A stretch of DNA of 64,000 nucleotides. Origin: Accumulibacter sp. Its GTDB lineage: Bacteria; Pseudomonadota; Gammaproteobacteria; Burkholderiales; Rhodocyclaceae. The notes under the pieces were generated by a model. The model was not told where the DNA came from and did no database searches. It saw nothing but the letters and a program-made list of their open reading frames with translations. Below, in pieces: positions 1 through 64,000 of the stretch (positions are counted from its first letter, which is position 1; each line of letters starts with the position of its first letter). The position numbers were made by a program, and so were the translations under genes. The DNA lies in contig JAFLDO010000006.1 of assembly GCA_017302455.1 (NCBI GenBank), positions 62,001 through 126,000 of the forward strand. The letters run 5' to 3'.

Positions 1-420
1 GACGGCCTGCTCGCCAGCGAGCTTGGTTTTTCCGTAGACGCCTAGCGGGCCGGTCGGATCGCTTTCGCGCCACGGCGTGTCACCGCTCCCGTCAAAGACG
101 TAGTCGGTCGAGTAATGGACCAGCCAGGCGCCGAGGCGGTCGGCTTCCTCGGCCAGAATGCCGGGTGCCAGGGCATTGATGGTCCTCGCCAGTTCGGGTT
201 CCGACTCGGCCTTGTCGACTGCCGTATGGGCGGCCGCGTTGACAATCACATCCGGCGCGACAGCCCGGACGCAGGCAACCAGGCCGGCGAGATCGGTGAA
301 ATCGCCGCACAGGTTGCCCTGACCCTCGCAGTCGAGGGCAACGATCTGACCGAGCGGCGCCAGGCTGCGCTGCAACTCCCAGCCAACCTGTCCGCGTTTG
401 CCGAAAAGCAGGATTCTCAT
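1..420 (-). CDS. rfbD: dTDP-4-dehydrorhamnose reductase, N-terminal part (cut by window edge)
   Basis: Reading leftwards from the ATG at 420 gives about 140 residues of an RmlD-type reductase, which makes dTDP-L-rhamnose by NADPH-dependent reduction of the 4-keto sugar, the last step of rhamnose donor synthesis for LPS or polysaccharide. Visible features are a Rossmann start ([16 protein letters not shown]), the [13 protein letters not shown] segment and the STDYVFDG motif that carries the catalytic Thr/Asp region. The C-terminal half lies outside the window. Its ATG overlaps the rfbB stop by four bases (ATGA), so the two are translationally coupled in the usual rfbBD order. I derived this frame directly from the sequence. 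Confidence 0.93.
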
Positions 421-1484
421 GGCTGGCGCGCGCCGTAGTTCTTCTCGACCCAGGCACGATAGACGCCGGACTGGACATTTCTCACCCAGTCCTGATTCTC
501 AAGGTACCATTGCACGGTCTTGCGGATGCCGGTGGCGAAGGTTTCCGCCGGCTTCCAGCCAAGCTCCCGCTCGATCTTGCGCGCGTCGATGGCGTAACGC
601 CGATCGTGGCCAGGCCGGTCGGTGACGTAGCTGATCTGTTCACGGTAGGGTTTGCCGTCGGCACGCGGACGCAGTTCGTCGAGCAGCGCGCAGACCGTAT
701 GGACGATTTCGAGATTGGGCTTCTCGTTCCAGCCGCCGACGTTGTAGGTCTCGCCAGGACGGCCGGCATCCAGGACGCGCCGGATGGCGCTGCAGTGGTC
801 CCTGACGTAGAGCCAGTCGCGAATCTGCTGGCCGTCACCATAGACCGGCAAGGGCTTGCCGGCCAGGGCATTGACGATCATCAACGGAATCAGCTTTTCG
901 GGAAAGTGGTAAGGACCATAGTTGTTCGAGCAGTTGGTGGTCAGCACCGGCAGACCATAGGTGTGATGATAGGCGCGCACCAGATGGTCGCTCGCCGCCT
1001 TGCTCGCCGAGTAGGGGCTGTTCGGCTCGTAGCGATGCGTTTCGCTGAAGGCCGCCTCCTCCCTGGCCAGCGAGCCATAGACTTCGTCGGTCGAGACATG
1101 CAGAAAGCGAAAGCCCTGCCTTGCGTCGTCGCGCAGACTACTCCAGTAGCCGCGCACGGCTTCCAGAAGGTGGAAAGTGCCGACGATATTGGTCTGGATG
1201 AAGTCTTCCGGACCATGGATCGAGCGATCGACGTGCGACTCCGCAGCGAAGTTGATGATCGCCCGCGGCTGGTGCTGCGACAGCAGGCGGCTCGTCAGTT
1301 GCCTGTCGCCAATGTCGCCGTGGACGAAAATGTGCCGCGGGTCGCCCGCCAGTGCGGCGAGGTTTTCACGATTGCCCGCGTAAGTCAGCTTGTCAAGGTT
1401 GATCAGGCCCTCGTCGCTCTGCGCCAGCCAGTCGAGAACAAAGTTTGCTCCGATAAAACCGGCGCCACCGGTCACCAGAATCAT
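417..1484 (-). CDS. rfbB: dTDP-glucose 4,6-dehydratase
   Basis: This 355-residue extended short-chain dehydrogenase converts dTDP-glucose to dTDP-4-keto-6-deoxyglucose, the second step of dTDP-rhamnose synthesis. The NAD-binding glycine motif TGGAGFIG lies at residues 5-12. The STDEVYG motif and the YSASK catalytic Tyr-xxx-Lys motif follow, and length matches the family. The start at 1484 sits directly before the Rossmann strand as in other RfbB proteins. It is first in an operon with rfbD and lies beside manC, which fits a polysaccharide or O-antigen locus continuing to the left. No rfbA or rfbC is visible in this window. Confidence 0.96.
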
Positions 1485-1575
1485 GGGGAAGGCCTTTCAC
1501 ATGAGGTTGCAGGTACGTTGCAGGTGCAAGGCAGCGATTGCCCGGCTCACCATCGCGCCCCGATGACGATCGGCT

Positions 1576-2997
1576 TCATCGGCCGTAGCTGTCGTCGAGA
1601 CGAACGATGTCGTCCTCGCCCAGATAGCTGCCGGACTGGACCTCGACGATTTCGAGGTCGATCTTGCCCGGATTTTCCAGACGATGGACCACCCCCAGCG
1701 GAATATAGGTCGACTCGTTTTCCGAAAGCAGCAGCGACTGGTCGCCGCGGACGATCACCGCCGTGCCCTTGACGACCACCCAGTGTTCGGCGCGATGGTG
1801 ATGCTTCTGCAGACTGAGGCTGGCCCCGGGCTTCACCAGGATGCGTTTGACCTGATAGCGCGGACCGTGCGCGAGCCCTTCGTAGCTTCCCCAGGGGCGA
1901 TGCACGATGTGCCGGAATTCGGTCTCGCAGCGTGCGCTGCGCTTCAATTCGTCGACCAGCGTCTTGACCTCCTGCGCCTTCGCCTTGTCGGCGACCAGGA
2001 CCGCGTCCGGTGTGGCGATCACGATCAGCTCGCTAATCCCCACCGTGGCGAGCAGTCTACCTTCCGAGACCAGCACGGAATTGCGGCTGTCGACGCTGAG
2101 CACATCGCCGCGCTGCGTATTGCCGTTGCCATCGGCCTGCCCGATGCTTGCCAGTGCATCCCAGGCACCGATGTCGTTCCAGCCGGCTGCGAGCGGAATC
2201 ACGACCCCGCTCTCGGTTTTCTCCATCACCGCGTAGTCGATCGAGTTCGACGGACTCGCAGCAAACGCTACCGGATCGAGGCGCAGGAAATCGAGATCGC
2301 GCCGCGCCGTCGCCACGGCCTTGGCAACGCAATCGCGAATGCCTGGCGCGAAACGTTCCAGCGCTTCGAGATAGGTATCGGCGCGGAACAGGAACATGCC
2401 GCTATTCCAGAAGTACTCGCCTGAATCGACGTAGGCGCGCGCGGTCTCCGGATCGGGCTTCTCGACAAAGCGGTCGAGGGCATAGCCGCCAGCCAGCGGA
2501 TCGCCGCGGCGAATATAGCCGTAGCCGGTCTCCGGGCGATCAGGCAGGACGCCGAAGGTGACCAGAGCCCCTGCCAGCGCGTGCGGAACGGCCGCCCTGA
2601 CCGCGTCCTGGAAAGCCGCCACGTCGGCGATCACGTGATCGGAGGGAAGCACCAGAAGCAGGGGAACGGCTTGCTCACGCTGATCGCCAATCGCCTGCAG
2701 CGCTGCCGCGGCCACTGCCGGCGCCGTGTTGCGCGCCGCCGGCTCGAGCAGGATATCGGCCTGCAGGCCGATCTCGAGGAACTGTTCGGCAACCAGGAAG
2801 CGGTGGTTTTCGTTCGCCACGGCGATGGTCTTGCCGAGTCCGACCAGCCCATCGAGCCTTTTCAGCGTATTCTGGAGCAGCGAGAAATCATCGACCAGGC
2901 GGAGAAACTGCTTCGGGTAATGCGTTCTCGACAGCGGCCACAAACGGGTCCCGGACCCTCCACAGAGGATGACCGGACGAATCACAGGGGAGTCCAT
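1576..2997 (-). CDS. manC: Mannose-1-phosphate guanylyltransferase / mannose-6-phosphate isomerase (type II PMI)
   Basis: A 473-residue bifunctional enzyme that makes GDP-mannose and usually also interconverts mannose-6-P and fructose-6-P. The nucleotidyltransferase domain opens with the GGSGTRLWPLS signature near residue 9. It continues through FVEKPD, and a C-terminal cupin domain carries QKHHHRAEHW. The open frame extends upstream to 3123 and would overlap waaC. The ATG at 2997 is preferred because a GGAG sits nine bases before it and the resulting length matches the AlgA/XanB/CpsB family. It is divergent from waaC across about 120 bp that must contain both promoters. It supplies sugar nucleotides for polysaccharide and probably belongs with the rfb genes. 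Confidence 0.95.
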   Translation of the reverse strand: MDSPVIRPVILCGGSGTRLWPLSRTHYPKQFLRLVDDFSLLQNTLKRLDGLVGLGKTIAVANENHRFLVAEQFLEIGLQADILLEPAARNTAPAVAAAALQAIGDQREQAVPLLLVLPSDHVIADVAAFQDAVRAAVPHALAGALVTFGVLPDRPETGYGYIRRGDPLAGGYALDRFVEKPDPETARAYVDSGEYFWNSGMFLFRADTYLEALERFAPGIRDCVAKAVATARRDLDFLRLDPVAFAASPSNSIDYAVMEKTESGVVIPLAAGWNDIGAWDALASIGQADGNGNTQRGDVLSVDSRNSVLVSEGRLLATVGISELIVIATPDAVLVADKAKAQEVKTLVDELKRSARCETEFRHIVHRPWGSYEGLAHGPRYQVKRILVKPGASLSLQKHHHRAEHWVVVKGTAVIVRGDQSLLLSENESTYIPLGVVHRLENPGKIDLEIVEVQSGSYLGEDDIVRLDDSYGR

Positions 2998-3115
2998 TTT
3001 GCGCATCTCCAGACAGGGCCCAGGGTCAACTCGCCGCGAGGGGATTTGGGAGGCGGCATTATAATGCGCACTTCCCGGGCTACGGCAGCCCGTCTTTCTC
3101 GCCCCTGACCCACCG

Positions 3116-4069
3116 ATGCGCATCCTACTGGTAAAAACCTCGTCGCTCGGTGACGTAATTCACAACCTGCCGGTGGTCAGCGATCTGCACCTGAGCCTTC
3201 CCGAAGCGCAGATCGACTGGTGTGTCGAAGAAGCGTTTGCCGATATCCCGCGTCTCCATCCGGCCGTTGATCACGTGCTTCCGGTCGCCATCCGGCGTTG
3301 GCGCAAGCAGCTCGGCAGCCCTGCCACCTGGCGCGAACTGGGCGAATTCCGCCGCCGGTTGGGCGCCACAACCTATGACTTCGTTCTCGACACGCAGGGC
3401 CTGCTGAAGAGTGCCCTGATCGCCCGCCTGGCGACGGGCAAGCGCCTCGGTTACGCGGCCGAGGCGGCGCGCGAACCGCTTGCGGCTCGTTTCTACGACG
3501 CCACCTTTGTCATTCCGCGCAATGCACACGCGGTTGAGCGCAACCGCTGGCTGGCGGCCGCCGCTTTCGACTATCCAGTGGACTTGCCGCTCGATTACGG
3601 GATATCGGCGCCGGCGATCGACAGCCCTTGGCTCGCGGGCGAACGTCTGGTCATCCTGCTGACGGCCACCAGTCGCGACGACAAGCTGTGGGATGAAAGG
3701 AACTGGTGCACGCTTGCCCAGGCGCTGCTCGAGCGTGGACTGACACCGGTTCTCCCGGCCGGCAATGCGCTCGAACGCGAACGAGCGGAACGGATCGCCG
3801 CCGCCGTCGAGGGAGTCATTGTCGCGCCGCCACTGACTTTGCTCCAGGTGGCTGCCCTGCTTGCCGGGGCCAGCCTGGCGATCGGGGTTGACACGGGGCT
3901 GGCACACCTCGCCGCCGCCCTGCGGGTGCCGGTCATCGCCCTGTACATCGCCACCGATCCGGCGCTGACCGGCGTCTACGGGACCGGCTTCATCCGCAAC
4001 CTCGGCGCCACCGGTGCACCGCCGTCGGTGGCGGAGGTCCTGAGGGTCGCCGAACAGGCATTGCGCTGA
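3116..4069 (+). CDS. waaC: Lipopolysaccharide heptosyltransferase I
   Basis: A 317-residue GT-B glycosyltransferase of family 9 that adds the first heptose to Kdo2-lipid A at the inner face of the inner membrane. It opens with MRILLVKTSSLGDVIHNLP, the hallmark start with the SLGD loop. The C-terminal donor site contains GVDTGLAHLAAAL, the heptose-ADP binding signature. Length matches WaaC. The stop overlaps the waaA start (TGATG), so the two inner-core transferases form a coupled pair. This is core envelope synthesis with nothing unusual in the protein. Confidence 0.95.
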   Translation: MRILLVKTSSLGDVIHNLPVVSDLHLSLPEAQIDWCVEEAFADIPRLHPAVDHVLPVAIRRWRKQLGSPATWRELGEFRRRLGATTYDFVLDTQGLLKSALIARLATGKRLGYAAEAAREPLAARFYDATFVIPRNAHAVERNRWLAAAAFDYPVDLPLDYGISAPAIDSPWLAGERLVILLTATSRDDKLWDERNWCTLAQALLERGLTPVLPAGNALERERAERIAAAVEGVIVAPPLTLLQVAALLAGASLAIGVDTGLAHLAAALRVPVIALYIATDPALTGVYGTGFIRNLGATGAPPSVAEVLRVAEQALR

Positions 4070-5343
4070 TGGCGCGCCTGCTCTACTCGCTGCTCTTTTA
4101 CCTGGCCATGCCGCTGGTCTGGCTGCGGCTGTTATGGCGGGCACGCCGACAGCCCGAGTACCTGCAGCAACTGGGCGAGCGGCACGGCTTCTACGCCGCG
4201 CGCCCGACAATGCCACTGATCTGGCTGCACGCGGTTTCCGTTGGCGAAACGCGTGCCGCAGAGCCGCTGATCGAATCACTGCTGCGACAATACCCGACGC
4301 ACTCCCTGCTGTTGACGCACATGACGCCGACCGGCCGGGCGACCGGTCGCGAGTTGGTGACCCGGCATCCCGGCCGGCTGACGCAGGCTTACCTGCCCTA
4401 CGACCTGCCTGATGCCGCTGGGCGTTTTCTCGATCACTTCCAGCCGCAGATCGGGCTCCTGATGGAAACCGAGCTGTGGCCAAACCTGATCGAAGCGGCC
4501 CGACGACGTCGTCTGCCCATGGCACTGATCAACGCCCGCCTGTCGGCCCGCTCGCAGCGGGGCTATCGCCGGCTGCAGCCTCTGATCGGGCCAGCGCTGG
4601 CGGCGCTGGGCGCCGTTGGAGCGCAGACCGCGGCCGACGGCGAGCGTTTACAGCAGATCGGCGCCCGCCAGGTCAGTGTCTGCGGCAACCTCAAGTTCGA
4701 CGTCACGCCGCCACCAGAAAAGCTGCAGCTGGGCGCGTCGTGGCGACAACTGCTCGGTAGCCGTCCGGTCTGGCTCGCCGCCAGCACTCGCGAAGGCGAG
4801 GAGGCACTGATCCTGGACGCTTTCGCCGGGATGGACATTCCCGGCTTGCTGCTGCTTCTGGTGCCGCGCCACCCACAACGTTTCGGCGAGGTCGCCGAAC
4901 TGATTGCCGAGCACCGGCTGACGGCCTGCCGAAGAAGCGAAGGGGGCCTGCCAACGAGGGACACACAGGTCTGGCTGGGCGACAGCATGGGCGAAATGGC
5001 TGCCTACTATGCGCTGGCCGACCTCTCGCTGATGGGCGGTACCCTGTTGCCGTTTGGTGGCCAGAATCTGATCGAGGCCGCCGCCTGCGGCTGCCCGGTC
5101 CTGCTCGGTCCGCATAGCTTCAACTTCGCCCTCGCGAGCGAAGATGCCATCGCCTGCGGTGCTGCGCGCCGCGTTCCCGACGCCCGCGCAGCGGCGGCCG
5201 TTGCAGCAACACTCTTCAGGCAGCCGCAGGAACTGTCGGCCATGCGTGTTGCCGCGAGCAATTTCAGTCAGGCGCACCGCGGCGCGACGGCACGCACCGT
5301 GGCGCTGATTGCGTGCCTTATGGCGCCTCGAAAAGCCTATTGA
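4069..5343 (+). CDS. waaA: 3-deoxy-D-manno-octulosonic acid (Kdo) transferase
   Basis: A 424-residue family-30 glycosyltransferase that transfers Kdo from CMP-Kdo to lipid IVA. An N-terminal membrane anchor (roughly residues 3-22) is followed by WLHAVSVGETRAA, which holds the conserved catalytic Glu region. GGTLLPFGGQNLIEAAACG is the CMP-Kdo binding signature near residue 323. Length and motifs fit the family. It starts inside the waaC stop codon. Its last 26 bases overlap tail-to-tail with the end of the tolC-like gene on the other strand, so no separate terminator exists between them. Confidence 0.95.
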   Translation: MARLLYSLLFYLAMPLVWLRLLWRARRQPEYLQQLGERHGFYAARPTMPLIWLHAVSVGETRAAEPLIESLLRQYPTHSLLLTHMTPTGRATGRELVTRHPGRLTQAYLPYDLPDAAGRFLDHFQPQIGLLMETELWPNLIEAARRRRLPMALINARLSARSQRGYRRLQPLIGPALAALGAVGAQTAADGERLQQIGARQVSVCGNLKFDVTPPPEKLQLGASWRQLLGSRPVWLAASTREGEEALILDAFAGMDIPGLLLLLVPRHPQRFGEVAELIAEHRLTACRRSEGGLPTRDTQVWLGDSMGEMAAYYALADLSLMGGTLLPFGGQNLIEAAACGCPVLLGPHSFNFALASEDAIACGAARRVPDARAAAAVAATLFRQPQELSAMRVAASNFSQAHRGATARTVALIACLMAPRKAY

Positions 5344-6673
5344 TCTGTTCGAGGTCGGTCTCGGCAAGCGAGCCGACCGCCGCCTTCAGCTTCAGCTGGG
5401 CGAGCAGGGTATTGAAGCGCGCCCGGGCCAGATCGCGCCGGGTGACGTAGACCTGGTTCTCGGCGTTGAGCACGTCGATGTTGATCCGCACCCCGACCTC
5501 GTAACCCAGCCGGTTCGATTCCAGCGAGCTGAGACTCGATACCAGCGCCGCCTCGAGCGCCCGGATCTCGGCGAGGCCATTGACCACGCCAAGGTAGGAC
5601 TGACGAGCGCCGAGCGCCGAGTTGCGCTTCTCCTTGGCGAGCGTCGCCAGCTCGGCGTCACGCCGGGCGATGGCTTCACGGGTCCTCGAGTTGACCGCGC
5701 CCCCCTGAAAGATCGGGATATTGAGCTGCAGGCCGACCTGGCGCGTCGTCGTGTCGATTTCACCGAGTCCGGACTGGCCGGGGCCATTGTTCTGGCCGTA
5801 GTTGGCGACCACATCCAGCGTCGGGTAGTGTCCAGCACGGTTGATCTCGACCGCCTTGCCGGCTGCCTCGGCCGCCGCCTGTTGCGCCTGAACGACAAAA
5901 CTATCGCGTTCGGCGGCCTCGACCCACGGATCCATGCTGGCCGGTTGCGGTGGCTCCATGACCGCCTTCGGCTTGAGGCGACTGAGTTCGCCAGGATCCC
6001 TGCCGATCAGGACACGCAACGCATAACGCCTCACTTCAAGCTCGTTATCGGCGGCAATCTCCTGCGCCGTCGCCAGGTCGAAGCGGGACTGGGACTCGTA
6101 GCTATCGGTGATGGTCGCCGTGCCGACCTCGAAGTTCTTCTTCGCCTGCTCAAGCTGCTGCGCGATCGCCGTCTTGTTGGCCTGCACGGCGCGCAGGTTC
6201 TCGATCGCGACGAGTACGTCGAAGTAGGCCTGCGCGACGCGCAGAATCAGATCCTGCCCCGCCTGGGCAAAGGTCGCCTCGGTCTGCATCACCAACAGCT
6301 TGGACTGGCCGTACTGGGCGAAATTCTGCCAGCGGAACAGCGGTTGCGTCAGGTTGACGTTGTAGGCGTTGCTGTTGAAACGGTTTCGGGTGCTGGTGTT
6401 GGTGTTGATGCCGAGGCTATTGATTCGGGTGTCAAAGCTGGCGTCATTGGCGAAGGTGTTGCCGGTCGCAGCAATCGTCGGCAGCAACCCGGCGAGCGCC
6501 TGCGGCAGTTTCTCGCGCCCGGCTTCTGCATTCGCACGCGCCGCCGCGTACTGAGCGTCGTAGGACAACGCCTCGCGATAGACCTGCACCAGGTCGGCGG
6601 CACACGCGGGCACAGCAGAGAGGACTGCCGCCAGCACGAAGCTGAACCGGCCGGCGCTGAATCTCAGAGACAT
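5318..6673 (-). CDS. tolC: TolC-family outer membrane efflux/secretion channel
   Basis: A 451-residue TolC-type protein with an N-terminal signal peptide ending near the ACAADL segment (cleavage about residue 25). Two OEP repeats of long amphipathic helices follow. Family features include NVNLTQPLFRWQNF in the first repeat and VGLQLNIPIFQGGAVNSRT in the second, the paired beta-strand/turn regions of the trimeric barrel. It would form the outer-membrane exit duct for multidrug pumps or type I secretion. The gene follows a PCM-like gene at a 36-bp gap, so the two are probably one transcript. No pump or membrane-fusion gene is adjacent, as is normal for a stand-alone TolC. Confidence 0.92.
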   Translation of the reverse strand: MSLRFSAGRFSFVLAAVLSAVPACAADLVQVYREALSYDAQYAAARANAEAGREKLPQALAGLLPTIAATGNTFANDASFDTRINSLGINTNTSTRNRFNSNAYNVNLTQPLFRWQNFAQYGQSKLLVMQTEATFAQAGQDLILRVAQAYFDVLVAIENLRAVQANKTAIAQQLEQAKKNFEVGTATITDSYESQSRFDLATAQEIAADNELEVRRYALRVLIGRDPGELSRLKPKAVMEPPQPASMDPWVEAAERDSFVVQAQQAAAEAAGKAVEINRAGHYPTLDVVANYGQNNGPGQSGLGEIDTTTRQVGLQLNIPIFQGGAVNSRTREAIARRDAELATLAKEKRNSALGARQSYLGVVNGLAEIRALEAALVSSLSSLESNRLGYEVGVRINIDVLNAENQVYVTRRDLARARFNTLLAQLKLKAAVGSLAETDLEQINRLFEAP

Positions 6674-6709
6674 GAGGCTAACTCACTTGCATCGAGAGCG
6701 GATCCGGCG

Positions 6710-7375
6710 TCAGAAGACGAAGCTCTGACGCTTCCTGGTCGTCAGCGCCGCGACCACGGTTTCAAAGAGGTTGATCGTGTTGAACGCCTGCTCATCGGTG
6801 CGGATGATAAGCCGTGCGTCCATCACCGGTGGCTCGCCGATGAATGCTGCCAGGCGGCCGCCGATCTTCAACTGCTGCAGAAAGGCTTCGGGTAGTTCGG
6901 GCAGAGAGCCTGAGATGACGATGACGTCGTAGGGTGAGTGGACAGGCCAGCCCTGTGACGCATCCCCCGTTTCCACGCTGACATTGGCGACGCCGGTCCG
7001 CTGCAGAGTGTGTCGGGCATTCTCGGCCAATTGCGGATCGATCTCGACGCTATACACATACTCGGCCTTCGAGGCCAGGAGAGCGGCCATGTAGCCGCTG
7101 CCAGTACCGACCTGAAGCACGATATCGGTGTTTCTGATTGTCACTTCCTGCAGAATCCGGGCCTCGATTTTCGGCTGCAGCATCGTCTGGCCGTTGCCGA
7201 TCGGCAACTCAAGGTCAGCAAACGCCAGCGCCTTCAACGCGTCCGGAACGAAGTCTTCGCGCTTGACCACCGCCAGGATTCCCAGCACTTCGGAATCCAG
7301 CACTTCCCAGGGGCGTATCTGTTGCTCGATCATGTTGAATCGGGCCTGTTCCATATCCATCTTCACCGCAGCCAT
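6710..7375 (-). CDS. Protein-L-isoaspartate O-methyltransferase-like protein
   Basis: A 221-residue class I SAM-dependent methyltransferase of the PCM family. It shows RPWEVLDSEVL near the N-terminus, FVPDALKALAFADLELPIG and the SAM-binding motif I VLQVGTGSGYMAALLA. Two further starts are possible: a GTG at 7390 and an ATG at 7360. The ATG at 7375 is chosen because GAGGA lies six bases upstream. Relatives are annotated as isoaspartate repair enzymes and usually sit beside tolC in Rhodocyclales; whether they repair isoaspartyl sites is unproven. A second, more canonical pcm gene occurs at 24838. The upstream region carries a -10-like box and a strong dyad. Confidence 0.85.
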   Translation of the reverse strand: MAAVKMDMEQARFNMIEQQIRPWEVLDSEVLGILAVVKREDFVPDALKALAFADLELPIGNGQTMLQPKIEARILQEVTIRNTDIVLQVGTGSGYMAALLASKAEYVYSVEIDPQLAENARHTLQRTGVANVSVETGDASQGWPVHSPYDVIVISGSLPELPEAFLQQLKIGGRLAAFIGEPPVMDARLIIRTDEQAFNTINLFETVVAALTTRKRQSFVF

Positions 7376-7395
7376 AGCATTCCTCGTCACAATTG

Positions 7396-7419
7396 TAATA
7401 TTAGCACAATCTAATATTA
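7396..7419. promoter_or_regulatory. 9-bp perfect inverted repeat, candidate operator of the pcm-like/tolC operon
   Basis: TAATATTAG and CTAATATTA are perfect inverted copies separated by six bases in an AT-rich island. The island lies 21 bp upstream of the pcm-like start. A TATAAT on the minus strand at 7440-7435 would put the dyad at about +9 to +32 of the transcript, a position suited to a repressor such as a MarR- or TetR-type protein. No regulator gene is adjacent, so the protein is unknown. Confidence 0.5.
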
Positions 7420-7434
7420 TTTCTCGATCGGCAG

Positions 7435-7440
7435 ATTATA
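7435..7440 (-). promoter_or_regulatory. Candidate -10 box for the pcm-like/tolC operon
   Basis: A perfect TATAAT on the minus strand lies 60 bp upstream of the chosen start at 7375. I could not find a convincing -35 box at 16-18 bp, so the promoter is weakly supported except by its pairing with the dyad at 7396-7419. Confidence 0.4.
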
Positions 7441-7472
7441 CCTTGTAACGGGAGACGCTCGCTTACCGCAAG

Positions 7473-7482
7473 CCCGATCAGG
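7473..7482 (+). repeat. Left target-site duplication of the ISAs1-family element
   Basis: CCCGATCAGG here recurs at 11775-11784, exactly outside the two imperfect terminal inverted repeats. Ten base pairs is within the range known for ISAs1-family insertions. Confidence 0.8.
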
Positions 7483-7576
7483 CAGGGTGGATTTGTCCTT
7501 CTGGTCAATAGTTAAAGAATCCGTGGGTTAGGTGCCGGCTATGGACATCGGGTAAGGGTGTCTGTATAAAGGGCGG

Positions 7577-8909
7577 ATGGAAGCGGAACTGGATGCGTTG
7601 CGCGTGCGCCCGATCGAGAAGAGCGAGGAGGGTCGCTATCGGGAGTTGATGGCGCAACACCACTATCTGGGCGATCTGGCGAAGATCGGCCACACGCTAT
7701 GGTACGTCGCTACCAGCGGCGAGGACTGGGCAGCCCTGCTCAGTTTTTCGGCCGCGGCGTGGAAATGTGGGGTTCGGGATCACTGGATCGGGTGGGATTT
7801 CCGGCATCAGTATGATCGTCTGGGGTTGATCGCCAACAATAGCCGTTTTCTGATTCTGCCTGACTGGCACCGCCCGAATCTGGGTTCGAAAGTCCTTTCG
7901 CTGTGCCAGGAGAGGATCGTCGCGGATTGGCAGGATCGTTTCGGCAAGCGGATCCTCCTGCTCGAGACCTTTGTCGATCCTTCGCGTTTTCAGGGAACGG
8001 TCTACCGGGCCGCGAACTGGACGTGCCTGGGGCTGACCCAGGGGTTTCGTCGTACCCGTGCCGGGTACACGGCCCACTCGGAGTCCCCCAAGCTGGTTTT
8101 CGTCAGGCCGCTGCAGCGCGATGCGCCAGCCCAGCTTTCGCGCTCGTTTCTCCCCCCCGCCTATGCTCAAGGAGTGCCCCGAATGATGCTCAGCGCCGAA
8201 CAGATGCGTCTGCTTCCCGACTTCTTTGCCGCCATCCCGGATCCGCGGCGCGCTCAAGGCAAGCGCCATCCTCTGCCGAGCGTGCTGGCTATGGCGACGG
8301 CCGCAACCCTGTGCGGGATGCGCGGCTACAAAGCCATCGCCGGTTGGGCGAAAGACCTCAAACCGCGAGCGCGCGAACGCTTTCGCTGTCGTCGCGAGAA
8401 GGGGATCTACCGCGTGCCGAGTGAATTCATCTTTCGTGACGTCTTGATTCGTGTCGATCCGACTGCGCTGGATGAGGCCTGCCGGCAGTGGAACCAAGCG
8501 TACGCGCGCGACGACAAGAGTATGGCCGTGGATGGCAAGACAATGCGCAACGCCAAGGATGAACAGGGGGCGCAAACGCATATCATGAGCGTCGTTGGTC
8601 ATGAGACTGGCACCTGTCACACCCAAAAAAAGTCGGCACATTGCCCGTAGAAGACCAGGAAGAAGCCAAGCAAACCAATGAGATCGGAATGTTCATCCCG
8701 CTGCTCGACGGCATCGACATTCAGGGGAAGGACATCACCGCCGATGCGCTCCTCACGCAGCGCAAGCTGGCCGCGTATGTGGTGAGCCGGGAAGCCCACT
8801 ACCACTTCACCGTCAAAGGCAATCAGCCCACCCTGCAGGCCGATATCGCGCTCCTTTTTCAGAATCGACAGGCGTCCGACCAGGTAGTCGTGTCACCCCC
8901 CTGATCATG
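7577..8909 (+). pseudogene. DruA (DUF4338)-ISAs1 fusion transposase, 5' part
   Basis: Residues 15-165 match the DUF4338/DruA core, with HYLG, RDHWIGWD, LIANNSRFLILP, LLLETFVDPSRF and YRAANW. From about residue 200 the protein is an ISAs1/H-repeat transposase (PDFFAAIPDPRRAQGKRH, VDGKTMRNAKDEQG, THIMSVVGHETG). A -1 shift at a run of seven A (8624-8630) moves the reading from the frame ending at 8650 to the one that continues PVEDQEE, KDITADALLTQRKLA and VKGNQPTLQADIALLF. A run of six C (8896-8901) then adds a +1 shift and a TGA at 8902. The gene resumes at 11283 beyond the inserted IS. Confidence 0.88.
8900..8909 (+). repeat. Left target-site duplication of the nested IS4-type element
   Basis: CCTGATCATG at this position is repeated at 11283-11292 on the far side of the nested element. 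Joining the two flanks at one copy restores the ISAs1 transposase reading through an Asp-His-Gly segment, apart from the extra C noted in the pseudogene. Confidence 0.88.
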
Positions 8910-11282
8910 CTGTGGTCCTTACCCTCACTTGACTCCGTCGCCACTCAAGGCGCTTGGGGGGGCGACAGATAGCCTTCGGGGTAGGAGCGCCAGATTCGAG
9001 GCGGAGGTGAGCGGGTGAAGATGTTGTACATCTGGACGGCCACGTCGAGATGCTGCAGACCCCGCCAGAGCACCTGGGTGCCGGGCGGGCCATCGCGGCG
9101 ACGTCCGAGGTGGCCACCCATCTTCGCCAGCATGCGCACCGCTTGGGCCATGCTGGGGGGTTCATCGGGGGGTAGCGAGGTCTGGTAGTGATAGCAGTGC
9201 AGGGCCTTCCATTCCACTTCTTCGAAGAAGACAGTGCATGGGTGATCGGGGACCTCGCGCCCGAGCATCGTCAAGTGGTAGATGCGCCACGCCACCACCA
9301 TGTCGATCCCCAGGCACGCCTGCAAACGCGTGGCGGTGCCGAGTTGGCGGTCCTTGATCCGACAGCCGCTCTTCAGGGTGCGGTGGAAGACCTCGATCCC
9401 CCAGCGTGCGGCGTACCACTCGGCGCGTTCAACGGCATCGTCGAAGGTATGAACCGGCACGCTGGTCAGCAACATCCACTCGATTGGCTCGGGATCGTCA
9501 GTGTTCTCTTCGCGTAGATGAACCGCCCACAGATCAACCGCCGGCAGGCGACTACCGCGCGGCGGCTGCAGCGTCACTTCGGCGAAGCGCACGGCTAGCA
9601 CCACCGTACGCGCCGAGCGGTTGCCCCGCCGGGGAATGCGCAGTGTGATTTCGCCGACGGGCGACTGGCGGCTGATGACGTCCCACAGGGCTTCGTTCTC
9701 CACTCGCCGCTGGCGGGTACGCTCGGCCCGCACCAGCAACTTCGGTCCTGCCGGATCGCGCGCGGCCAGCGCAAACAGATCATGAATGTCCGACTCACGA
9801 TCACCCATGCTCACCAACAGGGTTTCCGGGCACAGCGCCTGGACTTCAGCCACCCGAGCGAAGCTGTTCAGCCACTTCATGCTCTCCTTTTCCTCGATCG
9901 GCAGATGCTTTCGCTCCTCGCTCTTGCCGTGCTCGTCGGGTTCGCGTGCCCAGCACTGGGCGTCGAGGATGCCGAGCGGAGTCCCCTCGACGCTGAACGC
10001 CACGGTGTCGTGCAGCATCAAGCCGACGGCCTGGTCGCGCGTGGTGTTGACTGGGCCCAGTCCTTCGGTTGCGGGATGATGCGAATAGTTGAGCGTCGTC
10101 GTATCCTGCGGGACCAGGACGATTCGGTGCGCTCGAATGCGCTCGATGGTCGCTTCGATGTGCGGGGTGAGAATCGCTTGCAGGTTCACCTGGCGGTTAC
10201 GGAGAAAGCGATAAGCGGCCAGCGTACCGGCGCGCGAAGCGCAGGCTTCGGGTACATTCGCCTGTGGGCGATGGCAGAAGTTGAGCGCAAGGGAAATCAA
10301 ACGTCGTTTGAGGCGCTCATCGTACCAGCGAACGGTGGCAAACTCTCCTTCCGCCCAGTTGCTTGCCGGCACACGGGGCGGGGTGTTCAGGCCATCGCGG
10401 GGTTTGGCGGACAGCAACTCGCGCCATTCGCTGTGCAACGGCAGGAGGAAGATCTGTTTGGCGACCCCATCACGGCGCCCCGAGGTGGTCCCGACGTCGA
10501 TCCAGTTGGCCGCGCGGTAGCAGTGGCCGGAAAAGCGCGTCGGATCGACGAAGGTCTCCAGCAACAGCGGTCGCACGCCGTAGCGCGTTTCCCAGTCGGC
10601 CGGCAGTCGCCGGCTCGCGAGTCCAAGCACGTGCGAGGCGAGATTCGGCACCTGCACGCCCGGCCGGATCAGGAAGCGGGCATTCGCCACGACCCGCCGC
10701 AGGTTGTGCCGACGCGCGGCATCCTCCCAGCCAATCGCCTGGTCACGCGCCTTCATGGCCCAACTCGCCGAGGTGAAGGCGAGAGCGCCCAGCCAGCCGT
10801 AAGGCTCGCAGCGCACCAGGTAGCGCAACTGCGCACCACACAGCGGCTGCTCGCCCAGGTAGTGCTCGCGCGCTATCAGTGCGCGCCAGGTTTGTGCTTC
10901 CCGACTCCCCGCCTCGACGGCAACCAACTCCACGGCACCCAGCGCTGCCAGCGGCCCACTGAGGCGGAGGTCTTCCACTGCCCGCGTGGTCGGTTGGCGT
11001 GGCGTGAATCGGGCCCGGACGGCGGGAAGCTCAATGACCTGGCGCCGCACGAGCTGTGCCAACGCTTTGCGGCAGCCGCCTTCCTGCCAGCCGCCCGTCG
11101 CGGTACGCCAATCGAGCCACTCGCAAACCCGGCGCGACAGCGCCCGACGCGATATCTCCGGCACCGACGTGACGACCTCCCGGATTCGATCCAGAAGGTC
11201 AACGGAGAATTCCTGGCCGCACAGACGCATGCACAGAGCTTAGCGCTCACGGCTAACGGAGTCAAGTGTGTCGGCGGTTCAG
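8910..11282 (-). mobile_element. IS4/Tn5-type insertion sequence with DruA-domain transposase, nested in the ISAs1 element
   Basis: The 2373-bp element has CTG at both ends and a shared subterminal 13-mer, CACTTGACTCCGT, in inverted orientation (left 8926-8938, right 11256-11268). The copies lie 16 and 14 bases from the tips. It is flanked by a perfect 10-bp duplication, and its single large gene fills nearly all of it on the minus strand. The intact frame and clean duplication indicate a recent insertion. It split an ISAs1 transposase gene that carries three further lesions. Confidence 0.88.
8945..11230 (-). CDS. DruA (DUF4338)-IS4/Tn5-like fusion transposase
   Basis: This 761-residue protein has two parts. 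Residues 1 to about 275 resemble DruA: a helical N-terminal segment (RRALSRRVCEWLDW), then REHYLG, RDQAIGWED, VVANARFLIRPG, LLLETFVDPTRF and YRAANW. The rest is a Tn5-like DDE transposase. It has an SNWAEGEF start typical of Tn5 transposase N-domains, VLVPQDTTTLNY with the first Asp, SMGDRESDIHDLF with the second, and YAARWGIEVFHRTLK fitting Y-x2-R-x3-E-x6-K of the IS4 YREK motif. The C-terminal region (MAQAVRMLAKMGGHLGR) matches the Tn5 dimerisation segment. The frame is intact, so the element may be active. The role of the DruA part in transposition is unknown. Confidence 0.9.
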   Translation of the reverse strand: MRLCGQEFSVDLLDRIREVVTSVPEISRRALSRRVCEWLDWRTATGGWQEGGCRKALAQLVRRQVIELPAVRARFTPRQPTTRAVEDLRLSGPLAALGAVELVAVEAGSREAQTWRALIAREHYLGEQPLCGAQLRYLVRCEPYGWLGALAFTSASWAMKARDQAIGWEDAARRHNLRRVVANARFLIRPGVQVPNLASHVLGLASRRLPADWETRYGVRPLLLETFVDPTRFSGHCYRAANWIDVGTTSGRRDGVAKQIFLLPLHSEWRELLSAKPRDGLNTPPRVPASNWAEGEFATVRWYDERLKRRLISLALNFCHRPQANVPEACASRAGTLAAYRFLRNRQVNLQAILTPHIEATIERIRAHRIVLVPQDTTTLNYSHHPATEGLGPVNTTRDQAVGLMLHDTVAFSVEGTPLGILDAQCWAREPDEHGKSEERKHLPIEEKESMKWLNSFARVAEVQALCPETLLVSMGDRESDIHDLFALAARDPAGPKLLVRAERTRQRRVENEALWDVISRQSPVGEITLRIPRRGNRSARTVVLAVRFAEVTLQPPRGSRLPAVDLWAVHLREENTDDPEPIEWMLLTSVPVHTFDDAVERAEWYAARWGIEVFHRTLKSGCRIKDRQLGTATRLQACLGIDMVVAWRIYHLTMLGREVPDHPCTVFFEEVEWKALHCYHYQTSLPPDEPPSMAQAVRMLAKMGGHLGRRRDGPPGTQVLWRGLQHLDVAVQMYNIFTRSPPPRIWRSYPEGYLSPPQAP

Positions 11283-11292
11283 CCTGATCATG
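11283..11292 (+). repeat. Right target-site duplication of the nested IS4-type element
   Basis: CCTGATCATG, identical to 8900-8909 and directly adjoining the CAG end of the nested element. Confidence 0.88.
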
Positions 11293-11747
11293 GACGCATC
11301 GAAACCCGACGGATTTAGTGCAGTACCGCGCTAAATTCCTATGTCGATTTCCCGCACGTTGGCCAAGTCTTCCTGATTGAGCGCGAGGTCGTCCACAAGA
11401 AAAGCAGGAAGCGAACGCTCGAAACCGCACTCGGGGTCACGAGTCGCCCTCCCGAACAAGCCGGGCCAAAACGTCTTATCGAAATCAACCGCGGCCACTG
11501 GACCATCGAAAACCGTTGCCACTATGTCATCGACTGGAACTTCGACGAGGACCGGAGCCGCATCCGAACCGGCCACGGTCCCGCGAACCTCTCCCGCCTT
11601 CGCCGATTCGCCGTCGGTATCCTTCACCACTTCTCGGACGGCAAGACCAGCATCACGCAAAAAATGGCCCACCTGAACCGCAACATCCGCTTGGTCTTTG
11701 ACTATCTGCGGATGACCACAAACTCCGTCGGCAACACCAACGCATGA
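11283..11747 (+). pseudogene. ISAs1-family transposase, 3' part
   Basis: Beyond the nested IS the same strand encodes the missing C-terminus: DHGRIETRRI, FPHVGQVFLIEREVVH, TSRPPEQAGPKR, INRGHWTIENRCHYVIDW with the conserved catalytic Glu, and FDEDRSRIRTGHGPANL. It ends RLVFDYLRMT and a TGA at 11745. The frame from the duplication to the stop is uninterrupted except for a TAG at 11316-11318 where relatives have Trp. This confirms that one ISAs1 gene was split by the nested element. It is not a separate gene. Confidence 0.88.
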
Positions 11748-11774
11748 AATCAGCCGGAGAACAAATTTACCGTG

Positions 11775-11784
11775 CCCGATCAGG
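11775..11784 (+). repeat. Right target-site duplication of the ISAs1-family element
   Basis: CCCGATCAGG, identical to 7473-7482, immediately outside the right terminal inverted repeat. Confidence 0.8.
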
Positions 11785-11863
11785 GAGTGCGCTGTCGGCG
11801 CCAGAACCGCCAGTCACGGGGATACGGGGTATGGGCTGGCGGGATGGCGCGAGCGCGCAGGCA

Positions 11864-11909
11864 CCGGTAACTGAAAGCGGCGCCCGCAGGCGCCGCTTTC
11901 AGTTACCGG
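11864..11909 (-). terminator. Very strong hairpin downstream of rpsT
   Basis: A perfect 21-bp stem closed by a CGCA tetraloop lies 13 bp after the rpsT stop. The TTTC stretch sits inside the stem and no long U-tract follows, so it may act as a bidirectional terminator or an mRNA 3'-end stabiliser. Confidence 0.65.
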
Positions 11910-11921
11910 GCGGAACGTGAA

Positions 11922-12191
11922 CTAGGACGCGGCCAGGCCCTTGATCTGGGCCGATAGGCGGCTCTTGTGCCGCGCGGCCTTGTTCTTGTGGATGATCTTC
12001 TTGTCGGCAATACGGTCGATCACCGACACCGACTGCAGGTAAATACTCTGGGCCGCAGCCTGGTCGCCAGCCACAATGGCCTTCTGTACACGCTTGACCG
12101 CCGTGCGCAGGCTGGAGCGCAGGCTGGCGTTGTGGGCGCGCTGCTTGACGGCTTGGCGAGCCCGCTTGCGGGCTTGTGCGCTATTGGCCAT
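11922..12191 (-). CDS. rpsT: 30S ribosomal protein S20
   Basis: The 89-residue basic helical protein opens [18 protein letters not shown] and contains [17 protein letters not shown], both diagnostic for S20. S20 binds 16S rRNA early in small-subunit assembly. It is monocistronic, as is common, with its own hairpin downstream and about 160 bp of upstream sequence before the porin terminator. Length and start are standard. Confidence 0.98.
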
Positions 12192-12355
12192 GGTTGATTA
12201 TCCCTATGAAAACTGGTGGTGAGGTCGAAGGCTGAGCAGTATACAGAGTCACGTCGCCTGATGCAAGGCGGAGTGGCCGCCCCGATGGAATCGCGCGCAG
12301 GCTTTTCCCTCGGAAAAGAGCGTTCCGTCCCGTACGAACTCCAAGATACGAGGAA

Positions 12356-12379
12356 GAAAACGGGCGCCGAAGCGCCCGC
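12356..12379 (-). terminator. Rho-independent terminator of the first porin gene
   Basis: Read on the minus strand, a CGGGCGC stem with a TTCG loop is followed by GTTTTCTT. It lies about 25 bp past the porin stop. Confidence 0.8.
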
Positions 12380-12401
12380 TAATTCGGACAGAGCGAGGGG
12401 A

Positions 12402-13562
12402 TCAGAAGCTGTGGCGAATGCCGGTGCCGAAGGTGTAGTTATTCTCACCCAATGCACCGATACCCGAGGAGTCTGGCCCGCCGACAACCTGCGTTTGCAC
12501 GGGGACAGAGTTTCTGTCGTTGTCAAAGTAGGTATAGGCAACGTACAAGGCAGTGCGCTTCGACAGATTGTGCGTGTACATTGCGCCCCAGCCCCAGCTA
12601 TCGCCGTCCGCTGCATTTCTGTTGTCAACCGACAGCTTGCCATAGCTCAGGCCGACGACGCCATTGCTGAAAACCGGCGCGGATAGACCAACGGTCCAGA
12701 TATCATTCTTCTTGCCAATAACGTTACCATATCCGCCAAGAACGGCACCTTGGTTGTTGTTATCCAGAGCTTGGTAGCTAGCGTAGGCCTTGACAACCTT
12801 GAAGTCCCAGCTACCCCCGAGGTACCACTCGTTGATATCGTCGCCCGTGCCAGGAACACCGAAGGAGACGTTCTGACGGCTCTGATACACTGCGTCCAGA
12901 TTGATCGGACCGTTCGCATAATTTAGACCAAAACCTAACTTGCCATTATCGCTGGTCGATACGAAGTTGTCGTTGAAGCCACCGGCAGCGTCCTGGGTTT
13001 CGCCAAAACCGTAGATCGCGCTAACCGTAAAGCCAGACAGGTTGTTGCTGGTGTAGGCGATGGAATTGTTGTATCGCGCTGGGCTGTTCGGGGTAATCGA
13101 GTTGCCAGCATAGACGCTCAAGCTGGACTGGATGCCCATATTAGTGGCTTCAAGGGCGTCGTTGTTAGCTGTCGCGTTGAAACCGGGGGCATACTGGCGA
13201 CCCAGTGACACGGTACCGAAATTGCTCGACAGCCCGACGAACTGCTGGCGGGCGTTAAGACCACCGTTATTGCCGCTGCCGAGGCCGGAGTTGTTGTCTA
13301 GATACAAGCCGTACTCAAGCGTAAAAACCGCCTTCAGGCCGTTACCCAGGGCTTCTTCGCCTTTGAAACCCAGACGGTTGCCGGCAGTCACACCGCCGCC
13401 CGCGATGCCGCTAAACTTGTTCTTGCCGCCGCCGATGCCAGCGTTGCCTTGACTGTACACATAGCCCAAGTCGGCCACGCCGTACACCGTTACGCTCGTC
13501 TGGGCGAGGGCAGCACTCGAAGCCAGGCCGGCAACGGCCATTGCGATCAGTTTCTTTTTCAT
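12402..13562 (-). CDS. Gram-negative trimeric porin (Burkholderia/Neisseria type)
   Basis: A 386-residue outer-membrane porin that lets small solutes diffuse across the outer membrane. The frame is open for 59 codons upstream, but the ATG at 13562 is chosen because it has AGGAG upstream and gives a clean signal peptide (MKKKLIAMAVAG to ALAQ). The mature part begins SVTVYGVADLGYVY, the typical first strand. It ends NYTFGTGIRHSF with the terminal Phe recognised by the Bam machinery. It is a paralogue of the next porin, with the same internal segment GGFNDNFVSTSDNG. Substrate selectivity cannot be read from the sequence. Confidence 0.93.
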   Translation of the reverse strand: MKKKLIAMAVAGLASSAALAQTSVTVYGVADLGYVYSQGNAGIGGGKNKFSGIAGGGVTAGNRLGFKGEEALGNGLKAVFTLEYGLYLDNNSGLGSGNNGGLNARQQFVGLSSNFGTVSLGRQYAPGFNATANNDALEATNMGIQSSLSVYAGNSITPNSPARYNNSIAYTSNNLSGFTVSAIYGFGETQDAAGGFNDNFVSTSDNGKLGFGLNYANGPINLDAVYQSRQNVSFGVPGTGDDINEWYLGGSWDFKVVKAYASYQALDNNNQGAVLGGYGNVIGKKNDIWTVGLSAPVFSNGVVGLSYGKLSVDNRNAADGDSWGWGAMYTHNLSKRTALYVAYTYFDNDRNSVPVQTQVVGGPDSSGIGALGENNYTFGTGIRHSF

Positions 13563-14007
13563 GCAGGTCAACTCCTGAAAGTTTAAGAAAGCCAAAAAAG
13601 TTCTCTCCCCAAGCTCACCCGCTAATCTAGCGAAACCGTCGGGATGATTTGAGGCAAGTTTGGCAGCTAGCGAACGCTTAAGCAAGCCTGCTCCGCTTTG
13701 AAGGAGATGGGAGGGAGATTTTTGTTGCACTTCTGCCACATCGGCGGCACAGCCTTGCCCACACCCGATGCGGACATTCGCTCTGTGGCTGGCAGCCGCT
13801 GAGTAGTTCCACGCGGCGGGTCTCTGGATGGAGGGGTCGCCAATCCCGCTTTGGAAGGAAAAATCGGCATTGCCGGCAGCTACTCTGGCGAGGCCCCTGC
13901 CATACCACCCGGCATGCCGGGCCGCTGGCCGTTCGCAAAGTTGAGCATAGCCCGATGTTCGCCCACAGGTGGCTTTCCACCTCCTGGGTCACGCCCATAC
14001 TCGGTAC
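13563..14007. other. Intergenic region upstream of the first porin
   Basis: About 445 bp without a convincing gene. It must hold the porin promoter near 13563-13650. It also holds a 14-bp perfect palindrome, CCCGGCATGCCGGG, at 13908-13921. Open frames across it lack start signals and family features. Confidence 0.5.
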
Positions 14008-14033
14008 AAAAAAACGGGCGCCGAAGCGCCCGT
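14008..14033 (-). terminator. Rho-independent terminator of the second porin gene
   Basis: On the minus strand an ACGGGCGC stem with a TTCG loop is followed by seven T. The hairpin core is the same as at the first porin, which supports duplication of the whole transcription unit. Confidence 0.88.
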
Positions 14034-14060
14034 TTGCGGAACAGAACCGCGGAAGTTGTA

Positions 14061-15155
14061 TTAGAACGAGTGACGCACACCAGCCAGGAAGGTGTTGCTG
14101 TCTTCGCCGCGAGCGCCAGTGAGCGACAAGCCGGCAACCGGGCCAGTCGGCCTGGAATCGCGGTCGTTGCTACCCCAAACGTAGCCGGCATAGAGAGTGG
14201 TGCGCTTCGAGAAGTTGTAGGTATAGGCGAGGGCAAAGGAGTCGGACTTGCCGTCGATTACGCCGGCATCATAGTCGGTCTGCGCATAGCCCACATGGAT
14301 ATTGCTGTTACCGAACGGGATGACGGCACCAAGCGACCACGTACTATTGTCGTTATTCGTGACGTTCTTGTCATTCTGATCCTGGTAGCTGGCCATGAGC
14401 TTGACGAACTTGAGGTCGAAGCTACCGCCGACGTACCATTCGTTGATATCGTTGCCGCCGAAGGCCGTTACATTCTGGCGAACTTGATAAACACCGTCGA
14501 CGTTGAAGGCACCAGCAGCAAAGTTGGCACCAAGACCCCAGCGGCCGTTATCGCTGGTCGATACAAAGTTGTCGTTGAAGCCACCGGCAGCGTCCTGGGT
14601 TTCGCCAAACGAATAGATCGCCTTACCCGTGAAGCCACCCCAGTTCGGGGAGGTGTAGGTCATGGCGTTGTCCCAGCGGGCACCGCTGTTCGGGGTAATA
14701 GTATTCCCGGCCTGCTGGCTCAGGTACGATTGCGGGGCAAAAAGGGCACCGCCAAAGGCGTCATTGTTGGCCGTGGCCAAGTACGCCGGGGCATACTGCC
14801 GACCAAGGGCGGCGGTACCGAAAGCGCCCGAAAGGCCGACGAACTGTTGACGAGCGAACAGGCCGCCCGAGCCGCTGCCGACACCGGTGTTGTTGTCGAG
14901 GTTGAGCGAGTATTCGAGGGTGAAGATGGCCTTCAGGCCATTGCCCAGCGCTTCTTCGCCTTTGAAGCCGAGGCGCGAACCGCTCAGCAGGCCCGACTGG
15001 ACGCCGCTGAACTTGTTGGTGCCGCTACCGGCAGCGTCGCCCTGGCTATAGACATAGCCGGCGTCGGCGATACCGTACATGGTGACGTTGGTCTGGGCAA
15101 AAGCAGCGCCCGAGGCCAGGCTGGCGACTGCCAGTGCGATGAGTTTCTTTTGCAT
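14061..15155 (-). CDS. Gram-negative trimeric porin, paralogue of the adjacent porin
   Basis: A 364-residue porin with signal peptide MQKKLIALAVASLASGAAFA and mature start QTNVTMYGIADAGYVYS. It ends NTFLAGVRHSF with the C-terminal Phe. Strand and loop order match the porin at 12402 closely, though several loops differ, including deletions relative to that copy. That pattern is expected when surface loops are under selection. It is transcribed in the same direction with its own terminator, so the two porins can be expressed independently. Confidence 0.93.
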   Translation of the reverse strand: MQKKLIALAVASLASGAAFAQTNVTMYGIADAGYVYSQGDAAGSGTNKFSGVQSGLLSGSRLGFKGEEALGNGLKAIFTLEYSLNLDNNTGVGSGSGGLFARQQFVGLSGAFGTAALGRQYAPAYLATANNDAFGGALFAPQSYLSQQAGNTITPNSGARWDNAMTYTSPNWGGFTGKAIYSFGETQDAAGGFNDNFVSTSDNGRWGLGANFAAGAFNVDGVYQVRQNVTAFGGNDINEWYVGGSFDLKFVKLMASYQDQNDKNVTNNDNSTWSLGAVIPFGNSNIHVGYAQTDYDAGVIDGKSDSFALAYTYNFSKRTTLYAGYVWGSNDRDSRPTGPVAGLSLTGARGEDSNTFLAGVRHSF

Positions 15156-15476
15156 TGTGAATCTCCTCTAGGTTGAGATCGATGAAGCGGACCACTGCCT
15201 CACCAAACTGGACCTCTCGAAAAAGAAACGAGAAGTTGGAGCGATTTTGGCAAACGGCGATGGGCGTAGCAAGTTCCGTGAACGCTTTCAGTGGTGGCGC
15301 GCGGGCATTTGTTGGTTTTTCGCAACAGGCGTCGGAATTTTCACTCAGAGCCGCGCGGCAGGGGGAGGGGCTGAAGAACGAGCAAGCCAAGCCGCTCCGG
15401 TCAAGTCCCCACCTTGCCGGAGGAAGGGGCAGGAAGTAAAATTCCGACTCGCATTCTTACTAGTCGGAGTCCTCAG
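15156..15476. other. Divergent intergenic region between porin 2 and the toxin-antitoxin pair
   Basis: About 320 bp that must carry the porin promoter (an AGGAG-type site lies just before 15155) and the promoter of the antitoxin gene. The only structured element seen is the dyad at 15444-15467. No gene is supported here. Confidence 0.5.
15444..15467. promoter_or_regulatory. Candidate antitoxin operator
   Basis: CCGACT and AGTCGG form a 6-bp inverted repeat with a 12-bp spacer, ending nine bases before the antitoxin start. AbrB/MazE-type antitoxins normally autorepress through such dyads. Confidence 0.4.
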
Positions 15477-15725
15477 ATGCGCGTCACCAGCAAAGGTCAG
15501 GTCACCATCCCGCAAGCAATCCGCAACGCAGCCGGCCTGCTGCCGAATACGGAGGTCCAGGTGGTTTACGAAAACGATCAGGTCATACTTCGTGTGGCCA
15601 GCCATAACCGGCGGGCAAAATTGGAAGCGGCCTTAAAGAGTGCGCGTGCCGTGCCACTGACGCCGGCTTTCCGTGGTAAGTCTGCGGACGAGATCATGGC
15701 ATTTCTGAGGGACTCGCTATCGTGA
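15477..15725 (+). CDS. AbrB/MazE-type antitoxin
   Basis: An 82-residue SpoVT/AbrB swapped-hairpin protein. Residues 1-45 (MRVTSKGQVTIPQAIRN to VQVVYENDQVIL) form the DNA-binding fold, and the C-terminal tail (PAFRGKSADEIMAFLRD) is the usual toxin-binding extension. The open frame reaches upstream to 15414, but the start at 15477 coincides with the family N-terminus. It overlaps the toxin gene by four bases (GTGA), ensuring coupled synthesis. It should neutralise the PIN toxin and repress the operon. Confidence 0.88.
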   Translation: MRVTSKGQVTIPQAIRNAAGLLPNTEVQVVYENDQVILRVASHNRRAKLEAALKSARAVPLTPAFRGKSADEIMAFLRDSLS

Positions 15726-16135
15726 CGACGGTACTGGTTGACTCGTGCGTCATCATCGATCTTCTGGCGGCCGAAAGCGACTGGTACGAATGGGCGATGG
15801 CGACGATATCGGCACTCTCCGAGTCCCGAGCTCTGGCGATCAACCAGATAATCTACGCTGAAATCGCCGCCGTATACGACACGCCGGCCGATCTGGAGCT
15901 GGCGCTGGCCCCGTTTGAGTTCATCCGCCTGTCGTTGCCTTGGGAGGCAGCCTTCCTATCCGGTACGGCCTATCGCATTTATCGGCAGCGGGGTGGTCAT
16001 CGCCGCTCTCCTTTGCCGGACTTCTACATCGGGGCTCACGCCATGACCGCCGGCATGGCACTGCTGACGCGCGACGAGACGCGGTATCGCGGTTACTTCC
16101 CACGCCTGCGGCTGATCACTCCGACGACAGAATGA
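15722..16135 (+). CDS. vapC: VapC-type PIN-domain ribonuclease toxin
   Basis: A 137-residue PIN nuclease. The acidic residues expected at the metal site are visible as Asp7 (VLVDSCVIID), Glu47 (IIYAE), Asp100 (LPDFYIGAHA) and Asp118 (TRDETRY). VapC toxins cleave tRNA or rRNA in a Mg-dependent manner and arrest growth when freed. It starts with GTG inside the antitoxin stop. The antitoxin is AbrB type, a common partner of VapC. No nearby element shows the pair to be mobile, though it lies only a few kb from the IS cluster. Confidence 0.88.
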   Translation: MTTVLVDSCVIIDLLAAESDWYEWAMATISALSESRALAINQIIYAEIAAVYDTPADLELALAPFEFIRLSLPWEAAFLSGTAYRIYRQRGGHRRSPLPDFYIGAHAMTAGMALLTRDETRYRGYFPRLRLITPTTE

Positions 16136-16275
16136 GCGCTGATCTCGTGCCTGACTGAACCACCAGAAGTGCTCAGCATGATCTCCATCCTTTGGTGTGC
16201 TGTCCTCCAACGGTCAACAGCGCCTCCCCCGGGTGGGCAAGCGTTGAGGCGCCTGATGTCGCTCGTACGGGGAGA

Positions 16276-17064
16276 TCAGGAAAACAGCTCGGCCAGAGCC
16301 TCGCCCGGTTCCGCGGCGCGCATGAAGGCTTCTCCGACAAGGAAGGCATTGACGCCGTGGTCGCGCATCAACTGCACATCAGCGCTGGCGAGAATGCCGC
16401 TCTCGGTGACGACGAAGCGCTCGGCCGGGATGTAAGGCAAGAGGTCAACGGTCGTCTGCAGGCTGACTTCGAAACTACGCAGGTTGCGGTTGTTGATGCC
16501 GATCAGTGGGGTGGCGAGCTGCAGGGCCAGATCGAGTTCCGGGCGATTGTGCACTTCGACCAGCACGGCCATGCCATGACTCGCGGCGATCGCCTCAAAA
16601 TCGCGCATCGACGGCAGGTCGAGCGCGGCGACGATCAGCAGGATGGCGTCGGCGCCCATCGCCCGAGCTTCATGGACCTGATACGCGTCCACCAGGAAAT
16701 CCTTGCGCAAGGCTGGCAGGCTGCAGGCGGCGCGCGCCGCCTGCAGATACGTCGGCGCGCCCTGGAAAAACTGATGGTCGGTGAGTACCGACAGACAGGC
16801 GGCGCCATGTTGTTCATAGCTGGCGGCGACCGCCGCCGGACGGAAGTCGGAGCGCAGGACACCGCGCGACGGGCTGGCTTTCTTGATTTCGGCGATCACC
16901 GCCGGTTGTCCGGCGGCGATGCGCTCACGGATGGCGCCAAGGAAATCGCGCGGCGCCGGCTGACCTTCGGCCTGCGCCCGCACTTCGGCCAGCGGTCTGA
17001 TCGACTTTGCAGTGGCGACTTCATCGCGCTTGACGGACAGAATCCGGTTGAGGATGTCGCTCAT
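16276..17064 (-). CDS. trpC: Indole-3-glycerol phosphate synthase
   Basis: A 262-residue TIM-barrel enzyme that closes the indole ring from CdRP in tryptophan synthesis. Diagnostic motifs are [14 protein letters not shown] with the catalytic Lys, [25 protein letters not shown] and VTESGIL. It is the last gene of the trpG-trpD-uma2-trpC run and its ATG overlaps the preceding uma2 stop by four bases. Only the monofunctional TrpC domain is present, as in other Betaproteobacteria. Confidence 0.97.
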
Positions 17065-17663
17065 GGCTGAGCGGTCGCCGTCGGGGTCTCTGCGGCAAAG
17101 TCCTCGCGGGTGTCTTCGAGCAACGCTTCCACCGGCAGGTGCAGACCCAGCGACGCCAGCTCGACCTGATCTTCCGGGCCGTAGTCGTAAAGGACCCAGC
17201 GCTTCTCGAGGTCGCGGCGAAAGACCTCAATCCGCTGCGCCGCCAGGTCGACCAGAACAAAGTCCTGCAGACCTTCCAGCTTGCGGTAGGCGGCGAACTT
17301 GCGGCCGCAATCGAAGGCGGCGGTCGACTCGGAAAGGACTTCGGCGACCAGCAGCGGGTGGCTGACGTAATCCGGCGTCAGACGGTCACGCGGATCGTAG
17401 GTGACGACGACGTCGGGATAGAAGAAGCAATCGGCGGCTTCAATGCGCGTCTTGACGGCTTCGACGAAAACACGGCACGGACTGCCTTTGAGTTCACGGC
17501 GCAACAGCGTGGCGAGATTGAGCGTCGCGAGATTGTGTGACTGTCGCACGCCAACCATGGCGAACACTTCGCCGGCGATGTATTCGTGACGTTCTTCCTG
17601 TGTCTCCTCCCACGCAAGGTAGGCGGCAGCGTCGAAGCGTCCGTCAAGCATTGGCAGAGCCAT
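17061..17663 (-). CDS. Uma2-family (DUF820) restriction-like nuclease
   Basis: A 200-residue protein with the Uma2 PD-(D/E)xK-like fold. It has an N-terminal [19 protein letters not shown] and a metal-site pattern of [21 protein letters not shown] and [16 protein letters not shown]. The family is abundant in cyanobacteria and some Proteobacteria and its biological role is unsettled. It lies between trpD and trpC, 27 bp after trpD and overlapping trpC by ATGA, so it is cotranscribed and coupled with tryptophan genes. It has no known part in tryptophan synthesis; insertion of a mobile gene is the likely reason. Confidence 0.85.
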
Positions 17664-17690
17664 ACCGTATCTCCCAGGCGAGGCAGTCGC

Positions 17691-18716
17691 TCAAGCCGAA
17701 AAACGCTGCGTGAAAGCGACGAACTCGTCGAGCCTGGCGCGCGCCGCACCTGAAGCAATCGCTTCAAAGGCCTTATCCACTCCGTCGGCCAGCGTGTCAG
17801 CCAGACCGCTGACGTAGATGCTGGCGCCGGCATTCAACGCGACGATGTCACGCGCGGCGCCACCGCGGTCTTCAAGCGCGGTCAGCAACATTGCTTTCGA
17901 CTCCTCGACGTTGGCCACGCGCAATACTCTCGGGTCGTGCACCGGCAGGTTGAACTGTTCCGGATGGACGGTGTACTCCTCGACGCGACCGTTCTTCAGT
18001 TCACCGACCAGCGTCTCACCGGAAATCGAGATCTCGTCGAGACCTTCACGGCCGAAAACCGACAGTGCGTGCGAGCTACCGAGTCGTTGCAGGACACGCA
18101 CCTGGATGCCCACCAGGTCGGGATGAAAGACGCCGAGGACCTGGTTGGCCGCACTCGCCGGGTTGGTCAGTGGACCAAGGATGTTGAACAGCGTCCGCAC
18201 GCCAAGCTCGCGGCGTACCGGCCCCGCATGCTTCATCGCGCTGTGGTGGTTGGGGGCGAACATGAAGCCGATGCCGACTTCATCAACGCTGCGGCCGACC
18301 TGCTCCGGCGTCAGGTTGATATTCGCCCCGAGCGCTTCGAGAACGTCGGCGCTGCCCGATTGCGAGGAGACCGAGCGTCCGCCATGCTTGGCGACGCGTG
18401 CCCCGGCCGCGGCGGCGACAAACATCGCCGCCGTCGAGATGTTGAAGGTTTGCGCGCCGTCGCCGCCAGTGCCGCAGGTGTCGACCAGGTGCGAGCGGTC
18501 GCTGACCCGGACCTTGGTCGAAAGCTCGCGCATGACCTGTGCTGCGGCCGAGATTTCACCTATCGTCTCTTTCTTCACACGCAGGCCAATGATGATCGCC
18601 GCCATCATGACCGGTGTTACCTCGCCACCCATGATCTGGCGCATCAGGGAAACCATCTCGTCGTGAAAGATTTCGCGGTGTTCGATGACCCGCGCCAGGG
18701 CGTCCTGAGGCTTCAT
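17691..18716 (-). CDS. trpD: Anthranilate phosphoribosyltransferase
   Basis: A 341-residue enzyme that joins anthranilate to PRPP. Key segments are [19 protein letters not shown] (PRPP-binding loop), [20 protein letters not shown] (anthranilate site) and [19 protein letters not shown]. The frame is open for 15 further codons, but the ATG at 18716 is preferred because it overlaps the trpG stop as ATGA and gives the standard N-terminus. It follows trpG directly. Confidence 0.97.
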
Positions 18717-19285
18717 TGGGCTCGCTCCTCCAGGAAGTTTCGCAACAAGTCGTGGCCACACTCGGTCAGGATCGACTCCGGGTGAAACTGGACACCTTCG
18801 ACCGCCAGTGTCTTGTGGCGCAGGCCCATGATTTCGCCGTCGTCGGTCCAGGCGGTCACCTCCAGGCAGGCGGGCAAGGACTTACGTTCCACGGCCAGTG
18901 AATGGTAGCGCGTACAGGTCAGCGGATTCGGCAGCCCGCGGAAGACACCCTCCTCCCCGTGATGCACCGGCGAGACTTTGCCGTGCATCAGCTTCTGCGC
19001 GTGCACGACGCGGCCGCCGAACGCCTCACCGATCGCCTGATGCCCGAGGCACACCCCGAGCAAAGGAATTCTGCCGGCAAACTCGCGAATCGCCGCCAGC
19101 GAGATGCCGGCCTGGGTCGGCGCACACGGGCCAGGTGAGATCACCAGGAAAGCGGGCTGCAGGCGAGCGATCTCGTGAAGGGATATGGCATCGTTGCGAA
19201 ATACCCGGACTTCCTGCCCCAGCTCGCCAAAGTACTGTACGAGGTTGTAGGTGAAGGAGTCGTAGTTGTCAATCATCAGCAGCAT
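18713..19285 (-). CDS. trpG: Anthranilate synthase glutamine amidotransferase subunit
   Basis: A 190-residue class I amidotransferase supplying ammonia from glutamine to TrpE. The opening [19 protein letters not shown], the nucleophile elbow [15 protein letters not shown] and the [14 protein letters not shown] triad segment are all present. A PabA role in folate synthesis is also possible because many bacteria share this subunit. It heads the trpG-trpD-uma2-trpC unit. Its usual upstream partner trpE is 6.2 kb away on the same strand, beyond the stress module. Confidence 0.96.
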
Positions 19286-19770
19286 AAAGTGTCTATCCCG
19301 TCTTTCTTGTCACACGCTGCCGGCAAACTGGCGAAATTCTGTGCGCGTCCTGGTCCTGATTGCCTGCTGGCCAGAGAACCATGTAATGCCGGGCACCGGC
19401 AAGATTGGCCATTATCGCGCGTGATAGAAGTGGGCTCAAGTTTGACAGTGTTTCTCGTGCTGGCATCGACCTCGAGTGGCCCGGCGCAAGAGCAGAAATC
19501 CTGGCGCAATCTGCACCATGCCGTTACGCAGACCGAACCCCCTACCCCTACCCCTACACAGATCCCGAGGGACCAGCTTGCAAGGTGTGATGCGCCTGCC
19601 GCCCTACTCTGGCTGACCAGTGCCTCAGGGACGACCCGGCCCGGCTTCTCCAACCGAAGTCTGGGATGATCGGTGTGTGCGAGTGCGTCTTCTAAGGAAT
19701 TCGCCGCGCAGCGCTATACTATCTTGCTGGCGCTTAGGCCAGCGCCGTTTGATGGCAAAGGATGCAGCCG
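19286..19770. other. Divergent intergenic region between trpG and hsp20
   Basis: About 485 bp that probably contains the right junction of the stress module and promoters for both directions. It holds three perfect tandem copies of CCCCTA at 19539-19556, so the minus strand has three G4 runs. A TATACT lies at 19715 and a structured leader sits before hsp20. Open frames crossing it show no family features. Confidence 0.45.
19721..19770 (+). promoter_or_regulatory. Structured leader of hsp20, possible RNA thermometer
   Basis: A 6-bp hairpin (GGCGCT 19729-19734 with AGCGCC 19741-19746) stands between ATCTTGC (19721-19727) and GCAAAGGAT (19755-19763). The latter contains the Shine-Dalgarno AAAGGA. 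The two outer segments can pair with one G and one A bulged, hiding the ribosome site, as in ROSE-type thermometers of small heat-shock genes. The transcript must start upstream of 19721 for this to form. Confidence 0.35.
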
Positions 19771-20175
19771 ATGAGACCTCGTGACCGGAGCTTCTGGATG
19801 TGGGCTGAGGCGCTGGACCTTCTGCAGGGCGCAGAGCAAGTACAGCGTCGTTTTTTTTCCCTCGAAAGCGTGCACTCGGTGCCCTGCTGGGAGCCGGCGG
19901 TTGATCTGTATGAGAGTGGCGAGGAACTCAGGCTGCTGGTCGCGCTGCCGGGCGTCAGCTCGCGGCAATGCGAAGTCGTTCTCGATGATGCCGGTCTGGT
20001 GGTGCGTGGTCAGCGGCCGATGCCGTCGGTGCTCCAGCGTGCAGCCATCCACCGGCTCGAGATTCCTTATGGGCGATTCGAGCGCCGGATTCCGCTACCT
20101 CCGGGCAACTACCGCCTGCACGAGCAGTTCCTCGAGGACGGCTGCCTGATGCTCGTCCTGCGCCGCCTCCAGTGA
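19771..20175 (+). CDS. Small heat shock protein, Hsp20/alpha-crystallin family
   Basis: A 134-residue small chaperone that would hold unfolding proteins. The alpha-crystallin domain runs from about residue 42 (WEPAVDLYES) through LRLLVALPGVSSRQCEVVLDD and VVRGQR to PYGRFERRIPLPPG, which matches the FxRxxxLP-type strand. An ATG three codons earlier (19762) is also in frame. The start at 19771 is preferred because AAAGGA lies eight bases before it, while it overlaps the earlier ATG. It is first in a run with lon only 11 bp downstream. Confidence 0.9.
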   Translation: MRPRDRSFWMWAEALDLLQGAEQVQRRFFSLESVHSVPCWEPAVDLYESGEELRLLVALPGVSSRQCEVVLDDAGLVVRGQRPMPSVLQRAAIHRLEIPYGRFERRIPLPPGNYRLHEQFLEDGCLMLVLRRLQ

Positions 20176-20186
20176 AGGACAAGAGC

Positions 20187-22532
20187 ATGCGCACTGACAA
20201 GAGCGACAGCGGCGTCTTCGTGATCCCTGACGACGCAATGATCATCGTGCCGATGCGCAACGTCGTTCTATTTCCGGGCATGATCCTGCCGCTGACCATC
20301 GGCCGCGAACAGTCGATCCTGGCAGCCCAACAAGCCGTAAAGACGGAGCGTCCGGTGGGCATCCTCCTGCAGCGTGATGCCGAGATCGAGGTGCCGACTC
20401 CGGATGATCTTTGTCTGGTCGGTACGGTGGCCAACATTCTCCGCTACGTGACCCTGCCGGACAACACGCACGTCATTGTCTGCCAGGGGCTGCAGCGATT
20501 CCGGATCGCCGAGCACCTGCCCGGGTATCCTTTTCCAGTGGCACGCGTCGGGCGAATCGAGGAGCCCGAGGTGACAGACAGCCAGATTGAAGCCAGAATG
20601 ATCCAGCTCCGCGAGCGCGCGCTCGAAGTCCTGCAGTATCTGCCGCAAGTCTCACAGGAGCTGCTCGGCGCCGTGAAGAGCATCGGCCAGCCAGCGGCAC
20701 TGGCCGACCTGGTGGCGAGCGTCACGGAACTGAAGTTGAGCGATCGGCAGAGGGTCCTCGAAACGGTGGATCTGACGCAACGGCTCGATGTCGTACTGGA
20801 CTGCCTGCTCGGTCGCCTCGAGGTGCTGCGGCTTTCACGTGAGCTCGACGAGCGCACCAAGGCCAGCATGGACCAGCGCCAGCGCGAATACCTGTTGCGC
20901 GAGCAGCTGAAGTCGATCCAGAAGGAACTGGGCGAGGGGGAAACCGGCAACAGCATTGAGATGGAGGCGCTGCGCAAGGCCATCGCCGACGCCGAGATGC
21001 CCGAGGAGGTGGCGACGCAGGCAAACAAAGAGCTGAAGCGCCTGGAGCGCATGTCGGACGGTTCCGGGGAGTACTCGATGGTACGCGCGTATCTCGACTG
21101 GCTGGTCGAGTTGCCATGGAAAGCGCCTGAGCCGGATCGCATCGAAATCGCTGAAGCGCGACGCATCCTCAATGCAGATCACTTCGGCCTCGATCAGGTC
21201 AAGAAGCGCATCATCGAGTTTCTTGCCGTGCGCAAGCTCAACCCGAGTGGTCACGGGCCCATTCTGTGCTTTGTCGGACCGCCGGGGGTCGGCAAGACGT
21301 CGCTTGGCCAGTCAATCGCGCGGGCTCTGGGGCGCAAGTTCGTACGCGCCTCGCTGGGCGGCGTCCACGATGAAGCCGAAATTCGTGGCCATCGACGGAC
21401 CTATATCGGCGCCTTGCCCGGCAACATCATACAGGCGATTCGCAAGGCCGGATCGAGGGGCTGCGTGATGATGCTCGACGAGATCGACAAACTGGGGGCA
21501 AGCATCCAGGGTGACCCCTCGGCGGCACTGCTCGAAGTCCTTGATCCGGAGCAGAACGATACCTTCCGCGACAACTATCTCGCCTTGCCTTACGACCTGT
21601 CCCGTATGCTGTTCATCACCACGGCCAATGTGCTGGACAACATCCCGGGGCCCCTGCGTGACCGCATGGAGATCATCCAGCTACCCGGCTACACGCAGGA
21701 GGAAAAACTGGAGATTGCGCGGCGCTATCTGGTCGGACGCCAGATCACCCAGAACGGCCTCAAGGAAGGGCAGATCGAGTTTTCGCAGGCAGCGTTGCAG
21801 GCGATCATTCGCGATTACACGCGAGAAGCCGGTGTGCGCTCGCTCGAGCGCGAGATTGGCGCGGTGTGCCGACGTGCCGCCGTGGAGATTGCCGAGGGCG
21901 CGATAAAGTCGATGACCGTCGACGAGGGCGATCTGGCCCGGATACTTGGGCCGGGCAAGTACGATAACGAGGTCGCGCTGCGCACCGGCCTCGCCGGGGT
22001 CGCCACGGGACTCGCTTGGACGCCGGTCGGTGGTGACATCCTGTTCATCGAAGCGAGCCGCACAGCCGGTGACGGCAAGCTGATCCTGACCGGGCAACTC
22101 GGCGACGTGATGAAAGAGTCGGCACAGGCTGCGCTCACGCTGGTGAAAACCCGTGCGGCCAGCCTCGGCATCGATGCCGGCAGCTTCGACAGGAGCAATG
22201 TCCATGTGCACGTGCCGGCGGGGGCGATCCCGAAGGATGGTCCGAGTGCCGGCGTGGCGATGTTCATCGCGCTGGCATCGCTTTTCGTTGACCGCCCGGT
22301 CCGCAACGACACCGCGATGACCGGCGAGATCAGCCTGCGCGGACTCGTCCTGCCGGTGGGTGGAATCAAGGACAAGGTGCTCGCCGCGATGCGCGCCGGC
22401 ATTCAGCGGGTGCTGTTGCCGGCCAGGAACCGCCGGGACCTCGCGGAAGTACCGGCGGAGGCGAAGGACCGACTCGAGTTCGTCTTCCTGGAGAATGTGG
22501 ACGATGCCGTGCGCCATGCAATGCCACTATGA
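20187..22532 (+). CDS. lon: ATP-dependent protease La
   Basis: A 781-residue LonA protease that degrades damaged and regulatory proteins. The N-domain (PMRNVVLFPGMILPL) is followed by a coiled linker and an AAA+ module with Walker A GPPGVGKTSLG near residue 364 and MMLDEIDKLG as Walker B. The protease domain has Ser in PKDGPSAGVAMF near residue 686 and Lys in GGIKDKVLAAM near 728, forming the Ser-Lys dyad. A GTG at 20172 would overlap hsp20, but the ATG at 20187 has AAGGA upstream. It is not beside clpX, so it is probably a second, accessory Lon. Confidence 0.95.
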   Translation: MRTDKSDSGVFVIPDDAMIIVPMRNVVLFPGMILPLTIGREQSILAAQQAVKTERPVGILLQRDAEIEVPTPDDLCLVGTVANILRYVTLPDNTHVIVCQGLQRFRIAEHLPGYPFPVARVGRIEEPEVTDSQIEARMIQLRERALEVLQYLPQVSQELLGAVKSIGQPAALADLVASVTELKLSDRQRVLETVDLTQRLDVVLDCLLGRLEVLRLSRELDERTKASMDQRQREYLLREQLKSIQKELGEGETGNSIEMEALRKAIADAEMPEEVATQANKELKRLERMSDGSGEYSMVRAYLDWLVELPWKAPEPDRIEIAEARRILNADHFGLDQVKKRIIEFLAVRKLNPSGHGPILCFVGPPGVGKTSLGQSIARALGRKFVRASLGGVHDEAEIRGHRRTYIGALPGNIIQAIRKAGSRGCVMMLDEIDKLGASIQGDPSAALLEVLDPEQNDTFRDNYLALPYDLSRMLFITTANVLDNIPGPLRDRMEIIQLPGYTQEEKLEIARRYLVGRQITQNGLKEGQIEFSQAALQAIIRDYTREAGVRSLEREIGAVCRRAAVEIAEGAIKSMTVDEGDLARILGPGKYDNEVALRTGLAGVATGLAWTPVGGDILFIEASRTAGDGKLILTGQLGDVMKESAQAALTLVKTRAASLGIDAGSFDRSNVHVHVPAGAIPKDGPSAGVAMFIALASLFVDRPVRNDTAMTGEISLRGLVLPVGGIKDKVLAAMRAGIQRVLLPARNRRDLAEVPAEAKDRLEFVFLENVDDAVRHAMPL

Positions 22533-22631
22533 CTCGGCCACAAGCTCCGGCCTGGACAGCGCCGCCGTGTGTCTGCCGATCAGGGAAAGCGCGGCGAGGA
22601 GGCGCGCACCTGGTTTCCCGGGCGATTGAAA

Positions 22632-24053
22632 ATGGCCGCGCATAGAGTTCATGTCGACTTGCCCCGGCGCCTGATCGTCATTGGCTTCGGCTGCGTTGGG
22701 CAGGGACTGCTGCCCCTGCTGCTGCGACATGTTGGCATGGCGCCGGGGGCAATCACGATCGTGTCCGCCGACGAGGCTGGCCGGCAAATTGCGGCCGAGT
22801 ATGGCATCCGCTTCATCACCAGGGCGTTGCTCCCCGACAACTATCGCCAGGTGCTCGATCCTCTGGTCGGCCGTGGCGACTTCGTGCTGAATGTCTCGGT
22901 CGACGTCGCCTCGGTGGCGTTGATCCGCTATGCCCGCGAAAAGGGCGCGCTCTACCTGGATACCAGCATCGAGCCATGGCCTGGCGGCTACAGCAATCCG
23001 GCCGTGCCGGCGGCGGCGCGGACGAACTACGCGCTGCGCGAGGAGGCGCTGGCGCTGCGCAAGGGCCAGTCCGCTTCACCGACCGCAGTGCTGACGCATG
23101 GCGCCAATCCGGGACTGGTGTCGCACTTCGTCAAACGTGCATTGTTGAATGTTGCCGCCGCCACAGGGCTGGCCGCCAGCCCGCGCGAGACGCGCGAGGG
23201 CTGGGCGGATCTGAGCGGCTCCCTGGACGTGCGAACGATTCACATCGCGGAGCGCGACACCCAGGTGTCGACGCTGCGCAAGCAGACGAACGAATTCGTC
23301 AATACCTGGTCTGTCGATGGCTTCATCAGTGAGGCGCAGCAACCCTGCGAACTTGGCTGGGGTTCGCACGAGCGTCATTTCCCTTATGACGGGATGCGAC
23401 ATCAGACCGGTTCGCAGGCGGCGATCTACCTGATCCGGCCAGGGTGCGCCACGCGAGTGCGTACCTGGACGCCGCGTGCCGGGCCTTTCCACGGCTTTGC
23501 CATCACGCATGGCGAGTCGATTTCGATTGCCGACTACCTGACCCTTCGCCGAGGCGGCGAGGTGATCTATCGGCCAACGGTGCACTATGCCTATCACCCC
23601 TGCGACGATGCACTGCTGTCAGCGCATGAGTTCTGTGGCCGGAACTACGTCCGGCAAGAGAAGAAGCGCATCCTGATGGACGAAATCTCGCCTGGCGGCA
23701 TCGATGAGTTGGGGGTGCTGCTGGCGGGCCACAGCAAGAACGCGTACTGGTATGGCTCGCAACTGAGCGTCGATGACGCCAGGCGGCTGGCGCCACACAA
23801 CAGCGCGACCACCCTGCAGGTGACCTCGGCGGCGCTGGCCGGAATGATCTGGGCGATCGAGAATCCCAAGCGCGGGGTGATCGAGCCGGACGAGATGGAT
23901 TTCGAACGTGTCCTCGAGATCTGCACGCCCTATCTCGGGCCCCTGGTCGGCGTCTACACCGACTGGACGCCACTCGCCGGCCGCGCGCGCCTGTTCCCGG
24001 AAGACATCGACCCATCCGATCCCTGGCAGTTCAGGAACGTCAGGGTTTCTTGA
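22632..24053 (+). CDS. hss: Homospermidine synthase
   Basis: A 473-residue member of the saccharopine dehydrogenase-like family that makes sym-homospermidine from putrescine. The Rossmann motif LIVIGFGCVGQGLLPLLLR lies near the N-terminus. LDTSIEPWPGGYSNP and THGANPGLVSHFVKRAL are characteristic of bacterial Hss. A GTG at 22569 would add 21 residues; the ATG at 22632 gives the usual family length but has a weak ribosome site. It lies 99 bp after lon on the same strand and probably shares its transcript. Polyamines protect nucleic acids and proteins under stress, which suits the neighbours. Confidence 0.88.
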   Translation: MAAHRVHVDLPRRLIVIGFGCVGQGLLPLLLRHVGMAPGAITIVSADEAGRQIAAEYGIRFITRALLPDNYRQVLDPLVGRGDFVLNVSVDVASVALIRYAREKGALYLDTSIEPWPGGYSNPAVPAAARTNYALREEALALRKGQSASPTAVLTHGANPGLVSHFVKRALLNVAAATGLAASPRETREGWADLSGSLDVRTIHIAERDTQVSTLRKQTNEFVNTWSVDGFISEAQQPCELGWGSHERHFPYDGMRHQTGSQAAIYLIRPGCATRVRTWTPRAGPFHGFAITHGESISIADYLTLRRGGEVIYRPTVHYAYHPCDDALLSAHEFCGRNYVRQEKKRILMDEISPGGIDELGVLLAGHSKNAYWYGSQLSVDDARRLAPHNSATTLQVTSAALAGMIWAIENPKRGVIEPDEMDFERVLEICTPYLGPLVGVYTDWTPLAGRARLFPEDIDPSDPWQFRNVRVS

Positions 24054-24217
24054 TTTTCCCTGCACGAGTACTTTCGACGACCTATGATGGATCTGTGGTC
24101 CGCTCGCTGCCGGCCTCTGCTGGCGTTGCGCCCAGTCCGGGGAAGACGGGCAGCGAGACGGGATTGCTCGACAGTGCTTGCGCGTCGCTGATGCGACTTT
24201 TTTCAAGGGAGTTTGTC

Positions 24218-24721
24218 ATGAGTAGCAGATCAATCCCTCCCGGTTTTCATCCGGCTCGCCGTGATCGCCTTCTGCAGGAAGCAGAGCACGATAGCTACAA
24301 GACCCGGGGGAAGCTTCCCGACCCGACCATCTGTACGCATTGCGGTGCAGTCTTTCGCGATGGGCGTTGGCAATGGGGAGTCATGGCGCCAGCCGACGCG
24401 TATCAGGCCAGCTGCCCAGCCTGCCAGCGTGTGCAGGATCATTACCCGGCAGGGTTTGTTTTCCTTGAGGGAGATTTCCTGCTGGCTCACCGGGAGGAGA
24501 TCGGGCATCTGGTCCGCAACGAGGCCGAGCGTCAGCGAGCGGAGCACCCTTTGAAGCGGGTGATGGCGATCGACGAATCCGAGACCGGCTTGCGGGTGAG
24601 CACCACCGACATCCACCTCGCACGGGCGATTGGCGAAGCCGTCCACCATGCCTATCAGGGCCAACTCGAATTCCACTACAACCCGGAAGGGGCCTTGTTG
24701 CGCGTTCATTGGTCACGGTAA
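24218..24721 (+). CDS. BCAM0308-like zinc-ribbon protein
   Basis: A 167-residue protein with two CxxC pairs, CTHCGAVF and CPACQRVQ, forming a probable zinc ribbon, then an EHPLKRVM and DIHLARAIGEAVHHAYQGQ helical C-terminal part. It resembles the family called BCAM0308 after a Burkholderia gene in a low-oxygen-activated locus; I rely on memory for that link and the function is unknown. The start at 24218 has AAGGGAG seven bases upstream; the open frame continues upstream without such a site. The cargo of the zinc ribbon is not predictable. It sits in the stress module between hss and pcm. Confidence 0.72.
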   Translation: MSSRSIPPGFHPARRDRLLQEAEHDSYKTRGKLPDPTICTHCGAVFRDGRWQWGVMAPADAYQASCPACQRVQDHYPAGFVFLEGDFLLAHREEIGHLVRNEAERQRAEHPLKRVMAIDESETGLRVSTTDIHLARAIGEAVHHAYQGQLEFHYNPEGALLRVHWSR

Positions 24722-24837
24722 CGCGCAGTGAAGCGACGGGATCCGGCTGGCGACCACAGAGAGGTCCGCGACCGTCGCGCGCGTCCAAGGCGAAGCATTC
24801 TTGCCAGCGAGATCGGCCAGTGATCAAGGGGTAGGGC

Positions 24838-25512
24838 ATGCGCAGCGATGATCAGCAGGATTTGGATCGTTTGCTTGATGAAATCCGGAACGAGGTGCGT
24901 GCGACCGGTTACCTGACCGGTCGCTCAGCGCTTCAACAGCGGGTGTTTGACGCCTTGCGCACGGTGCCGCGACACGTTTTTGTTCCGGATGAACTGCAGG
25001 AAAGCGCCTATGCCAATCATCCGCTGCCAATCGGTTATGGGCAAACCATTTCGCAACCTTACATCGTCGCCTTGATGACCGACCTGATCCAGCCTGGACC
25101 GGAAGACGTCATTCTTGAAGTCGGCACCGGTTCCGGCTACCAGGCAGCCATTCTGTCCCGGCTAGTGAAGCAGGTCTACTCGCTGGAGATCATCGAGGCA
25201 CTCGCCGAGCACGCGCGCCAGCATTTGCAGCGGCTAGGCTACGACAACGTCGAGGTACGTACGGGTAACGGTCGCTTCGGCTGGCCCGAGCATGCCCCTT
25301 ACGACGCAATCGTCGTCACCGCGGCAGCTCCCGAAGTTCCTCCGGCATTGATCGAGCAACTAAAGCCCGGGGGAACACTTGTGATTCCGGTTGGCAGGCA
25401 GCACTTTGGGCAGGATCTGTTGACGATCAGCAAGGACGCTCAAGGCCGGACTGAGGAACGGCGGATTCTGCCGGTCGCTTTCGTGCCTTTGACCGGCTCC
25501 GCGGACGAGTGA
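24838..25512 (+). CDS. pcm: Protein-L-isoaspartate O-methyltransferase
   Basis: A 224-residue PCMT that methylates isoaspartyl residues to start their repair in aged proteins. It is canonical: VPRHVFVPDELQESAYANHP, LPIGYGQTISQPYIVALMT with the substrate-binding motif, SAM motif I ILEVGTGSGYQAAILS and PPALIEQLKPGGTLVIPVG. A GGGG-type ribosome site precedes the ATG. It closes the plus-strand stress module and runs tail-to-tail into trpE with only 12 bp between stops. It differs from the shorter-motif paralogue at 6710. Confidence 0.95.
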   Translation: MRSDDQQDLDRLLDEIRNEVRATGYLTGRSALQQRVFDALRTVPRHVFVPDELQESAYANHPLPIGYGQTISQPYIVALMTDLIQPGPEDVILEVGTGSGYQAAILSRLVKQVYSLEIIEALAEHARQHLQRLGYDNVEVRTGNGRFGWPEHAPYDAIVVTAAAPEVPPALIEQLKPGGTLVIPVGRQHFGQDLLTISKDAQGRTEERRILPVAFVPLTGSADE

Positions 25513-25524
25513 TCGGCTACAGGC

Positions 25525-26997
25525 TCAAAAGCGTGTGTCGAGACCGTGCTCGGCCAGTTCGGCCGCACGCAGCACGGCAAGGGCCTTGTTCTGCGTTTCC
25601 TGCCACTCGGCGGCCGGGTCTGAATCGGCAACGATGCCGGCGCCGGCCTGTACATGCAGGTGGCCGTCCTTGACGATGGCCGTACGAATCGCGATCGCCA
25701 GGTCCATATCACCGTTGAAGCCGAGGTAACCGACCGCACCGGCGTAGATGCCGCGCTTGACCGGTTCAAGTTCGTCGATGATCTCCATCGCCCGCACCTT
25801 TGGCGCGCCGGAGACGGTTCCGGCAGGAAAAGTGGCCTTCAGCACATCGAGCGCGTCAAGCCCGGGCCGCAGCTTGGCCTCGACATTCGAAACGATGTGC
25901 ATCACGTGCGAGTAGCGCTCGACGATCATGTTTTCGGTGAGCTTGATGGTACCAACGCGAGCGACGCGGCCGGCGTCGTTGCGACCGAGGTCGAGGAGCT
26001 GAACGTGCTCTGCACGTTCCTTCTCGTCGGCCAGCAACTCGGAAGCGAGGGCCTGATCCTCGTCAAAAGAGACCCCCCGCCGACGGGTGCCGGCGATCGG
26101 TCGCACGGTGACGGTGTCGCCTTCAAGACGGACAAGGATTTCCGGCGAAGCGCCAACGACGTGAAAGTCTTCGAAGTCGAAATAGAACATGTACGGCGAC
26201 GGATTCAGCGAGCGCAAAGAGCGGTACAGCGCCATCGGGCTGGCCACGAGCGGCTTGCTCATGCGCTGTGACAGGACAACCTGCATGATGTCGCCCTCGG
26301 TGATGTAACGCTTGGCCTTGATCACCGCCTGTCGGAATTGTGCCTCACCAAACATCGACGTCGCCGGTTGCGAAGAATGCGGTGTCTCGGGCGGAATTGC
26401 GACCGATTCGCGCAGCCTGGCAAGCAGTTCCCGCAGTCGGGTCTGAGCCTTCTGGTAGGCGCCGGGAACCCCGGGCTCAGCATAGACGACCAGGGTCAGT
26501 TTTCCCGAGAGGTTGTCCACCACCGCAATTTCCTCGGAAAGCAGCAGCAGGATGTCGGGAATTCCGAGATCATCGGCTTTCTGCGAGCGCGTCAGCCGGG
26601 TTTCGATATAGCGGACGGTGTCATAGCCGAAACAGCCGACCAGCCCACCACAGAACCGCGGCAAGCCGGTGGTCGGAGCGGCACGAAAGCGCTTCATGTA
26701 CTTGCCGATGAAGTCGAGCGGGTTGGTATCGTCTTCACGTTCGGCAATGCGATTGCCGTTCAGCACCAGTACCTGATGCGCATTGATGACAATCCGGGTC
26801 GGGCTGGCAAGGCCGATGATCGAGTAACGACCAAAACGCTCGCCGCCCTGCACTGATTCCAGGAGATAGCTGTAGGGGTTGTTGGCCAGCTTCAGATAGA
26901 TCGACAGCGGCGTGTCGAGATCAGCGAAGGTTTCGAGAATCACCGGGATACGATTGTAGCCTTCGGCGGCCAAACGATTGAAATAAGCTTCGGTCAT
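25525..26997 (-). CDS. trpE: Anthranilate synthase component I
   Basis: A 490-residue chorismate-utilising enzyme. The N-terminal segment [20 protein letters not shown] and [17 protein letters not shown] is the tryptophan feedback region. The catalytic part includes [41 protein letters not shown] and [20 protein letters not shown]. The ATG at 26997 has GGAG six bases upstream; 16 further codons are open. It is downstream of rpe and gph on the same strand, matching the betaproteobacterial order, but trpG does not follow it. Confidence 0.97.
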
Positions 26998-27155
26998 CGG
27001 AACTCCACAAGAAAGCACTGCGAGAACGGATGTGCGCCCTGCCAATGCACACCCGGGGCGGGACTGCGACGAGGCAGCCTACGGGCGCAGGCGTCGCCAG
27101 CGCCCAGACTCGGCCCGGCAGGCGGGCGGCGAGGGCAGTGTGTGGTGGAGCAAGG

Positions 27156-27839
27156 TCATGCGTGAATCAGGCGTTGCGCCGCTTCGGCGAGGGTCGGGAC
27201 TATACCATCACAAGCGAGATCACGAACATCACGGCCCTCGTTGTAACCGTATGGCACCAGAAAGACGTGGCAGCCGGCAGCCCGCCCGGCGTGAAAGTCG
27301 TGCACCGAATCGCCAATCATCAGCACGTCGACCGGCGACACACCGAGGCGGCCGCTGGCCCAGAGCAGGGGCATCGGGTCAGGTTTCAGACGCGGCAACA
27401 CGTCGCCGCTGACGATCACGTCGAAATAGGGAAACAGACCGGTACGCTGCAGCAGCGGGAGGGTGAAAGCCTCCGCCTTGTTGGTGATGACGCCAAGTGG
27501 CAGGTCGAGAACCTTGAGTGCTTCAAGACCCTCGAGGACACCCGGGAAAAGGGCAGCATTGCGACCGTTCTCGGTGCTGTAGTGCCGCTTGAAGCTGGCC
27601 AGCGCCTCCGGAGGGGGGGGTGCAGCATCGTCGGCGGCTTCCATCGACCCAGCCAGCACCCGCTTGACCAGATTGGCAATGCCGCGCCCGACATAACTGC
27701 GAATCGATTCGACCGAGACTTCGCGGCGCCCGAGGTCGCGCAGCATGGCGTTTGCAGCGGCGTGCAGATCGAGCACGGTATCCAGCAGCGTGCCGTCGAG
27801 ATCGATCAGCACGGCGCGGACGGCGAGCGGTGTCGGCAT
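27156..27839 (-). CDS. gph: Phosphoglycolate phosphatase
   Basis: A 227-residue HAD-family hydrolase. The nucleophile motif VLIDLDGTLLDTVLD, the Thr motif LGVITNKAEAFTLPLL, KPDPMPLLWA and the metal motif MIGDSVHDFHAGRAAGC appear in order. It removes 2-phosphoglycolate formed by oxidative DNA damage or Rubisco side reactions. The ATG at 27839 overlaps the rpe stop by one base; a GTG at 27842 is the alternative. The rpe-gph-trpE arrangement is conserved in Betaproteobacteria. A gap of 158 bp separates it from trpE and may hold a trp promoter. Confidence 0.93.
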   Translation of the reverse strand: MPTPLAVRAVLIDLDGTLLDTVLDLHAAANAMLRDLGRREVSVESIRSYVGRGIANLVKRVLAGSMEAADDAAPPPPEALASFKRHYSTENGRNAALFPGVLEGLEALKVLDLPLGVITNKAEAFTLPLLQRTGLFPYFDVIVSGDVLPRLKPDPMPLLWASGRLGVSPVDVLMIGDSVHDFHAGRAAGCHVFLVPYGYNEGRDVRDLACDGIVPTLAEAAQRLIHA

Positions 27840-28528
27840 CACGGCACCGCCAGCTGCGCGCGCAGCGCAGCGATGATGCTGTCGTAGCGGTTGGTGTCGG
27901 TGTCCCTGCCAGCGCCGTAGACCGCCGAACCGGCGACAAAAGCATCGGCACCGGCGCGTGCGATCTCGGCAATGTTATCGACCTTGACTCCGCCGTCGAC
28001 CTGCAGTCGGATTCGCCGCCCGCTGGCACGCTCGTAGGCATCTATTCTGGCCCGTGCGGCCTTGAGCTTGGTCAGCGTTGACGAAATGAATTTTTGCCCG
28101 CCAAAACCGGGATTGACACTCATCAGCAGGATGATATCCAGCTTGTCCATCACGTAATCAAGGTACTCGAGCGGCGTCGCCGGGTTGAACACGAGACCGG
28201 CCTGACAGCCGTTCTCCCGGATCAGCGCGAGCGTGCGGTCGACGTGATCGGACGCTTCCGGGTGAAAGGTGATGATAGTTGCGCCGGCCTTCGCGAAATC
28301 CGGAACGATGCGATCGACCGGCCGGACCATCAGATGCACGTCAATCGGCGCCCGCGTCAGCGGGCGGATTGCCTCACAGATCAGGGGGCCAATCGTCAGA
28401 TTGGGCACGTAATGGTTGTCCATCACGTCGAAATGGATCCAGTCGGCACCGGCGGCGATGACATTCACGACCTCTTCGCCAAGCCGGGCAAAGTTGGCAG
28501 AAAGGATACTCGGTGCGATCACGTACAT
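27839..28528 (-). CDS. rpe: Ribulose-phosphate 3-epimerase
   Basis: A 229-residue TIM-barrel epimerase interconverting ribulose-5-P and xylulose-5-P. Motifs are [61 protein letters not shown] and [12 protein letters not shown], with all metal and catalytic residues seen. The ATG at 28528 places IAPSIL at the usual distance from the start. A GTG at 28540 is possible, and neither has a good ribosome site. First gene of the rpe-gph-trpE unit. Confidence 0.96.
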
Positions 28529-28640
28529 AAGAGAAACCACTTTGACTGAACAAGATTCATTTTAATGTGAAAGCGCCGGCCTGCCGCAGCTCATCGACCG
28601 GTCAGGGTCGCGATTGCTGTCGGCGGCGCGCTTCGGCAGG

Positions 28641-30656
28641 TCATTCCCGACTGAGGATTTGCACGCTACGCGCCGCGACCGGAGTCGTCTTCTCGCGTCG
28701 ACAGCTGGCGAAAGCGGGGTCCGCGCTGCTGTCGCAAACTTGCTCCCAGATACCGGCCGGAAGCAGAAAGGGCACCGGGATTTCGTCGCGGTTGATCAGG
28801 CAAAGCAAGGTTCCGCTGTCCCCTGCTTGGCCTGCGGCTGGCGTGTCCGGGGCGAGCTGCATGGCAAATGCACCCAGCTTTTTCGACTGCCAGTCGGCAA
28901 CCCGCATCGGCCGTCCTGCGGGATGCCACCAGACCACATCGGGTTGACCGTCAGCGTTCCCCTCGCCAGTCAGCCAGCGGCGGCGCCGCAGTTGCCGAAA
29001 ACGCTGTCGCAAGCCAATCAGCCCGGCGACAAAAGCCGTCAGATCGGCGTCGGCACTCCGCCAGTCGAGCCAGGTCATGGCATTGTCCTGGCAATAGGCG
29101 TTGTTGTTGCCCGCCTGCGTTCGACCGATCTCATCGCCACTCTGTAGCATGGGCACGCCCTGGGCGATCATCAAGGTCGTCAGCAGCGCGCGCTGCAGGC
29201 GGCGCCGCCTTTCAAGTACGACCGGATCGCGGCTCTCGCCCTCCTCCCCGCAGTTCCAGGAGAGGTTGTGGCTGTGCCCGTCGCGATTACCCTCGCCGTT
29301 GAGCTCGTTGTGCTTCTCCTGATAGCTGACCAAGTCGCGCAAGGTGAAGCCATCATGCGCGGTGATGAAGTTGACGCCCGCCTGCGGCGCCCGTCCAGCG
29401 AAACGGAACACTTCACTCGATCCGGCTAGCCGCTGCGCCAACGCCGCGACACCCACTCCGCCCGTCAGCCAGAAGGCGCGCACGTCATCGCGGAAGCGGT
29501 CATTCCATTCGCTCCAGCCAGGCAGAAAGCGGCCCAAATGATAACCATCGGGTCCAATGTCCCAGGGCTCGGCGATCAGCTTGACTCGCTGCAGCAAGGG
29601 ATCCTGCCTCTTGGCGGCAAGAAAGGCGCTGTCGCGGGTCAGTGTGGCGGCTAGGTCGAAGCGGAAGCCGTCGACGTGCATGACGTCAACCCAGTAGCGC
29701 AGCGCATCCATCACCATTTGCAGAACCCGCGGATTGGCGAGATTGAGCGTATTGCCGCAACCCGTGAAATTCTCGTAGCTGGCGAGATTGCCGGCCCGCA
29801 GTCGGTAGTAGCTCAGATTGTCGATGCCGCGAAACGACAGGGTCGGGCCCGCTTCGTCCGTCTCCGCCGTGTGATTGAAGACGACATCGAGAATGACCTC
29901 GATGCCGGCAGCGTGCAGCGCACGCACCATCCTCTTGAACTCGACAATCACCGATTGCCCACCAATCCGGGCGGCGTAACGTGGTTCCGGCGCGAAGAAG
30001 GCGAGCGAGTTATAGCCCCAATAATTGACGCGGCCTTCATTCACAAGCCGTTGCTCGTCGAGGAAGTGGTGTACCGGCAGCAGGCTGAGAGCGGTCACCC
30101 CGAGCCGCCGGTAGTGCTCGATCATCGCCGGCGCGGCGAGACCGGCGTAGGTGCCGCGCAGGACTTCGGGAACCCCGGGGTGCTGGCAGCTGATTCCCTT
30201 GACATGAACTTCATAGAGTACCGTGTCCGCCCAGGGTATCGCCAACTGGGCATCGCCACCCCAGTCGAACGCTTCGTCAACGACAGCGGCCGTCAGACAG
30301 TGTACCGGGTCATCCGGTGCCGCCCAGGAAAAACGACCTGCCACCTCGCGCGCGTAGGGGTCGAGCAGCAGGCGCTGGCCATCGAAGCGGTGGCCCAGTT
30401 CCGGCGCATTCGGACCATGCACCCGGTAGGCGTAGCGCAGGCCGGGCACTGCGCCGCCGAGGTAGCCGTGCCAGACCTGGTCGCTGCACTCGCGCAGGGG
30501 CAACACGCGCATCTGCCTGCCTTCGAGAATGCACAAATCGACGGCCTCGGCATGCGCCGAAAAAAGCGCGAAGTTCACTCCCCGGCCATCCCAGTGGGCG
30601 CCAAGCGGCCAGGGCCGCCCGGCTTCGAGACCCGCGCCGTCGATCACGGTATCCAT
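28641..30656 (-). CDS. glgX: Glycogen debranching enzyme
   Basis: A 671-residue GH13 isoamylase-type enzyme that removes the short branches left after phosphorylase action. It starts [20 protein letters not shown] (CBM48-like module), then [23 protein letters not shown] with the nucleophile Asp, LIAEPWDIG with the acid Glu and [11 protein letters not shown]. The ATG at 30656 lies 13 bases inside the end of glgB and has no strong ribosome site, so translation is probably coupled. It is the last gene of glk-glgP-glgB-glgX. Confidence 0.94.
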
Positions 30657-32827
30657 TCGAGATACAGCGCTGCGAGCGGCGGCAGCGTCAGAGCAAGTGA
30701 CCATTCGCGCCCGTGCGCGGAAACCTGCTCCGCATGGATCGGCTCAAACCCGTTGCCGACGTTGCTGCCCCCGTAATGCTGCGAATCGGTATTGAGCCGC
30801 TCTTGGTAGATACCGGGCATCGGTACGCCGATCCGGTAGCCATGGCGAACCACGGGCGTAAAGTTGCCGACGTAGAGGATGGCGCGCGAGCGATCACGCG
30901 CCCAGCGCACGAAGGCGACGACCGAACATTCCGCATCATCGGCGGCGATCCACTCGAAGCCGGCTGGCTCGAAATCGACCTGATGCAGCGCCGGATTGCT
31001 CCGGTAGATACGGTTGAGATCGCGGATCAGGTCGCGCACGCCAGCGTGCAGCGGGAAGTCAAGCAGCCCCCAGTCGAGCGAAGCATCGTGGTTCCACTCG
31101 TTCCATTGGCCGATTTCGCCGCCCATGAACAGCAGCTTCTTGCCTGGATGGGCCCACATGTAGCCATACAGCGCACGCAGGTTGGCGAACTTCTGCCAGT
31201 AGTCGCCGGCCATCTTGCTGATCAACGAGCCCTTGCCGTGAACCACCTCATCGTGCGACAGCGGCAGAATGAAGTTTTCTGTGTAGGCGTACATCATGCC
31301 GAAGCTGAGCTGGTTGTGGTGATACCTGCGATGCACCGGATCCTTGGCCATATAGTCGAGAACGTCGTGCATCCACCCCATGTTCCACTTGTAGTGGAAA
31401 CCAAGGCCACCCATTTCCGGCGGACGACTGACCATCGGCCAGGCGGTCGACTCCTCGGCATAGGTGGCGGCGCTTGGATGCTCCTGGCCAAGGACCTCGT
31501 TCGTCCGGCGCAGGAAAGCGACGGCCTCCAGGTTCTCGCGACCGCCATGCACGTTCGGTAGCCATTGTCCTTCCTCGCGGCTATAGTCGCGGTAGAGCAT
31601 CGAGGCGACGGCATCGACCCGCAGGCCGTCGATGCCGTAACGTTCGATCCAGAAGAGGGCATTGCCGATCAGGTAGTTGCTGACTTCGCGACGGCCAAAG
31701 TTGTAGATCAGCGTACCCCAGTCCTGGTGCATGCCCTCCCGCGGATCGGCGTGCTCATAGAGGGCTGTGCCGTCGAAGCGGCCGAGGCCGTGTTCGTCCG
31801 TCGGGAAATGCGCTGGCACCCAGTCGACCAGCACGCGCAGGCCAGCCGCGTGACAGGCGGCGACGAATTCGCGAAAACCGGTCGGGTTGCCATGACGCGC
31901 GGTGGGCGAGTAAAGGCCGAGCGGCTGATAGCCCCAGGATCCGTCGAAGGGGTGCTCCGAGATCGGCAACAGCTCCAGATGCGTGAAGCCCAGATCGACC
32001 ACGTAAGGGATCAGCGTGTCGGCGATCCGCTGCCAGTCAGGAAAGCCGCCATCGTCGGCCCGCCGCCATGAGGCCAGATGCACCTCGTAGACCGATAGCG
32101 GCGCGCCCAGCTCGTCGCCAGCCGGCACAGCCACGGGTTCGACGGGTGGCGGCAAGGCGCAGACGATCGAGGCCGTCGATGGACGCATTTCGGCCTGGAA
32201 GCCATAGGGGTCGGCCTTGAGCGGCAGCAGATAACCATCGCGAGCCCGAATCTCGAACTTGTAGCGGGCGCCGGCGGTCACCCCCGGGAGAAAGATCTCC
32301 CATACACCGCACTCCCGGCGCAGGCGCATCGGGTGGCGACGACCGTCCCAGGTGTTGAAATCGCCGACGACGCTGACCCGCTGCGCGTCCGGCGCCCACA
32401 CTGCGAAGGCTGTGCCTGGCACACCATCGATCTCGCACAGGTGCGCTCCGAGACGCTCGAAGGGCCGCAGGTGCGAGCCTTCGGCGAGCAGCCAGACGTC
32501 CATTTCGCCGAGCACGGTCGAGAAACGATACGGATCATCGGTCTCCTGTACTCCGTGTTCCCAGGTGATCCGCAGGCGATAGGGAAAACTGTTCCGACGG
32601 CGGGGCATGATCCCCTCGAAGAAGCCTTCCACTCCTTTGACCTCGACTTGCGCCAGCTCGGCAATCTGCTTCCCGGTCTTGGCCTCGAGGACGGCGACCG
32701 ACCGCGCGCCCGGTTGCAGGCTGCGAACCCAAAGTCCTCCGTCGGGGTCGGTGTGCATTCCAAGAACGGCGTAGGGGTCACCGTGCTGTGCCCGGCAAAG
32801 GGCAATGATTTCTGAATGGTCAAGCAT
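30644..32827 (-). CDS. glgB: 1,4-alpha-glucan branching enzyme
   Basis: A 727-residue GH13 enzyme that introduces alpha-1,6 branches in glycogen. It has the N1 domain ([11 protein letters not shown]), a CBM48 domain and the catalytic barrel with [46 protein letters not shown] with the nucleophile, and [25 protein letters not shown] carries the third carboxylate. The ATG at 32827 has AGGAAG eight bases upstream and gives a length near that of the E. coli enzyme. It lies 11 bp after glgP. Confidence 0.96.
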
Positions 32828-32838
32828 TTGAGACTTCC

Positions 32839-35292
32839 TCAGGTAGAGTGTGCACTTAGGTTCCAAGTGTCTTTGGCATAGTCACTGATGGTCCGGTCGG
32901 CGGAGAAAGGACCCATCCCGGCGACATTCAAAATGGCCTTGCGCTGCCATTCGTCGGGCGTCAGATAGAGGGCATCAACTCGCGCTTGAGCGGCAACGTA
33001 GTCCGCATAGTCGGCCAGCAAGAGGTAGTGGTCGCCGTAATGCAGCAGGCTGTTGAAGATGTCATGGTAACGCGGCCGTTCGCCGGGCGAGAAGAAACCA
33101 CTGTCAATCCGGTCAAGCGCCTCCTTGAGGGCAGGATCGTTCTGGTACAGAGCCATCGGCTGATGGCCAGCCGCCCTGATCGCATTGACCTGAGCGGTGT
33201 TGTTGCCAAAGATGAAAATATTCTCGGCGCCCACGTTATCCCGAATCTCGATGTTGGCACCATCCTCGGTGCCGATGGTCAGTGCGCCGTTGAGCGAGAG
33301 CTTCATGTTGCCGGTACCCGAGGCTTCGGTGCCAGCGGTCGAAATCTGCTCTGACAGATTGGCCGCCGGCATGATCAGCTCGGCGACGGAAACGCCATAG
33401 TTGGGAATGAAGACGACCTGCAACAGCTCGCGGGTCCGCGGATTGTTGTTCACGACTGCGGCGACGTCGTGAATCAGGCGGATCACCTGCTTGGCCATGT
33501 GATACGACGATGCCGCCTTGCCGGCGAAAATCACGCTGCGCGGCGCGTAATTCGTGGCTGAGCCGTCCAGCAGTGCGTTGTAGCGCGTGATGACGTGCAA
33601 CACGTTGAGCAACTGCCGCTTGTACTCGTGGATCCGTTTGACCTGCACGTCGAACAGGCTGTCCGGGTTCAGGGTGATGCCCACTTCACGGGCAACGTAA
33701 TTGGCCAGACGCACCTTGTTGCCACGTTTGGCCGCCGCAAACGCGGTACGGAAACCGGCGTCGTCAGCGCTGGCCCGCAGATCGTGCAAACGGTCCAGAT
33801 GCAGACGCCAGTCCCTGCCGCCGAGGCGCTCGTCGAGTAGACCGGAGAGCGCAGGGTTGGATTGTGCCAACCAGCGTCGTGGGGTGACGCCGTTGGTCTT
33901 GTTGTGGAACCGCTCCGGGTAGAGGCTGGCAAAATCGGCAAAGATGGTCTGTACCATCAGGTCCGAATGCAGTTGCGAAACGCCGTTGACGCGGTGACTG
34001 CCGACGATGCACAGGTGCGCCATGCGCACGCGCTTGTCCTTGTCGTGGCCGCCGCCGTCGTCGATCAGCGACACTCGCCGCATCAGGTCGATATCTCCGG
34101 GGTAGAGCCGGATGACCTCGTCGAGAAACTCCTGGTTGATACGGTAGATGATCAGGATGTGGCGTGGCAGTACACGCTGGATCAGCGAAACCTTCCAGGT
34201 CTCAAGCGCCTCCGGCATCAGTGTGTGATTGGTGTAGGAGAAAATCCGACGGCATTGGTCCCAGGCCGCTGCCCAGGTCATGCCGTGCTCGTCAACCAGC
34301 AGGCGCATCAACTCGGCAACGCCAATCGCCGGGTGGGTATCGTTGAGATGGATCGCCACCTGCTCGGCCAGATTGTCGAAGGTTCCGTGCTCCCCGTGGT
34401 GACGCTCCAGGATGTCCTGCATCGATGCCGAGACGAAGAAATACTCCTGGCGTAGACGCAGTTCGCGACCAGCAGCGGTGCTGTCGTTGGGGTAGAGGAC
34501 CCAGGAGATGTTTTCGAAGCGGTTCTTGAACTCGGCGGCGCGCTGGTAGTCGCCGGTATTGAAGGCACCGAGGTCGATCTCCGATGGCGCCGCCGCCTTC
34601 CACAGCCGCAGGGTACTGACCCGATCGGTGCCATGACCGGGGATCACGTAGTCGAAAGCCTTGGCTTCCACCGAATCGGCGGCGTGCCATTCGGCCCACT
34701 CGCCATGGTGTTCGCAGGTACCACCGAAGCGCACGGTGTGATGCTTGTTGGCGCGCGGGAATTCCCATGGCGAACGATCCTGCAGCCAGGCTTCCGGCTT
34801 TTCAACCTGTTGTCCATTGAGGATCGACTGTGCGAACATGCCGTACTCGTAGCGGACGCCATAACCCCAGGAGGGAAGCCCGAGCGTCGCCATAGAATCG
34901 AGGAAGCAGGCCGCCAGCCTGCCCAGACCGCCATTGCCGAGCGCCGCATCGGGTTCACATTCCATCACCTCGTCGACTGACGGCCCCGGTGCAGTGAACA
35001 CAGCTGCCGCCTGGTCACGAAGATCGAGTGCGGACAAGGCATTGTTCATCGCGCGACCGATCAGGAATTCCATCGACAGGTAATAGACACGCCGTGCCTT
35101 GCTGTCGCGATCCGCATTCTGCGTGTTCACCCAGCGCTGTGCCAGCTGCTCGCGCGCCACCTGCGAAAGCGCCTGATAGAGATCCGCCCTGGTGGCTCTG
35201 GAAGGCTCGGCAGCGACCGTGCCGAGAAGTTTGTGCTCGATTTCGGCGCGCAGTTGTTCGCTTTCGGGACAGGGTTGAGCGGCATCGGACAT
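32839..35292 (-). CDS. glgP: Glycogen/starch/alpha-glucan phosphorylase
   Basis: An 817-residue family-35 phosphorylase releasing glucose-1-phosphate. Clear motifs are [42 protein letters not shown] and the PLP site [19 protein letters not shown], followed by EDGANIEI. The ATG at 35292 is chosen; the open frame runs 22 codons further up into the glk end. The gene follows glk by 22 bp. Length is typical of bacterial enzymes without regulatory extensions. Confidence 0.96.
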
Positions 35293-35314
35293 CAGGCTGA
35301 TACTCCAGTAAAGT

Positions 35315-36280
35315 TCATGGATAACCCTCGCTCTCGGCCAGGGCATGGGCAGCGCCAAGCAGGGCCGGCGTAGGAGAAAGCATTACATAGGTCGGAATTG
35401 CCGCCAAGTAGGATCCGAAACGCCCCTTGGCCTCGAAACGGACACGAAAAGGTGAGTGATCAAACAGTTCCCCCAGCCTTGGAATGATACCACCGCCAAC
35501 ATAGACGCCACCCTGGGCGCCGAGTGTCAGCGCAAGATTTCCTGCCATTGAGCCGAGCATCGCGCAGAATGTTTCGATCACTGCCTGGCACTGGACGTCC
35601 TGCCGGGACAGCGCACGGGAGACGATCTCGGCTGTCGACAACGGCTCCTCGCGGCGGCCGTCTACTGCGGCCACCAGACGATTCAGCAGCGGCAAGCCGC
35701 TGCCGGAAAGGAGGCGCTCGGCCGACACATGGCCAAGTTCGCGCCAGGCCAGGGCAAGGATTGCCGACTCTCGTGCATCGGTGGGGGCCAGCGAACAGTG
35801 ACCGCCTTCGCCGCTCAGCGCCAGCCAGCAACCCCGATGAAACAGAACCCCGGAGACACCCAGGCCGGTTCCTGGCCCGAGTACCGCCTTCGCAGCCAGT
35901 TCGACCGAGGTGCCGGCGCCAACCTGACGCAGGTCTGCTGAGCCAAGGTGCGGTAGCGACAGGGCCAGGGCCGTGAAATCGTTGAGCAGCAGCACCCGGC
36001 GCAGCCCGAGCCTCGACTTGAGCTGGTCGCGCGAGAAACTCCAGGCAGCATTGGTCAACCGCACCACCTCACCATGGATTGGTGCCGCGAGCGCAATAGC
36101 CGCTGCCTGCAAAGCCGGGGCGCCAACCTCGTCAAGGTAGGTTTGAATCGCCTCCACCGGCCCCGGAAAATCGCTCACGGCAAGAATGCGCACCAAGCCG
36201 GGAGAGCCAGTCCGGTCGAGCAAGGCAAAGCGGGCACGAGTGCCGCCGATGTCGGCAACCAGCCTCGCGTCTGGGCTCAT
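35315..36280 (-). CDS. glk: Glucokinase
   Basis: A 321-residue hexokinase of the bacterial Glk group. The phosphate loop VADIGGTRARFALL opens the protein, followed by LLLNDFTALALSLP with the catalytic Asp, LGPGTGLGVS, and SGEGGHCSLAPTD. It lacks an N-terminal ROK regulator. The ATG at 36280 has GGAAA six bases upstream and removes an 18-codon extension. As first gene of the glycogen operon it would phosphorylate glucose released by debranching. Confidence 0.94.
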   Translation of the reverse strand: MSPDARLVADIGGTRARFALLDRTGSPGLVRILAVSDFPGPVEAIQTYLDEVGAPALQAAAIALAAPIHGEVVRLTNAAWSFSRDQLKSRLGLRRVLLLNDFTALALSLPHLGSADLRQVGAGTSVELAAKAVLGPGTGLGVSGVLFHRGCWLALSGEGGHCSLAPTDARESAILALAWRELGHVSAERLLSGSGLPLLNRLVAAVDGRREEPLSTAEIVSRALSRQDVQCQAVIETFCAMLGSMAGNLALTLGAQGGVYVGGGIIPRLGELFDHSPFRVRFEAKGRFGSYLAAIPTYVMLSPTPALLGAAHALAESEGYP

Positions 36281-36637
36281 GAGAGTTTCCGCTGGCACAG
36301 GATGACGATTTGCCAGGTCGAGCGGCCGCCGCAAGGTCGGCAGTGAACGGAGCGAAAGGTGCTTCTCATGACATTCAGCGGATGGGCATGTGTTCTAGTG
36401 TTCTGACCGCTGCCAACGGGAATTGCAAGATCAAATGCCGGCAAGCCGGAAAGGCATTAAGATGCCCCGAATCTTCGCACCAAATGCGGCATTTATCAAA
36501 GACCCTGCGACCATGAAACGTTCTCTCCCCCGGCAACCGGCCTCAGTGCCACGGCAGTCTCTCCGGTGCACGCTGGTTCTGTCAAGGCGAAAGCACGGCC
36601 ATTGTGCCACGCACCCGCGCGGCGGGCATAGTCGCCC
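36281..36637. other. Divergent promoter region between glk and the FAD oxidase
   Basis: About 357 bp between divergent genes, so it must contain both promoters. Short frames across it have no family features. I see no clear dyad or terminator. Confidence 0.45.
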
Positions 36638-38047
36638 ATGAACAAGGCCGATCTGATCAGCACCCTTGGCCAACACGTTGGCGCGGACAACGTGTTGGCG
36701 ACCGCCGAAGCCATGTCGTCCTACCTTGCCGACTGGCGCGGTCGATATCGCGGTGCCGCCATCTGCGTTGTGCGCCCGGCAACCACGGCAGCGGTCTCGG
36801 CAGTGGTCCACGCGTGCACGCAGGCGGGCGTGGCGATAGTCCCGCAGGGCGGCAACACCAGCCTTTGTGGTGCGGCAACGCCAGGTCCCGAGGGACAGTC
36901 GGTGGTCATCAGCCTGTCCAGGCTGAAGCGCGTACGGGCAATTGATCCCGCCAATAATGCGATGACTGTCGAGGCCGGTTGCGTGCTGCAGACTATTCGG
37001 GATGCGGCCGCCGAGGCGCAGCGACTGTTTCCGTTGTCACTGGCTGCCGAGGGAAGCTGTCAGATTGGCGGCAATCTGTCCACCAACGCGGGCGGTGTGC
37101 AGGTTCTGCGTTATGGCAACGCGCGTGAACTGACCCTCGGTCTGGAAGTCGTGCTGCCCAGCGGCGAGATCTGGGATGGCCTGCGCGGCTTGCGCAAGGA
37201 CAACACTGGCTACGACCTGAAGCACCTGTTCATCGGCGCCGAGGGGACTCTTGGCATCATTACCGCTGCCGTACTCAAGCTTTTCCCCCTGCCACGGGCA
37301 ATGGCGACTGCCTGGCTGGCAATCGCGTCGCCAGCGGCAGCGGTGCATCTGCTGGCTGATCTACAGGCGCATTTCGGTCCGTCATTGACCGCCTGCGAAC
37401 TGGTTTCCGACAGCGCTCTTGGCCTGGTTCGCAAGCACATTCCGGGGGCACACCCCGCCCTCTCGGCAAGCCCGTGGCACCTGTTGATCGAATTGTCCGG
37501 CAGCGGCGACGATGAGGCCTTGCATGAAGCGCTGACGGCATTTCTCAGCGCCGCGCTAGAAGACCTCGTGATCAGCGACGTGGTCCTGGCGCAAAGCGGC
37601 GAGCAGACCAAACGTCTGTGGGCTCTGCGGGAGAACATCGGCGAGGCACAGAAGATCGAAGGCCTGAGCATCAAGCACGATGTGTCATTGCCGATCTCGC
37701 GCATTCCGGAGTTCGTCGAGCGCGCCGACCGGGCGCTCTCGCAGGCTTTCCCGGAGATTCGGATTGTCACCTTCGGCCACGTCGGTGATGGCAATCTCCA
37801 TTACAACCAATCGAAATCGGCAGCCGGCGAGAACGCGGCTTTCCTGGCTGCACAGCCGGAAGTCAATCGCATCGTGCACGACCTGGTCGATGAAATGGGC
37901 GGCAGCATCAGTGCCGAACACGGTATCGGACAGCTGAAGCGCGAGGAACTGCTACGCTACAAGAGCCCGGTGGAGATCGCGCTGATGCGAGCAATCAAGC
38001 GGACCCTTGATCCGCTGGGCCTGATGAATCCGGGCAAGGTGCTCTGA
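36638..38047 (+). CDS. FAD-linked 2-hydroxyacid oxidase/dehydrogenase (GlcD/D2HGDH type)
   Basis: A 469-residue flavoenzyme of the VAO/PCMH superfamily. The FAD-binding domain shows VPQGGNTSLCGAATPG and LSLAAEGSCQIGGNLSTNAG, and LKHLFIGAEGTLGIITAA ends it. The C-terminal domain has VTFGHVGDGNLHYN with the metal-binding His residues and GSISAEHGIGQLKRE. Such proteins oxidise D-lactate, glycolate or D-2-hydroxyglutarate and pass electrons to quinone or ETF. The exact substrate cannot be assigned, and no glcE/glcF partners are nearby. Confidence 0.85.
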   Translation: MNKADLISTLGQHVGADNVLATAEAMSSYLADWRGRYRGAAICVVRPATTAAVSAVVHACTQAGVAIVPQGGNTSLCGAATPGPEGQSVVISLSRLKRVRAIDPANNAMTVEAGCVLQTIRDAAAEAQRLFPLSLAAEGSCQIGGNLSTNAGGVQVLRYGNARELTLGLEVVLPSGEIWDGLRGLRKDNTGYDLKHLFIGAEGTLGIITAAVLKLFPLPRAMATAWLAIASPAAAVHLLADLQAHFGPSLTACELVSDSALGLVRKHIPGAHPALSASPWHLLIELSGSGDDEALHEALTAFLSAALEDLVISDVVLAQSGEQTKRLWALRENIGEAQKIEGLSIKHDVSLPISRIPEFVERADRALSQAFPEIRIVTFGHVGDGNLHYNQSKSAAGENAAFLAAQPEVNRIVHDLVDEMGGSISAEHGIGQLKREELLRYKSPVEIALMRAIKRTLDPLGLMNPGKVL

Positions 38048-38084
38048 CAGGATTCAAGTCGCCAACGTGGCTTACCTGCAACGA

Positions 38085-38954
38085 TCAATGAAGCGTCGGT
38101 GGATTAGCGGACACGAAATCGCGAAAGAGTTCGTCTATGGCCTGCGCATCAAAACGGTAGTCACGATTGCACAGGTCATCCTTGATGACCACCTCGTCAT
38201 GCTCCCGCAGCGCGGCATAAACCTCGGCGGGGCCCAGCGAGCGCAGCATTGAGCGCACCTTTTCCCAGTCCTCAGGGCAATTGTGAATGACTGTCCTGGC
38301 CGGAAAAAGGCGAACGGCCTCCTCGTGAAAAAGCCGCAGCAACAAGTCTGCCGCTGGCAGGCTGAGAAGCTCCGAGGCCTTCACGGTCGCAGCCAGCGCT
38401 TCGACGCGTGCCCAGCCATCCGGGTCGCACGGATCGGCGGCGGGAAGCTTCTGCAGAAGGAGGCCGGCAGCTGCCTCGGATGAAGCCGCCAGAAAGAAAC
38501 GGGTTGGCAACTGATCCGACTGCCGAAGGTAGTGCTCAAAGACTTCGGCAACGTTCTCGCCGTCGAGTGGCACGATGCTCTGGTAGGGCTCACGCATCGA
38601 CCGCATGTCAAGCGAGAGCTGCAGATGGCCGTGGCCAAGCAGTTCCCGCAGCGACTTGCTTTCAGGCTGCGCCTCACACCTGGCCATGCCGCGAATCTGC
38701 AGCTGTTCATTGCAGTCGATGACCATCAGCGATACCGGGCCGTTGCCGCGCAACTGGATCGTCAGTCGCCCAGGCTGTTTCAGGTTGCCGCCGAGGAGGA
38801 GCGTCGTCGCACTCATTTCCCCGAGGAGCCGGACAACCGGCTCGGGGTAGGCGCGATTCTCGAGCATTTTGCGCCATACCGCCCCCAAGCTGACGACGGC
38901 GCCACAAATGTCGAGGTCGTCGAAGAGGAAGCGGCACACGCTATCCTGACTCAT
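38085..38954 (-). CDS. hslO: Hsp33-type redox chaperone with altered zinc site
   Basis: A 289-residue Hsp33 homologue. The N-terminal holdase domain is well kept: VVRLLGEMSATTLLLGGNLK, GRLTIQLRGNGPVSLMVID and AASSEAAAGLLLQKLP. In E. coli the C-terminus holds CxC and CxxC that bind zinc and switch on the chaperone when oxidised. Here the equivalents read His224-Asn-Cys226 and Asp259-Asp-Leu-Cys262, so only two of four cysteines remain. The expected Cys-Cys disulfides cannot form within each pair; Zn binding by His/Cys/Asp/Cys is conceivable. The gene overlaps nadA by ATGA. Confidence 0.9.
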   Translation of the reverse strand: MSQDSVCRFLFDDLDICGAVVSLGAVWRKMLENRAYPEPVVRLLGEMSATTLLLGGNLKQPGRLTIQLRGNGPVSLMVIDCNEQLQIRGMARCEAQPESKSLRELLGHGHLQLSLDMRSMREPYQSIVPLDGENVAEVFEHYLRQSDQLPTRFFLAASSEAAAGLLLQKLPAADPCDPDGWARVEALAATVKASELLSLPAADLLLRLFHEEAVRLFPARTVIHNCPEDWEKVRSMLRSLGPAEVYAALREHDEVVIKDDLCNRDYRFDAQAIDELFRDFVSANPPTLH

Positions 38955-40048
38955 GATACGGCAAGCATTCTTTCCAGCGCCAGCTTGGCGAGATCCCGCT
39001 CGTGCTCGGGAACCCTGATCTGGTTGACGACCGTACCATCAGCCAGATTCTCCAGCGTCCACGCCAGATGCTGCGGGTCGATCCGCTGCATCGTCGAGCA
39101 CATGCAGACGGTCGGTGCCATGAACTGCACGATCTTGCCCTCGTGCCGGACTTCTTCGGCGAGACGGTTGACCAGGTTGAGCTCGGTACCGACCAGCCAG
39201 CGGGTGTTCGGCTTCGCCTCCTTGATCGTCCTCACGATATGTTCGGTCGAGCCAACGAAATCCGACTGCCGGCAGACTTCGAAGCTGCATTCGGGGTGGG
39301 AGATCACCAGGCCGTCGGGATGCTGATTGCGAAAACGCAGGATATGCGACGGCTGGAACATCTGATGAACCGAGCAATGACCCTTCCAGAGCAGCAATCT
39401 GGCCCGCCGGATTTGCTCGGCTGTGAGGCCGCCCATCTCGAGGTCGGGATCCCAGACCATCATCTCATCGAGCGGGATACCCATCTGGGCCCCGGTCCAG
39501 CGCCCCAGATGCTGATCAGGAAAGAAAAGGATCTTCTCGCGACGGGCAAAGGCCCAGGCAGCAATCGTTCCGGCATTCGACGAGGTGCAGACGATGCCGC
39601 CCCGGGCACCACAAAAGGCTTTGAGATCGGCTGCCGAGTTGATGTAGGTCACCGGCGTCACCTGCTGGTCCACGTCGATTGCCTCGCCGAGCTCGCGCCA
39701 ACAGCGCTCAACCTTGGCCAGATTGGCCATGTCGGCCATCGAACAGCCGGCTGCCAAGTCGGGCAAGATCGCCATCTGCTCCGGCTTTGACATGATGTCG
39801 GCGACTTCGGCCATGAAATGCACGCCGCAGAAGACGATATACCGCGAATCGGTTTGCGAGGCCAGGCGCGAAAGCTTCAGGGAGTCACCCGTAAGATCGG
39901 CATACTGATAGACATCCGCGCGTTGATAGTGGTGGCAGAGCAGCACGGCTTCCTTGCCGAGCCGCTCGCGAGCCGTGCGAATGCGCTGATGACAGGCGTC
40001 GTCCTGCAACTGGTTGAACTTGTCGAAGCTGATGGTCGCAGTTTGCAT
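38951..40048 (-). CDS. nadA: Quinolinate synthase
   Basis: A 365-residue 4Fe-4S enzyme that condenses iminoaspartate with dihydroxyacetone phosphate in NAD synthesis. Cysteine-bearing motifs are AFCGARGGIVCTSSNAG, VISHPECSFEVCRQSD and APTVCMCSTMQRI, with the substrate-binding LLCHHYQRADVYQYAD near the N-terminus. Length fits the long proteobacterial form. It is first in a nadA-hslO pair. No nadB is in the window. Confidence 0.96.
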   Translation of the reverse strand: MQTATISFDKFNQLQDDACHQRIRTARERLGKEAVLLCHHYQRADVYQYADLTGDSLKLSRLASQTDSRYIVFCGVHFMAEVADIMSKPEQMAILPDLAAGCSMADMANLAKVERCWRELGEAIDVDQQVTPVTYINSAADLKAFCGARGGIVCTSSNAGTIAAWAFARREKILFFPDQHLGRWTGAQMGIPLDEMMVWDPDLEMGGLTAEQIRRARLLLWKGHCSVHQMFQPSHILRFRNQHPDGLVISHPECSFEVCRQSDFVGSTEHIVRTIKEAKPNTRWLVGTELNLVNRLAEEVRHEGKIVQFMAPTVCMCSTMQRIDPQHLAWTLENLADGTVVNQIRVPEHERDLAKLALERMLAVS

Positions 40049-40100
40049 GTGGTGAGACTCGAATCGATGTCAAAGGAGCCCGGGCGGGCAACCAGAAGGT

Positions 40101-40550
40101 TCAGTTATGCCATGGCAAGCCGGCAAGACGCCAGCCACCAATCCTCCCGCGCTGGCCATTGGCATCCAGGTCACCTTCAAAACCTTCGAGCACGTTGTAG
40201 CATTCGCGTTGCACTGCCTCACGGGCCAGCGCGGCAGCGTGGTGCGAGCGCACGCCGCTGCGGCAGATGAACAGCAGCAGCGCTTCACGATCGACCTGTT
40301 GTTTCAGCTCGGTCAGAAAATAGGCATTGGGGACGCCATCAGGGTAGCTCATCCACTCGATCTCAATGGCACCGGGGATGCGCCCAACCCAATCCCGCTC
40401 GGCGTGCGTGCGTACGTCAACCAGCTTCGCGCCGGGCGCCAGCTGCCAGACCTCGTACGCCTCCTGCGGCGTCAGGGCTCCCGCATAGGGCAGGCCGAGT
40501 TCTTGCCCACGTTCCTGGGCGAGTTGCAGCAGGTCGGTCAATCTTCCCAT
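40101..40550 (-). CDS. Rhodanese-domain sulfurtransferase
   Basis: A 149-residue single-domain rhodanese. The fold runs from about residue 30 (LTPQEAYEVWQ) through LVDVRTHAERDWVG to the active-site loop LLFICRSGVRSHHAA with the persulfide Cys, ending GGWRLAGLPWHN. The upstream frame is open for 72 codons, but that segment covers the glnA regulatory sites, so the ATG at 40550 is preferred. It probably carries sulfane sulfur; the acceptor is unknown. It is divergent from glnA. Confidence 0.9.
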   Translation of the reverse strand: MGRLTDLLQLAQERGQELGLPYAGALTPQEAYEVWQLAPGAKLVDVRTHAERDWVGRIPGAIEIEWMSYPDGVPNAYFLTELKQQVDREALLLFICRSGVRSHHAAALAREAVQRECYNVLEGFEGDLDANGQRGRIGGWRLAGLPWHN

Positions 40551-40649
40551 GGGTTCCGAGGGCCTGTCGAAGGATGTCTTGAGGAACTGAGAGTATAAAT
40601 CACTTGTTTCGTTCGCAGCGCGTAGCAGCCCGACAACCAGCAGCCGGGA

Positions 40650-40666
40650 CGCACCCCCTTGGTGCA
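40650..40666. promoter_or_regulatory. NtrC binding site 1
   Basis: GCACC and GGTGC are inverted around five bases, matching the NtrC consensus TGCACC-N5-GGTGCA with one mismatched outer base. Its centre lies about 129 bp before the predicted glnA start point. Confidence 0.75.
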
Positions 40667-40679
40667 CAGCGCCGCCGAC

Positions 40680-40696
40680 CGCACCGCCGTGGTGCG
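40680..40696. promoter_or_regulatory. NtrC binding site 2
   Basis: A second GCACC-N5-GGTGC dyad, 30 bp (about three helical turns) from the first, as in the paired enhancer of E. coli glnA. Confidence 0.75.
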
Positions 40697-40759
40697 GCGT
40701 AAAATGCTGGAGAATGCTCCAGAGCCTTGTGGCACAATGAACAGCCAGCAGGGCATGGA

Positions 40760-40776
40760 TTGGCACGTTTTCTGCT
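40760..40776 (+). promoter_or_regulatory. Sigma-54 promoter of glnA
   Basis: TTGGCACGTTTTCTGCT has GG at 40762-40763 and GC at 40774-40775 with exactly ten bases between, the -24/-12 spacing. The gene start is 68 bp downstream of the -12 element. Confidence 0.85.
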
Positions 40777-40843
40777 AGTACCCCCCGCGCACCTATTTTC
40801 TACTGTCGCCGCTCGTACCGGCACCTGTTCAGGAGACTCTGCA

Positions 40844-42259
40844 ATGGCAAGCCCGCAAGACGTAATCAAGATGGTCAAGGAAAACGAGGCGAAGTTCGTG
40901 GACTTCCGCTTCACCGATACCCGCGGCAAGGAACAGCACGTGACGGTGCCGGTCAGCGCTTTCGACGAAGACAAGTTCGAGAATGGCCACGCTTTCGATG
41001 GTTCGTCGATCGCCGGCTGGAAAGGGATTCAAGCCTCGGACATGCAGTTGATGCCTGATCCGAGCACGGCCTACATTGACCCCTTCTTCGATGAGACGAC
41101 GGTGGTCATCACCTGCGACGTCGTCGACCCGGCTGACGGACGCGGCTACGACCGTGACCCGCGGTCGATTGCCAAGCGTGCCGAGGCTTACCTCAAGTCT
41201 TGCGGCATTGGCGATACAGCCTACTTTGGACCGGAACCCGAGTTCTTCATTTTCGATTCGGTCTCGTGGAGCGTCGACATGTCGGGCTGCACGCTGAAGA
41301 TCTATTCGCAGGAAGCCGCCTGGACGAGTGGTGAAAAGTCCGAGGGTGAGGGTGGAACCGGTCACCGTCCGGGAGTCAAGGGCGGCTACTTCCCCGTGCC
41401 ACCGGTCGATAGCCTGCACGACATCCGTTCAGCGATGGTTCTGACGCTGGAGGCTGCCGGGGTGCCGGTGGAAGTACATCACCACGAAGTGGCGACTGCG
41501 GGTCAGTGCGAGATCGGAACCCTGTTCAGCACGCTGGTCAAGCGTGCCGACTGGACGCAGATTCTCAAGTACGTGGTACACAACGTTGCGCACCAGTACG
41601 GCAAGACGGCGACCTTCATGCCGAAGCCTATCGTCGGCGACAACGGTTCGGGCATGCACGTCCATCAGTCGATCTGGAAGGATGGCAAGAACCTCTTTGC
41701 CGGCAACGGCTACGCCGGTCTGTCGGAGATGGCGCTGTTCTACATTGGCGGGATCATCAAGCACGCCAAGGCGCTGAACGCAATTACCAACCCTGGTACC
41801 AACTCGTACAAGCGCCTGGTGCCGCACTACGAAGCGCCGGTCAAACTGGCCTACTCGGCAAAGAACCGTTCGGCCTCGATCCGCGTACCGCATGTGGCTT
41901 CCGACAAGGCAAGGCGCATAGAAACGCGCTTTCCGGATCCGATCGCCAATCCCTATCTGTGCTTCTCGGCGCTGCTGATGGCCGGCCTCGATGGCATCCA
42001 GAACCGGATTCACCCGGGTGATCCGGCAGACAAGAACCTCTACGATCTGCCGCCGGAAGAGGATGCCAAGATTCCAACCGTTTGTGCCAGCCTCGAGGAA
42101 GCCCTTGCCTCGCTCGACAAGGATCGTGACTTCCTGACCCGTGGCGGCGTTTTTTCCAACGACTGGATCGACGCCTTTCTCGAGTTGAAGATGGACGAGG
42201 TCAACAAGGTTCGCATGACCACCCACCCGGTCGAGTTCGAACTGTATTACAGCTGCTGA
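40844..42259 (+). CDS. glnA: Glutamine synthetase type I
   Basis: A 471-residue GS-I subunit that forms a dodecamer and fixes ammonia into glutamine. Motifs are [70 protein letters not shown] and NLYDLPPEE with the Tyr adenylylated by GlnE. The ATG at 40844 has AGGAG nine bases upstream; the open frame extends further but across the promoter. Control by NtrC with sigma-54 is visible upstream and by adenylylation from the Tyr motif. A terminator follows, so ntrBC are mostly expressed separately. Confidence 0.98.
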
Positions 42260-42277
42260 ACCCCCGGCGCAAACAAG

Positions 42278-42303
42278 AGGACGGGCCTGCCCGTCCTTTT
42301 TTT
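42278..42303 (+). terminator. Rho-independent terminator of glnA
   Basis: An AGGACGGGC / GCCCGTCC stem is followed directly by seven T, 19 bp past the glnA stop. Confidence 0.92.
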
Positions 42304-42434
42304 GTCTACCGATCGCCCTCCTCGCGCGTTAGTATTGGCTTCGGTCATCCGTTACAATCCTGCTGCATACCGATCCGGCAGGATTGTAGGCATCTGCAAC
42401 CACGGACTGCTCGTGACGAGGGAACACAACAGCA

Positions 42435-42920
42435 ATGAAAGCGCAAGACCTGTGTATTTCGATCGCCCTGGCATTGCTTGCTGCAGCCCCAGCAGACGCG
42501 CAGGACATCTACAAGTGCGCCGATGCCGACGGACGGGTCACCTATTCCAACGTGCCGACCAGGAGTTGCCGAAAACTCGTGCTGGATCCGGTTAACCTTG
42601 CGCCGGCCCCCAAGGCACCGGCGAACAAGACGGCAACACCTGGCAGCTTTCCAAAGGTGGACGAGCAAACGCAGAAGTCGCGCGATGGCGATCGTCGCCG
42701 TATCCTCGAGAACGAGTTGGCGGCCGAAGAGAAGAACGCCGAGCAGGCGAAAAAGGATCTCAGCGAGCAGGAAGCGATCGTCCTGCCAAACGAGCGCATG
42801 CAAGGTGGCGCGATCAGTGGCGGCAAGGTTCAGGAGCGTCTGCAGCCCTACAAGGACAAAGTCGCGCTGCATCAGCGCAACGTCGAGGCAATCCGGAAAG
42901 AGATCGGCAATCTGCGCTGA
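42435..42920 (+). CDS. Secreted DUF4124 protein with coiled-coil tail
   Basis: A 161-residue protein with a signal peptide (MKAQDLCISIALALLAAAPA, cleavage near DAQ). A DUF4124 domain follows (QDIYKCADADGRVTYSNVP to SCRKL, with two Cys that could pair in the periplasm). A Pro/Ala linker leads to a charged helical tail (residues 85-160) likely to form a coiled coil. Function is unknown. It is found between glnA and ntrB in many Betaproteobacteria; a role in nitrogen sensing is not shown. It precedes ntrB by 32 bp. Confidence 0.85.
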   Translation: MKAQDLCISIALALLAAAPADAQDIYKCADADGRVTYSNVPTRSCRKLVLDPVNLAPAPKAPANKTATPGSFPKVDEQTQKSRDGDRRRILENELAAEEKNAEQAKKDLSEQEAIVLPNERMQGGAISGGKVQERLQPYKDKVALHQRNVEAIRKEIGNLR

Positions 42921-42952
42921 TCTTTGGGGCATGAGGCTACCCGCCCAAGCTG

Positions 42953-44026
42953 ATGCCTGAGAATTCGGGGAATCCATTCGGTGGTCTTGACCTGCTGTCG
43001 TCGGCGGTTGTTCTCCTCGACCAGAGCCTGGCAATCCGCTACCTGAATCCTGCCGCCGAGAACTTGCTGGAGATCAGCAACAAGGTCTTTGCCGGCTGCC
43101 CGCTGGAGGGCGTCATGGAGTGCCCGCCAAAGTTGCTCGCGGCCCTGAACAGCGTTCTGCATCACGGCTGGGGCTATACCGGGCAGAACATCGAGTTGCG
43201 GCTCGCTGGTGGCGACGTACTTCAACTGAATTGCACAGTGAACCCGGTAGATGCCCACGGGGCCTCTCTTCTTGTCGAGCTTTGGCCAATAGATCAACAG
43301 CTTAGGGCCACAAGGGAAGAGCGCCTTGTCGAGCAGCAACACGCCAACCGCGAGCTGATACGAAACCTGGTGCACGAAATCAAGAACCCTCTCGGCGGTA
43401 TCCGAGGTGCAGCGCAGTTGCTTGAACGGGAACTCAACAATCCCGGCCTGCGCGAATACACTCAGGTGATCATCAAGGAGGCCGACCGTCTGCAGGATCT
43501 GATGCGACGCCTGCTGTCGCCTCACCGCCCGATGCAACCTGGCCCGGTGAACATCCACGAGATCCTCGAGCGCGTACGCAGCCTGCTCACCGCGGAGTTT
43601 CCGACCACGCTCCGGGTGTGCCGCGACTACGACACCAGCCTACCGGAACTGGTGGGTGATCGGGAACAACTGATTCAGGTCTTTCTGAACATTGCCAGAA
43701 ACGCGGCGCAGGCGATCAGACGGCAACCTGACGGGAGTGTTTCCTCTGCGGGCACGATCACGCTACGCACGCGCGCGGCACGCCAGGTCACCTTGTTCAA
43801 GCGGCGCCACCGCCTGGCGCTCGAAGTTCAGGTGATCGACGATGGTCCGGGAATTCCGGAAGACATCCGCGAACGCATGTTCTATCCGCTGGTTTCCGGC
43901 CGCGCCGGTGGCAGCGGCCTCGGCCTGACGCTGGCGCAGAGTTTTGTCCAACAGCATCAGGGCACCATTGATTGCCACAGCCGGCCCGGCCATACCTGTT
44001 TCACGATTCGCTTGCCTCTGGCCTGA
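42953..44026 (+). CDS. glnL: Nitrogen regulation sensor histidine kinase NtrB
   Basis: A 357-residue kinase/phosphatase without membrane segments. A PAS domain (SSAVVLLDQSLAIRYLNPAAE) is followed by the H-box LVHEIKNPLGGIRGAAQLL, with phospho-accepting His141, and an ATPase domain (NIARNAAQAIR as N-box, VIDDGPGIPEDI as G1, GRAGGSGLGLTLAQSF as G2). PII protein would control the switch between kinase and phosphatase. It pairs with NtrC 70 bp downstream. Confidence 0.96.
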   Translation: MPENSGNPFGGLDLLSSAVVLLDQSLAIRYLNPAAENLLEISNKVFAGCPLEGVMECPPKLLAALNSVLHHGWGYTGQNIELRLAGGDVLQLNCTVNPVDAHGASLLVELWPIDQQLRATREERLVEQQHANRELIRNLVHEIKNPLGGIRGAAQLLERELNNPGLREYTQVIIKEADRLQDLMRRLLSPHRPMQPGPVNIHEILERVRSLLTAEFPTTLRVCRDYDTSLPELVGDREQLIQVFLNIARNAAQAIRRQPDGSVSSAGTITLRTRAARQVTLFKRRHRLALEVQVIDDGPGIPEDIRERMFYPLVSGRAGGSGLGLTLAQSFVQQHQGTIDCHSRPGHTCFTIRLPLA

Positions 44027-44096
44027 GAGGCTGGCAGGTTTCTTGCTATTACCTGATGATACTTCGATGACAATAGCCAAGCTTCCTGAGGAATCA

Positions 44097-45527
44097 ATGA
44101 AACCGGTCTGGATCGTTGACGACGACAAATCAATCCGTTGGGTACTTGAGAAGACCCTTGCCCGCGAAAAGATCCCTTTCCGCAGCTTTGCTTCGGCCAC
44201 CGAAGCACTGGCACAACTTGACCTGGGCGCGGAAACGCCCCAGGTGCTGGTTTCCGACATCCGCATGCCAGGTCAGTCCGGACTGGAATTGCTCCAGGTG
44301 TTCAAGGATCGCTTTCCCGCGCTACCGGTGATCATCATGACCGCCTACTCCGATCTGGAGAGCGCCGTGTCGGCGTTTCAAGGCGGAGCCTTCGAGTATC
44401 TGCCCAAGCCCTTCGACGTCGATCAGGCTCTGGAACTGATTCGGCGGGCGATTGGCGAAAGCATGCACCGCAATGGTGCACCAAACGAAGTGGGCTTGAC
44501 GCCGGAGATTCTCGGTCAGGCGCCGGCGATGCAGGAGGTGTTCCGAGCCATTGGTCGCCTGAGCCAGTCGAGTGCTACTGTCTTGATTACCGGCGAATCA
44601 GGATCCGGCAAGGAACTGGTCGCGCGCGCCGTACACCGCCACAGCCCACGTGCAGACAAACCGTTCATCGCCATCAACACCGCGGCCATCCCTCGCGACC
44701 TGCTGGAGTCCGAGTTGTTTGGCCACGAACGTGGCGCCTTTACAGGAGCTGCGACGCAGCGACAGGGACGGTTCGAACAGGCCGAAGGGGGGACACTGTT
44801 CCTCGATGAAATCGGTGATATGCCGGCAGAGCTGCAGACGAGGCTACTGCGCGTGCTGTCGGACGGTCACTATTACCGGGTCGGTGGCCACTCACCCCTG
44901 CGGACCAAGGTTCGCATCATTGCGGCGACGCACCAGGATCTTGAGGCGAGGGTCAGCCAGGGGCTCTTTCGAGAGGATCTCTTCCACCGCCTGAACGTGA
45001 TCCGCGTGCGACTGCCAAGCCTGCGGGAAAGACGCGAGGATATTCCGATCCTGGCACGCCATTTTCTGCAGAAGAGCGCGCAGGAACTCGGGGTCGAAGG
45101 CAAGCGCTTCTCCGAAGCAGCCCTCAGGCATCTGTGCTCCCTTGATTTTTCGGGCAACGTCCGCCAGCTCGAAAATCTTTGCCACTGGCTGACCGTCATG
45201 GCGCCGGGGCAACTGGTCGAGCTGGGCGACCTCCCGCCGGAACTACGTGAAGCAACTGTCGCGGTGCAGGCCAACGACTGGGAAGGTGCGCTGGCGCAGG
45301 AGGTCGACCGACTGTTGCTGGGCGACCCTGGCAAGGTGCATGAGAAGTTGACACACGCCTTTGAGCGGGTGCTGATCAACCGTGCGCTGACTCATACGGG
45401 CGGGCGCAGAATCGAGGCAGCACAGGCACTGGGCATCGGTCGCAACACAATCACCCGCAAGATTCAGGAACTCGGGCTCGACAGCAACAGCGCGATCGAA
45501 GATCGGCAAGGTTCACTGCCGCGATAA
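44097..45527 (+). CDS. glnG: Nitrogen regulation response regulator NtrC
   Basis: A 476-residue sigma-54 activator. The receiver domain has phospho-acceptor Asp54 in LVSDIRMPG, with Asp8-Asp9-Asp10 and Lys in YLPKPFD. The AAA+ domain has Walker A TGESGSGKELVARAVH, GAFTGA in GHERGAFTGAATQR and GGTLFLDEIGDMP. A Fis-type helix-turn-helix (GRNTITRKIQELGL) ends it. The ATG at 44097 has GAGGA upstream; upstream codons overlap ntrB. It should bind the two dyads before glnA and activate its -24/-12 promoter. Confidence 0.97.
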   Translation: MKPVWIVDDDKSIRWVLEKTLAREKIPFRSFASATEALAQLDLGAETPQVLVSDIRMPGQSGLELLQVFKDRFPALPVIIMTAYSDLESAVSAFQGGAFEYLPKPFDVDQALELIRRAIGESMHRNGAPNEVGLTPEILGQAPAMQEVFRAIGRLSQSSATVLITGESGSGKELVARAVHRHSPRADKPFIAINTAAIPRDLLESELFGHERGAFTGAATQRQGRFEQAEGGTLFLDEIGDMPAELQTRLLRVLSDGHYYRVGGHSPLRTKVRIIAATHQDLEARVSQGLFREDLFHRLNVIRVRLPSLRERREDIPILARHFLQKSAQELGVEGKRFSEAALRHLCSLDFSGNVRQLENLCHWLTVMAPGQLVELGDLPPELREATVAVQANDWEGALAQEVDRLLLGDPGKVHEKLTHAFERVLINRALTHTGGRRIEAAQALGIGRNTITRKIQELGLDSNSAIEDRQGSLPR

Positions 45528-45565
45528 TCGGCGATAATGGGAGCGTTGTTTCTGCTGACGAACCC

Positions 45566-46372
45566 ATGAACCAGTCTCTCCGCCCTTGCCAGATCGATCC
45601 GCTGCGCATGGATTCCCTGCTCGGCCGCGCGCGCGGCCGCTTCACGCTCGAGGCCTTGGCCGAATGTGGCTCAACCAGCACCCTGCTGGCCGAACGCGCC
45701 CGACAGGGTGCTCCAACCGGTTTGTTGCTGGTTGCCGACCAGCAGACAGCCGGACGCGGCCGACGCGGCCGCAGTTGGCTGTCCTCTCCGGAAACCGGTC
45801 TCACTTTTTCCGTGCTCTGGCGCTTCGCGGGGAAGGTTTCGCGACTCGCGGGACTATCGCTGGCTGTCGGCATCGCGGTCGCACGCGCTCTGGAGGGCAG
45901 CGGCGTGCGCGGCGTTGGCCTGAAGTGGCCGAATGACATCCTGCTCGAAGGCGACAAGCTCGGCGGCATACTGGTTGAACTGGAATCCGAGCCCGGCGTC
46001 ATGCGGGCAGTGATCGGCATCGGTCTCAACCTGCAACTACCACCGGCGGGCGAGGAAGCGTTCCTGCACCGTCCGGCAGCCTTGGCGCAGGCGCTGTCAC
46101 CCCTGCCAGATCGTCATCAGATCCTGGCGCAGGTGCTGATTGATCTGACAGAGGTTCTCGACCGCTTTGCCGAGGGCGGCTTCAGAGTGCTGCGCAGCGA
46201 ATGGCAGGCGCATCATTCCTGGCAGGATCGTCAGGTGCGCCTGGTCGATGGCAACCGCCTTGATCGCGAAGGCATCTGCCTCGGGGCTGATGAGGATGGC
46301 GCCCTGCTGCTGCGCACCTCGGCCGGGATCGAACGCTGCCTGTCCGGCGACCTGTCGCTGCGGGTGGCATGA
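45566..46372 (+). CDS. birA: Biotin-[acetyl-CoA-carboxylase] ligase (monofunctional)
   Basis: A 268-residue biotin protein ligase. The adenylate-forming GRGRRGRSW loop and the KWPNDILLEGDKLGGIL and VIGIGLNL segments are clear, and the C-terminal SH3-like domain ends near DLSLRVA. It lacks the N-terminal winged helix of E. coli BirA, so it cannot repress a biotin operon. It overlaps coaX by ATGA, a conserved betaproteobacterial pair. Its targets are the biotin carrier proteins of acetyl-CoA carboxylase and similar enzymes. Confidence 0.95.
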   Translation: MNQSLRPCQIDPLRMDSLLGRARGRFTLEALAECGSTSTLLAERARQGAPTGLLLVADQQTAGRGRRGRSWLSSPETGLTFSVLWRFAGKVSRLAGLSLAVGIAVARALEGSGVRGVGLKWPNDILLEGDKLGGILVELESEPGVMRAVIGIGLNLQLPPAGEEAFLHRPAALAQALSPLPDRHQILAQVLIDLTEVLDRFAEGGFRVLRSEWQAHHSWQDRQVRLVDGNRLDREGICLGADEDGALLLRTSAGIERCLSGDLSLRVA

Positions 46373-47088
46373 TCATCGCCATCGACGCGGGCAACAGCCG
46401 CATCAAGTGGGGTGTTCATGACGGCCGCAAATGGCTCGACAGCGGGGTGCTCGCAACTGCCGACGTCGCCTGGCTGGGAGAGGCCGCTGACGAGTGGCCG
46501 CTGCCGGCACGCGTCGTGGTCTGCAACGTCGCGGGTAGCGACGTTTCGACGAGCATCTCGACGCTCCTCGCCAGGCGTCAGGTCAAGGTCTCGTTCCTGC
46601 ACGCAAGTGCCGAAGCCTGTGGCGTTCGAAGTAGCTACGAACTGCCGGGGCAACTTGGTGCCGACCGCTGGGCGGCGCTGATCGGCGCTCGCACCCTCCT
46701 CGACAGCGCGTGCCTGGTAGTCTGCGCCGGAACCGCGACCACCGTGGATCTGCTCGATGCGACAGGGTTGTTTCGCGGTGGTCTGATCCTGCCCGGTTTC
46801 GACCTGATGCGTGCGGCGCTGGCGCGCAACACCGCACAGTTGCCGCTTGCCGACGGCGTTTTTCGTGCCGAGCCGCGCAACACGATGGATGCCATCGTCA
46901 GCGGCTGCCTGCAGGCCCAACTGGGGGCGGTCGACCGGATGTTTTCTTCCATCGCAGCCGAGCCAGGTGCCCGCTGCCTGCTCACCGGTGGAGCGGCCGA
47001 GCGACTTGCGGCGCACTTGAACATCCCCTTCCAGTTGGCGGACAATTTGATCCTAAGCGGCTTGGTACGCTATGCGGACTCGCTTTGA
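46369..47088 (+). CDS. coaX: Type III pantothenate kinase
   Basis: A 239-residue ASKHA-fold kinase for the first step of CoA synthesis. MIIAIDAGNSRIKWGVHDG holds the phosphate loop with the DxGNS motif, GADRWAALIGA the pantothenate-binding segment and VVCAGTATTVDLLD the second phosphate loop. CoaX is insensitive to acetyl-CoA feedback and to pantothenamide analogues in known cases. It is coupled to birA through ATGA and precedes DUF350 by 36 bp. Confidence 0.95.
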   Translation: MIIAIDAGNSRIKWGVHDGRKWLDSGVLATADVAWLGEAADEWPLPARVVVCNVAGSDVSTSISTLLARRQVKVSFLHASAEACGVRSSYELPGQLGADRWAALIGARTLLDSACLVVCAGTATTVDLLDATGLFRGGLILPGFDLMRAALARNTAQLPLADGVFRAEPRNTMDAIVSGCLQAQLGAVDRMFSSIAAEPGARCLLTGGAAERLAAHLNIPFQLADNLILSGLVRYADSL

Positions 47089-47124
47089 ACCGCTGTCCAA
47101 CCGCCGGCAAACAGGAGAATTCTC

Positions 47125-47529
47125 ATGCCCAGCCACCTGTTGACGATGCTACCCGCCTTTCTGGCCTATTTCGCCGTGGCGATCGTCCTGCTCGCGCTTT
47201 TCCTCCTGGTCTACCTCAATGTCACCCCCTATCATGAGGTAGCCCTGATACGGGCAGGCAACAGTGCTGCTGCAGTCAGCCTGTCAGGTGCGCTGCTGGG
47301 TTTCGCCATGCCGGTTGCCAATGTGATTGCCCATAGCGACACCCTGATCGATCTCGCTGCCTGGGGGGTGATCGCCGGCGTCATCCAGATTCTGGCTTAC
47401 CTGGTGACCCGCTTCACGTTGCCACAACTGACCCAGGATATCCCGTCGGGCCGGATTGCACCGGCGATCTTTCTGGCCGTCGTTTCGCTCACTGTCGGCC
47501 TGATCAACGCTGCCTGCATGACTTACTGA
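47125..47529 (+). CDS. DUF350 inner membrane protein (YjfL/UPF0719-like)
   Basis: A 134-residue membrane protein with four likely transmembrane segments (about residues 8-30, 47-68, 80-95 and 110-130). Small residues recur, as in GALLGFAMPVANV, and charged residues sit in loops. A GGAG-type site precedes the start. DUF350 proteins often neighbour SPFH/SHOCT and DUF4178 proteins, as here, suggesting a shared membrane function. Function is unknown. It begins a four-gene run through 50712. Confidence 0.85.
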   Translation: MPSHLLTMLPAFLAYFAVAIVLLALFLLVYLNVTPYHEVALIRAGNSAAAVSLSGALLGFAMPVANVIAHSDTLIDLAAWGVIAGVIQILAYLVTRFTLPQLTQDIPSGRIAPAIFLAVVSLTVGLINAACMTY

Positions 47530-47595
47530 GTACCCATCCTCCGGCACCGGTCAGGTCCGGCGCCGGTCGCCAACGCTTGCTTTCAGGAGATCGCC

Positions 47596-48606
47596 ATGGC
47601 CCTAATGGACTTCATCAAGAAACAGTTTATCGATGTCATTCAGTGGACTGAAGAAGGCGACGGTATGCTTGCCATGCGCTATCCGATGCGGGACTTCGAG
47701 ATCCAGTATGGTGCGCAGCTGACGGTGCGGGAATCGCAAATGGCGGTCTTCGTCGATGAAGGTCAGATCGCCGACGTCTTCGGTCCCGGACTGTACACGC
47801 TGACGACCCGGACACTGCCCCTGCTGACAAACCTCAAGAACTGGGACAAACTCTTCCAGTCCCCCTTCAAGTCGGACGTCTATTTCTTTTCGACCCGACT
47901 GCAGCTCGACTGCAAGTGGGGAACGCCAAATCCCATCACTATTCGCGACAAGGACTTCGGCATGGTCCGCATGCGGGCCTTCGGCATCTACTCGTACAAG
48001 CTCACCGATGCCCGCCGGTTCCACAGCGAGATTTCAGGTACGCGCGAGCAATACACGGTTGCCGACCTCGACGGCCAGCTGCGGAACCTGGTCATCAGCT
48101 CGATGACCGACCTCTTCGGTGAATCAGGCGTCCCGTTCATCGACATGGCCGCCAACCAGGACGAACTCGGCAAGGCACTCAAGGGCAAGCTGGAACCGGT
48201 GTTCGACCGCTATGGCCTGGCGCTCGACAGCTTCGTCGTGCAGAACGTCTCGCTGCCGGAAGAACTGCAGAAGATCCTCGACACCCGCATCGGCATGAAC
48301 ATGATCGGTGACCTTGGGCGCTACACGCAGTACCAGGTGGCCACCAGTATTCCGCTGGCAGCGCAGAATGAAGGCGGGATTGCCGGCATCGGTGCTGGCC
48401 TCGGCGCCGGCATGGGCATCGGCCAGGCCATGACCGCGGCGATGGCGCAGACCACGCCGGCGGCGGCGGCACCGATGGCCGCGCCCGCCGCTGCCGATGA
48501 GGTCGTGGCGACGCTGGAGAAGCTGCACGCTCTCGTCGCCAAGGGCATCCTGTCGCAGGCCGAATTCGACGCCAAGAAAGCCGACTTGCTGGGCAAGCTG
48601 GTTTGA
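47596..48606 (+). CDS. SPFH-domain protein with SHOCT tail (YdjI-like)
   Basis: A 336-residue protein. The first 200 residues resemble the SPFH (band 7) fold of the YdjI type, with LMDFIKKQFIDVIQW at the start, VFVDEGQIADVFGPGLYTL and LDSFVVQNVSLPEELQKILD. After a Gly/Ala-rich stretch (about 250-295) the end is a SHOCT motif, LEKLHALVAKGILSQAEFDAKK. Some relatives are annotated as virion core proteins, which is misleading. There is no clear signal peptide, so membrane association would be peripheral. The role is unknown. Confidence 0.87.
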   Translation: MALMDFIKKQFIDVIQWTEEGDGMLAMRYPMRDFEIQYGAQLTVRESQMAVFVDEGQIADVFGPGLYTLTTRTLPLLTNLKNWDKLFQSPFKSDVYFFSTRLQLDCKWGTPNPITIRDKDFGMVRMRAFGIYSYKLTDARRFHSEISGTREQYTVADLDGQLRNLVISSMTDLFGESGVPFIDMAANQDELGKALKGKLEPVFDRYGLALDSFVVQNVSLPEELQKILDTRIGMNMIGDLGRYTQYQVATSIPLAAQNEGGIAGIGAGLGAGMGIGQAMTAAMAQTTPAAAAPMAAPAAADEVVATLEKLHALVAKGILSQAEFDAKKADLLGKLV

Positions 48607-48644
48607 TCGCCCGCTAGCCCATCCTTTCAGCAAGCTTCCTCCAG

Positions 48645-50564
48645 GTGAAGCGAGCCAGTTGCCCATCCTGCGGTGCGCCGGTCACCTTCCGGTCGGTGAC
48701 CTCGATCTATGTCGTCTGCGAATTCTGTCGGAGCACGCTGCTGCGCAGTGGCGAAGACCTGCAGAACCTCGGTCGCATGGCCGAACTGCTGGAAGACAGA
48801 TCGCTGATCCAGATCGGTAGCGAGGGCTGCTACCGCAACCGGCACTTCCTGGTCATCGGCCGCATCCAGTTGAGATACGAAGCCGGCATCTGGAACGAGT
48901 GGCACATTCTGTTCGACGATGCGCGGACCGCGTGGCTTGCCGAAGCGGGCGGCGAGCTAGTGGTCAGTGCGCAGGTGGCGGTCAGCGACCCGCTGCCAGC
49001 ATTCGAGACACTGCAACCCGAGATGTCGGTCAGCCTCGACGGCCGCGTTTTCACGGTCACCAATCTCGCAACGGCCCGCTGCATCTCTGGCCAGGGGGAG
49101 CTGCCGTTCAGGGTCGCCGCAGGCTACGACGTGAATACCGCCGACCTGCGCGGCAACGATCGCTTCCTGACGCTTGACTACAGTGAAACACCGCCTCTGG
49201 TCTTCGTCGGCCAGGCGGTCGCGTTTTCCGATCTGAAGCTGGAAAAGCTGAAGGAACTTGGTGAACCGGCTGCCGGCGGTGCGCCACAGGTCGGCGCGCG
49301 CGCCTTCAATTGTCCGCATTGCGCGGCGCCGTTGAAGATTCATTCTGCCGCCATCGAGAGCGTCGCCTGCGATGGTTGCGGCTCGATCATCGGCGTCGAG
49401 AATGAGAATGTCAAACTGCTGGCCAGGGCAGCGCAGGCGCTGCGCGAAGTGCCGTGGCTACCCCTCGGCAGCCACGGCACGCTGCATGGCATCGACTGGG
49501 AAGTGATCGGCTTCATGCGCCGCAGCACCACTTCGGAGGGCACGCAGTACCCGTGGTCGGAATACCTGTTGTTCAACGTGCAGCAGGGTTTTGCCTGGCT
49601 GATTGAATATCAGGGACACTGGAACTTCGCGCGCACACTGTCCAGTCCACCGCCGGTCAGCCGCGGGCAGGCGAAGTTCAAACGCGACGGTCAAGAGTTC
49701 AAGCTCTTCAACACGGGCAAGGCGGAAGTGACTTACGTCGTCGGCGAGTTCTACTGGCGCGTGGTCGTCGGTGAGACTTGTGCGGTCGACGACTACGTCT
49801 GCCCGCCCCTGATGCTGTCACGCGAAGTAACCGACAAGGAAGCAGGCTGGTCGCAGGCCGAGTACCTTGAACCTGCGGAGCTTTGCGCCGCGTTCAGGAT
49901 CCAGGCGCCGCCACCGAAGCGAATCGGGGTCTATGCCAACCAGCCCAATCCGCTGGCTGAGAGGCATCGCCGTGTCTGCCGCCTGTTCTGGCAGTTGGCA
50001 TTGGCGGCGACCGTCGTGCAACTGGCCTTTGCCTTCCTTTTTGCGTCGCAACTGGTGCTCAGGCAGCGGCTCGTTCTCTCGCCACTGAATGATGAGGCCA
50101 CTCTGACCAGTCAGGAGTTCGTCCTCAACAGCCGCGCGCGGGCGCTGCTGGTTCGCCATGGGACAAGTCTGGTCAATAACTGGGTGTCGCTCAGCACGAC
50201 ACTGGTCGAGAAAACCACCGGTGAGTCCTACCTTGGCGTTCAGGAAATCAGCCATTACAAAGGCATCGACGAGGGCGAGAGCTGGTCGGAAGGATCGCCC
50301 TCTGAAGAGATGGTCTTCAAGGCGGTACCGCCAGGCAACTACTACCTCGTCATCGAGTACGAACTCGGGACGGACAATGCGGAAGCCGTTGTGGACACGC
50401 TTGAGGTGGTGCGCAACCCGACGGGCTGGTCAAACTTCCTGCTGCTGTTGATTTTCCTGGCGGTCTTCCCGCTGGTCTCGCGTTGGCGGAGGAATGCCTT
50501 CGAAGCACGGCGCTGGAGCGAGAGCGATCTCGGCGGCGGCCAGGACGACGGAGAGGCGGACTGA
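48645..50564 (+). CDS. DUF4178 zinc-ribbon membrane protein
   Basis: A 639-residue protein starting with GTG. Cys6, Cys9, Cys25 and Cys28 form a first zinc ribbon, and CPHC with CDGCGS near residues 221-247 form a second. Each is followed by a DUF4178 repeat (for example RNRHFLVIGRIQLRYEAGIW and HGTLHGIDWEVIGFMRR). Two transmembrane segments lie near residues 446-472 and 593-612, framing a region of beta structure that probably faces the periplasm. A short acidic tail ends it. It follows the SPFH gene by 38 bp. Function is unknown; DUF4178 proteins often occur beside DUF350. Confidence 0.82.
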   Translation: MKRASCPSCGAPVTFRSVTSIYVVCEFCRSTLLRSGEDLQNLGRMAELLEDRSLIQIGSEGCYRNRHFLVIGRIQLRYEAGIWNEWHILFDDARTAWLAEAGGELVVSAQVAVSDPLPAFETLQPEMSVSLDGRVFTVTNLATARCISGQGELPFRVAAGYDVNTADLRGNDRFLTLDYSETPPLVFVGQAVAFSDLKLEKLKELGEPAAGGAPQVGARAFNCPHCAAPLKIHSAAIESVACDGCGSIIGVENENVKLLARAAQALREVPWLPLGSHGTLHGIDWEVIGFMRRSTTSEGTQYPWSEYLLFNVQQGFAWLIEYQGHWNFARTLSSPPPVSRGQAKFKRDGQEFKLFNTGKAEVTYVVGEFYWRVVVGETCAVDDYVCPPLMLSREVTDKEAGWSQAEYLEPAELCAAFRIQAPPPKRIGVYANQPNPLAERHRRVCRLFWQLALAATVVQLAFAFLFASQLVLRQRLVLSPLNDEATLTSQEFVLNSRARALLVRHGTSLVNNWVSLSTTLVEKTTGESYLGVQEISHYKGIDEGESWSEGSPSEEMVFKAVPPGNYYLVIEYELGTDNAEAVVDTLEVVRNPTGWSNFLLLLIFLAVFPLVSRWRRNAFEARRWSESDLGGGQDDGEAD

Positions 50565-50565
50565 G

Positions 50566-50712
50566 ATGATCAAGGCGAACTGGATCGCCGGCCTGCTTGC
50601 GCTGGCGGTTTTCGTCAACGCCCAGTATCAGGGCTGGAGTCTCTTTGAACACGCGGCCAGCGCCCAGGCCTCCCGCGTTGCCGGAAGTGGCGGTCGCACC
50701 TTCCACAAGTAG
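50566..50712 (+). CDS. Small membrane protein of the DUF350/DUF4178 cluster
   Basis: A 48-residue protein starting one base after the DUF4178 stop. It begins MIKANWIAGLLALAVFVNA, one hydrophobic segment of about 17 residues, and ends with a Ser/Gly/His-rich tail. A GAGG-type site overlaps the preceding gene. Its position and coupling suggest a partner subunit; no family assignment is possible from sequence alone. Confidence 0.6.
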   Translation: MIKANWIAGLLALAVFVNAQYQGWSLFEHAASAQASRVAGSGGRTFHK

Positions 50713-50839
50713 TGACAAGGCGTTCTCACGGTCATTGCGCTGAAAACGCAGCCGAAGGTGGTACGATCGTGGACACGCAGGGAGATGAACCCGCCGGTTG
50801 CGGCCATGCCGCGGAAACATTGAACAAGGAGAATGACCC

Positions 50840-51253
50840 ATGTCCCTTTTGCTCAAGCGAATGTCAATCCTCGCCGCCATTGGCGGCCTGCTCGCAGTAA
50901 GCGGCTGCGACTCCAACTCGTACTACGGTGACAATTCCTACGGCGATCGCTCCTACGATGGCTACCGTTCATCCAGTCGCGATTCGGCTTATGATCGGGG
51001 ATATCGCGACGGCGAGCGCTCAAGCGTCAGCCAGCACGATAGATCGCGAGACTACGAAAATGGCTATGAGCGTGGCCAGCGTGAAGCCAGGCGGGAGGCG
51101 AGGGAACGTGAGCGAAACCGCGATCGTGACCGCGACGAGTATCGCCAGTCCCGAGAGCAGCGGCCGCCGAGAGTGTACCCCTCGCCCGGTGATTACCGCC
51201 AACCGGGTGAGCCCAAGCCCGCCCCGGGAACATTTGGCATAAACGACGGGTGA
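50840..51253 (+). CDS. Low-complexity Arg/Tyr-rich lipoprotein
   Basis: A 137-residue protein with a lipobox (LAVSGC, Cys23) after a short hydrophobic stretch, so it should be lipid-anchored. The mature part has Tyr/Ser/Asp-rich and Arg/Glu/Asp-rich segments (for example RGYRDGERSS and REARERERNRDRDRD), then a Pro-rich tail. AAGGAG lies before the start. It resembles nothing I can name and is probably disordered, perhaps binding acidic polymers or RNA-like ligands at the envelope. It is tail-to-tail with the next gene. Confidence 0.72.
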   Translation: MSLLLKRMSILAAIGGLLAVSGCDSNSYYGDNSYGDRSYDGYRSSSRDSAYDRGYRDGERSSVSQHDRSRDYENGYERGQREARREARERERNRDRDRDEYRQSREQRPPRVYPSPGDYRQPGEPKPAPGTFGINDG

Positions 51254-51269
51254 GCGCAGCCAGCACCCA

Positions 51270-52397
51270 TCACGACGCCTTCCTGACGACCAGGCTGCCA
51301 ATCGAATAGCCGGCACCAAAGGAACAGATCACGCCGAGATCACCGGCTGCGAGGTCTGCGCTGTGGCGATGGAAGGCGATGATCGAGCCGGCCGACGCCG
51401 TGTTGGCAAACTCATCTAGAATCACCGGCGCTTCATCGGCAGTGGCTTCACGGCCGAGCAGGCGACGACCGATCAGCTGGTTCATCGCCAGGTTGGCCTG
51501 ATGCAGCCAGAAACGCCGGACCTGCACCGGGGTCAGATCGAGGCTGGCGAGATGTCTGGTGATATGCTCGGCAGCCATCGGACACACTTCCTTGAATACG
51601 CGACGGCCTTCCTGGACAAACAACTGATCACGGTCAGTCGGGTCGCGGTCTTCACAGCGGGAGAGAAAGCCGGCGTTGTTGCGGATGTTGTTAGAAAAAC
51701 TGGTTGCCAGCTTGCTCCCAAGCACTTCCCAGGCATTGTGTGAAAGTGCCGTTTCCAGCCTCTCGACGACGAGCGCCGTGCACACGTCGCCAAAAATGAA
51801 GTGGCAGTCGCGATCCTGCCAGGCGAGATGCGCCGAGCAGATTTCCGGGTTGACCACCAGCACCGTGCGCGCCGTATCGCAGCGCACCGCATTGACGGCC
51901 AGTTCGAGCGCAAAGGTGGCCGACGAGCAGGCGACATTCATGTCGAAACCATAGCCTTGGCTAATCCCCAGCGCTCGCTGGATCTCGATGGCCATCGCCG
52001 GGTAGGGGCGTTGCATGTTGGAAGCGGCACAGATCACCGCATCCACGTCACTCGCCGCCCTGCCGGCAGCGGCCAGCGCCTCGCCGCCTGCAGCAACCGC
52101 CATCTCGGCCTGTAGCGACAGTTGCTCATTGGTCCGCGGCGTGAACTTCGGACGCAGGCGTTGCGGATCAATGACCCCGGCCTTGTCCATCACGTATCGG
52201 CGGGTGATGCCGGAAGCCTTTTCAATGAACTCGACACTCGATCCCTCGAGCGCGGCGATCTCGCCGGCTGCGATGCTTGTCGCGTTGGCTTCGTTGAACT
52301 GGCCGACGAAGGCATTGTAGGAGGCCACCAGTTCTTCGTTGCTGATGATGTGCGGGGCGGTGAAGAGGCCGCTGGCACTGATCACGACGCGATTCAT
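51270..52397 (-). CDS. 3-oxoacyl-ACP synthase III-like protein (FabH family)
   Basis: A 375-residue thiolase-fold enzyme. The catalytic triad is visible as Cys157 in NVACSSATFAL, His299 in WLHQANLAMN and Asn332 in FANTASAGS. It is longer than FabH (about 317 residues), with extra N-terminal and central segments, like the variant annotated as beta-ketoacyl-ACP synthase III in many Proteobacteria. It may start fatty acid or specialised lipid chains; whether it is the main FabH cannot be decided. It runs opposite to the lipoprotein and is followed upstream by ubiB. Confidence 0.87.
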   Translation of the reverse strand: MNRVVISASGLFTAPHIISNEELVASYNAFVGQFNEANATSIAAGEIAALEGSSVEFIEKASGITRRYVMDKAGVIDPQRLRPKFTPRTNEQLSLQAEMAVAAGGEALAAAGRAASDVDAVICAASNMQRPYPAMAIEIQRALGISQGYGFDMNVACSSATFALELAVNAVRCDTARTVLVVNPEICSAHLAWQDRDCHFIFGDVCTALVVERLETALSHNAWEVLGSKLATSFSNNIRNNAGFLSRCEDRDPTDRDQLFVQEGRRVFKEVCPMAAEHITRHLASLDLTPVQVRRFWLHQANLAMNQLIGRRLLGREATADEAPVILDEFANTASAGSIIAFHRHSADLAAGDLGVICSFGAGYSIGSLVVRKAS

Positions 52398-52416
52398 GCA
52401 GATTCTCCGGTAGTTT

Positions 52417-53976
52417 TCATAGATACTGGCTGGCCAGCAGTGCGGCGAGCAGCAGCGCGATGACCCCCAGCAAGCGCCGCTGCTGACGTTGCGTGCGCGC
52501 GAGCTCGGCCAGCAACGGCGCGAGATCCGGCGCTTTCGGTTGCGCCAGTGCCTGATAGACTAGTCGCGGCAGCTGCGGCAAGGTGCGCGCCCAGTAGGGC
52601 GCTTCCTGCTGCACACCGCGGTGGAAAGCACGGCGACCGAGTTGCTCACTCATCCAGCGCTCGAGGAAAGGTTTTGCCGTCTTCCACAGGTCGAGATTGG
52701 GGTCAAGCTGCCGACCAAGACCCTCGATGTTGAGCAGGGTCTTCTGCAGCATCACCAATTGCGGCTGGATCTCGACGTTGAACCGCCGCGACGTCTGGAA
52801 CAGGCGCAGCAAGACACGGCCGAAGGAGATTTCGTGCAGTGGTCGGTCGAAAATCGGTTCGCAGACGGCGCGGATGGCGGCCTCGAACTCATCGGCACGA
52901 GTGTCGGGCGGCGCCCAACCAGCTTCGATGTGAGCCGTCGCCACCCGCTTGTAGTCGCGCTGGAAGAAGGCCAGGAAGTTCTGCGCCAGGTAGTTCTTGT
53001 CGTTGTCCGTCAATGTCCCGACGATGCCGAAGTCAAGCGCAATATAGCTGCCGTGATGGGCTGGATCAGTGGCGATGAAGATGTTGCCGGGGTGCATGTC
53101 GGCGTGGAAGAAACCATCACGAAAGACCTGCGTGAAAAAGATCTCGACACCTGCCCGCGACAACGCCGGCAGATCGATGCCGGCCGCGACCAGCGCTTCC
53201 GTCTGACTGATCGGAATGCCACGCATACGCTCCATGACCATGACCGTCGTCGTGCACTGATCCCAATACACTTCAGGTACCTGAAGCAGCGTCGAACCGC
53301 TGAAATTGCGTCGCAACTGCGAGCAGTTGGCGGCTTCGCGCATCAGATCAAGTTCGTCGTAGAGATACTTGGCGAACTCGCCGACCACCTCGCGCGGCTT
53401 GAGCCGCTTGCCATCCGACCAGACCTTCTCCAGCAGGCTGGCCAACGTATCAAGGAGGGCCAGATCGTTGGCGATCACGTCGTGCATTTCGGGGCGCAGC
53501 ACCTTGACCGCCACTTCGTGGCCACCGTCTTCCGGCCGCAGGCGAGCGAAATGGACCTGAGCAATCGAGGCACTGGCAACCGGCGTCGCGTCGAACTCGG
53601 CAAACACTTCACTGGCGGGCCTGCCATAGGCCGTCTCGATCTGCCTCAGCGCGAGTTCGGATGAAAACGGCGGCACGCGATCCTGCAGCTTGGCCAACTC
53701 GTCCGCGATGTCGGTGCGCAGAAGATCACGCCGGGTGGACAGCACCTGGCCGAACTTGACGAAGATCGGTCCCAGCGATTCCAGTGCCTGGCGCAGGCGA
53801 ACCGCCGACGGGGTGTCAAAGCGTCGCCAGAAGTGAAAAGCCCGCGACAACGCCGCCAGGCGACCGCTTGGCTCGTGCTCGAGAATCATTTCGTCGAGGC
53901 CGTAGCGGCTCGCAATACTCAGGATTTTGGCGAGGCGAAAAAGTCGCACGGCGGATGGCAGGATGATGGTCGGCAA
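52417..53976 (-). CDS. ubiB: UbiB, ABC1-type kinase-like protein of ubiquinone synthesis
   Basis: A 519-residue protein with the UbiB/ADCK fold. The KxGQ motif region [31 protein letters not shown], the [14 protein letters not shown] segment and the [14 protein letters not shown] loop with the His and Asp of the kinase-like site are present. A C-terminal hydrophobic tail ([18 protein letters not shown]) anchors it to the membrane. UbiB supports ubiquinone biosynthesis, probably by ATP-dependent extraction of intermediates. It lies divergently before argS. Confidence 0.93.
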
Positions 53977-54088
53977 AGAAGCGAGTTTACACAGAAACGC
54001 CCTTCATCGCTCCGCATCGTTCGCCCGACCTGTGATCGGGCATCGTATAATCGACCGCTTGACCCCATTCTCCAGCAGAAACATCGCG

Positions 54089-55861
54089 ATGAGTCCAGAT
54101 CTCAAGCTCCACCTTGCCGAACTGATGCGTGCCGCACTGCTCAGTGTGGCGCCAACCGAGTCCGACAGCGCGATACACATCGAGCGACCGAAGCAGGCCT
54201 CGCACGGTGATTTCGCCTGTAACCTGGCCATGCAGCTGGCGCGATCGTTGAAGCGCAACCCGCGGCAACTGGCACAGTTGCTGATCTCGGAGCTGCCGTA
54301 TTCGTCCCTGATCGACAAGGCAGAAGTCGCCGGCGCCGGATTCATCAACTTTTTCGTCTCACCTGCAGCCAAGCTCGAGGTACTGCACGGCATCCTCGCA
54401 CAGGGCCGGGCGTTCGGCCGCTCGACGACCGGCGGCAAGCGCAAGGTCCTGGTCGAGTTCGTTTCGGCCAACCCAACTGGACCGCTACATGTCGGCCATG
54501 GTCGCGGGGCCGCCTATGGCGACAGTCTGTGCAAGCTGCTCGCCTTCGCCGGCTGGGACGTGACCAGCGAATACTATGTCAACGACGCTGGCCGCCAGAT
54601 GGATATCCTGGCCGTCTCGACCTGGTTGCGTTATCTGGAACTGCGCGGCCAGGCAGGCGAAGCCCTGACCTTCCCGCCGAACGCCTATCAGGGCGACTAT
54701 GTACGCGAGATGGCGCGACAGCTGCTGGCAGCCCATGCTGACCGATACCTGCGTCCGCTGGCCGGCGTCCTCGCGAACACCCCCGGCCTGCCCGACCCGG
54801 CACGCACGGACGCCGAGGCGGCGCAACAGCGCGAGGCCCACCTCGATGCGCTGATCGCCAACACCAGGCACCTGCTCGGTGAGGACTGGAAGTACGTGCA
54901 CGATTTCGTGCTCACCGAGCAACTCGCGGACTGCCGCAGCGATCTTGAAGACTCCGGCGTACATTTCGACGTCTGGTTTTCCGAGCAATCGCTGTTTGCC
55001 ACCGGCTTGGTGGCGCGTTGCGTCGAGCGACTGGAAAAAGCCGGTCACCTCTATGTTCAGGACGGTGCCCGCTGGTTCAGATCAACGGCTTTTGGCGACG
55101 AGAAGGATCGTGTCGTGCAGCGTGACAACGGTCTTTACACCTACTTCGCATCGGATATCGCCTATCACCTCAACAAGTACGAACGTGGCTTCCAGCGCAT
55201 CATCAACGTCTGGGGCGCTGACCATCACGGCTATATTCCACGCGTCAAGGGTGCCATCAGCGCGCTGGGACTCGACCCCGAAGCGCTCGAGGTGGCGCTG
55301 GTACAGTTTGCCGTGCTCTATCGCTCCGGCTGGAAGGCCCAGATGTCGACGCGTTCGGGTGACTTCGTCACCCTGCGCACCCTGCGTGAGGATGTCGGCA
55401 ACGACGCCTGCCGCTTCTTCTATGTCCTGCGCAAGTCCGATCAGCACCTCGATTTCGACCTGGATCTGGCCAAGAGCCAGTCGAACGACAACCCGGTCTA
55501 CTACATTCAGTACGCGCATGCCCGCATCTGCTCGCTACTGGCCCTATGGGGGGGTGAGCGCGAAATACTCGCCAGCTTGGACCTTGCCCGGCTCGATGGC
55601 CCCCACGAATTGGCGTTGGCGGCAAGGCTCGGCGAATTCCCGGAGGTCGTCGAAGCAGCCGCGGCCGAGTTGGCACCGCACCTGATTGCTTTCTATCTGC
55701 GGGATCTGGCCGCCGAATTCCATACCTACTACAATGCCGAACGCATTCTGGTTGATGATCCGGCGCTCAAGGAGGCGCGCGTGGCGCTGGCGGCTGCCGT
55801 CAACCAGGTAATTCGTAACGGAATGACGATCCTGGGCGTCGCTTGCCCGGAATCGATGTGA
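54089..55861 (+). CDS. argS: Arginyl-tRNA synthetase
   Basis: A 590-residue class Ia synthetase. The tRNA D-loop recognition N-domain is followed by the HIGH-type motif SANPTGPLHVGHGRGAAYG and YYVNDAGRQMDIL. The second signature lacks a lysine: GWKAQMSTRSGDFVTLR, as usual for bacterial ArgRS. A DALR anticodon-binding domain ends it (CPESM). The ATG at 54089 is chosen; the open frame reaches further and overlaps ubiB's start. It is followed by the SPOR protein gene at 20 bp. Confidence 0.96.
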   Translation: MSPDLKLHLAELMRAALLSVAPTESDSAIHIERPKQASHGDFACNLAMQLARSLKRNPRQLAQLLISELPYSSLIDKAEVAGAGFINFFVSPAAKLEVLHGILAQGRAFGRSTTGGKRKVLVEFVSANPTGPLHVGHGRGAAYGDSLCKLLAFAGWDVTSEYYVNDAGRQMDILAVSTWLRYLELRGQAGEALTFPPNAYQGDYVREMARQLLAAHADRYLRPLAGVLANTPGLPDPARTDAEAAQQREAHLDALIANTRHLLGEDWKYVHDFVLTEQLADCRSDLEDSGVHFDVWFSEQSLFATGLVARCVERLEKAGHLYVQDGARWFRSTAFGDEKDRVVQRDNGLYTYFASDIAYHLNKYERGFQRIINVWGADHHGYIPRVKGAISALGLDPEALEVALVQFAVLYRSGWKAQMSTRSGDFVTLRTLREDVGNDACRFFYVLRKSDQHLDFDLDLAKSQSNDNPVYYIQYAHARICSLLALWGGEREILASLDLARLDGPHELALAARLGEFPEVVEAAAAELAPHLIAFYLRDLAAEFHTYYNAERILVDDPALKEARVALAAAVNQVIRNGMTILGVACPESM

Positions 55862-55881
55862 CCAGAGAACAGAGAACTTCC

Positions 55882-56616
55882 ATGAGTCGTGACATGAAAC
55901 CCCGCAAGACGCCGCCCGCCAGGAAGTCGGGTGGAGGCACGCTGCTCGGCCTGTTCATTGGCCTGGTGATCGGCGTCATCGCCGTGGCCGGTGTCGTGTG
56001 GTACATCAACAAGGCGCCGCTGCCGTTCACCACAACCGGACAACAGCCCAAGCTGTCACCGCCCATTGCCACCAAACCAGTTGCGCCGACCGCACCCGAA
56101 GTACCGCCGGTCGCTTCGGCGCCTGTAGCGCTACCCGGCAAGCCGGGTGACCCGGTTCCCGAAAAGCCGCGCTTCGACTTCTACAAGATCTTGCCAGGCA
56201 ATGCCGAGGCGATTCCCGATCCCAAACCGGAGGAGGCCAAGCCCGTGGTCAGCAAACCCGGCGAGACGAAGGCAATCACAACGGCACCCGGCGAAGCGAA
56301 GCCGGCTGACGCCAAACCGGTCGAGAGCAAGGCAGTGGCAAGCAAGCCCACTGAGGGCAAGGTCGACAAGGACAATACCCTCAAGGAACCGATCTATCTG
56401 CAGGCGGGCTCGTTCGCGAGTGCAAGTGAGGCTGACAACCAGAAAGCGCGGTTGGCGTTACTCGGCGCAGAGGCACGAATTCAGCAGGTGATGCTGCAAG
56501 ACAAGGTCTGGTATCGCGTTCGGATCGGGCCCTACCACAAGATGGACGACGTCACTCACCTGCGTGCGGATCTCGCGCGACAGGGCATCGAGGCCAACGT
56601 GGTTCGTAAAGACTAA
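55882..56616 (+). CDS. SPOR-domain cell division protein (FtsN-like)
   Basis: A 244-residue bitopic inner-membrane protein. It has a short cytoplasmic basic start (MKPRKTPPARK), a transmembrane segment near residues 21-43, a Pro/Ala/Lys-rich periplasmic linker with repeated KPxxxKxxxxxPxE-type units, and a C-terminal SPOR domain (YLQAGSFASASEADNQKA to VWYRVRIGPYHKMDD) that binds denuded glycan at the septum. The argS-SPOR-dsbA order is conserved in Betaproteobacteria, where this gene is taken as FtsN. Confidence 0.9.
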   Translation: MSRDMKPRKTPPARKSGGGTLLGLFIGLVIGVIAVAGVVWYINKAPLPFTTTGQQPKLSPPIATKPVAPTAPEVPPVASAPVALPGKPGDPVPEKPRFDFYKILPGNAEAIPDPKPEEAKPVVSKPGETKAITTAPGEAKPADAKPVESKAVASKPTEGKVDKDNTLKEPIYLQAGSFASASEADNQKARLALLGAEARIQQVMLQDKVWYRVRIGPYHKMDDVTHLRADLARQGIEANVVRKD

Positions 56617-56631
56617 GAAAGGAAGAGACCA

Positions 56632-57279
56632 ATGCATGAACGTCTGACTGGATGGTTGTTCGCCATTGCCCTGGCCCTGCTGGCCACAGCGTTGCCCAGC
56701 CGAGCCGAACTCGTGGTTGGTCGCGACTATGTGCCGATCGTGCCGGCCCAGATGACTGACAATCCGGCCAAGATCGAAGTGATCGAATTCTTTTCCTATG
56801 GCTGCGGGCACTGCAACGACTTCCACCCGATTGTCAGCAAGTGGTCCGCCGCCCTGCCCGGCGACGTCGCCTTCCAACGCATACCGGTCTCGTTCGGACG
56901 GCCCCAGTGGGCGAGTCTGGCCCGGCTTTTCTACGCGCTGGAAGCCACCGGTGACTTGGCCAAGCTGGATGGCGCGGTCTTCGATGCCTTGCACAAGGCG
57001 GGAAGCAGGCTTTACGACGATCAGAGCATCCTCGAGTGGGTGAAGGCGCAAGGCGTGGACGGGAAGAAATTCACCGACGCCTACAACTCCTTCGGGGTCA
57101 TCAGCAAGGTGAAGCGCGCCGACCAGATGGCCCAGGCTTACAAGATCCAGGGCGTTCCAGCCATGGCTGTCGACGGCAAATACCTGGTCACCGGCAAGGA
57201 AACCAAGGGCTTTCCCGACTTGCTGCGACTGACGGACCAGGTCATCGACAAGGCACGCCGCGATCGGAGCAAGAAGTGA
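56632..57279 (+). CDS. dsbA: Thiol:disulfide interchange protein DsbA
   Basis: A 215-residue periplasmic oxidase with a signal peptide ending near LPSRA. The thioredoxin active site is Cys58-Gly-His-Cys61 (FFSYGCGHCNDFHP), one residue different from the E. coli CPHC. The cis-Pro loop is KIQGVPAMAVDGKYLV. It oxidises cysteine pairs in exported proteins and is reoxidised by DsbB. GGAAGAG precedes the start. It ends the argS-SPOR-dsbA run. Confidence 0.95.
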   Translation: MHERLTGWLFAIALALLATALPSRAELVVGRDYVPIVPAQMTDNPAKIEVIEFFSYGCGHCNDFHPIVSKWSAALPGDVAFQRIPVSFGRPQWASLARLFYALEATGDLAKLDGAVFDALHKAGSRLYDDQSILEWVKAQGVDGKKFTDAYNSFGVISKVKRADQMAQAYKIQGVPAMAVDGKYLVTGKETKGFPDLLRLTDQVIDKARRDRSKK

Positions 57280-57380
57280 GAGGACCGCAGCACGCCTGAA
57301 GCCCCCGCGCTGGCGTCGCCCAAAGTCGTCCACAGCCCGTCCCGGCTGACGACTGCGCGTTGGGGATAGTTGAGCTTCCC

Positions 57381-58148
57381 GTGCTCAAGGTCTTCATCAC
57401 CGGCGCCTCATCCGGCATTGGCTGGGCCCTGGCCGAGTACTATGCAGCACAGGGGGCGCAGCTCGGCCTGTCCGCGCGTCGCGCTGATTTGCTGCAGCGT
57501 CTCGCTGCAAGCTGGCCCGGGCAGGTCATCTGCTACCCGCTCGACGTCACCGACGCTGCGGCCTTGCGTGCGGCCGGCGACGACTTCATTGCGCGTCTTG
57601 GCGCGCCGGATATCGTGATCGCCAACGCTGGCGTCTCTGTCGGCACGCTGACCGAATGCGCCGACGATCTCGAAGCCATCCGCCGGGTCATGGACGTCAA
57701 TTTCTTCGGCATGGCAGCGACCTTCTCGCCCTTCATTGCTGCCATGCGTCAGGCGGGTGGTGGCCGGCTGGTCGGTATCGCCTCGCTCGCCGGCATCCGC
57801 GGCCTGCCGGGCGCTGAGGCTTACAGCGCCTCAAAAGCAGCGGCGATCAGTTATCTCGAAAGCCTGCGTCTCGAACTGCGTGCTTCGGCCATCAAGGTGG
57901 TCACCATCTGCCCTGGCTACATCCGAACGCCAATGACCGAGGGGAACCCTTTCCCGATGCCTTTCCTGATGCCGGCCGATGTGGCCGCGCGGCGCTTTGC
58001 GCGGGCCATTGCGCGCGGCAGCAGCTACAGCGTCATCCCCTGGCAAATGGGCGTCGTCGCCAAACTGTTGCGCCTGCTGCCCAACAGCCTCTACGATCGG
58101 CTCTTTGCCGCCGCGCCACGCAAGCCGCGGCGTGCATTACCGCCGTAA
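57381..58148 (+). CDS. Short-chain dehydrogenase/reductase
   Basis: A 255-residue classical SDR. KVFITGASSGIGWALAEYYA is the cofactor-binding motif and YSASKAAAISYL the catalytic Tyr-x3-Lys. NAGVSV and the PGYIRTPMTEGNPF segment are typical. The GTG at 57381 is adopted; the alternative TTG at 57360 adds seven residues, and neither has a strong ribosome site. The C-terminal extension ending RKPRRALPP is basic and may touch membrane. The substrate is unknown; similar proteins lie near lipid or fatty acyl genes. Confidence 0.85.
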   Translation: MLKVFITGASSGIGWALAEYYAAQGAQLGLSARRADLLQRLAASWPGQVICYPLDVTDAAALRAAGDDFIARLGAPDIVIANAGVSVGTLTECADDLEAIRRVMDVNFFGMAATFSPFIAAMRQAGGGRLVGIASLAGIRGLPGAEAYSASKAAAISYLESLRLELRASAIKVVTICPGYIRTPMTEGNPFPMPFLMPADVAARRFARAIARGSSYSVIPWQMGVVAKLLRLLPNSLYDRLFAAAPRKPRRALPP

Positions 58149-58237
58149 GGTTCGGGGCAGACCGTGGGCAGGTCGGCATGCCCTTTGGCCGCGGCGGGGA
58201 CAATCTGACCGGCTTCTGCCAATCGCGCGGCAGACGA

Positions 58238-58963
58238 TCACCAGTCGATTGGCTTGCCGTCGCGAAAGAAACCGCCACTCGGTCCATCATCGGGCAACAG
58301 CGCGGCCCAGACGATCCCTTGCGCGCCGTCCGCGGCACTGCGGACAGCATCATGACCGCCCATTTCAGTGCGGCACCAGCCGGGGCAGACCGAGTTGATC
58401 TTGATCGGACTGCCTTCCAGTTCCTTGGCCGTCAGGCGCGTCAGCGCGTTGAGTGCGGCTTTGGACATCCGGTATGCGGGCCAGAAGCCGCCCATGTCAG
58501 CCAGTTGCCCCATACTCGACGAAACATTGACGATGCGCCCCCAGCCATTTTCACGCATCAGCGGCACCAGCGCCTGAATCAGGCGCAGTGGCGCCAAGGC
58601 GTTGCAGGTGTAGGTCGTGGTCACCAGTTCCGGATCGACGACGAAAACGCTGGCTCCCTGCGGCGCGGCAAAATCCTTCGGCTCGAGCAGCACCCCGGCA
58701 TTGTTGATCAAGATGTCCACGCGACGAAACTCGCGCCGCAAGCGGGCGGCCAGAGCGGCAACGGCACTGGCGTCGGTCACGTCGGCAACATGCGGGATAA
58801 CCTGGTGGCCACTGTCGCACAACTCTCGGGCAGCGTTTTCGATTGCTTCGGCGCCGCGCCCAACCATCACTACCCTGCAGCCGCTAGCGGCAAGATCGCG
58901 CGCCACAGCCAGACCGATACCACGCGCCGCACCCGTCACGACGGCAACTTTCTGAGCTAGCAT
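58238..58963 (-). CDS. Short-chain dehydrogenase (carbonyl reductase-like)
   Basis: A 241-residue SDR. VAVVTGAARGIGLAVARDL opens it, INNAGVLLEP and NVSSSMGQL follow, and the active site is YRMSKAALNALT. PGWCRTEMGGHDA and the final GGFFRDGKPIDW match carbonyl-reductase-like SDRs. The ATG at 58963 has AGGAGG six bases upstream; the open frame extends further and would overlap the divergent gene. Substrate unknown. Divergent from the BtuF-like gene across 37 bp. Confidence 0.88.
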   Translation of the reverse strand: MLAQKVAVVTGAARGIGLAVARDLAASGCRVVMVGRGAEAIENAARELCDSGHQVIPHVADVTDASAVAALAARLRREFRRVDILINNAGVLLEPKDFAAPQGASVFVVDPELVTTTYTCNALAPLRLIQALVPLMRENGWGRIVNVSSSMGQLADMGGFWPAYRMSKAALNALTRLTAKELEGSPIKINSVCPGWCRTEMGGHDAVRSAADGAQGIVWAALLPDDGPSGGFFRDGKPIDW

Positions 58964-59000
58964 CCATCCCTCCTGTTGTTTTTGGCCTGAGACTTTCATC

Positions 59001-59804
59001 ATGCAATGGTCCGACGCGCTCGGCAAGCCACACGGTCGCTATTCAGGCAGTCCGCGCATCGTCTCGCTGGTGCCCAGCCTGACCGAATTGCTGGTAGCCC
59101 TCGACCTCGCCAAGGCGCTGGTTGGCCGTACCGGCTTCTGCATTCATCCGCGACAGGTGGTCCGCCGGATCCCCAAGCTGGGCGGCACCAAAGGCTTCAA
59201 CGTCGACAAACTGCGCGCGCTAAAGCCAACGCATGTGCTGGTCAACATCGACGAAAACCGTCGCGAGGAAGTCGAGGCACTGGCCGACTTCGTACCGCAC
59301 CTGATCGTCACCCATCCGCTGACCGTCGGCGACAACCTAGATCTCTACCGCCTGCTCGGCGGCGTCTTCGCGCGCGAGCAGCGGGCCGAGGTCTTGTGCG
59401 ACGCGTTCGACCGCGAGTGGGCGGCGCTCAACGTGCTCGCCGCGGGCCTGCCACGGCAGCAAGTGCTGTACCTGATCTGGCGCGAGCCATGGCTCAGTGT
59501 GGCTCGCGATACTTACATCTCGCGCATGCTGGCCGCTGCCGGCTGGGATACGCTGCCGCACGAAAGCCCGGTCCGCTACCCGGAGATTGATCTGCCTGCG
59601 CTGGCTGGTGACGCGGAGATCGTCTTTCTTTCCAGTGAGCCCTACCCCTTTCGTGAACAGCACGTGCGTGAGTTGACAAAGCAACTGCCGGGCACGCGCA
59701 GCTCGCTGATCGACGGCGAAATGGTTTCCTGGTACGGTAGCCGGGCAATCCACGGGCTGAAGTATCTGCGCGAGTTGCGGACCCGCCTCGCCGATCCGTC
59801 ATGA
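59001..59804 (+). CDS. BtuF-like cobalamin/helical-backbone metal receptor protein
   Basis: A 267-residue protein of the helical-backbone receptor fold. RIVSLVPSLTELLVALDL near residue 19 and LGGTKGFNVDKLRALKPTHVL fit the BtuF/FecB family, as does LIWREPWLSVARDTYISRML. No signal peptide is visible: the start MQWSDALGKPHG is hydrophilic. So it may act in the cytoplasm or be exported without a cleaved signal. No permease or ATPase genes lie beside it. A cytoplasmic B12- or corrinoid-binding role is possible but unproven. Confidence 0.8.
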   Translation: MQWSDALGKPHGRYSGSPRIVSLVPSLTELLVALDLAKALVGRTGFCIHPRQVVRRIPKLGGTKGFNVDKLRALKPTHVLVNIDENRREEVEALADFVPHLIVTHPLTVGDNLDLYRLLGGVFAREQRAEVLCDAFDREWAALNVLAAGLPRQQVLYLIWREPWLSVARDTYISRMLAAAGWDTLPHESPVRYPEIDLPALAGDAEIVFLSSEPYPFREQHVRELTKQLPGTRSSLIDGEMVSWYGSRAIHGLKYLRELRTRLADPS

Positions 59805-59891
59805 GACTTCCGGACGGTGCCCATGGAGGCCCGCCCTGGCCGATACTCATCGGGATCGCTACCGTCTTCAGCCGGCATGCAAGGCTTGGAC

Positions 59892-60542
59892 CTATCCGGC
59901 CCTGCTGCGTGAGCCCGTGAGTGCAGTGAACACCGCCAGACCGATGAACACGCCACCGCCGAGACGCCGACCCAGGCGACGGACGCTGGCGGCACGGGCC
60001 AGTGCAGGCGCGACCATACCGGCGGCCAGGGCGTAGCCACTGTCTGTCACCGTAGCGATTGCCACGAACAGCGAGCCCAGCGCCATGCCCTGCAACATGG
60101 GTGGCGCCTCGGGACTCAGGAACTGCGGCAGGAAAGCGGCGAAGAAAAGCGTCGTCTTGGGATTGAGCAAAGCGACGACGAAGCCATCCCGGAGGACGCG
60201 GCTCAACGGCACCGCCAGAGGTGCGGGAGCCGGACTCGCAGCCTGCGGCGAGCGGAACATCTGCACGCCGAGGTAGAAGAGGTACAGCGCGCCGGCGTAC
60301 TTGACCACCCCAAAAGCCAGTGAGGAGGCGGCAAACAAGGCGGCCAGGCCGACCGACGCGGCCAGCGCGTTGCCCAGGTTGCCGAGCGCGACGCCGACCA
60401 CCGACACCAGCCCGGAACGACGCCCCTGGACGAGGCTGCGAGTAACGATGTAGAGCACCCCCGGGCCAGGCGTGATCGCAAGAACGAGACTGGCGAACAG
60501 GAAAGCCGAGAGGACAGGCCAGGGCGGAAGTAGATCAGTCAT
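59892..60542 (-). CDS. LysE/RhtB-family amino acid exporter
   Basis: A 216-residue membrane protein with about six transmembrane segments. The signature LAITPGPGVLYIVTRSL, LGNLGNALAASVGLAALF and LNPKTTLFFAAFLPQF are typical. It exports amino acids such as threonine, homoserine or lysine; the substrate cannot be predicted. The ATG at 60542 is preferred over an upstream GTG-type extension. It starts about 18 bp beyond the attC-like site that ends the mrr cassette, so the cassette lies in its promoter region. Confidence 0.9.
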   Translation of the reverse strand: MTDLLPPWPVLSAFLFASLVLAITPGPGVLYIVTRSLVQGRRSGLVSVVGVALGNLGNALAASVGLAALFAASSLAFGVVKYAGALYLFYLGVQMFRSPQAASPAPAPLAVPLSRVLRDGFVVALLNPKTTLFFAAFLPQFLSPEAPPMLQGMALGSLFVAIATVTDSGYALAAGMVAPALARAASVRRLGRRLGGGVFIGLAVFTALTGSRSRAG

Positions 60543-60559
60543 GGCAGCAAGCTGGAATA

Positions 60560-60630
60560 GGCTCAAGGTTTGAAAGCACCGCCCGACGCGGCCTTATCGC
60601 GTAGCGTCCGATGGACCCGCAGGGTTAGAG
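60560..60630 (-). other. attC-like recombination site of the mrr cassette
   Basis: Read on the minus strand, CTCTAAC (including the mrr stop codon) begins a 71-bp imperfect palindrome. It contains CGGACGCTACGCGATAAG and CCGCG near the loop and ends TTCAAACCTTGAGCC. This matches the shape of integron attC sites, but the G of the terminal GTT core is C, so recombination may be impaired. Confidence 0.45.
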
Positions 60631-61551
60631 GCCAACTTCGCCCTCCTCAAAGTAGTCGGAATCGATGCGTTTGACGATGTATGAAGCAGAGACTGAAACC
60701 CCAACGTCGAAGTCCATCATGAGGTTTGCAAGAAGCTTCCCGTCAATGAGCACGACCGTGGTGGCGATGCGGGACGCGTAGTCAATCGCCTCTGCTGTGT
60801 AAGACGAGGTGGTTATGAAAACACCCTTCTTCGCGCGCTGACCCTGTAGCGCGCCGACGAACTTCTGAATTTCCGGGCGACCAACAGAACCTTGCCATCT
60901 CTTCGCTTGAATGTAGATAGTGTCCAACCCGAGACGGTCTTCCTTGATGATTCCGTCGATTCCACCGTCGCCACTTTGCCCGATGCGCTCGCCGGCGTCG
61001 CGGCGAGAGCCGCCATAGCCCATCTTGACTAAGAGCTCAACGACAAGGCGTTCGAAGAATGTAGGGGAACACGAGAGAATGCGGCCCAGGATGTCCTGGG
61101 CAAGACTGAGGCGAAGACTCTGGTGGGCTAGTTCGAGCGCTTCCTCTGGGGTTTGCTCCGGTGCGACAACAACGGAAGCCGTTGTTGTCGCTTCTCTGTT
61201 GTTCCGTGAAGCGTCACGGAATTCAATGAATGCTGGAAAGCGCTCAAGATACTTGACGTCAATTCTCGTGGGGTTGTCACCAAGTGTCTGTTTGCCTCTG
61301 GCCGTAATACGCAGCGCCCCTCTGCGTGGCGACTCCAAGAGCCCCGCTTTCTTGAGGAAGGAATTTGCCCACCCAACACGGTTGTTAAAAATTGCCTGCT
61401 GGCCGCTTGCCAAAAGCTCCTTACGTTCGGCCGGAGTGAGTTGAAACTCCGTGGCGAGACCTTCGACGGCTTCGCGTGTCGTGTGGTCGTTGCCGTCGGC
61501 AGCAAAACGAAGCAGCGGCAACATCAGCGTTTGATAGTCAGGAATGGGCAT
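60625..61551 (-). CDS. mrr: Mrr-family restriction endonuclease
   Basis: A 308-residue type IV restriction protein that cuts modified DNA. The N-terminal Mrr_N winged helix runs to about residue 90 (LTPAERKELLASGQQAIFNN, RVGWANSFLKKAGLL). The PD-(D/E)xK nuclease domain holds FFERLVVELLVKMGYGG, GGIDGIIKEDRLGLDTIYIQ and the catalytic QAKRW, then FVGALQGQRAKKGVFITT. The ATG at 61551 is used; the open frame extends through the upstream attC-like site. Base composition is lower in GC than the neighbours, and the flanking sites suggest it arrived as an integron cassette. Confidence 0.9.
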   Translation of the reverse strand: MPIPDYQTLMLPLLRFAADGNDHTTREAVEGLATEFQLTPAERKELLASGQQAIFNNRVGWANSFLKKAGLLESPRRGALRITARGKQTLGDNPTRIDVKYLERFPAFIEFRDASRNNREATTTASVVVAPEQTPEEALELAHQSLRLSLAQDILGRILSCSPTFFERLVVELLVKMGYGGSRRDAGERIGQSGDGGIDGIIKEDRLGLDTIYIQAKRWQGSVGRPEIQKFVGALQGQRAKKGVFITTSSYTAEAIDYASRIATTVVLIDGKLLANLMMDFDVGVSVSASYIVKRIDSDYFEEGEVGL

Positions 61552-61573
61552 ACTCCCCCCATCGGTTATTGGT

Positions 61574-61643
61574 ACCGAACGTTGGGGCTGAGGCGGAACC
61601 TGGCGGGCTCCCGTTGCGCCTCGCCTCGAACACGGCGTTGGAC
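61574..61643 (-). other. attC-like recombination site upstream of mrr
   Basis: On the minus strand a 70-bp imperfect palindrome begins GTCCAAC and ends GTTCGGT. GTTCGAGGCG and CGCCTCAGCCCC form the inner arms. It ends about 20 bases before the mrr start. The terminal box has one base off the GTTRRRY rule. Confidence 0.45.
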
Positions 61644-62341
61644 GAAGCCGCTGCGCGGAGGAAACGCAGGCCAAGTCAATGGTCTGGCCCTAAAGGTAGC
61701 ATCTCCCCTGAACGACACCCAAGTGAGAAGGCCATTGCGGCGCGCACTGTCCACTGGGACGCCGCCTGACCATGTGCGCGCTTGCCCCGTCCTCGACGAC
61801 CGACCAGAGAGTGGTGTTCGCAAGCCAACGGAACGGTTTGCCTCAAACCCAAAAGGGACGCCGAGGGCCGCACGGGCATCGACGACGTCCGCGGCGCGGA
61901 AGTTTTCTCCCGCCAAGCTTCTTGCATTCGGGATATCAGAAAACAGACAACTGCGATGGGCTGGCCCATTGCTGCCCCTACCCGGCTCGTGCAACGGCGC
62001 CAATAGTCGCCCTACCTCGGCACACGGGATCGCGCGGAAAGACGCCGTCCGGAAGGCTTGGCGTCGTGCGATTGGTCTTTCCATACGGTATCCAACAGTC
62101 GTCAAACCAGCGCTTCAGGATGCAGGGCAAGAGCATACACCCAAGAGCACATTACCGCTTCTCGCTTGTCCAGTGACCATGGATAGCTGACGGCAGCTGC
62201 TGAGCGCGGGTTCCACGGATTTCGAGGACAGCATACGACATTTCTCGTCCCGACACCAAACTACGGAGAAAGGGCGCCCGGTGGCAATTAAACATGATGC
62301 CCTCAGAAGCTGCAGGAGGCATCTGACCACCAGCCTCGCGA
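61644..62341. other. Stretch without a recognisable gene
   Basis: About 700 bp between the attC-like site and the AraC gene. Overlapping open frames on both strands show no family motifs and no clear ribosome sites. It could be the remains of further cassettes or decayed accessory DNA. Confidence 0.5.
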
Positions 62342-63394
62342 TCAGACAACCGCCCCATGTTTGCGTCGCCAAACAGCGGGAGATGCCCCGGACCAGCGCC
62401 GGAAGGCTCGTGCAAAGGCAGTAACGTCTGCGTAGCCCAGCCGGTTGGCAACGTCCTCCAGCGATACGGCTGAGCCGCGAAGGAGCACCCGTGCCGCATC
62501 AAAGCGAACCGCGTCGAGAAGAGCCCTGAAAGTGGTTCCGCTTTCCTGCAAACGCCGGGCGAAAGTTCTCCTGTTCATACCGAAGGCCTGCGCCACCTCG
62601 TCCTGGCTGATGCAGCCCGTGGCCAGCAGTGTTCGCATCACCCGCTGAATTCGATCTCTGGCGACGCCCCCTTCCCCGATTCGCTCCTTATCGCGAAGTT
62701 GCGACGCGAGGAAATCACGGAGAAGGGGGTTCGCGCCGGCAATCGGATGCTTAAGGAATGCGGCATCAAATACCACGGCGTTACGATCGGCGTCGAAGCG
62801 AACCGGGGCGGCAAAGTGCACGACAAATGCCGAAGTATCCGATGGCGCACGATATGCAAAACTCACTTCGCGCAGCGCGAAGCCAGCGCCGCAAATTTCA
62901 CGCAACAGATTGGCTGCAATGGCGAGCGCGCCAAAAACGATTTGCTCGGCTCCCAGCAGCTCGGGTTCAAGCACATCATAACCCAGAACGGCGAGGCTGC
63001 CTTCTTGTTGGAAATAGGGAGCAGCACCCTCGTCGTGCAGGTGCAGATAGGACTGGAGGCAGGCCAATCCCGCCCCCACCGTTGCTGAGTTCGCCACGAG
63101 GTAGCCGACGGTGCCGAGCATGACCAGGCCAGTCTGCATGCAGGCCCGCAAACCGAGGTCTGAAAGCCCGGTACGCTCGGCGGCAAGATGTCCCAGTTCC
63201 CCCAATTTGGCGAAGGGGATCACGTTATCGGGATGGTCAAAGACCGCTGCCTGAAGACCGACTTCGGCGATCAGTGCATCAGGGTCGATGCCATGCTCGC
63301 GAACTATGGAAGGTAGCGCGATGGCGCCGCCCACACGGATGACCTGGTTGCTGATCGGCGGACGGCCGCGCCGGCTTGATGTCGAATTTCCCAT
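62342..63394 (-). CDS. AraC-family transcriptional regulator (OruR-like)
   Basis: A 350-residue regulator. The N-terminal half is an arabinose-binding-like ligand domain of the OruR/VirF-like type (VGGAIALPSIVREHGIDPDAL to VNSATVGAGLACLQSYLHLH). The C-terminal AraC domain has two helix-turn-helix motifs (ISQDEVAQAFGMNRRTFARRL and VSLEDVANRLGYADVTAFARA, then FRRWSGASPAVWRRKHG). It is divergent from the DUF1254 lipoprotein 230 bp away and may control it. The inducer is unknown. Confidence 0.9.
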   Translation of the reverse strand: MGNSTSSRRGRPPISNQVIRVGGAIALPSIVREHGIDPDALIAEVGLQAAVFDHPDNVIPFAKLGELGHLAAERTGLSDLGLRACMQTGLVMLGTVGYLVANSATVGAGLACLQSYLHLHDEGAAPYFQQEGSLAVLGYDVLEPELLGAEQIVFGALAIAANLLREICGAGFALREVSFAYRAPSDTSAFVVHFAAPVRFDADRNAVVFDAAFLKHPIAGANPLLRDFLASQLRDKERIGEGGVARDRIQRVMRTLLATGCISQDEVAQAFGMNRRTFARRLQESGTTFRALLDAVRFDAARVLLRGSAVSLEDVANRLGYADVTAFARAFRRWSGASPAVWRRKHGAVV

Positions 63395-63625
63395 GGCTGA
63401 CCCTGATAAGGATTTCCGAGAAATTTTGGCATGAAATGTCAGAAAATTGAAAAATCTGCCGCGCAGCCGTGCATTCTTGTTATCTATACTGAATACGCTT
63501 TGAGTTCAGTTCTTGTGGTTTGTCAAACAGGTTACCAAGGCTCGGTACAAGGACGCCTTTCGGCCCGGATTACACCTTCCGGAAGCGAATTTGCTCCGAG
63601 CCCCAGCAATCGATAGGAGAAAGCT

Positions 63626-64000
63626 ATGAAACGAAAGAATCTTTCCCGGGTGGCCATGGTGGTCCTGTGCGCGCTGACCCTGACTGCCTGCGACAAGCCG
63701 GCGGAAACCACCCAGGTCGACCGGGTGGCTATGGAAGCCAAGGCGAAGGCGGAAGCAGAAGCAAAGGCGGTTGAGGCAGCGGCGAAGGAAGCCGAGGCAC
63801 GTGCGATCGCCATCGAGAGCTACGTCTACGCCTACCCGCTGGTCACCATGGAGATGACGCGTCGCATCATGACCAATGTGGAGGCACCGCAAGGATCACA
63901 TGCCCCGATGGGACACTTCGTCAGGATGCGCAGTTACCCCGACGCCTCGTACCGGGATGTCACGGCGCCTAACGCCGACACCCTTTATACGACGACGTGG
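63626..64000 (+). CDS. DUF1254 lipoprotein, N-terminal part (cut by window edge)
   Basis: The first 125 residues of a DUF1254 protein. A lipobox (LTLTAC, Cys22) follows a signal peptide, so it is a lipoprotein. An Ala/Lys/Glu-rich helical spacer (residues 36-60) leads into the DUF1254 domain: SYVYAYPLVTMEMTRRIM and PNADTLYTTTW are signature segments. AGGAGA precedes the ATG. The function of DUF1254 proteins is unknown; fusions with DUF1214 are common, which would lie beyond the window. Confidence 0.88.
   Translation, partial: MKRKNLSRVAMVVLCALTLTACDKPAETTQVDRVAMEAKAKAEAEAKAVEAAAKEAEARAIAIESYVYAYPLVTMEMTRRIMTNVEAPQGSHAPMGHFVRMRSYPDASYRDVTAPNADTLYTTTW

Follow-up and report, generated by a model that had tools for sequence, protein, structure and literature searches.

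A domain annotated as DruA (DUF4338; Pfam PF14236) is carried by insertion sequences whose transposases belong to at least three DDE families. We think it probable that this domain is a Mom-like transferase of the GNAT fold, probably dependent on acyl-CoA, which serves these elements as a resident accessory and most likely acylates DNA. Two such elements, one inside the other, lie in the window, by which we mean the entire 64,000 nucleotides of Accumulibacter sp. DNA that were analyzed.

In the window, an IS4/Tn5-type element (8910-11282) interrupts an ISAs1-type element (7482-11775). The original prediction that the elements are nested is borne out, as each has its own terminal repeats, which are imperfect inverted repeats in both cases, and its own target-site duplication: CCTGATCATG (10 bp) on either flank of the inner element and CCGATCAG (8 bp) on either flank of the outer element. 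Without the insertion and one copy of its duplication, the outer element is 1911 bp long. The features are, in order:

7474-7481, no strand: outer target-site duplication, left, CCGATCAG; the same 8 bp are at 11776-11783.
7482-11775, plus strand: outer ISAs1-type element with DruA-ISAs1; imperfect terminal repeats GCAGGGTGGATTTGTCCTTCTGG / GCACGGTAAATTTGTTCTCCGGC.
7577-8650, plus strand: ORF1, Mom-like DruA (about residues 13-160) in fusion with the N-terminal portion of an ISAs1 transposase (Pfam PF14236, 5.9e-24; PF13808, 1.9e-21).
7661-8017, plus strand: span of the putative active site of the ISAs1 DruA, from conservation (H29, R67, R90, S104, E130, D134, Y143, N147).
8624-8632, plus strand: CAAAAAAAG, CAA AAA AAG in ORF1 (heptamer A_AAA_AAG), -1 frame change of the ISAs1 gene.
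8641-8904, plus strand: ORF2, ISAs1 transposase continued in the -1 frame, with its stop right at the inner insertion (NCBIfam ISAs1, 4.9e-15).
8900-8909, no strand: inner target-site duplication, left, CCTGATCATG; the same 10 bp are at 11283-11292.
8910-11282, minus strand: inner IS4/Tn5-type element, 2373 bp, ends CTG...CACTTGACTCCGT.
8945-11230, minus strand: the inner element's single gene, 761 aa (Pfam, NCBIfam, structure model).
10505-10864, minus strand: span of the putative active site of the inner DruA (H123, R162, R185, S199, E225, D229, Y238, N242).
11283-11292, no strand: inner target-site duplication, right.
11293-11775, plus strand: 3' remainder of the interrupted ISAs1 element, with no open continuation of ORF2; blastn matches to related ISAs1-DruA loci run on here.
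11776-11783, no strand: outer target-site duplication, right.

Both transposases do stand behind a DruA domain, as had been proposed, but the inner gene lies on the minus strand and the outer gene is not a single open frame. In the protein encoded at 7577-8650, PF14236 covers residues 13-157 (E = 5.9e-24) and DDE_Tnp_1_assoc comes next; in the protein encoded at 8945-11230 on the minus strand, PF14236 covers residues 100-252 (E = 3.3e-36), ahead of Tnp_DNA_bind and Dimer_Tnp_Tn5 (all from Pfam). The two PF14236 scores, 85.2 and 125.4 bits, exceed the gathering cut-off of 27. The domains are also homologous to each other: they share 65 identities across 143 columns (45%), and their alignment scores 302, against 59 for the best of 300 shuffles.

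The inner protein consists of a helical N-terminus (residues 1-63), which we infer to be winged-HTH-like, the Mom-like DruA domain (about 96-265), and, from about 290 to 750, a DDE transposase of the Tn5 type, whose Y-(2)-R-(3)-E-(6)-K motif spans 606-620. It is above the cut-off of NCBIfam's IS4_3 (E = 3.1e-123). With its Tn5-type transposase, YREK motif, terminal repeats, and target duplication, the inner element fits an IS4/Tn5-type insertion sequence. A second copy of it in the same genome (L053) is 93% identical and is flanked by a 10-bp duplication of its own, GTCGAACATG (identified by eye). Similarly, the outer element fits an ISAs1-type insertion sequence, with an ISAs1 transposase, terminal repeats, and an 8-bp target duplication, and its gene is broken. 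This gene is in pieces, both of which fall below the NCBIfam cut-off for ISAs1 (49.4 and 55.5 bits; cut-off 70), which two relatives, L051 and L119, pass.

The outer transposase gene changes frame at the A7 tract at 8624-8632 and then reaches a stop at 8902-8904. This stop is also present in the empty site, that is, it is independent of the inner insertion. Since the gene is split by a frame change and by its own stop, the outer copy looks broken. The frame change also occurs in relatives: of 10 two-frame ISAs1 loci inspected, 9 have A_AAA_AAG in the zero frame, about six of them independent. L090 has six A, L051 has eight A in one frame, and L119 lacks the tract. This conserved A7 makes programmed -1 frameshifting or transcriptional slippage a candidate explanation for the frame change in the ISAs1 clade. 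We do not claim a downstream stem-loop: its predicted energy is -12 to -18 kcal/mol in relatives and only -2.4 in the window copy.

The association of DruA with transposases is general. We collected 100 unique domains that cover at least 85% of the profile and whose sequences contain no X; merging near-copies (over 90% identical) left 80, all of which match PF14236 at E <= 0.1. Seventy of the 80 are fused to, or lie within 700 bp of, a transposase of the IS66, IS4, or ISAs1 family, and two more (L178 and L211) are transposase-associated by Pfam. The proportions of these families are biased towards IS66, as the scan of genome contigs ranks loci by their likeness to an IS66-type query. The scan's 80 loci were fetched with the peptide pattern G[TGH][CVS]Y[RKQ]A[AS]NW. 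Gene context was tabulated for 65 of them (L147-L211); the other 15, from one genome, were examined for target duplications and were included in the input to the set of domains. Besides the three transposase families, both gene orders occur, either fused or split, and the DruA tree implies at least 9 changes of partner family and 16 changes of arrangement (with L178 and L211 labeled by hand according to Pfam, and L178 as a state of its own among the 9 changes). These repeated swaps are what one would expect of the portable transposon accessory that was predicted. Relative to ordinary elements of the IS4 (Tn5/IS50-like), ISAs1, and IS66 families, the elements with DruA have the same transposase families, terminal repeats, and 8-10-bp duplications, but they additionally contain a Mom-like domain or gene as a resident component.

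DruA sits inside mobile units. One genome (G011) contains at least 31 copies of DruA (31 of the 84 first-look candidates were scored), and in 30 of these the frame is open over 286 aa. We examined 22 loci from this genome; three were duplicates and L040 had no left end, which left 18 distinct IS66+DruA elements with both ends (2708-2728 bp). Seventeen of the 18 have perfect 8-bp target duplications, and all 17 duplications are different. DruA is under purifying selection: in three pairs, its dN/dS was 0.162, 0.131, and 0.078, against 0.211, 0.239, and 0.089 for the transposase (same order). We also considered whether DruA might be a chance neighbor, or a randomly captured gene with no function for the element. 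The broken outer copy in the window would suit this explanation, but the association of 70 of 80 domains with three families, the 9 or more changes of partner, the target duplications of 17 of 18 elements, dN/dS of 0.08-0.16, and the 31 or more copies in one genome, 30 with the frame open, make it extremely improbable.

IS66-type DruA matched only 2 of 72,556 plasmid records and none of 50,697 phage records, and this near-absence argues against a role for DruA in sheltering DNA during transfer between cells. Four loci were found on viral contigs. A DUF4338 gene of plasmid pTs485 has no transposase directly adjoining it in the gene table, which is incomplete.

Structure prediction points to the GNAT fold. 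The AlphaFold2 model of DruA (pLDDT 88.7) had 37 Foldseek matches in the PDB at E <= 0.001, headed by Mom, FeeM, and N-acetyltransferases, and we conclude from the model that the DruA domain is a GNAT fold. For the model of the IS66-type DruA, the best match in the PDB was Mom (8bv8), with TM-scores (0.44/0.60) that were no better than those of several ordinary GNATs. Mom was absent among the 50 matches listed for the whole fusion protein from the window.

At the level of sequence profiles, transposon DruA is specifically Mom-like, and closer to Mom than to other GNATs. When transposon DruA was compared with 14 Mom-type proteins by hhalign, E values were 1.4e-9 and 1.2e-10. The control, with 13 GNATs from DruA's own genome, gave just 0.013 and 0.038, which rules out a generic kinship with GNATs. 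Of the 80 domains, 55 match Pfam's Mom family at E <= 0.1, the best at 2.2e-8, and none of the other GNAT families shows up; PHROG's "Mom-like DNA modification protein" matches six of six transposon DruAs and neither of the two Druantia DruAs given. A single Mom sequence, from Mu, matches DruA weakly (E = 0.007-0.009). As for the window proteins, the outer one scores 15.9 bits against Pfam's Mom family, short of the cut-off of 27.1; the inner one has no match to that family at E <= 1 and matches the PHROG Mom family at 0.0079. By these matches the window DruAs are kin of Mom, below formal membership, with the Pfam cut-off unreached. Sequence searches of the PDB with the window domain and with DruA alignments gave nothing useful. 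A search of 274 genomes of the class for Mom (PF25680) gave no matches; the controls were silent too, hence we draw no inference from it.

Mom of phage Mu and Mom-like proteins (PF25680, phrog_1384, 8bv8) have in common with DruA the GNAT fold and the same order of residues (His, Arg, Ser, Asp/Glu, Gly, Tyr, Asn, Gly), at about 11-20% identity in alignments. Unlike Mom, DruA has a conserved RD..IGW stretch, a helical N-terminus (outside the ISAs1 fusions), and an insertion sequence's transposase as its partner. Phage Mu is itself a transposing phage. H48, R101, S114, D139, Y149, and N153 of Mom correspond to DruA columns that are conserved in 79, 80, 79, 75 (D or E), 79, and 78 of the 80 domains, where conservation of Y, A, N, and W is inflated by the peptide pattern used to fetch the scan loci. 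At the position of Mom's aspartate, DruA has Glu in 50 domains, Asp in 25, Gln in 4, and Ala in 1. S114 of Mom is alanine in a structure entitled "inactive mutant S124A". The conserved motifs had been suspected of forming an active site, and they do fit one, because they coincide with the conserved residues of Mu-type Mom.

Mom is described in PMC7824862 as an enzyme that transfers an acyl group from acyl-CoA to N6 of adenine. By analogy, transposons with a Mom-like DruA may modify DNA while moving. DruA would reach DNA via its own helical N-terminus, via fusion to the transposase, or by being translated together with it. It would then catalyze the transfer of a small acyl-type group from CoA to a DNA base, perhaps N6 of adenine as in Mom. 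The modification could fall on the target, on the ends of the element, or on the element just after it has moved, and the element would benefit if its moving DNA were shielded from host nucleases or were tagged so as to favor or prevent another round of transposition.

The substrates of many GNATs are amines of proteins or small molecules, and DruA might instead regulate transposition by acylating a protein, be it RNA polymerase, its own transposase, or a host protein of DNA bending or replication. Fusion or cotranslation puts the transposase within reach, ordinary GNATs have TM-values like Mom's, and phage GNATs modify host proteins (PMC7824862). However, the sequence profiles point to Mom and away from ordinary GNATs, and we consider protein acylation unlikely. 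Alternatively, DruA might be a noncatalytic module for DNA binding or assembly, acting in end recognition or target choice and perhaps replacing the usual accessory genes of IS66. Ordinary IS66 elements depend on TnpA and TnpB. At 2.7 kb, an IS66+DruA element can accommodate no gene besides the transposase and DruA. The N-terminus is helical in models of the IS66 and IS4 types and is related in sequence among the IS4, IS66, and two-gene ISAs1 types. But Mom-type residues are kept in 75 to 80 of the 80 domains, and DruA fused to ISAs1 transposases, which had no match to that N-terminus, keeps the active-site-type residues. We therefore rate a noncatalytic module as quite unlikely, and modification of DNA remains our preferred reading.

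DruA could also be cargo that benefits the host, that is, a Druantia-type antiphage gene on transposons. A Druantia system comprises druA with its partners druB-druE (PMC7251935). Druantia DruA (about 400 aa) belongs to the same Pfam family, it matches transposon DruA at E = 2.5e-10, and its core (G..RY, RD..IGW) aligns with that of transposon DruA. However, the elements of the window and the IS66+DruA elements are too compact to hold the other Druantia genes and so do not count as Druantia systems. PADLOC's DruA model matches the inner protein at 0.0048 and the outer protein not at all; as it scarcely matches transposon DruA, we rejected it as a classifier. Druantia DruA has its own N- and C-terminal parts, and it has glycine at the position of Mom's serine in 10 of 10 rows (8 distinct), so we rejected it as the closest functional guide. 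At the would-be histidine, one column beyond the profile alignment, it has tryptophan, with a histidine one or two residues earlier in some rows. Its profile matches Mom at only 0.036. In the DruA tree, it forms a separate deep branch. Recruitment of DruA by Druantia from mobile DNA, hinted at in the original prediction, is one possible direction of descent: a distant branch with glycine at the serine fits divergence either way, and the separating branch is too long to decide. Given this very long branch, the difference at the serine, the PADLOC results, and the lack of room for partner genes, antiphage cargo seems very unlikely.

A broader proposal is tentative, and we find it possible but doubtful. 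Self-marking would be a property of insertion sequences in three or more DDE families: each would have its own Mom-type base modifier, tied to the transposase or translated with it, that labels ends or new DNA, either as protection from restriction or nucleases or so that used ends differ from unused ends. Mom and Druantia DruA would then belong to one transposon-borne lineage, in which Druantia's branch has lost Mom's serine.

The original prediction could name no enzymatic role for DruA, and this no longer holds: the transposon branch is Mom-like, and a DUF4338 domain fused to DndF has been recognized as a GNAT in print (PMC10853773). That fusion has the same Pfam domain as DruA, but it is part of a defense ATPase, and the available text of PMC10853773 mentions no transposons beside it. 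Among the titles and abstract openings listed by full-text searches, no paper tied DUF4338 or DruA to transposases, and the word DUF4338 occurs in three papers of the library searched; subscription papers are mostly outside it, so absence from print is unproven.

Among 16 other genomes of the class sample with PF14236, 7 have the transposon type and 5 have a full-length Druantia-type DruA, and queries for IS66, IS4, and ISAs1 had no match in those 5 full-length loci. This split calls for caution: PF14236 alone is no sign of a Druantia system. Base modification is familiar from phages and restriction systems. If our preferred reading is true and widespread insertion sequences have a modification enzyme inside their transposition machinery, transposon biology would gain a new layer and DUF4338 a testable function, with predicted key residues.

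The window lies on contig C83 of genome G000, whose same-genus relatives include genomes G011 and G016. It contains two nested insertion sequences, each with a DruA domain (PF14236, or DUF4338):

7482-11775: outer ISAs1-type element, with terminal repeats and an 8-bp duplication, CCGATCAG
7577-8650, then -1 frame to 8904: DruA-ISAs1 transposase fusion of the outer element
8910-11282: inner IS4/Tn5-type element, which interrupts the outer element, with a 10-bp duplication, CCTGATCATG
8945-11230, minus strand: inner-element protein of 761 amino acids, with its DruA domain ahead of a Tn5-type transposase that has the YREK motif

Across 143 aligned residues, the two DruA domains have 65 in common. 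The outer element's own copy is broken: its second frame stops at 8902-8904, in the empty site too. A second copy of the inner element in the same genome is 93% identical and has its own 10-bp duplication. Another genome of the genus, G021, also has the nested locus (contig C6, 34000-44000; locus L057), with 100% identity over the 2.8 kb compared.

The association of DruA with transposases is general. Among the window's genome and 60 relatives, 20 of 61 genomes have matches to PF14236 (18 above the cut-off); all 20 belong to the window's genus, and G011 alone has at least 31 copies. A scan of genome contigs gave at least 581 relatives; the record titles of the 80 that were kept name Pseudomonadota, Acidobacteria, Planctomycetota, Bacillota, Actinomycetes, Nitrospira, and one archaeal MAG (MAG titles may err). 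From all of the collected loci (L001-L211) and the window, we drew 80 non-redundant domains. An IS66, IS4, or ISAs1 transposase (47, 13, and 10 cases) is fused to 70 of these 80 domains or lies on the same strand no more than 700 bp away. Pfam adds locus L211 to IS66 and L178 to a DDE transposase; of the remaining eight, L150, L161, L164, L205, L028, and L087 are at or near a contig end, and the other two are L183 and L201. Each family occurs in three arrangements: for IS4 and ISAs1 (or ISAs1-like genes), DruA may be fused ahead of the transposase, precede it as a separate gene, or follow it, and for IS66, DruA may follow the transposase gene, precede it, or be fused behind it (L181). At L178 (2410-4194, plus strand), a 595-aa DDE_Tnp_1 transposase with no NCBIfam class abuts the DruA gene, and it is possibly a fourth partner family. 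Of the 59 split pairs, measured between stop-to-stop frames rather than mapped start codons, 49 have overlapping frames and 8 have frames that meet to within one base; L165 and L188 have gaps of 195 and 166 bases. That such pairing arose by chance is the least probable of four alternatives that we considered.

In one DruA-ISAs1 clade, the reading frame changes by -1 exactly at CAA AAA AAG TC. A zero-frame A_AAA_AAG is present in 9 of 10 two-frame loci (the window, at 8624-8632, L055, L043, L112-L114, L116, L117, and L144). The tract is one A shorter in L090; L051 has one A more (eight A) and reads through in a single frame; and L119 has no A tract. Because L112-L114 and L116-L117 are near-copies and L144 was seen as ISAs1 pieces only, there are about six independent cases of A_AAA_AAG. 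Heptamers of this type underlie the -1 frameshifting of dnaX and of a number of IS families. A probable explanation for the frame change is therefore programmed frameshifting, or slippage, at the A tract.

Units that carry DruA move. The IS66-plus-DruA repeat of G011 is 2708-2728 bp long, with terminal repeats GTAAGTATTCGG. We checked 22 G011 loci for duplications: three are duplicates and L040 lacks its left end, which leaves 18 distinct two-ended elements. At 17 of these 18, the 8-bp flanks are identical, and all 17 flanks differ from each other. DruA is also maintained by selection. By a simple counting method on three pairs only, dN/dS for DruA and the transposase was 0.162 and 0.211 (the inner element and its second copy), 0.131 and 0.239 (an IS66-type pair), and 0.078 and 0.089 (an ISAs1-type pair). 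That DruA is cargo serving the host ranks third among the alternatives. On a DruA tree of 84 rows, with good support for 36 of its 81 inner branches, the transposase family must have changed at least 9 times (with L178 counted as its own state) and the arrangement at least 16 times. The two window domains fall in separate clades: the inner one clusters with an ISAs1-like two-gene element (L082/L087; support 91/86), and the outer one is placed among further DruA-ISAs1 fusions.

An excerpt of PMC10853773 already names DUF4338 as a GNAT domain. Our AlphaFold2 model of an IS66-type DruA (285 aa, pLDDT 88.7) has three N-terminal helices, which may be winged-HTH-like, and a GNAT-type alpha/beta domain. 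Its top match among solved structures was Mom from phage Mu (8bv8, E = 2.4e-5, TM 0.44/0.60). Other GNAT-type enzymes came next, and the target-normalised TM-scores of some exceeded that of Mom; in a comparison with viral models, the second-ranked match was a Mom protein. The model of the inner window fusion protein (pLDDT 84.1) had Tn5 transposase as its top match (E = 6e-26), with GNATs after it, and Mom was not among the 50 matches listed.

Sequence comparison indicates that the kinship of transposon DruA to Mom is specific. Profile-profile comparisons with Mom gave E = 1.4e-9 and 1.2e-10, versus 0.013 and 0.038 for a control profile of 13 ordinary GNATs from the same genome. At E ≤ 0.1, Pfam's Mom family matched 55 of the 80 domains, with a best value of 2.2e-8, and it was the only Pfam GNAT family to match any of them. 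PHROG's Mom-like family matched all six transposon DruAs tried (window inner 0.0079, outer 5.8e-5) and neither of two Druantia DruAs. The single Mu Mom sequence matched DruA weakly (0.007-0.009).

Putative active-site residues are shared as well. In 14 aligned phage Mom proteins, H48, Y49, G71, E98, D139, G146, Y149, N153, and G158 are invariant, and R101 and S114 nearly so. With DruA numbered by the first row of the 80-domain alignment, the profile alignment equates Mom H48, R101, S114, and D139 with DruA H28, R89, S103, and D/E133 (conserved in 79, 80, 79, and 75 of 80 domains), and Mom G146, Y149, N153, and G158 with DruA G139, Y142, N146, and G151 (80, 79, 78, and 80 of 80); the pattern that fetched the genome-contig loci favoured the Tyr, Asn, and adjoining columns, but not those of His, Arg, Ser, and Glu. 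In the crystal structure of Mom with the title "inactive mutant S124A", Ala replaces S114 of the phage record, so a residue seen to matter for Mom activity corresponds to the conserved DruA serine. Both window domains have the full Mom-type set, and DruA is also invariant at R66 (RD..IGW) and E129 (ETF). We consider it very probable that transposon DruA is a Mom-like enzyme. A non-catalytic, DNA-binding role is the second of the alternatives.

We also compared 10 full-length Druantia-type rows (8 distinct). Their match to the transposon type, over the G..RY...RD..IGW core, reaches E = 2.5e-10, but that to Mom only E = 0.036. Each of the 10 carries GKL, whose Gly falls at the Mom serine position, and Trp is at the would-be His position, just beyond the aligned stretch. 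On the tree, four Druantia-type rows are separated by a branch of length 4.5. By profile, then, the transposon type is intermediate between Mom and Druantia DruA, and function cannot be transferred through the name DruA. Of 369 genomes sampled from the class, 17 contain PF14236, the window's own included; of the other 16 genomes, seven have transposon-type loci, five have full-length Druantia-type ones, one (G151) has a Druantia-like fragment, one (G128) has a 1244-aa protein, and two (G327 and G267) have short remnants. Separately, frames of 702-1297 aa at L118:182-3913, L122:3-3233, L123:2304-6194, and L124:3483-5588 (minus strand) have two separated PF14236 or PADLOC-DruA matches; three of these frames were scanned with Pfam, and L122 and L123 also gave weak AAA ATPase matches. 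These form a third context for the domain, perhaps akin to the published DndF fusions. At L103, a frame that encodes a NurA domain (3601-4878, minus strand) directly adjoins a full-length Druantia-type DruA.

According to an excerpt of PMC7824862, Mom uses acyl-CoA to acylate the N6 position of adenine. By analogy, transposon DruA would take an acyl-CoA donor and act on DNA, and we lean toward DNA as its substrate; acylation of a protein is the leading alternative. Fusion or co-translation with the transposase would bring DruA to the target or to the ends of the element. Possible benefits are that DNA just excised or inserted is sheltered from host nucleases, or that the element's ends are marked; we hold any particular benefit with less confidence than the DNA substrate itself. 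IS66-type DruA matched just 2 of 72,556 plasmid records and none of 50,697 phage records, and this scarcity speaks against transfer between cells as its main role. For one plasmid, the incomplete gene table shows no transposase directly adjoining the DUF4338 gene; the other plasmid's record labels its fused protein as a plain ISAs1 transposase. Four viral contig loci were also detected. A 42.7-kb viral contig has DruA relatives (L275 and L276) near its two ends, in opposite orientation.

The combination of known transposase families with a Mom-like enzyme appears to be new: in our searches of open-access literature, we found neither this combination nor a report linking DUF4338 to transposases or Mom. 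Overall, insertion sequences have a conserved Mom-like GNAT domain as a resident component, which is kept by selection and has changed partners repeatedly.
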